Assembly: GCA_035559435.1 (NCBI GenBank)
Contig: DATMBC010000036.1
Location: forward strand, 1-39,541
DNA length: 39,541 bases
Origin: a bacterium
GTDB lineage: Bacteria > Zixibacteria > MSB-5A5 > WJJR01
Reading direction: 5' to 3'
Under the pieces are notes generated by a model. The model was not told the DNA's origin and searched no databases. It saw only the letters and a list, made by a program, of their open reading frames with translations. The translations under genes and the position numbers were made by a program. The first letter of the stretch is position 1. Every line of letters begins with the position of its first letter. Shown here piece by piece: positions 1-39,541 of this stretch.

Positions 1-850
1 AAGCGCGCGACCTCTCCCCCGCCGGCGCAAAACCCAGCGCCGGATGGGTCGGTCCAAACAGGCCGAACGTGGGAACGCCCAGGGCATCGGCCAGGTGCAT
101 CAGGCCGGAATCGCCGGAGACAAACGCAGCACAGCCCGACAGACGCACCATCAATTCGCGCAGCGGCAAGTCGAGATGGGTCTCGAGCGTGAGGCCACCG
201 ATCCCATGCAGATCCTCGCGGACAAACCGCGCAATGGCCGCCTCCTCGGCGGACAGACCAAACAGCGCGATGTGAAAGGGCGTAACCGGCGCCAACGCCG
301 CAAGCAGCCGTGTCCACAGTTCCGGCGGGACCGCCTTGGTGGGGTGACGCGCCCCCCAACCGAGGCCGAGGATCGGACGCGACGGACAAAGGACGCGTGT
401 CTGCTCCGAGTCGGCCAGCGTCAAGGTGGGACGATATTCGCCGGAGAGGCCGGCGGCTTCGAGATACGAGCGCACCACCGAGTGCGGGCGGTCCAATCCC
501 TTCTTGCTCCAAACCATACGCCAGCGACGCAGGGTCGCCTTGTCGATTCGGCGCAATTTCCCGGCGTTGAGGCGCGCGGTCAGGGCACGCGAACGCAGCG
601 AGGCGTGCAAATCGACGATCAAGTCAAAATAAGATTCTCCCAGCGCGCGGGCAAAGTCGGCGAGAGACTGCCCGGGCTGCAACGGCATAATCTGCACCGG
701 GGCGGGAAAGCCGGAGAAGAGCGGGGCATATTGCGCCCGTGTGGCGAACGTGATTTCGGCGTCGGGATGGCGCTCGGCCAGGGCGCGCAATGGCGCGGCG
801 GCGAGCACGACATCGCCCAGAGACGAAAAACGGATCACGAGAATGCGCAT
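1..850 (-). CDS. Glycosyltransferase family 9 (ADP-heptose:LPS heptosyltransferase-like), 3' end outside window
   Basis: Reading the minus strand from the ATG at 848-850 gives an open frame of 283 codons that is still open at the window edge, so the C-terminus is missing (family members are about 340-350 residues). It begins MRILVIRFSSLGDVVLAAA, the typical N-terminal Rossmann strand and GD motif of the WaaC/WaaF/RfaF family. Near the visible end is VSGDSGLMHLADALGVPT followed by LFGPTHP, the family's nucleotide-sugar binding motif. Such enzymes add heptose or a related sugar to the LPS core at the inner face of the cytoplasmic membrane. It lies 16 bases after uppP and is probably co-transcribed with it. 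Acceptor and exact sugar cannot be told from sequence. The long plus-strand frame over the same bases is a shadow. Confidence 0.88.
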   Translation of the reverse strand, partial: MRILVIRFSSLGDVVLAAAPLRALAERHPDAEITFATRAQYAPLFSGFPAPVQIMPLQPGQSLADFARALGESYFDLIVDLHASLRSRALTARLNAGKLRRIDKATLRRWRMVWSKKGLDRPHSVVRSYLEAAGLSGEYRPTLTLADSEQTRVLCPSRPILGLGWGARHPTKAVPPELWTRLLAALAPVTPFHIALFGLSAEEAAIARFVREDLHGIGGLTLETHLDLPLRELMVRLSGCAAFVSGDSGLMHLADALGVPTFGLFGPTHPALGFAPAGERSRA

Positions 851-866
851 GGCCGTGGTGGCCGCG

Positions 867-1652
867 CTACCTGAGCAGAAGGGATGCCAGCGCGCCCACA
901 AGCAGGCAATAAACACCAAAGAGGGCGAAGCGGCCACCGCGCAGGAATGCGAAGACCAGCCGCAGGGCGGCATAGCCGGTCAGCGCCGCCGCCGCTCCGC
1001 CGACCAGATGCGGCAGCCCCAGGCGGCCGCTGCCCCAGGCATTGGGAATGGTGAGCAGAATCGCGCCGCCGACGGCAGGGATTGACAGCAAGAAGGAGAA
1101 CTCGGCGGCCAGCGCCGGACGCACCCCCTGCCAGAGCCCGGCGGAGATGGTCGAGCCGGACCGCGAGATGCCGGGCAGGATGGCCACCGCCTGCGCGCAG
1201 CCAATCCACCAGGCACGCCGGATCGTCAACGGCCGGTCGCCGACGCGGCGGAGACGTGTCGACAAAAGCATCACTCCGGTGAGCATCAGGAAGGATGCGG
1301 CCACATGCGAGTCGGCAAAGATGGACTCGATCCGGTCCTTGAAGAGCACGCCGATGACACCCGCGGGAATGGTGCCAATGGCCAGATAGAGTATTTCGCC
1401 GCGCGAGACGGCAATGGCATCGGGCGATTCGCCGCGTCCGGCCACCGATTCAGCCAGCTCCCAGAGACGACGGCGGAAATACCAGAGCACCGAGAGCAAC
1501 GTGCCGGCGTGAACGGCCACCTCGAAAACCAAATCCGCCGAGGTGATCCCGAGCCAGTGCTCGACCAACACCAGATGGCCGGAACTGGAAATGGGAAGGA
1601 ATTCGGCCAGCCCCTGCACGATTCCAAGCACGATGGCCTCGCCAAGGGTCAC
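867..1652 (-). CDS. uppP: Undecaprenyl-diphosphatase UppP/BacA
   Basis: The 261-residue, very hydrophobic protein matches the family's usual length (about 265). It removes a phosphate from undecaprenyl diphosphate to recycle the lipid carrier for peptidoglycan and LPS sugars, in the cytoplasmic membrane. The N-terminal active-site segment is present: E17 in QGLAEFLPISSSGH with S22-S24 and H26. So is the second signature GISRSGSTIS, with R164, S165 and S167. The start is a GTG at 1650-1652 preceded by an AAGGA ribosome-binding site. The gene follows the barrel-like protein gene by 59 bases and precedes the heptosyltransferase by 16 bases, so the two envelope genes look like one transcription unit. 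Confidence 0.96.
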   Translation of the reverse strand: MTLGEAIVLGIVQGLAEFLPISSSGHLVLVEHWLGITSADLVFEVAVHAGTLLSVLWYFRRRLWELAESVAGRGESPDAIAVSRGEILYLAIGTIPAGVIGVLFKDRIESIFADSHVAASFLMLTGVMLLSTRLRRVGDRPLTIRRAWWIGCAQAVAILPGISRSGSTISAGLWQGVRPALAAEFSFLLSIPAVGGAILLTIPNAWGSGRLGLPHLVGGAAAALTGYAALRLVFAFLRGGRFALFGVYCLLVGALASLLLR

Positions 1653-1711
1653 GCGATCCTTCCCTCAGACGAGGCCATCGTATGGTTTCCCTGCCGGTCC
1701 AGTCGGAAGTG

Positions 1712-2383
1712 TCAGAGTTTGAAGTTCATGCCGAGCGTAAAACCGATATCGCGGTCAAAGACCACTTCGCCGAGGATATCGAGCAACTCGCTGATGTTCC
1801 AGCGCGCGCCGGCAATACCCGAGACTTCGAGATCGGAGCCATCCTTGGTGTACTGCTGCGCGGCTGCGGCCAGGTTGAGCGCAGCGGCCGGATCGTCATC
1901 GAAGTTCACATTCTCCAGGCGCATATTGAAGGCGGCATATGGGGCGAGACTGCCTTGGGCCAGCGCGTAATCGCGCGAAATCACCACCGAGCCGCCGATT
2001 GACGTCAGTGACAGGAGATCGAGATCGAGATAGGCAAACCGGGGACCGAGGGCCAGGTCGAAGGGCACTTCAGCGCCGGTCTGGAAGAGCATGAACTTGA
2101 CATCGCCGCCGAGCGCCAGACCCATGTCGCCGACTTCGGGATCGACGAATCCCGCCTGCACGCCGAAATCGCCGATGCTCATAAAGCCGCGGCGGAACTG
2201 GCCAAAGACCAAGGTCGAACTCTCAAAGACGCTGACGAATCCGCCGACGTCGGTCGTGCCCGGCCGCAGCGTGTAGGCGGTGGAGACCTGCCCGAAAACG
2301 GTGGCGCGCGCGGCCGGCGCGCAGGCCAGAGTGGTCAGAATGCCGAGCGTGGTGATGAATGTCCGTATGGTGTGCGGTCTCAC
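1712..2383 (-). CDS. Exported protein of unknown function, probable outer-membrane beta-barrel
   Basis: This 223-residue protein has a clear Sec signal peptide: positively charged start, hydrophobic core TFITTLGILTTLACA, and a likely AXA cleavage after residue 27 or so (ARA before TVFG). The mature part is rich in alternating hydrophobic and polar residues and glycine, for example GGFVSVFESSTLVFGQF and DIGFTLGMNFKL. It ends in a hydrophobic residue, as barrel proteins inserted by BamA often do. No family could be named. The start is GTG with an excellent AAGGAGG four bases upstream. It follows the ZIP transporter by 90 bases and precedes uppP by 59 bases. It could also be a periplasmic beta-rich protein; the barrel call is inferred from composition and pattern only. 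Confidence 0.75.
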   Translation of the reverse strand: MRPHTIRTFITTLGILTTLACAPAARATVFGQVSTAYTLRPGTTDVGGFVSVFESSTLVFGQFRRGFMSIGDFGVQAGFVDPEVGDMGLALGGDVKFMLFQTGAEVPFDLALGPRFAYLDLDLLSLTSIGGSVVISRDYALAQGSLAPYAAFNMRLENVNFDDDPAAALNLAAAAQQYTKDGSDLEVSGIAGARWNISELLDILGEVVFDRDIGFTLGMNFKL

Positions 2384-2473
2384 AAACCCTCCTTGGTCAG
2401 AATGTCCTGCCCCAGTGTGCGTCCCGCTTCTACGTGGAAACCACGGACAGGTTCCCGGCGGCGGACAGGGCGG

Positions 2474-3196
2474 TCAATGTCCGGCGGTCAGGTGCGCGAT
2501 GTAGTAAATGCCGGCGCCGGCCAGCACCGCCAGCGGCGCCCAAACGGTCCTCTTCTTGTTCACTTCGGGCAGCAGGTCGGTTGCCGCAACATAGATGATC
2601 GAGCCCGATGAGAGCGCAAGCGACGGGCCCAGCCAGCCCTCGGATTGCACCGCGAGATAGACAACGCCGCCGACCAGCGAAGCCAATCCGAGGCTGGTCG
2701 CGGCGAGGAATGCCGCGCGTCGTGTGCCGCCGGTCGCCAAGACAATCGACGCCAGCGTGAAGCCGCCGGGGATTTTGTGCCAGACCATGGCGGCGAAGAC
2801 CAGAATGCCGAGGTGCGCGCTGGTTTGCGCGGCTACGACAATCGCGACACCGTCGATGATCGAATGCACCGCCAACCCGAAGGTCGCCGCCCAACCGACA
2901 AGCGACCCCAGCCCAGCGTGGGTCTCGTGGCCATAATGGAAGTGGGGTGTCAGGACGTGCTCGGCCACATGGATGAGCAGAAACCCGCCGATGGCCCAGA
3001 CGCCGGCTTCGGGCAGGTGCGCAAACGATTCGGGGAGCATTTCGACCAAGGCAACGGCCAGCATGAAACCGGCGCCGGTAGCCACCAGCACGCGCAGGGC
3101 CTCATGCTCCCAGCGGCGGCGCATCAGAAAGAGCATGGCGCCAACCACATCCGCCAGCGCGGCGATCAGGAGAAACAGGAGAATCTGCGCGGTCAT
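2474..3196 (-). CDS. ZIP-family divalent metal transporter
   Basis: A 240-residue polytopic membrane protein with about eight hydrophobic segments. The hallmark metal motifs are HSIIDGVAIVVA in the fourth core helix and HKIPGGFTLAS in the fifth. ZIP proteins move Zn, Fe or Mn into the cytoplasm. The second motif normally reads HKIPEG or similar; here the metal-ligand glutamate is glycine. A histidine-containing loop (HVAEHVLTPHFHYGHETH, roughly residues 77-95) is typical of the family. The ATG at 3194-3196 is chosen because upstream in-frame residues are Arg/Cys-rich and unlike a membrane protein; no good ribosome-binding site is seen. The response-regulator terminator lies upstream, so it is likely transcribed separately. 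Confidence 0.85.
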   Translation of the reverse strand: MTAQILLFLLIAALADVVGAMLFLMRRRWEHEALRVLVATGAGFMLAVALVEMLPESFAHLPEAGVWAIGGFLLIHVAEHVLTPHFHYGHETHAGLGSLVGWAATFGLAVHSIIDGVAIVVAAQTSAHLGILVFAAMVWHKIPGGFTLASIVLATGGTRRAAFLAATSLGLASLVGGVVYLAVQSEGWLGPSLALSSGSIIYVAATDLLPEVNKKRTVWAPLAVLAGAGIYYIAHLTAGH

Positions 3197-3319
3197 CGTC
3201 GGTCGCCGGTCGTGCGTCGCTGCGATCGGACCCGTGCACGATAGGCAGAAGCCGTCCGGAGTGCAACGTCTGATCCGGCGGCGCGACGATTGAGCGGACG
3301 CGCAAGTGACCGGCGGCGC

Positions 3320-3352
3320 GCAAACGAAAACGCGCCCCAACGCGGGGCGCGT
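3320..3352 (-). terminator. Intrinsic terminator of the response-regulator gene
   Basis: On the minus strand a 9-bp perfect GC-rich stem (arms 3344-3352 and 3330-3338, five-base loop) is followed by a T-rich run (TTTTCGTTTG). It sits 21 bases after the stop codon of the response regulator and separates it from the ZIP gene. Confidence 0.8.
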
Positions 3353-3373
3353 CGACGTGCGCGGCAGGCGCGA

Positions 3374-3763
3374 TTACTTGTTGACCGAAAGCAAGACGAT
3401 CTTGACGATGTCCAGCAGCCGTTCGCAGGAAAACGGTTTCTTGACGAAGAGGTTGCCGCCGGACTTAAAACTGCGCCCCTGATCGTCGCGCGCATCCTTG
3501 CCGGTGAGGAACACCACCGGAATGTCGGCGGTGCGTGGATCCTTTTTCAACGCCGCGCAGACATCGTAACCGTCCATGACCGGCATCATGATGTCAAGCA
3601 GGATGACATCGGGAACCCACTCCTTGGAACGTTTCAACGCGCCTTGAGATGTGTTTTCGACAGCGACTTCGTAGCCAGCGGTGGTGAGAAACGCGTCCAC
3701 GATCTCGGTAATTCCCGGCTCGTCATCGACGACCAGAATCTTCGCGTTCGTGTCCCTGAACAT
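3374..3763 (-). CDS. Single-domain response regulator (CheY-like receiver)
   Basis: The 129-residue protein is a lone receiver domain. Acidic pocket residues D13, D14 and E15 are in ILVVDDEPG, the phospho-acceptor is D57 in VILLDIMMPVMDG, the switch threonine is T87 in VVFLTGKD, and the conserved lysine is K109 in VKKPF. No output domain follows, so it should work by protein-protein contact after phosphorylation by a histidine kinase. No kinase gene is in the window. The ATG at 3761-3763 is preferred over the in-frame ATG at 3796 because GAGGAGG lies just before it. A perfect 7-bp hairpin abuts that ribosome-binding site. It is divergent from rlmN and has its own terminator. Confidence 0.93.
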   Translation of the reverse strand: MFRDTNAKILVVDDEPGITEIVDAFLTTAGYEVAVENTSQGALKRSKEWVPDVILLDIMMPVMDGYDVCAALKKDPRTADIPVVFLTGKDARDDQGRSFKSGGNLFVKKPFSCERLLDIVKIVLLSVNK

Positions 3764-3773
3764 TACGCCTCCT

Positions 3774-3790
3774 CGTCTGCGGAGCAGACG
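3774..3790 (-). promoter_or_regulatory. Hairpin abutting the ribosome-binding site of the response-regulator mRNA
   Basis: CGTCTGC and GCAGACG form a perfect 7-bp stem with a three-base loop. The 3' arm ends directly at the AGGAGG of the response-regulator gene. It may stabilise the transcript or modulate initiation; this is inferred from structure only. Confidence 0.4.
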
Positions 3791-4005
3791 GCTCATTAGT
3801 AATGTCGGCCCGTCTTTGCAAGTTCTTGAATGCCATGCAAAAACGGCAGAGACCGCTTGGGGCCAGTATCATCGTTATCGACGTATCGACTTAAACCACA
3901 ATCACTTAGCAATGACGCCTCAGAAGCAGGAGTTGACAGGGTGGTATTCGTTGCCTGAGGCGGTCTATTGGCGCGATCCCGCCGGATTGTCGTATCCTTG
4001 ACGGG

Positions 4006-5091
4006 ATGATCTCAAACGCCAATCAGATCGATGCGGCAGCAGGCCGGGGACGACGGCCTCTGCTGGGGCTGACGCGATCGCAGTTGATCGCAGAGATGGC
4101 GGCCTTGGGCCAGCCGCGGCACCGTGGCGATCAATTGGCGCGCTGGATCTATCAGCGCCGTGTCGATGACATCGAGCGAATGACCAATCTGCCCGGTGCG
4201 TTGCGGCGCGAGTTGGCCGAGCGCTACACGCTCCGGTTTGATCCGCCGGTCGCGCATCAGAAATCGCCGGACGGCACCGAGAAGTTGTTGTTCCGTGATG
4301 CCGGCGGCGACCGTGGCGCGGTCTGGGAGGCAGTGTTGATGCGCGACCGCGACCGCCGCACGGTCTGTGTCTCGACGCAGGCGGGATGCGCGCTGGGGTG
4401 TTCCTTCTGCGCCACGGCGAAACTGGGGTTGCTGCGCAATCTCACACCCGGCGAGATCATCGCCCAGGTGATCGCGGCGCGGCGGCTTCTGACATCGTCG
4501 GAGACGCTCACCAACGTCGTCTTCATGGGCATGGGCGAGCCATTGCACAACTTCGAGAACGTGAAGACGGCGCTGGAGATCATCGGCGCCGACTGGGGGC
4601 TTGAGATTTCGCACCACCGCACGACCGTCTCGACGGTGGGATTGGTGCCGCAGATTCACCAGTGGGCCGAGGAGAAGATTAAGGCGAAGCTGGCCATCTC
4701 GTTGACGGCGGCCAATGACGCGTTACGGTCGGAACTGATGCCGATCAACCGGCGCTATCCGCTGGCGGAGCTGAAGCGGGCGGCGATCCATGTGGCGAAG
4801 GCGACGCGGCGGCGGGTGACCTTCGAGTATATCCTGCTGGATGGGATCAACGACTCCCTGGCGCACGCGCGCCAATTGGTGTCGTTCATCCACGGCATCC
4901 CTTGCAAGATCAATCTGATCCGTTTCCATCCCAACGACGGGTCGCCATACCGGCGGCCGACCGAAGAACGGGTCGCGGTCTTCCGCGATTATCTCTATCC
5001 ACGCTGCCCGGCGGTCAACATCCGCAAATCATTCGGCGTCGACATCGACGCGGCCTGCGGGCAACTGGCGGGGCGGTCGCAGGGCGGGTGA
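4006..5091 (+). CDS. rlmN: 23S rRNA (adenine2503-C2)/tRNA dual methyltransferase RlmN
   Basis: A radical-SAM enzyme of 361 residues that methylates C2 of A2503 in 23S rRNA and A37 of some tRNAs. The 4Fe-4S cluster cysteines are C128, C132 and C135 in GCALGCSFCATAK. The two mechanistic cysteines are also visible: C121 (seven residues before the cluster motif) and C351 in DIDAACGQLAG near the C-terminus. FMGMGEPLHNF binds SAM. The start at ATG 4006 has only a weak GACGGG upstream, but an N-terminal region of about 20 residues before LTRSQL is usual. It stands alone on the plus strand, divergent from the response regulator and convergent with the TSUP gene, with no clear terminator in the 17 bases between them. 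Confidence 0.97.
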   Translation: MISNANQIDAAAGRGRRPLLGLTRSQLIAEMAALGQPRHRGDQLARWIYQRRVDDIERMTNLPGALRRELAERYTLRFDPPVAHQKSPDGTEKLLFRDAGGDRGAVWEAVLMRDRDRRTVCVSTQAGCALGCSFCATAKLGLLRNLTPGEIIAQVIAARRLLTSSETLTNVVFMGMGEPLHNFENVKTALEIIGADWGLEISHHRTTVSTVGLVPQIHQWAEEKIKAKLAISLTAANDALRSELMPINRRYPLAELKRAAIHVAKATRRRVTFEYILLDGINDSLAHARQLVSFIHGIPCKINLIRFHPNDGSPYRRPTEERVAVFRDYLYPRCPAVNIRKSFGVDIDAACGQLAGRSQGG

Positions 5092-5108
5092 GTGGATGGC
5101 CGCGCGGG

Positions 5109-5477
5109 CTACTTCTCGAGTAACATCTGGATGGCAACGGCCAGCAGGAACACGGCGAAGCCACGTCGCAACAGCGTTTCGTTGATCTGGTTGGCGAAGA
5201 CGGCGCCGAGCCAGGCGCCACCGAAGAAGCCCAACGCCACCAGCGCCGCGATGCGCAGGTCGACCTGCCCGGACTGATAATAGCGCCGGACCGCCAACAG
5301 CCCGATGGGCAGCAGCAGAACCGCCAGCGAGGTCCCCTGTGCCTTCTGTTGCGACATCCCGAACCAGTAGACGAAGGCGGGGATGAGGACCATGCCGCCG
5401 CCGATGCCCAGTAGACCGGACAGCACGCCGGCGCCGATCCCCAGTCCCAGCACCAGCACGATCATCAGGGGGGACAT
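5109..5477 (-). CDS. Half-size TSUP (TauE/SafE-like) membrane transporter
   Basis: The 122-residue protein has about four membrane segments. The family signature GLLGIGGGMVLIPAFVYWFG lies near residue 20, followed by QKAQGTSLAVLLLP. TauE/SafE proteins usually have two such repeats in about 250 residues; this has only one, so it should act as a dimer. Substrates in the family include sulfite and organosulfonates, but nothing here indicates the substrate. The ATG at 5475-5477 is preceded by AAGGAGG, and the prfB stop is nine bases upstream, so the two are almost certainly co-transcribed. Single-repeat members exist in many genomes, so truncation is not required as an explanation. Confidence 0.82.
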   Translation of the reverse strand: MSPLMIVLVLGLGIGAGVLSGLLGIGGGMVLIPAFVYWFGMSQQKAQGTSLAVLLLPIGLLAVRRYYQSGQVDLRIAALVALGFFGGAWLGAVFANQINETLLRRGFAVFLLAVAIQMLLEK

Positions 5478-5486
5478 CCTGCCTCC

Positions 5487-6597
<1,111 letters not shown>

Positions 6598-6849
6598 GCT
6601 GATTCTACCTCCTGCCCGACATAGGGACTCCCATTAACACGTAACAGTCCAAGTTGTGTTCCCCGAAAGGCTTGACGAAGATAGTCGGGGTTCGATGGTC
6701 GACCAAGGGGTTTTTCGCGCTTTGGCATCCCCTGCTCCTGCTTTTCCCCTTGATCAACTTGAAGTTAGAGGGCAGGTTAGGCCGTCCGATCAATCGCGCT
6801 GGGCCGAACTGTCCGCTGGCGCGTACAATTCGGCGCAGGGATCTGTATC

Positions 6850-9012
6850 ATGGCCTGGGAGAGACCTGAAGACCAAGCGCAGTTTCACGACCAGCCGCCG
6901 TCCAACCCCTCGGCCGGCCACATGGTTCGTCGCGCTTTGCGTTCTCTGGCATTGTATGTCGTGTTGCCGCTGGCGGTGATCGGTGTCGGCTGGACGGCGA
7001 CGACGTTGTGGAAGTACGCCCAGGAGCTGCCGTCGATTGAGGAAGTCTACAACATCAAGCCGCGCCTCTCCACGCGTCTGTTTGACAAGAACGATCAACC
7101 CTTCTACGAGTTCTTCACTGAGCGGCGGGTGTTGACGCCTTTGGATTCGCTGCCGCCGCATCTGGTCCGGGCGCTTTTGGCCACGGAGGATCGCGAGTTT
7201 TACAACCACTGGGGCGTGCGCTGGACGGCGATCGTGCGCGCGTTGATCGTCAATTTCCAGACCGGCCGTCGCGCACAGGGCGGATCGACCATTACCCAGC
7301 AGTTGGCGCGCAAGTTGTTCCTCACGCCGGAGCGGACGCTCGAACGGAAGATCAAAGAGTGGTTGATGTCGATCAAGCTCGAGCGGAGTTACTCGAAGAA
7401 TGAAATCCTCGAGATGTATCTGAACATCAACTACTACGGCGCCGGAGCCTATGGGATCGGCGCGGCCGCGCAGACCTATTTCGGCAAGGCGCCGCGCGAT
7501 CTGGATTTGATGGAGTCGGCCGCGCTGGTGGGGGTGCTGCCGGCGCCGACCGCCTACTCGCCGACCCGCAATCCGGAGCTGGCAATGCAGCGCCGCAATA
7601 CGGTGCTGCGCTCGCTGGTGGCGGTCGGCGAACTTGACCAGACGGCCTACGATACCCTCTCGACCCAGTCCATTGCCCTGCACCAGCCGGCGCAGGGGTC
7701 ATTCGGCGACTTCGGCGATTACTTCGCCGAGGAAGTGCGACGGTATGTGATCAAGCAGTATGGCGACGAGGCGCTCTATACCGAAGGGCTGAACATCTAC
7801 ACCACCCTCGATGCCGATTTGCAGCGATTCGCCGAGGAGGTCGTGCGGGACCGTCTTGACTCGCTGCGCCAGGTGGCGGAACAACGGCACAGTCCCACTG
7901 ATCCGGTTTACACCTACCCGGTCTACGATTCCGCCAGCGGCCGGATGGTGCGCGTCCGCAAGAAGATGCAGGCGGCCATGATGCTGATGGACAACCGCAG
8001 CGGCGGTGTGCTGGCGATGGTCGGCGGCTACGACTACAAGGAAAGCGAATTCAACCGGGTAACCCAGGCGTTGCGTCAGCCGGGATCGGCTTTCAAGCCG
8101 TTTGTGCTGACCGGCGCCCTCGAGGCGGGGTTTACCCCGGCCGACACGATCCTCGATGCGCCGGTGCTGATTTCGATTCCCGGCGCGCCCGACTACTCGC
8201 CCGGCAACTTCGACGGCAAGTTCGAGGGGCCGGTCTCGATCCGCTATGGCATCCGTGAATCACGCAACCTGGTGTCGGTGCGGCTGCTGCAAAAACTGAA
8301 CATCCACCGGGTGATTGACTTGGCCGAGCGGATGGGGATTTCGACGAAACTTTTGCCCTATCCCTCATTGGCGGTCGGCAGCTCGGAAGTGACTGTCTTC
8401 GACATGACCGCCGCGTACTCCTGTTTCCCCAATGGCGGGATTCGCACCACGCCGACTTTGATCCGTCGTATCACCGACCGCAACGGCAAGGTGATTGAAG
8501 ACAATTCGATCCCGCGCCGCGAGGAAGTCTTGCCGGCCAATCTGGCGTATGCGGTGACGCATGTGCTGACCGCGGTGGTTGACTCCGGGACGGCCGCCAG
8601 CACGCGCCGTCGCGGATTCACTCGTCCCGCCGCCGGCAAGACCGGAACATCCAACGAGTACATGGATAACTGGTTTGTCGGCTTCACACCGCGGTTCACC
8701 TGCGGCGTCTGGGTTGGCTACGACCTGAAAACGCCAATTGGCGGCTACCACACCGGGACCGGCGCGGCGACGGCGTTGCCGATCTGGACGGCGGTGATGC
8801 AGGAGGCCAGCAAAGGGACGCCGGTGGAGTATTTCGAGAAGCCCGAGGATGTCTATATCATCTCGGTCTGCCAGGACTCCAACAAACGCGCCGGAGAGCA
8901 TTGCAACGCCACGCGCGAGGAGGTCTTCCTGCGCGCGGCCGACACGCTCGATGTCTGCCCCCTCCACAACCGCGACCCGCGTTATCTCCTGCCGCGACGG
9001 GTCCGTCGTTGA
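6850..9012 (+). CDS. Bifunctional class A penicillin-binding protein (PBP1A-type)
   Basis: A 720-residue membrane-anchored peptidoglycan synthase. There is one transmembrane helix at about residues 29-52. A GT51 glycosyltransferase domain follows with catalytic E113 in ATEDREFYNHWG and the QGGSTITQQLARKLFL motif. The transpeptidase domain has S413-A-F-K416, S471-R-N and K597-T-G (GKTGTSNEYMDNWFVG). All catalytic motifs are intact. The C-terminus has four cysteines (in VCQDSN, EHCNATR, DVCPLH and FTCGVW). The start at ATG 6850 has AGGGA upstream; a TACAAT at 6824-6829 could be a -10 box but no matching -35 was found. It is convergent with deoC, with a 13-base gap and no obvious terminator. Confidence 0.95.
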   Translation: MAWERPEDQAQFHDQPPSNPSAGHMVRRALRSLALYVVLPLAVIGVGWTATTLWKYAQELPSIEEVYNIKPRLSTRLFDKNDQPFYEFFTERRVLTPLDSLPPHLVRALLATEDREFYNHWGVRWTAIVRALIVNFQTGRRAQGGSTITQQLARKLFLTPERTLERKIKEWLMSIKLERSYSKNEILEMYLNINYYGAGAYGIGAAAQTYFGKAPRDLDLMESAALVGVLPAPTAYSPTRNPELAMQRRNTVLRSLVAVGELDQTAYDTLSTQSIALHQPAQGSFGDFGDYFAEEVRRYVIKQYGDEALYTEGLNIYTTLDADLQRFAEEVVRDRLDSLRQVAEQRHSPTDPVYTYPVYDSASGRMVRVRKKMQAAMMLMDNRSGGVLAMVGGYDYKESEFNRVTQALRQPGSAFKPFVLTGALEAGFTPADTILDAPVLISIPGAPDYSPGNFDGKFEGPVSIRYGIRESRNLVSVRLLQKLNIHRVIDLAERMGISTKLLPYPSLAVGSSEVTVFDMTAAYSCFPNGGIRTTPTLIRRITDRNGKVIEDNSIPRREEVLPANLAYAVTHVLTAVVDSGTAASTRRRGFTRPAAGKTGTSNEYMDNWFVGFTPRFTCGVWVGYDLKTPIGGYHTGTGAATALPIWTAVMQEASKGTPVEYFEKPEDVYIISVCQDSNKRAGEHCNATREEVFLRAADTLDVCPLHNRDPRYLLPRRVRR

Positions 9013-9025
9013 CGACGCTCGATTG

Positions 9026-9865
9026 TCACTGCGTCTTTGATTCCCAGAGAATGGCGATGGCGTTCGATGTGCCGATGCGATCGGCGCCGGCTTGAAGCAT
9101 GGCCTGGGCCTGGGCGGCGGTGCGGATGCCACCGGCGGCTTTGATCCTCACGTTGGGCGGCAGGACCCGACGGAGCAGCGCAACATCTTCCAACCGCGCC
9201 TGCGCGTAGACGCCGGTGGATGTCTTGACATAATCGGCGCCGGCTTCGGCCGCCAGGGTGGCGGCGCGCACGATCTGTTCTTCCGAAAGCAGCGGCGCCT
9301 CGATGATGACTTTAAGAATGATACCCGGCCCGGCCTGCTTGCGACAGGCGGCGATATCTTCCAGGTACTCGGCGTTGCGTCCCTGCCGCAGCCAGCCGTG
9401 ATTGGCGACCAGATCGATTTCCTGCGCGCCCTGCTCGACGCAAATCCGTGTCTCGGCGGCCTTAAGCGCGGTGGCATGCGCGCCGGTCGGGAACCCGACC
9501 ACGGCGGCCACACGCACCTGTCCCTGGTCGAGCGCCTGAACCGCCGTCGCGGTCCACACCGGATTGACACAGACAGCCGCCAGGCCATACTCGCGCGCCT
9601 CCGCGCACAGACTGCGGATATCAGCTTCGGTCGCGCCCGGATGCAGAAGCGTGTGGTCGACGCGCGCGGCCAAGTCGGCTGGGATGCTCGCGATGGCCGC
9701 GGCGTTGCCCGCGGGAGCAACAGACTCGATGATAACCCGAATGCCTCGGCTGTCGAGCAGGTCGCGCGCGGCCGGGGTGATCAGCGTGCCCGGCGGGACC
9801 GTGACACTCTCGCGCGCGCCGTGCAGATCGGCCGTGGACAGCACATGGGGACGGTTGGCTGGCAT
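9026..9865 (-). CDS. deoC: Deoxyribose-phosphate aldolase with N-terminal extension
   Basis: DeoC splits 2-deoxyribose-5-phosphate into glyceraldehyde-3-phosphate and acetaldehyde. In this 279-residue protein the aldolase core starts near D70 (VDHTLLHPGAT). The Schiff-base lysine is K214 in YVKTSTGVY, the second active-site lysine is K242 in IKAAGGIRT, and the aspartate is D151 in QEIDLVANHG. Short DeoC enzymes start about eight residues before DHT, so roughly 60 residues are extra. They contain VPPGTLITPAARDLLDSRGI, a segment like one I recall from EutT-type and other microcompartment-associated proteins. Only three bases separate it from the EutN-like gene. The extension may be a targeting or docking segment; that is inference. 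Confidence 0.95.
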   Translation of the reverse strand: MPANRPHVLSTADLHGARESVTVPPGTLITPAARDLLDSRGIRVIIESVAPAGNAAAIASIPADLAARVDHTLLHPGATEADIRSLCAEAREYGLAAVCVNPVWTATAVQALDQGQVRVAAVVGFPTGAHATALKAAETRICVEQGAQEIDLVANHGWLRQGRNAEYLEDIAACRKQAGPGIILKVIIEAPLLSEEQIVRAATLAAEAGADYVKTSTGVYAQARLEDVALLRRVLPPNVRIKAAGGIRTAAQAQAMLQAGADRIGTSNAIAILWESKTQ

Positions 9866-9868
9866 CGG

Positions 9869-10144
9869 CTATCTCTGTGCGGGCAGATCGATACGGTCGA
9901 CAATGCCGATGATCGTCTCATCGGCGGCCGTCGGCGCGGTCGTGGGAGTCAGACGCGCCGACGATCCGGCCACGGTGATGACCCATTCGCCTTCGCCGGC
10001 GCCGACGGCATCGATGCAGACGGCATAATCGTCCACCGGCTCCAGGGCGCGATTGACCCGGCGCACGATCAAAAGCTTGCGGCCATCCAGGTCGGCGTGT
10101 TGGCGCCCGTTCCAAAGCGTCCCGGCGACAAATCCGAGTTTCAT
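9869..10144 (-). CDS. Bacterial microcompartment vertex protein, EutN/CcmL family
   Basis: The 91-residue protein begins MKLGFVAGTLWNGRQ and carries LDGRKLLIVRRV, then VCIDAVGAGEGEWVITVAGSSAR, ending IIGIVDRIDLP. These are the conserved blocks of the EutN/CcmL/PduN family, whose pentamers cap the vertices of microcompartment shells. Its ATG overlaps the cdd stop in an ATGA arrangement and deoC follows after three bases, so translation is coupled with nucleoside-degradation enzymes. No BMC-H or BMC-T shell gene is in the window. Either the rest of the shell is encoded elsewhere or this pentamer has a shell-independent role. Family assignment is firm; participation in a closed shell is inference. 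Confidence 0.92.
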   Translation of the reverse strand: MKLGFVAGTLWNGRQHADLDGRKLLIVRRVNRALEPVDDYAVCIDAVGAGEGEWVITVAGSSARLTPTTAPTAADETIIGIVDRIDLPAQR

Positions 10145-10554
10145 GGCGCGTCCCCCGCTCCGTCGCGCGAGAATGGCGTGGCCGGCAACTCGTCCAGATC
10201 GGCAACGTGAAGGCGGCCATCGGCCGTGGCAAGGATCAGCCGGGGATTAGCGACAAACTCACGGATCACGCCACGGCAAAGTTCGCAAGGGGGCCAGAAA
10301 CGGCCATCGGGAGCGATGACGACGATCGCGCTGAAGTCGCGTTGGCCGGCGGCAATCGCGCCGGCGATAGCGTTGCGCTCGGCGCAGACGCGCAGGGCGG
10401 AATCGGGATTCTCGACATTGCAGGCGGCAAAGATCTGGCCGGCGGTGGTGATCACCGCCGCGCCCACCTGCTTGCCGGAGTAGGGCGCATGGGCGCGGAC
10501 GCGCGCCAGACGCGCCGCATCCAGCGCCAACTTCTCATGTGCGGTCAGGGCCAT
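10141..10554 (-). CDS. cdd: Cytidine deaminase
   Basis: A 137-residue homotetrameric-type cytidine deaminase that converts cytidine and deoxycytidine to uridine and deoxyuridine. The zinc site is complete: C57-A-E59 in ALRVCAERNAIA, with E59 the proton shuttle, and C90/C93 in PPCELCRGVIREF. CNVENPDS is the substrate-binding segment. The usual PCGACR appears here as PPCELCR, a mild variation that keeps both ligands. The start ATG shares its A with the deoB stop (TGATG), and the stop overlaps the EutN-like gene by four bases. It feeds deaminated nucleosides into the phosphorolytic route completed by DeoB and DeoC. Confidence 0.96.
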   Translation of the reverse strand: MALTAHEKLALDAARLARVRAHAPYSGKQVGAAVITTAGQIFAACNVENPDSALRVCAERNAIAGAIAAGQRDFSAIVVIAPDGRFWPPCELCRGVIREFVANPRLILATADGRLHVADLDELPATPFSRDGAGDAP

Positions 10555-11747
10555 CAGATGATCTCGTGATAGAAGCTGGACGCCCCCGGCGGGCAGATCG
10601 CATCGCCGCCCAGTTGAAAGATGTCTGACAGCGTCGCCGCCAGATCGGCATACGTGGCGCGCCGTCCCAGGTTGGCTCCCCGCTTCAACGACGGCCCATA
10701 GGCCAGAAGCGGGATCAGTTCACGGGAATGATCGGTCGAGGGCGTCGTGGGATCAATACCATGATCGGCGACCAGGAAGAGCGCATCCGATGGTCCCAGC
10801 GCCGGCAGCAATTCCGCCAACCACCGGTCGAAGGCCGCCAGCCCGGCGGCGAACCCCGCCGGATCGTTGCGGTGCCCCCACACCATGTCGAATTCGACCA
10901 GGTTGGTGAAGATCAGCCCGCGCGGATTGCGCGCGAGCGCCGCCAGCGTCTTGTCCATGCCATCCTCATTGCTCTCAGTGTGGATCTTCTCCGAGAGGCC
11001 GCGTCCGGCGAAGAGATCATCAATCTTGCCGATGCCGATGGTCGGAATGTCATGCTGCCGGAGTCGGTCGAGAAGGGTCGCATCGGTCGGCTCCAGCGAA
11101 AAGTCGCGCCGCCGGTGAGTGCGCCGGAATGCGCCGGGCCTCCCGACATACGGGCGGGCGATGACCCGTCCCACCGCATCGGGACCAACGAGGATGGACC
11201 GGGCCACCCGGCAGGCGTTGTAGAGCTCTTCGACCGGAATGGCTTCCTCGTGCGCGGCAATCTGGAAGACCGAGTCGGCCGAGGTGTAAACGATCCAGTG
11301 GCCCGTGCGCAGTTGCTCGGGGCCGAGTTCATCGATGATGGCGGTGCCCGAGGCGGGCTTGTTGCCCAGCACCCCGCGACCGGTGCGCGCCATGAAGGGA
11401 TCGAGAATGTGCGGGCCGAAGCCGTTAGGATAGACGGGGAAGGGTCGTTTGAGAATCACTCCCATCAGTTCCCAGTGGCCCGAGGTCGAGTCTTTGCCTG
11501 CCGACTGCTCCTGCATGACGCCGTAGCAGCCCAAGGGCGCGGATGCGGGCGGCACGCCATCGATCGTGTCGATACAACCCAGGCCGAGTTTTCCCAGGGT
11601 CGGGCAATCAAGCCCACCGACCGCGCGGGCGGTGTTGACGATCGTGTTGGAACCGGCATCGCCATAGGCAGGCGAGTCGGGCGCCTCGCCGATGCCGCAG
11701 CCATCGAGGACGATAACGATCACGCGTTGAAGAGTCGTTTTCGCCAT
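10554..11747 (-). CDS. deoB: Phosphopentomutase
   Basis: DeoB interconverts ribose or deoxyribose 1-phosphate and 5-phosphate, supplying the DeoC substrate. The 397-residue protein belongs to the alkaline-phosphatase superfamily. Metal ligands fit the family: D15 in [13 protein letters not shown], the phospho-threonine T88 in [11 protein letters not shown]287 and H292 in [13 protein letters not shown]328 and H329 in VADHGID, and H340 in TDHSRE. The cap domain lies between about residues 100 and 220. The start overlaps the stop of the preceding membrane-protein gene by one base, and its stop overlaps the cdd start by one base. No nucleoside phosphorylase gene is present here, so the 1-phosphate must come from an enzyme encoded elsewhere. 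Confidence 0.97.
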
Positions 11748-12118
11748 CAGAGTGAATCGCCCGGTGTCAGACCGAGAAAGGGCGCCAGTTGCCGGATGTC
11801 CGCGAGATCCCAGTCGCCGTCGCGCCGCCAGAGGGCATACGCCTGATAGAAGGCGCGCGCCGAGTCGGCGGACAGTTCACCCTGCAGAAGTTGCCGGGCG
11901 AAGCCGTCGCGACGCGCGGCGAAGTCGGTGTCGATCCCGGCCGCCGTCGCCAGACTGTCGGGGATGCCGGCGAGACTGTGCGCGGCGTCGATGATCGCCG
12001 GCGACAACTGTCGGTCCTGATTATTCAGCCGGACAACACCGATTGATCCCAGAACGATGACCGCGGAGGCGACCACCGCCAATCCGAGCACCGTCCATTT
12101 GGTCTCCGCAAAACCCAT
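11747..12118 (-). CDS. Small single-pass membrane protein of unknown function
   Basis: This 123-residue protein has one transmembrane helix at about residues 8-30 ([20 protein letters not shown]) and a soluble, probably extracytoplasmic, helical part of about 90 residues with many Ala, Asp and Arg. It shows no motif I recognise. It is the first gene of the operon with deoB, cdd, the EutN-like gene and deoC; its stop overlaps the deoB start in TGATG, implying coupled translation. The start at ATG 12116-12118 lies only six bases after the T-rich tail of the rplQ terminator and has a poor ribosome-binding site. A later start would cut into the transmembrane helix, so this one is kept. Confidence 0.72.
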
Positions 12119-12124
12119 CTACCG

Positions 12125-12157
12125 AAAGAAAAAAGGGCAATCCGATACGGATTGCCC
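12125..12157 (-). terminator. Intrinsic terminator at the end of the ribosomal-protein block
   Basis: On the minus strand, arms GGGCAATCCG (12148-12157) and CGGATTGCCC (12135-12144) form a perfect 10-bp stem with a three-base loop, followed at once by six T and then CTTT. It begins 22 bases after the rplQ stop. The T-tract ends only about six bases before the start codon of the next gene. Confidence 0.93.
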
Positions 12158-12179
12158 AGCGGAAATAATTGTCTGCGGA

Positions 12180-12662
12180 CTACTCGGCGGCCGCGACGGT
12201 CTTCTTCGACTTCTTGCCTTTGGCCTCGGCCGCGGCGGCGTCCTCTTTGCCTTTGGCTTTGCCCTTGGCGGATTTCTTCTCGGTCTCGTCGGTCCGGACG
12301 ACGGCCTTGGGAATGAGCAGTTCGACGCGGGCCAGATCGGCGCCATCGCCCTTGCGCTGGCCGATCTTGATGATGCGGGTGTAACCGCCGTTGCGGGCCG
12401 AGAACTGCGGCGCGATCTCATCAAAGAGCTTCTTGAGGATGACGCGGTCGCGCACGCGGCGGGAAGCGATGCGGCGGGCATGGATGTCGCCCTTTTTGCC
12501 GAGGGTGATCAGGCGTTCGGCGACCGAACGCAGGACACGGGCGCGCGCGCGCGTGGTAGTGATGGCGTGCGACCGGAACAGCGACATGGCCATGTTGGCC
12601 AACATCGCGTTGCGGTGCGCGGCGGTCCGGCCCAGTTTCTTGACGGTGCGGTTGTGGCGCAT
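12180..12662 (-). CDS. rplQ: 50S ribosomal protein L17
   Basis: L17 lies near the peptide exit tunnel of the large subunit. The first 116 or so residues match the family: MRHNRTVKKLGRTAAHRNAM, then LFRSHAITTT and a basic middle. The C-terminal 40 or so residues are a Lys/Ala/Glu-rich low-complexity tail (EKKSAKGKAKGKEDAAAA and onward), giving 160 residues against about 120-130 in many bacteria. It is the last gene of the block, 26 bases after rpoA, and is followed by the terminator. Confidence 0.97.
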   Translation of the reverse strand: MRHNRTVKKLGRTAAHRNAMLANMAMSLFRSHAITTTRARARVLRSVAERLITLGKKGDIHARRIASRRVRDRVILKKLFDEIAPQFSARNGGYTRIIKIGQRKGDGADLARVELLIPKAVVRTDETEKKSAKGKAKGKEDAAAAEAKGKKSKKTVAAAE

Positions 12663-12688
12663 ACGAAAGCCCTATTCCGACAGAGGTC

Positions 12689-13693
12689 TTAGCTCAGGGT
12701 CTCGACCGACGACTCCCGCGCCGGCTCCCGATACTTTTCAACGTCCATGCCGAAGTGCAGCCCGAGTTCGGAGAGGATCCCGTTGAGCTCGGTCAGCGAC
12801 TTGCGGCCGAAATTGCGGTACTTGAGCATTTCCGACTCGGTGCGGCGCACCAACTCCTCGAGCGTCACGATGTTGGCGGCGCGCAGGCAGTTGGAGGAAC
12901 GGACCGACAACTCCAGCTCGTCGACACGCATCTGCAGCAACTGGCGGATCCGCATCGTCTCCTCGTCGATCTCGGAGCGCGACTCCTCGACAAACTCCTC
13001 GTCGACGGTGACAAACAACTGGAAGTGGTCGCGCATGATCTTGGCGGCGTAAGAGACCGCATCGACCGGCAGGATGGTGCCGTCGGTCCAGACATCAAGG
13101 ATCAGCCGGTCGTAGTCGGTGCGCTGGCCGACACGGGTGTTCTCGACGGCGTAGTTGACCTTGGTCACCGGCGAGAAGAGCGCATCGACGGGAATGGTGC
13201 CGACGGGCTGGTCGGGGCGTTTATTTTGTTCGGCGACGACGTAGCCGCGCCCGGCGGCGACATCCATCTCGATGCGCACGCGGGCGTCCTTGGTCAGTTC
13301 GACGATGTGCAGATCGGGATTCTGGATCTTGACGTTGGCGTTTTCGCTGATCTTGCCCGCGTTGTAGCGGCCGACCTGATCGACGTCCAGCACGATCGTC
13401 TCCGGTCCGTCGGAGAGCAACTGTGGACGGATCTGCTTGATGTTGAGCACGATGTCGGTGACATCCTCGAAGACGCCGGGGATGGTCGAGAATTCGTGGA
13501 CGACGCCTTCGATGCGCACGGCGACCACGGCCGCGCCCTGGATCGAGGAGATCAGCGTGCGGCGCAGGGCGTTGCCGATTGTGCTGCCGAAACCCCGCTC
13601 CAACGGCTCAATGAAAAACCGCGCGTAGGTCGGCGTCTTCGACTGCTCGTCGACGACGATCTCCTTGGGCATTGTGAGAGCTTTCCACTTCAT
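12689..13693 (-). CDS. rpoA: DNA-directed RNA polymerase alpha subunit
   Basis: The alpha subunit nucleates polymerase assembly and binds UP elements and activators. The 334-residue length is standard. The N-terminal dimerisation domain is recognisable by EPLERGFGSTIGNALRRTL and the EGVVHEFSTIPGVFEDV segment. The C-terminal domain has ELSVRSSNCLRAANI and YRNFGRKSLTELNGIL, the helix-hairpin-helix that contacts DNA. The ATG at 13691-13693 gives MKWKALTMPKE, a usual beginning. It follows rpsD by 21 bases and precedes rplQ by 26 bases, the standard alpha-operon order. Confidence 0.98.
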   Translation of the reverse strand: MKWKALTMPKEIVVDEQSKTPTYARFFIEPLERGFGSTIGNALRRTLISSIQGAAVVAVRIEGVVHEFSTIPGVFEDVTDIVLNIKQIRPQLLSDGPETIVLDVDQVGRYNAGKISENANVKIQNPDLHIVELTKDARVRIEMDVAAGRGYVVAEQNKRPDQPVGTIPVDALFSPVTKVNYAVENTRVGQRTDYDRLILDVWTDGTILPVDAVSYAAKIMRDHFQLFVTVDEEFVEESRSEIDEETMRIRQLLQMRVDELELSVRSSNCLRAANIVTLEELVRRTESEMLKYRNFGRKSLTELNGILSELGLHFGMDVEKYREPARESSVETLS

Positions 13694-13714
13694 ACCTGTC
13701 TGCCTCCGCCACGG

Positions 13715-14344
13715 TTAACGTGAGTACAACTCGACGATCAACTGCTCCTGCGCCGGCGTCGGGATTTCGGCGCGCTGCGGCAAGGCGAGCATTTCGCCTT
13801 CCAGGTGCGCCTTGTCGAGCCGGAACCACGGCAAGTCGGCCGAACGTCCGGCGTCGCGCAGCGCCATGTGGATGATCTCCAGCCGCTTGGACTTCTCGCG
13901 GACCTTGATCACATCGCCCGGCGACACCAGGTACGAGGGGATATCGACGATCTTCTCGTTGACAGTGAAGTGACGATGGCGCACCAGTTGCCGGGCCGAT
14001 TTGCGCGAGGGCGCAAAGCCGAGGCGGTAGACCACGTTGTCCAGCCGGCGCTCCAGCAGGATCAGCAGGTTTTCACCGGTGATGCCGCGGGTGGTGGCAG
14101 CCTCCTCGTAGTAGTGGCGGAACTGCTTTTCGAGCACGCCGTAGAGGCGGCGGACCTTCTGCTTTTCGCGCAGCTGCACGCCATACTCGGACAATTTGCG
14201 CCGCGTGTTCGCGCCGTGCTGTCCCGGAGCGTTGGCGCCCTTTTCAATCGGGCACTTCTCCGAAAAGCAACGCGAGCCCTTCAGGAACAGTTTTTCGCCT
14301 TCGCGGCGGCACAGACGGCAATTGGGATCTCGGTAACGCGCCAT
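13715..14344 (-). CDS. rpsD: 30S ribosomal protein S4 (zinc-ligand form)
   Basis: S4 binds 16S rRNA early in assembly and, in several bacteria, represses its own operon. The 209-residue protein begins [18 protein letters not shown] and has C9, C12, C26 and C31, the zinc-binding set. The S4 RNA-binding domain lies around residues 97-160 ([20 protein letters not shown], then [12 protein letters not shown]). The spacer of 70 bases before it is the longest within the spc-alpha run and holds a 7-bp inverted repeat. Confidence 0.98.
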
Positions 14345-14373
14345 GCGATTTTTCGACTCCGCTTCTTTCTATC

Positions 14374-14393
14374 GGCCCGCGCACCGGCGGGCC
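14374..14393 (-). promoter_or_regulatory. Hairpin in the rpsK-rpsD spacer
   Basis: GGCCCGC and GCGGGCC form a 7-bp GC stem with a six-base loop, 29 bases before the rpsD start. Its position makes an S4-responsive leader possible, but in high-GC DNA such repeats also arise by chance. Confidence 0.3.
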
Positions 14394-14414
14394 CGTTGGC
14401 ACACAGACTCCTGG

Positions 14415-14813
14415 TTAGACCCGGCGACGTTTCGGCGGCCGGCAGCCGTTGTGCGGGATGGGGGTGACATCCTTGATGGCCACCACTTCCAGTCCGGCGG
14501 CGGACAGCGAGCGGATGGCCGCTTCGCGTCCCGATCCGGGCCCCTTGACGCTGATTTCGACTTTGCGCAGTCCGAGTTCCATGGCCTCGCGCGCGGCGGT
14601 GGCGGCGGCCTGCTGGGCGGCAAACGGGGTGCTCTTTTTCGAGCCCTTGAACCCCTGCCGTCCGGCCGACGACCACGACAGGACCTCGCCGTTGATGTCG
14701 GTCAAGGTGACGATGGTGTTGTTGAACGTGGCCTGGATGAAGGCCCGTCCCATCGGTTCGACGCGGCCGCGTTTGCGGCGGCCCTTTTTCTTTTTGGGTG
14801 TTGCTTCAGCCAC
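14415..14813 (-). CDS. rpsK: 30S ribosomal protein S11
   Basis: S11 forms part of the platform of the small subunit. The 132-residue protein has the basic N-terminus [14 protein letters not shown], then [36 protein letters not shown] and a C-terminal [17 protein letters not shown], all family landmarks. The start is GTG at 14811-14813. It follows rpsM by 34 bases. Confidence 0.98.
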
Positions 14814-14847
14814 GGTTTAACCCCTGTTCCACACGATAACGACGTTC

Positions 14848-15210
14848 CTACTTGCGACCGATGCCCTTGCGCGGGCCCTTGCGGGTGCGCGCGTTGGTGC
14901 GGGTGCGCTGGCCGCGGGTGGGCAGATTGCGGCGGTGCCGCAGCCCGCGGTAGCAGCCGATGTCGATCAGCCGCTTGATGTTCATCTGCACTTCGCCGCG
15001 CAGCGCGCCTTCAACGCGATAGTTCGATTCGATCTCCTCGCGCAGCCGCGCGACTTCGTCGTCGGTCAGCGCGTGGACGCGCGTGGCGGGATTGACCCGG
15101 GTGGTGGCGACGATCTTGTCGGCCGCCGTCGGGCCAATGCCGTAGATGTAGCGCAGGGCGATCCCCACGCGCTTGTCCTTGGGCAGGTCGATTCCGGCAA
15201 TACGAGCCAT
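14848..15210 (-). CDS. rpsM: 30S ribosomal protein S13
   Basis: S13 sits in the head of the small subunit and contacts the P-site tRNA and the large subunit. The 120-residue protein starts [19 protein letters not shown], has the helix-turn-helix [14 protein letters not shown], and ends with the basic tail [17 protein letters not shown]. It follows rpmJ by 44 bases; a 6-bp GC inverted repeat lies in that spacer at 15226-15244. Confidence 0.98.
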
Positions 15211-15254
15211 AGTCTATCTCCGCGCGCGCCGCGGTTGCCGGCGCGTCTGTCGTT

Positions 15255-15368
15255 CTATCCCTGGCGCTGCTTGTGACGCGGGTTGGTGCAAATGATGCGC
15301 ATTACGCCCTTGCGGCGGATGATTTTGCACTTTTCGCAACGCGGTTTGATTGACGAACGCACCTTCAT
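15255..15368 (-). CDS. rpmJ: 50S ribosomal protein L36 (zinc-ligand form)
   Basis: A 37-codon gene read from the ATG at 15366-15368: it begins [17 protein letters not shown] and ends [11 protein letters not shown]. The zinc ligands C11, C14, C27 and H32 are all present, so this is the zinc-binding type. It lies 28 bases after infA and 44 before rpsM, its usual place. Another in-frame ATG lies three codons upstream. Confidence 0.96.
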
Positions 15369-15396
15369 GATATCCATCCCAACGGTTGACGATCTC

Positions 15397-15615
15397 TCAC
15401 TTGTAACGGTACACGATCCGCCCGCGGCTCAAATCGTACGGCGACAACTCCAGGGTCACGCGGTCGCCGGGGAGAATCTTGATGAAATGCATCCTCATCT
15501 TGCCTGACACATGAGCGAGCACCCGGTGGCCGTTTTCCAGTTCGACTTCGAACATGGCGTTCGGCAGCGGTTCAATCACCTTTCCTTCGACGGTGATCGC
15601 CTGCTCTTTGGCCAT
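15397..15615 (-). CDS. infA: Translation initiation factor IF-1
   Basis: IF-1 blocks the A site during initiation. The 72-residue single OB-fold matches the family's full length: [20 protein letters not shown], then [19 protein letters not shown] and the C-terminal RGRIVYRYK. The start codon follows directly on the map stop codon with no gap, so the two are translationally coupled. Confidence 0.98.
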
Positions 15616-16377
15616 TCAGTTCGCTCCTCCGGTGGCGGTCAGGATTTCCGGACCGTTGTCGGTGATGGCCACGGTGTGCTCAAAATGCGCCGACAGCGAG
15701 CCGTCGACGGTGCGCACGGTCCACTTGTCCGCGTCCCATTTCACTTCACAGCGTCCGACATTGAGCATCGGCTCGATGGCCAGAACCATGCCGGCGCGCA
15801 GTTCGGGGCCGGAATGGGCGCGGCCGAAATTCGGCACCTGCGGATCCTCGTGCATCCGCTGGCCGATCCCGTGCCCGGTCAGTTCCCGCACCACTGAATA
15901 CCCATGATCCTCGGCATATGTTTGCACCGCCGCGGAAATATCTCCGAGCCGATTGCCGGGGCGAGCCTGGGCGATCCCCCGCCGCAGGGCCTCCTCGGTG
16001 GCGTCCAACAGCCGCTGAGCCTCGGGCGAAATCGGACCGATGCGCAGGGTCCGGGCGGCGTCGCCGTACCAGCCCTCGAAGACAACCCCGACGTCGACCG
16101 AGACGATCTGGCCGTCGGCCAGCACGCGGTCGCCGGGGATGCCATGCACGACCTCGTCATTGATCGAGACACAGAGCGTCGCCGGGTAGCCCTGGTAGCC
16201 CTTGAACGCCGGACGGGCGCCTTGGGAAAGGATGAACTCCTCCGCGGCGGCGTCCAACTCGATGGTCCGGACCCCCGGACGCGCCAAACGCTCCATCAGG
16301 TCGAGGGTCTGGGCCACCAGACGTCCCGCCTGACGCATCTTGTCGATTTGAGCGCGTGTCTTGACCACGATATTCAT
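15616..16377 (-). CDS. map: Methionine aminopeptidase, type I
   Basis: This enzyme removes the initiator methionine from new proteins. The 253-residue protein has all five metal ligands: D95 (VSVDVGVV), D106 (YGDAART), H169 (LTGHGIG), E202 (LAIEPML) and E233 (AHFEHTV). H79 in VVHGIP and H176 complete the active site. It lies between adk and infA, the standard order in the spc operon of many bacteria. The infA start abuts its stop. Confidence 0.98.
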   Translation of the reverse strand: MNIVVKTRAQIDKMRQAGRLVAQTLDLMERLARPGVRTIELDAAAEEFILSQGARPAFKGYQGYPATLCVSINDEVVHGIPGDRVLADGQIVSVDVGVVFEGWYGDAARTLRIGPISPEAQRLLDATEEALRRGIAQARPGNRLGDISAAVQTYAEDHGYSVVRELTGHGIGQRMHEDPQVPNFGRAHSGPELRAGMVLAIEPMLNVGRCEVKWDADKWTVRTVDGSLSAHFEHTVAITDNGPEILTATGGAN

Positions 16378-16395
16378 CCGAACCTGCAGACCGCC

Positions 16396-16959
16396 TTACG
16401 CGGCGGCCAGTTGCTCCAATTCCACAAAGACCTCGTCGATTGGGCGCTCACCGTTGATCCGTGTGAGCAATCCGCGACGTTCGTAGTACTCGATCAGCGG
16501 CGCCGTCTGGCGACGGTATACCTCCAGCCGGTGGGCGATCACCTCGGCGCTGTCGTCGGAACGTCCCTCGATTCGGGCGCGTCCGACCAGACGCTTCTGG
16601 ATTTCTGCATCCGACACCTCGACCAGGACCACGCGGTCGAGGGACATTCCCAGTTCATCGAGCAACGGCGCGAGCGCATCGGCCTGCGCCGTGTTGCGCG
16701 GGAATCCATCAAGGATATACCCGCTTTCGCGTCCGATGGCCCGCAGGCGGTGCCGGATCATCTCCAGGATCAACTGGTCCGGAACCAGGTTGCCGGCGTC
16801 CATGTATTCCCGGGCTTTGCGCCCCAGTTCGCTGCCGGCGGTGACTTCGGCCCGCAGGATGTCGCCGGTCGACAGGTGCGCGGCGCCGAAGCGTTGCGCC
16901 AGTCGGCTGGCCTGCGTGCCCTTGCCCGATCCGGGCGGTCCGAGGAGAATCCAATGCAT
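16396..16959 (-). CDS. adk: Adenylate kinase, short-LID type
   Basis: Adenylate kinase interconverts AMP and ATP with two ADP. The P-loop is GPPGSGKGTQ near the N-terminus; AHLSTGDILRAEV binds AMP, and DGFPRNTAQADAL is the nucleotide-binding segment. The LID region (GRARIEGRSDDSAEVI) is short and lacks the four-cysteine zinc module found in many Gram-positive enzymes; the 187-residue length fits that short form. The ATG at 16957-16959 gives MHWILLGPPG, which aligns with family starts. An upstream in-frame ATG at 16974 would add only five residues. Confidence 0.95.
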   Translation of the reverse strand: MHWILLGPPGSGKGTQASRLAQRFGAAHLSTGDILRAEVTAGSELGRKAREYMDAGNLVPDQLILEMIRHRLRAIGRESGYILDGFPRNTAQADALAPLLDELGMSLDRVVLVEVSDAEIQKRLVGRARIEGRSDDSAEVIAHRLEVYRRQTAPLIEYYERRGLLTRINGERPIDEVFVELEQLAAA

Positions 16960-16991
16960 CTGCCTGTCCCACATCCGCGTCGGAAAACCGC

Positions 16992-18305
16992 TTACATGGA
17001 GCGGCCGCGAATCCTCCCGCGTTTCATAAACCCTTCATAGTGCCGCATGATCAAGTGCGACTCGATCTGCTGCAGTGTATCGAGGGCCACGCCGACCACG
17101 ATCAACAGGCCGGTGCCGCCGAAATAGTGCTGCACATTGAACTGCCGGATCAGGACATACGGCAGAATCGCAACGATCGCAAAAAAGATCGCGCCCGGCA
17201 ACGTGATCCGGGTCAGCACCCGATCGATATAATCGGACGTCCGCTTGCCCGGCCGGATGCCCGGGATGTAGCCGCCGTACTTCTTCATGTTCTCCGCCAG
17301 ATCAACCGGATTGAAGACAATCGCGGTATAGAAAAAGGCGAAGAAGATGATGATGATACCGTAGATGATCGAGTACACCCACGCGCCAGGGTTAAAATAG
17401 GCGCCGAGGTCCTGCAGCCACTGCACGTTCGGGAAAAACGACACGAGTGTCTGCGGCGCGAACATGATCGACTGCGCAAAGATGATCGGGATGACGCCGG
17501 CGGTGTTGACCGAGAGCGGGATATGGGTTGTCTGGCCACCATAGACTTTACGCCCGACCACCCGTTTGGGATACTGCACCGGGATGCGCCGTTGCGCGCG
17601 CGTCACCAGCACGACCGCCGCGACCACGGCGAGCATCAGCGCCACCATGAACAACTCAGTGAACAGTCCGCGGCGTCCGGCCATCAGTTCGCGGACTTCA
17701 TCGAAGATCGCCTGCGGGAAGGTGGCAATGATGCCGGTAAAGATGATCAGTGAAATCCCGTTGCCGATGCCGCGCTCGGTGATCTGCTCGCCCAGCCACA
17801 TGATGAAAATGGTGCCCGAAGTGAAAGTCACCATCGTCAGGAACTTGAAGCCCCAGCCCGGATTGGGCACGACCGGGGCACCCTGTCCGGCGCTGATCGA
17901 CTCCAGGAAAACCGCGGTACCCAGCGCCTGGAGGGCGGCCAGAAGGACCGTCCCATACCGGGTGTACTGGGTGATCTTACGGCGCCCCTCCTCCCCTTCC
18001 TTCTGCAGACGCTGGAAGAAGGGGACTACCGTCCCGAGCAACTGGATGATGATCGAGGCGGAGATGTAGGGCATGATGCCGAGGGCGAAGATGGTCGCCT
18101 TGTAGAAGGCGCCGCCCACGAACATGTCGTAGAGGCCGAAGAGCGTGTTACCGGCGCCGGCAAAGAACGCGCCCAACGCCCGCGTGTCGATGCCCGGCGT
18201 TGGGATGTGGCCGCCGACGCGGTAAACGACCAGAAGCCCCAGCGTGAACAGGACCCGGCGCCGGAGCTCCTCGATCTTGAATATGTTCTGAAACGCGTTT
18301 AGCAC
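16992..18305 (-). CDS. secY: Preprotein translocase subunit SecY
   Basis: SecY forms the protein-conducting channel in the cytoplasmic membrane with SecE and SecG. The 437-residue protein has ten membrane segments. It begins MLNAFQNIFKIEELRRRVLF and includes GIMPYISASIIIQLLG, a signature stretch, and the cytoplasmic loops that bind SecA or ribosomes (PGIRPGKRTSDYIDRVLTRI). The start is a GTG at 18303-18305. It lies between rplO and adk, its normal place. Confidence 0.98.
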   Translation of the reverse strand: MLNAFQNIFKIEELRRRVLFTLGLLVVYRVGGHIPTPGIDTRALGAFFAGAGNTLFGLYDMFVGGAFYKATIFALGIMPYISASIIIQLLGTVVPFFQRLQKEGEEGRRKITQYTRYGTVLLAALQALGTAVFLESISAGQGAPVVPNPGWGFKFLTMVTFTSGTIFIMWLGEQITERGIGNGISLIIFTGIIATFPQAIFDEVRELMAGRRGLFTELFMVALMLAVVAAVVLVTRAQRRIPVQYPKRVVGRKVYGGQTTHIPLSVNTAGVIPIIFAQSIMFAPQTLVSFFPNVQWLQDLGAYFNPGAWVYSIIYGIIIIFFAFFYTAIVFNPVDLAENMKKYGGYIPGIRPGKRTSDYIDRVLTRITLPGAIFFAIVAILPYVLIRQFNVQHYFGGTGLLIVVGVALDTLQQIESHLIMRHYEGFMKRGRIRGRSM

Positions 18306-18329
18306 AGTGGACTCGTCGTCTTCTCCCGA

Positions 18330-18797
18330 CTAGGCCTTGGGGGCCGGTTCGGATTTGAGAGGCACGATTTCGCAACGGCCGCCGGCGGCGGCGATCTTCT
18401 CTTTGGCGCTTTCCGAGAATGCGTTGGCATGGATGGTCACCGCGCGCGAGAGGGCGCCGTGGCCGAGCACTTTGACGGGCCGTCCGACGTGACGAACCAG
18501 GCCCTGCTTCTTCAGGGTGACCAGATCAAACGTGTCGCCACTGGCCTTGTCGAGGGCGGCGAGGTTGACCACCTGGTACTCGACGCGGAACGGGTTCCAG
18601 AACCCGACTTTGGGCAGGCGGCGGATGAGCGGCATCTGGCCGCCCTCTTTGCCGGGACGGCGACGGGCGCCCGTGCGCGAGAAGTAACCCTTGTGGCCGC
18701 GGGTGGAGGTCTTGCCGTGACCCGACCCGATGCCGCGTCCCACGCGCTTGCGATTCTTGGTCGCCCCGGTGGGCGGTGTGAGCGTTGAGAGATCCAT
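18330..18797 (-). CDS. rplO: 50S ribosomal protein L15
   Basis: L15 is a late-assembly large-subunit protein. The N-terminal glycine-rich extension NRKRVGRGIGSGHGKTSTRG is characteristic. The ATG at 18795-18797 gives MDLSTLTPPTGA, which matches the family start; an in-frame start nine codons upstream is unlikely. The product is 155 residues. It lies 23 bases after rpmD and 24 before secY. Confidence 0.97.
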   Translation of the reverse strand: MDLSTLTPPTGATKNRKRVGRGIGSGHGKTSTRGHKGYFSRTGARRRPGKEGGQMPLIRRLPKVGFWNPFRVEYQVVNLAALDKASGDTFDLVTLKKQGLVRHVGRPVKVLGHGALSRAVTIHANAFSESAKEKIAAAGGRCEIVPLKSEPAPKA

Positions 18798-18820
18798 TCT
18801 GCTGTCGTCCAACCTTCCGA

Positions 18821-19006
18821 TCAACCGACCTTTTCGACTTTGACCAGGTGCGCGACGGCGCGAATCATGCCGCGGATCATCGGCGTGTCATCGTGCTCGA
18901 CGGTCTGGTACAGTTTCCGGAATCCCAGCGCCCGGACATTGCGGCGGTGCTTTTCAACGCCGCGAATGACCGAACGGACATATGTGATGCGCAGACGTCC
19001 TGCCAT
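18821..19006 (-). CDS. rpmD: 50S ribosomal protein L30
   Basis: The 61-residue protein has the L30 pattern: LRITYVRSVIRGVEKHRRNV, then LGFRKLYQTVEHDDTPMIRG. Length is normal. It is ten bases downstream of rpsE and precedes rplO. Confidence 0.97.
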   Translation of the reverse strand: MAGRLRITYVRSVIRGVEKHRRNVRALGFRKLYQTVEHDDTPMIRGMIRAVAHLVKVEKVG

Positions 19007-19016
19007 GATTCACCCG

Positions 19017-19595
19017 TTAGTTTCCGTTGGTCTCGGCCGCGGGCGCGGAGGCGGCGGCCGCCTCGGCGGCCTTGCCGGCCATCTTGTGGCGGAACTCCGC
19101 CAGCACGCTGGCATGCCGCAACTGGCGCAGGCCATCCATGGTCGCCTTCACGACATTCTGTGGATTCGAAGAGCCCAGCGACTTGGAGAGCACATCCTGC
19201 ACGCCGGCCGACTCGAGCACGGCGCGCACCGCGCCGCCGGCGATCACGCCGGTTCCGGGGGAGGCCGGGCGCATGATCACCCGCGCCGCCCCCGCGCGTC
19301 CGATCACCGGATGCGGCAGGGTGCCGTTGCGCAACGTCACCGGCTCCATGCTCTTCTTGGCCGACTCCAGCCCCTTGCGGATCGCCTCGGAGACTTCACC
19401 GGCCTTGCCGAGCCCGATGCCGACACGTCCCTTGCGGTCGCCGGTGGCCACCAGCGCCGTGAAGGAGAAGCGCCGTCCGCCCTTCACCACTTTGGCCACG
19501 CGATTGATGAAGACCACCTTTTCCAAGAACTCGCCGGCATCCGGCGCGTTGCGGTGGTCGCGGTCTCTACCCGATCGTCCTGGTTGGTTCGCCAA
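19017..19595 (-). CDS. rpsE: 30S ribosomal protein S5
   Basis: S5 contributes to decoding fidelity and mRNA unwinding at the entry site. The S5 double-stranded RNA-binding domain is [20 protein letters not shown] followed by [15 protein letters not shown]; the C-terminal half has [19 protein letters not shown]. The best start is a TTG at 19593-19595 (MANQPGRSG) with AAGG upstream; no ATG or GTG would keep the domain whole. The last 20 or so residues form an Ala-rich low-complexity tail. Total length is 192. Confidence 0.97.
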
Positions 19596-19616
19596 ATTGC
19601 GCCTTCGACTTTCCGA

Positions 19617-19979
19617 CTAAATGGTCAATCCCGCTTCGCGCGCGCCGTCGGCCACGGCCTTGATGCGCCCGTGATAGCGGAAACGGTTACGATCAAACAC
19701 GGCGGCGGTGACGCCCTTGGCTTTGGCGAGTTCGGCGATCTTCTTGCCGACTTCCTTGGCCACGGCGGTCTTGCTGCCCTTGAGCGCGTCCTTCGCGTTG
19801 AGCGTCGACCAGTAGGCCACCGTCCGGCCGCCGGCGTCGTCGATCAGCTGCGCGGTGATGTTGCGCAGGGACTTCGAGACGGTCAGGCGGGGGCGCTCCG
19901 GCGTGCCCACCACGCGGTGGCGGACATGCAGGCGGCGGCGTTCACCGCGAATGCGTTTGAGTTCGAATTGTGATGGCAT
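19617..19979 (-). CDS. rplR: 50S ribosomal protein L18
   Basis: L18 binds 5S rRNA in the central protuberance. The 120-residue protein has RRLHVRHRVVGTPERPRLTV near the start and FDRNRFRYHGRIKAVADGAR near the end, the family hallmarks. It lies between rplF (16 bases) and rpsE (21 bases). Confidence 0.98.
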   Translation of the reverse strand: MPSQFELKRIRGERRRLHVRHRVVGTPERPRLTVSKSLRNITAQLIDDAGGRTVAYWSTLNAKDALKGSKTAVAKEVGKKIAELAKAKGVTAAVFDRNRFRYHGRIKAVADGAREAGLTI

Positions 19980-19995
19980 AGTCTCTCAGTCTCCA

Positions 19996-20532
19996 CTAAG
20001 CCGCGGTCTTGCCGGCCTTGCGGCGGACATACTCGCCTTCGTACCGAATGCCCTTGCCCTTGTAGGGCTCCGGCGGGCGCAGGCGGCGCAGACGCGCGGC
20101 CATTTCGCCCACCAATTCCTTGTTGACCCCTTCGACCGCGAACTTGGTCGGGTTCTCGACGACGAACGTGATGCCCTGGGGCGGCGTGATCAGGATCGGA
20201 TGCGAATACCCGACCGACAGATTCAGGCGCTTGCCCATCAGCTCCGCCTTGTAGCCGACGCCGACCATTTCGAGGGCGCGGCGGAAACCCGTCGAGGTGC
20301 CGGTGACCATGTTGGCGATCAGCGCCCGGGTCAGCCCATGCAGGGCGCGCACACGGCCGAGGTCGCTGGTGCGCGTGACGACCACGGCGCCGCCGTCCAG
20401 CGCGATCCCGATCTGCGGATCGAATCTGCGGCTCAGCTCCCCCTTGGGGCCCTTCACCGTGACGGTCGAGCCCTCGATTTTGACGGTGACCCCCTTGGGA
20501 ACCGGTACCGGATTTTTTCCCACTCGCGACAT
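19996..20532 (-). CDS. rplF: 50S ribosomal protein L6
   Basis: L6 sits near the factor-binding region of the large subunit. The 178-residue protein begins MSRVGKNPVPVPKGVTVKI, and has the second-domain signature PPEPYKGKGIRYEGEYVRRK at its C-terminus. Length is normal. It follows rpsH by 20 bases. Confidence 0.98.
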   Translation of the reverse strand: MSRVGKNPVPVPKGVTVKIEGSTVTVKGPKGELSRRFDPQIGIALDGGAVVVTRTSDLGRVRALHGLTRALIANMVTGTSTGFRRALEMVGVGYKAELMGKRLNLSVGYSHPILITPPQGITFVVENPTKFAVEGVNKELVGEMAARLRRLRPPEPYKGKGIRYEGEYVRRKAGKTAA

Positions 20533-20552
20533 AATCTTGACTCAGTTCCCGA

Positions 20553-20951
20553 TTACCAGACGTGACACAGCAATTCGCCGCCGATGCCCTGATCGAGCGC
20601 CTGCTTGGCGGTCATGATGCCGCGGGACGTGGACACGACGGTCACGCCCAATTGACGATTGATGATTTTCAGCTGGTCCTTGTCGGCGTAACGGCGCAGC
20701 CCCGGCTTGGACAGCCGCCTGAGGCCGGTGATCACAGGCTCCTGGTCGGGGGTGTAGCGCAGACGAATCACCAGTTGGTTCTGGCGGGGGTCGGCCTGCT
20801 CGGTGAACCCCTTGATATAATGGTGCTCCTGAAGGATGCGCGTGATTTCGCGCTTCATCCGGGACGCCGGGACGGTCAGCCGCTTGTGCCCCGCGCCGGA
20901 GGCGTTGCGGATGCGCGTCAACAGATCAGAGATCGGGTCGGTCATCGACAT
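20553..20951 (-). CDS. rpsH: 30S ribosomal protein S8
   Basis: S8 binds helix 21 of 16S rRNA and is the classic spc-operon repressor. The 132-residue protein begins MSMTDPISDLLTRIRNA and ends with VVSTSRGIMTAKQALDQGIG, the rRNA-binding C-terminal motif. The ATG at 20949-20951 is preferred because AGGAAG is correctly spaced from it; a second ATG two codons later is also possible. It follows rpsN by 24 bases. Confidence 0.97.
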   Translation of the reverse strand: MSMTDPISDLLTRIRNASGAGHKRLTVPASRMKREITRILQEHHYIKGFTEQADPRQNQLVIRLRYTPDQEPVITGLRRLSKPGLRRYADKDQLKIINRQLGVTVVSTSRGIMTAKQALDQGIGGELLCHVW

Positions 20952-20975
20952 TCGGAATCTTCCTGCCTTATGAAA

Positions 20976-21161
20976 CTACCAGCTCGCCTTCACCACGCCG
21001 GGGATGTCGCCCTGCAACGCGAGGTTGCGGAAGCACAGCCGGCAGATGCCGAACTTGCGGAGATAGGCGCGCGGACGTCCGCACAGCCGGCAACGATTGT
21101 ATTTCCGGACCGCGAACTTCGGGGTTCTCTTCTGCTTCACTACGAGACATTTCTTGGCCAT
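20976..21161 (-). CDS. rpsN: 30S ribosomal protein S14, type Z
   Basis: The 61-residue zinc-binding form of S14 has C24 and C27 (RCRLCGRP) and C40 and C43 (GICRLCFR), with the usual end [11 protein letters not shown]. Organisms with only this short form differ from enterobacteria, which carry a 101-residue form. It lies between rplE and rpsH. Confidence 0.98.
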
Positions 21162-21186
21162 AGTATCCTGATCCGTCGAGCCGCCG

Positions 21187-21813
21187 TCAGGCGCCGCGCT
21201 TGCGGAACGGCATTCCCATCAGGCGCAGCAACTCGAGCCCTTCCTCGTCGGTGCGCGCGCTTGTGCAAATCGTGATATTCATCCCGCGGATCTTGTCGAC
21301 CTTATCGTAATCGATCTCCGGGAAAATGATCTGTTCCTTGATACCCAGCGTGTAGTTGCCCTGGCCGTCGAACGACTTGGTCGGCACGCCGCGAAAATCA
21401 CGGACGCGCGGCAACGCGATGTTGGTCAGCCGGTCGAAGAACTCGTACATCCGCGCCCCGCGCAGCGTCACCGAGCAGCCAATCGGCACGCCCTGACGGA
21501 GCTTGAAGTTCGAGATCGACTTGCGGGCGCGGCGGATGACGGCCTTCTGGCCGGTGATCATGCCCAACTCGGTGGCCGCCAATTCGACGACCTTGGGGTT
21601 GGCGATGGCTTCGCCCAGCCCCTGGTTGATCACGATCTTCTCCATACGGGGCGCGCGCATCGGGCTTTGGAACCCGAACTGCTCCATCAGCTTCGGCACG
21701 ACGTCCTTGTGGTAGCGCTCCTTGAGACGCGCCGGCGCCGCCGCTTCGGCCGGGGCCTTGTCGCCCTTGTCGGCCTTGCCCTTTTTCTCTTTGGTCTTCT
21801 CGTCTTTAGCCAC
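21187..21813 (-). CDS. rplE: 50S ribosomal protein L5
   Basis: L5 binds 5S rRNA and contacts the P-site tRNA. The core begins at about residue 29 ([20 protein letters not shown]) and includes [15 protein letters not shown] and [19 protein letters not shown]. The first 28 residues are a Lys/Ala/Glu-rich low-complexity extension not found in most L5 proteins, giving 208 residues rather than about 180. The start is a GTG at 21811-21813; MEQFGFQSP is too far inside to be the true start. Confidence 0.97.
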
Positions 21814-21833
21814 GACTCAATCCAACCCTGGGT

Positions 21834-22058
21834 CTACTCCACCCGCCGCTTCACATTCGAGATGTGAATCGGCGCTTCCTTTTCGACAATGCCGCCCTTC
21901 GGATTCCGCTGGGTCGGCCGCGAGTGGCGCTTGATCATGTTGACGCCCTCGACGACGACGCGGTTCTTGCCGGGATCGACGCGCAGAACGCGTCCGGTCT
22001 TGCCCTTGTCGGCGCCGGCCAGCACCAGCACGGTATCGCCTTTTTTCACATGCGCCAT
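21834..22058 (-). CDS. rplX: 50S ribosomal protein L24, short form
   Basis: L24 starts large-subunit assembly. The KOW motif is clear: [20 protein letters not shown], then [20 protein letters not shown]. At 74 residues it stops right after [13 protein letters not shown], where many bacterial L24 proteins continue for 25-30 more. No continuation was seen in another frame before rplE, so this looks like a naturally short form and not a frameshift. Confidence 0.96.
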
Positions 22059-22082
22059 AGTCTCAGTCCCTCACCGGATCGC

Positions 22083-22451
22083 TCAGAGCACCTCGGGCGC
22101 CAGCGAGACGATCTTCATAAAGTTCTTTTCGCGCAGTTCACGCGCCACCGGCCCGAAGATGCGGGTGCCGCGCGGCTCGCCGGCGTCGTTGATGATCACC
22201 GCCGCGTTGTCGGAGAAGCGTATGTAGGAGCCATCGCGCCGCCGCACCGGGCGGGTGGTGCGCACCACGACCGCCTTGCACTTCTCTTTCTTTTTCACCG
22301 TGCCGCCCGGGACCGCCTCTTTGACCGAGCAGATCACCAGGTCGCCGACGCGGGCGTAGCGGCGCTTGGTGCCGCCGAGCACGCGGAAGCACATGATCAC
22401 CTTGGCGCCCGAATTGTCGGCCACGTTGAGCCGGCTGTATTCCTGTATCAT
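22083..22451 (-). CDS. rplN: 50S ribosomal protein L14
   Basis: L14 lies at the subunit interface. The 122-residue protein begins [20 protein letters not shown] and carries [20 protein letters not shown] and [20 protein letters not shown], all strongly conserved. Length is exact for the family. It follows rpsQ by 27 bases. Confidence 0.98.
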
Positions 22452-22478
22452 GGTCGCACTCTTCCCGGCGTCTCTGCC

Positions 22479-22742
22479 TTACTTCGCCCGCTCCAGCACT
22501 TCCACCAGTCGCCACCGCTTGTTCTTCGACAGCGGCCGGGTCTCCATCACCTTGACGCGGTCGCCGATGTGCGCCTCGCCCTTTTCGTCGTGGGCCATTA
22601 GTTTGGCCGAGACGCGGACAACGCGGCCATACGACGGATGCGCCATGGTGCGGTCGATCTTCACCGTGATCGTCTTGTTCATCTTGTCCGAGACCACGAT
22701 GCCGACACGGGTCTTGCGGGCGGGGCGTTTAACGGATGGCAT
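22479..22742 (-). CDS. rpsQ: 30S ribosomal protein S17
   Basis: S17 is a primary 16S rRNA binder with an OB fold. The 87-residue protein has RKTRVGIVVSDKMNKTITVK and the C-terminal VKVMETRPLSKNKRWRLVEV. The ATG at 22740-22742 (MPSVKRPARK) fits the family; the in-frame TTG eight codons upstream would overlap the rpmC stop region and is not needed. Confidence 0.97.
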   Translation of the reverse strand: MPSVKRPARKTRVGIVVSDKMNKTITVKIDRTMAHPSYGRVVRVSAKLMAHDEKGEAHIGDRVKVMETRPLSKNKRWRLVEVLERAK

Positions 22743-22762
22743 ATTCTTCTTCGAACCTCTCC

Positions 22763-22966
22763 TCAAGCCTGGGCCTGCCGCTGGTTCATGACCGTTTTGA
22801 CGCGCGCGATCTGACGGCGCAGGTGCCGCAGCAGCAGCGGGTTGGCCGGCGGTTGCAACGAGCGGCGCACCCGGATATTGAACAGCTCTTCCTGCAAATC
22901 CCGCAGGTGCCGGCTGAGTTCTTCCGGCGCCATTTCACGCAGACGATCGTTTCCCAATTTCTCCAT
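22763..22966 (-). CDS. rpmC: 50S ribosomal protein L29
   Basis: A 67-residue helical protein at the exit tunnel rim, a docking site for trigger factor and SRP. The pattern LREMAPEELSRHLRDLQEEL followed by NIRVRRSLQPPANPLLLRHL and RRQIARVKTVMNQRQ is typical. It lies nine bases after rplP. Confidence 0.97.
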   Translation of the reverse strand: MEKLGNDRLREMAPEELSRHLRDLQEELFNIRVRRSLQPPANPLLLRHLRRQIARVKTVMNQRQAQA

Positions 22967-22975
22967 GACCGATTC

Positions 22976-23398
22976 CTAGGCGGCTCCGACCGCGTGCGAC
23001 TTCACAAACTTGGTTTTCAGCGGCAGCTTGCCGGCGGCCAGCCTCAGCGCCCGCTCCGCCAACTTCTCCTCAATGCCATCGATCTCGAACATGACGCGTC
23101 CGGCCTTCACCACCGCCACCCAGTATTCCGGGTTGCCCTTCCCCTTGCCCATGCGGGTCTCGGCCGGCTTGACCGTCACCGGCTTGTCCGGGAAGATGCG
23201 AATCCACACCTTGCCGCCGCGCTTGATGTGACGGGTGAGCGCGACGCGCGCCGCCTCGATCTGCTTGTTGGTGACCCAGGCCGGCTCCATCGCCTTGAGG
23301 CCATACTGGCCGAAGGCAATGGTGCTGCCCAGATACGCCTTGCCGGTGCGGCGGCCGCGTTGCTGCTTGCGATGCTTGACTCGTTTTGGTGACAGCAC
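22976..23398 (-). CDS. rplP: 50S ribosomal protein L16
   Basis: L16 contacts the A-site tRNA and is essential for peptidyl transfer geometry. The 140-residue protein begins [20 protein letters not shown] and has [20 protein letters not shown], then [20 protein letters not shown]. Start codon is GTG at 23396-23398. It follows rpsC by 23 bases. Confidence 0.98.
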
Positions 23399-23421
23399 GG
23401 ACTATCAATCCTTCGTCTGGG

Positions 23422-24201
23422 TTATTCTTCCCCGGCGTCGCCGCCGTCCCCTTCGCGTTCTTCCGGACGTTTCCGGCGCGAGCGCGCGCCCGGCTTTTTC
23501 GACCGCGGCCCGCGTCCCCGCTCCCGTTCGCGTCCAAACGTCGGCGCCTCTTCCTCTTTCTCCACCTGATCGGCCGGACTAAGGACCTCGCCTTTGAAGA
23601 TCCACACTTTCACGCCGATGGTGCCGAAGGCGGTGTGGGCGGTGGAGCGGGCGAAGTCGATGTCGGCGCGCAGGGTGTGAAGCGGCACGCGTCCTTCCAT
23701 GTATTTTTCCGAGCGGGCGATTTCGGCGCCGCCGAGCCGTCCGCTGCACTGAATGCGCATTCCCAACGCGCCCATCTTCATCGTCGCCGCCAGAGCCTTC
23801 TTCATCGCGCGGCGGAAGGAGATGCGGCCCTCCAGCTGGCGCGCGATCGAGTCGGCCACCAGCTGCGCCCGCAGCTCGGGGCGTTTGACCTCGACAATAT
23901 TGAGGGTGATGTCCTTTTTGGTCAGAAGCTGGAGCTCTTCACGCAGTTTGTCGACTTCGGCGCCCTTGCGGCCGATGACGATGCCCGGACGCGAGGTGTG
24001 GATGTCGACGGTGATGCGCTTCGGCTGGCGCACGATCTCAATCTTGGCGATCCCGGCGTTCTCGAGGCGGCGGCCGATGTAGCGCTTGATCGTCAGATCC
24101 TCGATCAGGAGGTCCGAGAAATTGCGCTGAGCGAACCACCGCGACGACCAGCTGCGAATGACGCCGACGCGGAAACCAACCGGATGTGTTTTCTGACCCA
24201 A
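23422..24201 (-). CDS. rpsC: 30S ribosomal protein S3
   Basis: S3 lines the mRNA entry tunnel. The start is a TTG at 24199-24201, giving [18 protein letters not shown], the conserved N-terminus, with GGAGG five bases upstream; an in-frame TTG five codons earlier would contain that ribosome-binding site. The KH domain has [18 protein letters not shown], and the C-terminal domain has [20 protein letters not shown] and [14 protein letters not shown]. The last 50 or so residues are an Arg/Glu/Gly-rich tail ([20 protein letters not shown] and onward). Total 259 residues. Confidence 0.97.
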
Positions 24202-24231
24202 GCGATCCTCCAACAACGCGAAATATTGAGA

Positions 24232-24657
24232 CTACTTCTTCTCCGCGGCCTTTTCGGCGGCGGCGGCGCGTGCGCGGGCGGCCTTGGCCGCCTGGCGGGC
24301 GCGCTCTTCCTGCGCCGGTTCATCACTGACCACCACGCGGACATGGCAGTAGCGCTTGCGGATCCGATAGGCGCGGCCCATGCCGGTGGCGCGGAAACGG
24401 CGCGCGATCGGGCCGCCGTCGACCACCACCTGCGCGACCACAAAGTCCGTGGTCTTGTGGTGGGCGGTGCCTTCCACGGCCAGAGCGTTGGCGGTCGCCG
24501 AGGCGATCACCTTGGCCAGCGGCGTGGCGGCCGCCTTCGGCAGGGCCTTGAGGATGGCCGCGGCGCGATCCACCGGGACCCCTTTGACCAATTCGGCGAC
24601 ACGGCGCATCTTGCGCGCCGACCCGCGGCAGAACCGTGATTGTGCTTTACCTTCCAT
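24232..24657 (-). CDS. rplV: 50S ribosomal protein L22
   Basis: L22 lines the exit tunnel with its hairpin loop. The core shows SARKMRRVAELVKGVPVDRA, then VDGGPIARRFRATGMGRAYR, the tunnel loop. The 30-residue C-terminal tail (DEPAQEERARQAAKAARARA and onward) is Ala/Arg/Glu-rich and extra to the family core of about 110. The ATG at 24655-24657 (MEGKAQSRFC) is preferred to a TTG two codons earlier. Total 141 residues. Confidence 0.97.
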   Translation of the reverse strand: MEGKAQSRFCRGSARKMRRVAELVKGVPVDRAAAILKALPKAAATPLAKVIASATANALAVEGTAHHKTTDFVVAQVVVDGGPIARRFRATGMGRAYRIRKRYCHVRVVVSDEPAQEERARQAAKAARARAAAAEKAAEKK

Positions 24658-24675
24658 AATCAATCGCCTGCGCCC

Positions 24676-24972
24676 TTACTTCTTGTGGGTGGGACCGGTC
24701 GCCTTTTCGGTCTTCTTTTCGCCATGGCCGCGGAATGTGCGCGTCGGGGCAAACTCGCCCAACTTGTGTCCGACCATGTTCTCGGTCACATAGACCGGGA
24801 TGAACTTGTTGCCGTTGTGAATGGCGATCGTGTGCCCGACAAACTCCGGCGGAATGGTCGACCGGCGCGCCCAGGTTTTGACGACCCGCTTTTCCCCTTC
24901 CTCATTGAGCTTCTCGATGACGTTCATCAAGCTCTCGCTGACGTAGGGACCTTTTTTCAACGAACGCGGCAC
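24676..24972 (-). CDS. rpsS: 30S ribosomal protein S19
   Basis: S19 lies in the head of the 30S subunit next to S13. The 98-residue protein starts (GTG at 24970-24972) [20 protein letters not shown] and has [20 protein letters not shown] and [19 protein letters not shown]. It lies 39 bases after rplB. Confidence 0.98.
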
Positions 24973-25011
24973 GTTCTATCTCCTCACCGACGGCTGCAAC
25001 TGCTCCACTTG

Positions 25012-25839
25012 CTAACGATCCCGCCGCTTGACGATGTACTTCGACGACGGGTTTTTCTTCTTGCGCGTCTTCAGGCCCTTGGACTTCAGCCCCCAGGGCG
25101 AACAGGGGTGGCGTCCGCCGGAGGAACGTCCCTCGCCGCCGCCCATGGGGTGGTCGACGGGGTTGGTGGCAACGCCGCGCACGCTGGGACGGCGTCCGCG
25201 CCAGCGGCTGGCGCCCGCCTTCCCCAAGCTGATGTTTTCATGGTCGAGATTGCCGACCTGCCCCACGGTGGCAAAGCACTGCTCGCGCACTAGGCGCACC
25301 TCGCCGGAGGGGAGCTTCAGATGGGCCATGCCGTTTTCCTTGGCGGCCAGGATCACCTGCGCGCCGGCGGCCCGGGCCATCTGCCCGCCCTTGCCCGACT
25401 TCAACTCGACATTGTGGACCGAGACGCCCAGCGGAATGTTGGCCAGAGGCAGCGAATTGCCCACCTTGACTTCCACTTCCGGACCGGACAGAATCGTTTC
25501 GCCCACGCGCAGCCCTTCCGGCGCGAGGATGTAGCGCTTCTCGCCGTCGGCGTAGAACAACAGGGCGATGCGGGCCGAGCGGTTGGGATCGTATTCGATC
25601 GCCGCCACCCTCGCCGGGATGCCGTGCTTGTCGCGCCGGAAATCGATGATGCGATAGAAGCGCTTGTGCCCGCCGCCACGACAGAAGGCGGTCACGCGGC
25701 CCTTGTTGTTACGGCCGCCCGACTTGCGCAGCGCCTCGACCAGCGACTTCTCCGGCTTGGTCTTGGTGATCTCATCGAACGTCGGAACGGTCCGATGACG
25801 GATCCCCGCGGACGTCGGCTTGAATGATTTGACTCCCAT
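25012..25839 (-). CDS. rplB: 50S ribosomal protein L2
   Basis: L2 is needed for subunit joining and peptidyl-transferase activity. The 275-residue length is normal. Landmarks are [40 protein letters not shown] and the C-terminal [20 protein letters not shown], which holds the conserved histidine. It lies 20 bases after rplW. Confidence 0.98.
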
Positions 25840-25859
25840 ATCTTATCCCAGCGAGAAGA

Positions 25860-26153
25860 TCAGACCTTCTCGAACAGTTCGATGTGTCCCTCGGGCGCGA
25901 TGGTGATATAGGCCTTCTTCCAGGCCGGCCGCTTGCCCGCGTAGCGCCCGAGGCGCTTGAGCTTGCCGCGCACGTTGATGGTGCGCACACCGGTCACCTT
26001 GACCTTGAACAACTCCTCAATGGCGCGGCTGATTTCGAGCCGGTTGGCGTCGGCGGCGACTTCGAAGGCGAAGCAGTGCCGGTTCTCACGGAGGATGACA
26101 CTTTTCTCCGTGGTCAGGGCGCGCTTGACGATGGCGCGGGCGTCGGTCTTCAT
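25860..26153 (-). CDS. rplW: 50S ribosomal protein L23
   Basis: L23 sits at the tunnel exit and binds trigger factor and SRP. The 97-residue protein has VKRALTTEKSVILRENRHCF and VRTINVRGKLKRLGRYAGKR, as in the family. Its start overlaps the rplD stop by four bases (ATGA), indicating coupled translation. Confidence 0.97.
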   Translation of the reverse strand: MKTDARAIVKRALTTEKSVILRENRHCFAFEVAADANRLEISRAIEELFKVKVTGVRTINVRGKLKRLGRYAGKRPAWKKAYITIAPEGHIELFEKV

Positions 26154-26782
26154 GCGGCAAACAGCTCCTTCATCCGGGCCAGCGCTTCGGGCGAGACGAT
26201 GACTTCCTGCGCCTTCATGATCTGATAGGCGTTGGCCAGCTCGGCCCGCGTGTGATCCAACCAGGCGATGTTGCGGCAGGACTTGGTGAAATTGGGCAGC
26301 AACCCCTCATCCAAAAGCAGGGTCTTGCGGCCACCGACACCGATTTTGCCGAGCGCGTCGGCGACGGCCTTGGTCTTGGGGACGTCGAGTTCGCGACGTT
26401 CCCAGACTTTGACGGCGCCGTTTTGCGCCTTCAGCGACAACGCCGAAACGAAGGCCAGCCGGCGCACCTTGCGCGGCACATCTTCATGATGATGCCGCGG
26501 TCGCGGCCCGAAGGCGCGGCCGCCGCCCACCCAGACTGGCGACGTGATCGAACCGGCGCGAGCCCGTCCGGTGCCCTTCTGCCGCCAGGGCTTGATGCCG
26601 CCACCGGAGACTTCGCGGCGGGTCTTGGTTTTGGCGGTCCCCTGACGCTGGTTGGTCAGGTACATCTTGACGTAGGCATGCAGCGCCGGAGCATGCGGAT
26701 CGCGCCCGAACAATTCGTCCGGGAGATCGACCGAGCCGATCACCGCGCCTGAAGCGTCATATTTGGAGGCCTTCACCGACAT
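26150..26782 (-). CDS. rplD: 50S ribosomal protein L4
   Basis: L4 reaches into the exit tunnel and, in E. coli, represses the S10 operon. The 210-residue protein begins [20 protein letters not shown]. It has the conserved loop [20 protein letters not shown] followed by [16 protein letters not shown], and ends in the alpha/beta domain. The ATG at 26780-26782 is chosen because the longer open frame upstream only overlaps rplC out of frame. Confidence 0.97.
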
Positions 26783-26799
26783 CGTCTCAAATCCCGTCG

Positions 26800-27432
26800 T
26801 TACGAACTGCGCTGCTTCCGTGACTGGCGAATCATCACCAGCGAATTCTTCTTCCCGGGGACCGCGCCGCGCACGAAGATGAGATTCTCTTCGGGACGGA
26901 CCGCCGCCACCTGCAGGTTGGTCTCCGTCACGCGCACATTGCCCATCCGCCCGGCCATCCGCTGTCCGCGGAAGGTGCGCGAGGGGTAGGACGAGGCGCC
27001 GACCGATCCCGGCGCGCGGGTGCGATCCGACTGGCCGTGGGTGACCGGGCCGCCGCCGAACTTGTGCCGGCGCACCGCGCCCTGGAACCCGAGGCCACGC
27101 GAGATACCCACGATATCGACCCGCTCGCCGGCCTTGAACTGATCGACCGTGACCAGGTCGCCGACCTTCAATTCGGCGGCGTTGGCCAGGCGCAGTTCGC
27201 GCAGGTAGCGTGTCGGAGCCAGCGCGCCGAACTGGCCGGCGCGGGGCTTGTTGACCAGATTCTTGCGGATCGTGCCGATGCCGACCTGCACCGCCTCGTA
27301 GCCGTCCTTGTCCCGGGTCTTGACCTGCACGACCGGGCACGGACCGGCCTCGATGACGGTGACACCGACGGTGTCGCCGTTGTCGAGGAACAGCGTGGTC
27401 ATGCCGCGTTTGATGCCGAGTATTTGACGCAT
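26800..27432 (-). CDS. rplC: 50S ribosomal protein L3
   Basis: L3 binds near the peptidyl-transferase centre and is an early assembly protein. The 210-residue protein begins (ATG at 27430-27432) [20 protein letters not shown] and has the conserved loop [20 protein letters not shown], whose glutamine is methylated in some species, then [14 protein letters not shown]. It follows rpsJ by 25 bases. Confidence 0.97.
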
Positions 27433-27457
27433 GGCGTTATCCCGATCGCGAAGGCGA

Positions 27458-27769
27458 TCAGACCTTGATCTCCACATCCACACCGGCCGGCAGCTCGAGC
27501 TTCATCAGGGCATCCACGGTCTGCGGGCTGGACTCGATGATATCGATCAGCCGCTTGTGGATGCGCGTCTCGAACTGTTCGCGCGACTTCTTGTCCACGT
27601 GGGGCGAGCGCAACACGGTGTACACGCTGCGCTTCGTCGGCAGTGGAATCGGCCCGACGATGCGGGCCCCGGTCCGCATGGCGGTGCGTGCGATCTCCTG
27701 CGTCGACTTATCGAGCGCGCGGTGATCGTACGCCTTCAGGCGGATGCGAATTTTCGGACCAATGCTCAA
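27458..27769 (-). CDS. rpsJ: 30S ribosomal protein S10 (NusE)
   Basis: S10 is a small-subunit protein and also the NusE antitermination factor. The 103-residue protein has [40 protein letters not shown] and [20 protein letters not shown]. The only start that keeps the conserved N-terminus is the TTG at 27767-27769 ([10 protein letters not shown]), preceded by GGGG. It is the first gene of the S10 operon proper, behind a 166-base spacer. Confidence 0.97.
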
Positions 27770-27935
27770 GTTCAGACCCCACTTAACTCAGCAAACCATT
27801 ACAGTTTGTGCTTTCGTGCCGCGAAAGCGAAAAGAACGCCTAAAATACGGTTTTATCCCTGCGCCGCAAGGGCTTTTTTCCCTCTTGTCCGTCCGGCCGG
27901 CATTTGGCCGCCCTGCCCAAACCCGACCGGACCGG
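27770..27935 (-). promoter_or_regulatory. fusA-rpsJ spacer: possible promoter and S10 leader
   Basis: The spacer holds no gene. On the minus strand a weak promoter-like pair (TTGCGG at 27864-27869 and TATTTT at 27842-27847, 16-base gap) is followed by two adjacent hairpins: 7-bp at 27810-27828 and 5-bp at 27792-27808. Then comes the rpsJ start. The layout would suit a leader regulated by L4 or another product of the operon, but no known L4 target is recognised. Confidence 0.3.
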
Positions 27936-30020
27936 TCATGTTCTCCCCTTGCCGGCCCCCACCATGATCGTCTCCGCCATCTTGGCAGGGACCTCTTCAT
28001 AGTGGCTGAATTCCATCGTGTACACCGCCCGCCCCTGTGACAGGGAGCGCAGGCGGGTGGCATAGCCGAACATCTCGGTCAGCGGCACGGTGGCGGAGAC
28101 CAGTTTGGCCCCGCCGCGGGTGCCGATACCGTGAATTTTGCCCCGTCGGGAGCTGAGGTCGCCGATCACATCGCCCATGTACTCTTCCGGCGAGACCACC
28201 TCGACGTTCATCATCGGCTCCAGGAGGACCGGTTTGGCCTTCTTGGCCGCTTCCTGCAGCGCCATGGAACCGGCGATCCGGAAGGCCATGTCGGACGAGT
28301 CGACCTCGTGGTAGGAGCCATCGAGCAGGGTGGCCTTGATGTCGACCAAGGTGTACCCGGCCAACACGCCACGCTCGAGACCATCGCGAACGCCTTTTTC
28401 GACGGCCGGGATGTACTCGCGCGGGATGTTGCCGCCGATGACGGCGTTCTCGAAGACGAAGCCCTTATTCCCGGAGGGCTCAAACTTCATGATCACGTGG
28501 GCATACTGGCCGCGGCCACCAGTCTGGCGCACGAAGCGCATGTTCACATCGGCCGCCTGGGTGATGGTCTCCTTGTAGGCGACCTGCGGACGTCCGACGT
28601 TGGCCTGCACGTTGAACTCGCGCTTCATCCGGTCGATGAGGATCTCCAGGTGCAATTCGCCCATGCCGGAGATGATGGTCTGGGCGGTCTCTTCATCGAC
28701 GCGGATGCGGAAGGTCGGGTCCTCTTCCGCCAGCTTGGAGAGGGCCGAGGTCAGGCGGTCCTGATCGGCCTTGGATTTGGGCTCGATCGCCACCGAAATC
28801 ACCGGCTCGGGGAAGACCATGCGTTCGAGTTCGATCGGGTGCTTCTGGTCGCAGAGGGTCTGTCCGGTGGAGGTGTCCTTGAGTCCGACGGCGGCGACGA
28901 TCATGCCGGCCGAGGCCTCCTGGATTTCCTCGCGCTTGTTGGCGTGCATCACCATCAGCCGGCCGATGCGCTCGCGCTTGCCGGTGGTGGAATTGAGCAC
29001 GCTCTCGCCAACGGAGACTTTGCCGGAGTAGACGCGGAAGTAGGTCAGACGACCGACGTAGGCGTCGGTCATGATCTTAAAGGCCAGCGCGGCGAAGGGC
29101 TCGGACACGTCCGCCTTGCGTTGCAACGTCGCCTCGGTGGTGCCGGGGACATACCCCTTCACCGGCGGCAGGTCGTTGGGGGCGGGCAGAAACTCAATCA
29201 CGGCATCCAGCAGTTTCTGCACGCCCTTGTTTTTGAACGATGAGCCGCAGAGCACCGGCATGATCTTGGTGTCGATCGTGGCGCGGCGCAGGGCGCGCAC
29301 CACTTCCTCGTGCTCGATCGGCTGGTCGTGGAGGAATTTATCCAACAGGTGGTCGTCGTAGTCGGCGACCGCCTCGAGCATCTTCTCGCGGTGTTCCTTC
29401 GCGTACGCCAGGAGTGAGTCGGGAATCGCGATGTCCTCGAAGGTTGAGCCGTGGGTCTCCTCGTGGTGAATGCGCATCGTCATGTCGATCAGGTCGATGA
29501 TCCCGGTAAACAGTTCCCCCTCGCCGGCGGGCAGCTGCACCGGGATCGCGTTGGCGCCGAGGCGCTCGCGCATCATCTTCACCGCGCCAAGGAAATCGGC
29601 GCCGACACGGTCCATCTTGTTGACGTAGGCGATGCGGGGGACATGGTAGCGGTCGGCCTGGCGCCAGACGGTTTCCGATTGCGGCTCCACGCCGCCGACG
29701 CTGCAGAAGAGCGCGACGACGCCGTCGAGCACGCGCAGCGAGCGTTCGACCTCGACGGTGAAGTCGACGTGGCCGGGGGTGTCAATGATGTTGATCTCGT
29801 GATCGCGCCACGCGCACGACGTGGCCGCCGAGGTGATGGTGATGCCGCGTTCCTTCTCCTGCTCCATCCAATCCATGGTGGCGGCGCCGTCGTGGACCTC
29901 CCCCAGCCGGTGCGTCTTCCCCGTGTAGTAGAGGATGCGCTCGGTGGTGGTGGTCTTGCCGGCGTCGATATGGGCGGCGATGCCGATGTTGCGGATCTTT
30001 TTGATGTCGGATGTTGCCAC
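27936..30020 (-). CDS. fusA: Elongation factor G
   Basis: EF-G is the GTPase that drives translocation and ribosome recycling. The 694-residue length is normal. GTP-binding motifs are [19 protein letters not shown] (G1), [20 protein letters not shown] (G3) and [10 protein letters not shown] (G4). Switch II histidine is in PGHVDF. Domain IV and V segments such as [15 protein letters not shown] and [20 protein letters not shown] are present. The start is GTG at 30018-30020. It follows rpsG after a 261-base structured spacer; tuf does not follow it. Confidence 0.98.
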
Positions 30021-30281
30021 AAAAACTCCCCGTCGACCGTGGGCGCCGAGCGGGGATTCACATGGTCCGGTGGGGGTGCCACCGGCCAGGTCATCCTGGA
30101 GCTAAGGCGCGCGTTTCCGTCGGTACGGCATGCGTCGGATTCAAGGCGACGGCCTCCACTGCCGAGGCCGTCATCGTCATACGTGTCTGTTGTGCCGTCT
30201 TTCCCCCCGCGGCACACCGGGATCTACAGGATTGCCGAAATCCACTCGGGTCTGATGGTCGACGTCCTCTCGGGTTCTCGG
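30021..30281 (-). promoter_or_regulatory. rpsG-fusA spacer with three hairpins
   Basis: No gene is seen in these 261 bases. On the minus strand there are three inverted repeats: 30191-30216 (7-bp stem, 12-base loop), 30148-30172 (perfect 9-bp stem GACGGCCTC/GAGGCCGTC, 7-base loop) and 30067-30085 (7-bp stem, 5-base loop). None is followed by a T-tract, so they are not intrinsic terminators. They may be processing or autoregulatory sites. Most str operons have a short spacer here. Confidence 0.45.
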
Positions 30282-30752
30282 TTACCAGCGGAAGTGGGCA
30301 AAGGCCTTGTTGGCTTCCGCCATACGGTGCGTGTCCTCGCGCTTCTTGATCGCGGAGCCTTCCTTCTTGGAGGCGGCGATCAATTCGCCGGCGAGCTTTT
30401 CGGCCATCGAGTGTTCCTTGCGCTCGCGGGCAAAGCCGATGAGCCAGCGGATGGCCAGCGCGGTGCGTCGGGCCGGACGCACCTCGACGGGCACCTGATA
30501 GTTGGCGCCGCCCACGCGGCGCGACTTCACTTCCAGGATCGGCTTGACGTTGTCCATCGCCTTCTTGAAGACTTCCAAGGCGGGCTGCTGGGTTTCCTTC
30601 TCGATAATGGCGAAGGAATCATAGAGGATGTTCTCGGCCAGCGATTTCTTCCCCCGCTGCATGAGCCCGTTGACGAACTGGGTCACGGTGACATCCCCGA
30701 ACTTGGGATCGGGCAACACTTCCCGCTTGGCGACTGACTTCCGGCGCGGCAT
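30282..30752 (-). CDS. rpsG: 30S ribosomal protein S7
   Basis: S7 starts assembly of the 30S head and is the str-operon repressor in E. coli. The 156-residue protein begins [20 protein letters not shown] and has [20 protein letters not shown], then [20 protein letters not shown] and a C-terminal [20 protein letters not shown]. It lies 15 bases after rpsL. Confidence 0.98.
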
Positions 30753-30767
30753 GGCGTCTCCTGGATC

Positions 30768-31142
30768 TTACTTCTTGGGTCTCTTGGTTCCGTACTTGGA
30801 ACGGCTGCGCTTCCGATCGTTGACTCCGGCCGAATCGAGCGTGCCGCGGATGATGTGGTAGCGGACACCCGGCAGGTCCTTGACGCGTCCCCCGCGGATG
30901 AGCACAATCGAATGCTCCTGCAGGTTGTGGCCTTCGCCCGGGATGTAGGCGGTCACGTCGATGCGGTTGGTGAGGCGGACACGCGCCACCTTGCGCAGGG
31001 CCGAGTTCGGCTTCTTCGGGGTGGAGGTGTACACGCGGGTGCACACGCCGCGTTTCTGCGGGCTGCCCTTCAGCGCCGGGGTCTTCGGCTGCTCTTCGAG
31101 GCGCTTGCGCCCTTTGCGAATCAACTGGCTGATCGTCGGCAA
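30768..31142 (-). CDS. rpsL: 30S ribosomal protein S12
   Basis: S12 controls decoding accuracy at the A site. The TTG at 31140-31142 gives [20 protein letters not shown], the family N-terminus, exactly 124 residues as in E. coli, and ACGGAG lies seven bases upstream; an in-frame TTG seven codons earlier is therefore unlikely. Streptomycin-site segments [15 protein letters not shown] and [10 protein letters not shown] are wild type. It is the first gene behind the promoter in the rpoC-rpsL spacer. Confidence 0.97.
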
Positions 31143-31161
31143 AACAGACTCCGTGGTTGTC

Positions 31162-31187
31162 AAAAAGCCGTCATACCGTATGGCGGC
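31162..31187 (-). promoter_or_regulatory. Hairpin with T-run in the str leader (possible attenuator)
   Basis: On the minus strand, bases 31187 to 31167 form a hairpin (4 bp, one mismatch, 4 bp, three-base loop) followed by TTTTT at 31162-31166. It begins within a few bases of the expected transcription start. It may protect the 5' end or act as a weak attenuator. Confidence 0.4.
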
Positions 31188-31195
31188 AAATGGCC

Positions 31196-31223
31196 ATTAT
31201 ACCAAATCCAATTCTAAAGTCAA
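31196..31223 (-). promoter_or_regulatory. Sigma70-type promoter of the str operon
   Basis: The minus strand has TTGACT (31218-31223), a 16-base AT-rich spacer and a perfect TATAAT (31196-31201). Transcription should start near 31189, about 47 bases before the rpsL TTG. It is the best promoter match in the window and lies in the gap after rpoC, which has no terminator. Confidence 0.88.
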
Positions 31224-31237
31224 TGCCCAATGGGGCC

Positions 31238-35329
<4,092 letters not shown>

Positions 35330-35447
35330 GTTTCCTCCCTGGTTCCCGCATCAAAGCCGCGCCATTGCGGGGCGCGACAGCCATGGGTCCATCGTCGACC
35401 CGAGGGCGGTCAGACCGGCGGGCATTGCGCGCCTGCCGGTCTTGCCA
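35330..35447 (-). promoter_or_regulatory. rpoB-rpoC spacer with hairpins
   Basis: The spacer carries three inverted repeats on the minus strand: 35412-35442 (8-bp AGACCGGC/GCCGGTCT, six bases after the rpoB stop), 35385-35401 (5-bp) and 35358-35376 (6-bp CGCGCC/GGCGCG). No T-tract follows any of them, so read-through is expected. They may be RNA-processing sites. Confidence 0.4.
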
Positions 35448-39224
<3,777 letters not shown>

Positions 39225-39263
39225 TGGACGCCTCCCTTAAATGGCACAACGCACACCCGCACG

Positions 39264-39331
39264 CCCGCGTCGCGCGGGGGCGGATATGCATGCGCCCGAC
39301 CATTGTCGAGGTTGTGAACCGGCAATGGTCG
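39264..39331 (-). promoter_or_regulatory. rplL-rpoB spacer hairpins
   Basis: A perfect 9-bp repeat (CGACCATTG at 39297-39305 on the plus strand with CAATGGTCG at 39323-39331), with a further 4-bp repeat inside its loop, begins directly after the rplL stop. A second 6-bp GC hairpin is at 39264-39278. The arrangement recalls the attenuator and RNase III site found between rplL and rpoB in E. coli. No T-tract is present. Confidence 0.5.
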
Positions 39332-39541
39332 CTACTTGATCTCGACAGTGGCGCCGACCTCAACCAGTTTGGCACGGATGGATTCGGCTTCTTCCTTGGA
39401 GACGTTTTCCTTCACCGGATTGGGCGCGTTGTCGACCAGGTCCTTGGCTTCCTTCAGACCGAGGCCGGTGATCTCGCGAATGACCTTGATCACGTTGATC
39501 TTCTTTTCGCCGGCGCTGGCGAGGATGACGTTGAACTCGGT
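39332..39541 (-). CDS. rplL: 50S ribosomal protein L7/L12, C-terminal part, 5' end outside window
   Basis: The last 69 residues of L7/L12 are seen, read from the window edge to the TAG at 39332-39334. They match the C-terminal domain that recruits translation GTPases: [20 protein letters not shown], then [20 protein letters not shown] and the end [11 protein letters not shown]. The hinge and N-terminal domain lie outside. Position before rpoB is the usual one. Confidence 0.97.

Follow-up and report, generated by a model that had tools for sequence, protein, structure and literature searches.

A EutQ-like N-terminal module on a Zixibacteria deoxyribose-phosphate aldolase: homology, predicted fold, and a probable role in docking to a microcompartment shell

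The window, i.e., the whole stretch of 39,541 nucleotides that was analyzed, is mostly occupied by a ribosomal-protein cluster, and at its end four minus-strand genes lie in the order deoB, cytidine deaminase gene, eutN, and deoC. They encode phosphopentomutase DeoB (10554..11747; TIGR01696, 8.2e-131), a cytidine deaminase (10141..10554; PRK05578, 2.1e-25; PF00383), a one-domain EutN/CcmL vertex protein of the bacterial microcompartment (BMC) shell, i.e., BMC-P (9869..10144; PF03319, 4.9e-23), and, last of the row, the deoxyribose-phosphate aldolase DeoC (9026-9865; 279 aa). The row deoB-cdd-eutN-deoC, shell vertex gene included, forms the tail of the ribosomal-protein/rpoA cluster (window 9026-39541).

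DeoC is identified by the TIGR00126 model, which matches residues 65-272 (9.4e-69; PF01791 also matches), together with the presence of the Schiff-base and partner lysines: D151, K214, and K242 are all kept, the counterparts of catalytic residues in E. coli DeoC, the two lysines being the Schiff-base lysine and its partner. The aldolase core covers residues 64-279 (9026..9676). Since the TIGR00126 match begins at residue 65 and solved DeoC structures align from query residue 61-70 or later, about 63 N-terminal residues are extra. The deoC start is the first start codon open after a stop and lies 3 bases past the eutN stop, so that the extension does not stem from a wrongly placed start. An earlier sequence-only reading of this DNA had proposed an N-terminal extension of about 60 residues; it is real, as residues 1-63 precede the core and the same key residues recur on the DeoC of four relatives. 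The peptide quoted in that reading corresponds to residues 23-42.

AlphaFold2 (AF2) predicts that residues 8-46 form a small separate alpha/beta fold with pLDDT of ~84-91, which, together with the homology described below, defines a EutQ-N-like BMC module at residues ~6-46 (9728..9850, minus strand). In the prediction of the whole DeoC, for which the input homologs spanned the barrel only, the module is a separate unit with block-mean pLDDT of 84-88 over residues 11-40; predicted alone with three distant relatives, it reached a pLDDT of 91 and a pTM of 0.66. Its predicted secondary structure comprises strands at about residues 20-23 and 43-46, with a 10-residue helix (31-40) between them. The segment between module and core (residues 47-63; 9677..9727, minus strand) is predicted to be disordered, with pLDDT < 50 at residues 50-58, i.e., it has the character of the flexible linker to cargo that is expected with an encapsulation peptide (EP). 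The module is thus a small alpha/beta fold and not mainly an amphipathic helix of the kind suggested earlier. A search for a solved relative of the module gave only insignificant matches with sequence profiles and a best E of 0.38 with Foldseek, and the best VIA-align hit (Z 4.4, to Cas1) falls inside the common range. One half of the module, T-P-x-A-R-x-x-A-x-x-x-G-I (residues 30-48, window 9722-9778), bears a loose resemblance to the peripheral subunit-binding domain found in E2 proteins of dehydrogenases; one PDB chain of this kind, 2eq9_C, matched at an insignificant 0.32.

The extension is kept on the DeoC of four relatives, namely the congener G002, the family members G003 and G004, and G013 of the same class, which share with some variation the pattern [VLI]-I-T-x-x-D-[LIV] ... 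V-P ... I-I-T-P-x-A-x-[DE] ... [GN]-[IV]-x-[IVL]. It is absent on the DeoC of the congener G001, of the family members G005 and G006, and of G007 and G008, which belong to the same order. Inspected by eye, DeoC proteins of other phyla either begin at the barrel or, in several acidobacterial, planctomycete, chloroflexi, and spirochaete loci, have an extension of another kind, which contains an EP-like helix and often a cysteine-rich stretch. Two further arrangements of DeoC were seen: in the congener G001, which is without BMC genes, cytidine deaminase and DeoC share one 394-codon open frame with no intervening stop (L121 5666-6850), a possible Cdd-DeoC fusion, and in five genomes (L014, L021, L022, L023, and L026 of G010, G025, G046, G032, and G057) DeoC belongs to a longer frame (460-475 aa) whose N-terminal part looks RpiB-like by eye, similar to the Marinimicrobia fusion described in PMC4207490.

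The relationship of the module to other BMC proteins was evaluated with profiles. When the five DeoC extensions alone were scanned against the 18,950 models of NCBIfam, 12 of the 13 matches listed were to EutT, EutQ, PduM, or TIGR02536 models (E 3.7e-4 to 0.13), the remaining one being pyridoxal kinase (0.05); the matched regions were the EutT N-terminus, EutQ residues 3-48, the PduM C-terminus (two models), and the TIGR02536 C-terminus. Pfam returned one match, PDU_like (0.0017). The resemblance to EutT that had been suggested from the motif is borne out: residues 20-44 of this DeoC by itself aligned with positions 21-45 of the EutT model of NCBIfam, at a weak E of 0.05, and E. coli EutT, like E. 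coli EutQ, bears the motif at the same place. Please note that single pairwise matches are weak, as this value illustrates, and that the case for homology rests on profiles. An HMM built from E. coli EutQ and EutT only, run against 12,011 ORFs of the fetched loci, placed this DeoC second among non-self matches (7.8e-4), the other non-self matches of the top five being the DeoC of G002 (4e-4), a Caldithrix protein (0.0015), a Brevibacillus PduL (0.0021), and the DeoC of G003 (0.0053); the sixth stood at 0.18. An HMM of 10 non-DeoC BMC proteins ranked the five DeoC extensions 11th-15th of the 12,011 ORFs, directly behind its ten own members, at 9.6e-9 to 2.9e-5 (this DeoC, 4.6e-8), followed by an Anaerolineales BMC-locus protein (0.0035) and then by nothing below 0.34. 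Profile-profile alignment (hhalign) of the DeoC extensions with the non-DeoC carriers gave 98.6% and 1.3e-15. Some rows of the 10-member HMM, and of the hhalign profile, had been found via the DeoC profile, which makes these two results partially circular, a circularity that the EutQ and EutT HMM avoids. There is also a transitive link: the DeoC-only profile finds a 112-residue Caldithrix protein at 6.7e-4, and that protein in turn matches the NCBIfam EutQ model over 2-99 at 5.5e-10. Judged from these profile comparisons, the homology of DeoC residues ~6-46 to EutQ ~3-48 (helices H1/H2) is strong.

Within the N-terminal domain of EutQ (1-99), the DeoC module aligns with the ~3-48 (H1/H2) half. 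EutQ differs in having the EP-binding half H3/H4 and a cupin domain, both of which are absent from DeoC, where the module is followed by the 17-residue linker and then the aldolase; in contrast to EutQ, a catalytic enzyme here carries the module directly. The C-termini of PduM (TIGR04493 112-153; PF15953) and TIGR02536 represent the same module by profile match; they carry it C-terminally on structural proteins, whereas DeoC carries it N-terminally. The EutT N-terminus has the same L-T-P-x-A-R motif at the same position, although EutT is an adenosyltransferase, unlike DeoC. We know of no function assigned to this N-terminal segment of EutT.

In its own genome DeoC is the sole carrier of the module (next match, E 0.82). 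To look beyond DeoC, we searched 39 genomes from other phyla, covering 39 of 80 loci plus one further locus, with the DeoC-only profile, with acceptance mainly at E <= 0.01. All five matches at this threshold fall in BMC-locus proteins, and all five genomes have BMC-H: an Ardenticatenia protein in which an EP, the module, and RpiB are joined, adjoining an EP-DeoC and BMC-P (2.6e-7); an acidobacterial module-class II aldolase whose C-terminus bears an EP-like helix (6.3e-6), three BMC-H places being 2.5-3.5 kb off on the same contig; the C-terminus of a Paenibacillus TIGR02536-like protein adjoining BMC-P, an aldehyde dehydrogenase (AldDH), and BMC-H (1.4e-4); the Caldithrix protein already mentioned, which stands alone near BMC-H and AldDH and which, from its match to the EutQ model, represents the EutQ adaptor half without the cupin; and a planctomycetotal module-RpiB flanked by BMC-P genes (0.005). 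Just past the cut-off, one Brevibacillus BMC locus contains a module-PduL and a TIGR02536-like protein (0.015 and 0.022). The RpiB, class II aldolase, PTAC, and TIGR02536 identities of the carrier domains were confirmed. At the permissive E <= 0.5, 21 of the 39 genomes matched, of which G168, G142, G160, G152, G154, and G132 were accepted; a match in G159 (0.021) was dismissed as chance, being a 32-residue frame with a stop, and so was everything weaker, judged on frame lengths only. In the same class as the window, G033 encodes an EP-module protein that ends in a partial RpiB-like domain.

The sequence-only reading had named the occurrence of the extension on DeoC from many genomes devoid of microcompartment genes as the result that would refute it. 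BMC-H (PF00936) was found in 41 of 132 genomes of the window's class, and the module, at E <= 0.01, in six of the 132. These six all belong to the 41 (hypergeometric 6.9e-4), whereas at this threshold the module is missing from each of the 91 BMC-H-negative genomes; within the class, then, the reading was not refuted. Ten more class genomes matched at E <= 0.1 and were dismissed as chance, and none of them passes a second profile at 0.01; G014, G092, and G093 among them have BMC-H, and the other seven are not among the 41. Outside the class, BMC-H is present in 18 of the 39 genomes, including all six with an accepted module. Within the family, a contrast of seven genomes only, the module, EutN, and BMC-H occur together in this genome (G000), G002, G003, and G004 and are jointly absent from the congener G001, G005, and G006 (4/4 versus 0/3, p 0.029), the deoC locus of the last three having no eutN. 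In a tree of DeoC cores, in which several forks are weak, the module-less DeoC form two groups on different branches among module-bearing ones, a pattern that fits two joint losses of the module and the BMC genes. Such joint loss is an association and is not itself docking.

The BMC genes of this genome are scattered. There are two BMC-H genes, one on contig C64 adjoining a EutE-type aldehyde dehydrogenase (PRK15398, 7.1e-178) with an EP-like N-terminus, and one on C54 followed by another aldehyde dehydrogenase; four BMC-P matches are on C36, which is the contig of the window, and on C53 and C4. Relatives add, by eye, PduS/RnfC-like and BMC-T genes, and have BMC-P triplets (G002 C89, G003 C166, G004 C31) at a site that in G000 is interrupted by contig ends (C53, C4). 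Profile searches found no PduL in the genome and no RpiB (PF02502) in the assembly. Since RpiB is, according to PMC8217296, common to all SPU subtypes, membership in the SPU BMCs was ruled out. In the SPU/HO BMCs (PMC4207490, PMC8217296), too, the DeoC aldolase is among the BMC enzymes and has a targeting extension at its N-terminus; that extension is EP-like and differs in type from the one described here. With shell genes on C64 and C54 and on C36, C53, and C4, AldDH near some of them, and BMC-P triplets in relatives, the BMC resembles the FRAG BMCs of PMC8217296, a likeness judged by gene layout. No obvious signature enzyme is described for FRAG types in that source, and DeoC is a candidate for one here. 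Together with DeoB, cytidine deaminase, and the acylating aldehyde dehydrogenase, DeoC would make up a deoxynucleoside pathway, which we infer to be that of the BMC. The second BMC-H type of the family has a conserved C-terminal extension, YxSMTVxALRxLARRRxDLxIxGRxIAxADx (L120 6843-7346; L153 3782-4345; L156 6563-7117).

We propose that the BMC-specific module of ~40 residues, joined to the TIM barrel of DeoC via the disordered linker, would tether the enzyme to the inner shell of this BMC, whose shell genes are spread over several loci. DeoC would then be fastened to the shell directly and not via an EP and an adaptor, which is the simplest reading given that the module matches only the H1/H2 half of EutQ. 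Docking to the shell of a scattered, FRAG-like, deoxynucleoside-degrading BMC is, by analogy with EutQ, the most likely role of the module, and one in which we place reasonable confidence. According to PMC12487888, EutQ residues 1-99 target sfGFP to the Salmonella Eut BMC, and EutQ without residues 9-41 (H1/H2) stays with the cargo while EutQ without 62-99 (H3/H4) stays with the shell; as far as this source goes, EutQ is the only module protein whose shell association is in print. EutQ also binds EutM in vitro, and truncation of its N-terminus abolishes the binding (PMC4827028); there, the face of EutM that makes the contact is the presumed cytosolic one, but in PMC12487888 EutQ lies inside. 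This disagreement counts against the proposal, as does the lack of the H3/H4 half in DeoC. EutM residues K53 and D57, required for this binding in vitro, are well conserved among EutM homologs generally (PMC4827028), so that their retention in the EutM-like BMC-H of this genome, in which Q64 is G, is not diagnostic. Docking specifically to the adjacent EutN, which had been suggested from the position of its gene, is not supported: for EutQ H1/H2 the reported site of action is the EutM/EutL interface, and no eutN is seen beside the module-bearing deoC of G013.

A different target for the module would be the enzyme core, i.e., it would be a core-scaffold domain that docks DeoC to EPs or to some other cargo protein. 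PduM, a module carrier, is strongly cargo-associated and went with the cargo, not the shell, when PduB 1-37 was absent (PMC9132943); a protein that carries the module yet follows the cargo indicates that the module may bind core proteins or may need other contacts. Several carriers also bear EP-like helices, indicating that the module does more than stand in for an EP. In EutQ, however, EP peptides bind residues 63-99, the NMR shifts on binding map there and, in the data described in PMC12487888, none to H1/H2, and deletion of H1/H2 leaves EutQ with the cargo; we therefore consider core docking unlikely, though it is the strongest competitor of shell docking. It is far less probable that the extension is a classical EP, i.e., an amphipathic helix, with some extra sequence. 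The N-terminal position, the disordered linker, the adjoining BMC-P gene, and the 10-residue helix at 31-40 would agree with such a peptide, and an encapsulation peptide was one of the roles first suggested. In the strict sense of a 15-20 residue amphipathic helix, this was rejected on the predicted alpha/beta fold and on the length of the main helix, only 10 residues; the best 18-residue hydrophobic moment is 0.55, located on the last strand and the linker, versus 0.72 for the EP-like segment of the AldDH, and the EP-like helix on DeoC of other phyla is quite different by eye. Least probable of all, and hardly credible, is a metabolic or regulatory role (ligand sensing, DeoC oligomerization) for a module that travels with BMC genes by chance, which might draw on the small size of the family contrast, but which sits poorly with a module whose carriers, enzymes as well as non-enzymes and unrelated in fold, are all BMC proteins, and with its absence from every BMC-H-negative genome of the class.

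Returning to shell docking, a wider proposal follows, toward which we lean only slightly: the module would be a BMC-wide docking domain, unrecognized as a family of its own, that fastens enzymes and adaptors to shells across BMC types and phyla. A scattered, FRAG-like BMC for deoxynucleoside breakdown would then have DeoC for its signature enzyme. The proposed carriers are the enzymes DeoC, RpiB, class II aldolase, PduL, and EutT and the adaptors EutQ, PduM, TIGR02536, and the stand-alone EutQ-N-like proteins. We found no description of a shared module in the open-licence literature, although subscription journals or preprints might hold one; PduM is said in PMC12108088 to be without known homology outside Pdu, Pdu appears to be without a EutQ homolog in the account of PMC4827028, and a text search of PMC12339742 did not return the terms EutQ, PduM, DeoC, or aldolase. 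The attachment of cargo to the shell is among the central problems of BMC assembly. The DeoC extension acts as a bridge sequence that links EutQ H1/H2, the EutT N-terminus, the PduM C-terminus, and TIGR02536, hitherto treated as unrelated. If true, a BMC-wide docking domain would bring together EutQ and PduM as shell-core linkers, would give PduM a testable mechanism, and would offer a new type of tag for loading enzymes into engineered shells; deoxyribose-5-phosphate would become a candidate substrate for scattered BMCs that PMC8217296 describes without a signature enzyme.

Gram-positive EutQ is reported in PMC12487888 to be without helices 1-3, and in these bacteria a different protein, TIGR02536-like, may have come to carry the module instead; if so, this would explain how their Eut systems cope with such a EutQ. 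TIGR02536-like proteins with a C-terminal module were seen in Gram-positive BMC loci at L177 13-855 and L174 1504-2265. Stand-alone EutQ-N-like proteins with no cupin also occur in BMC loci, one of 112 aa (L175 1321-1659, the same as L195 3455-3793) and one of 121 aa (L107 11389-11754). The DeoC-extension profile has no match in G164, the genome of the latter, though the non-DeoC HMM gives the 121-aa protein 0.0035, and the NCBIfam EutQ model matches the two proteins at 5.5e-10 and 0.0083, respectively. They are possible minimal shell-cargo adaptors.
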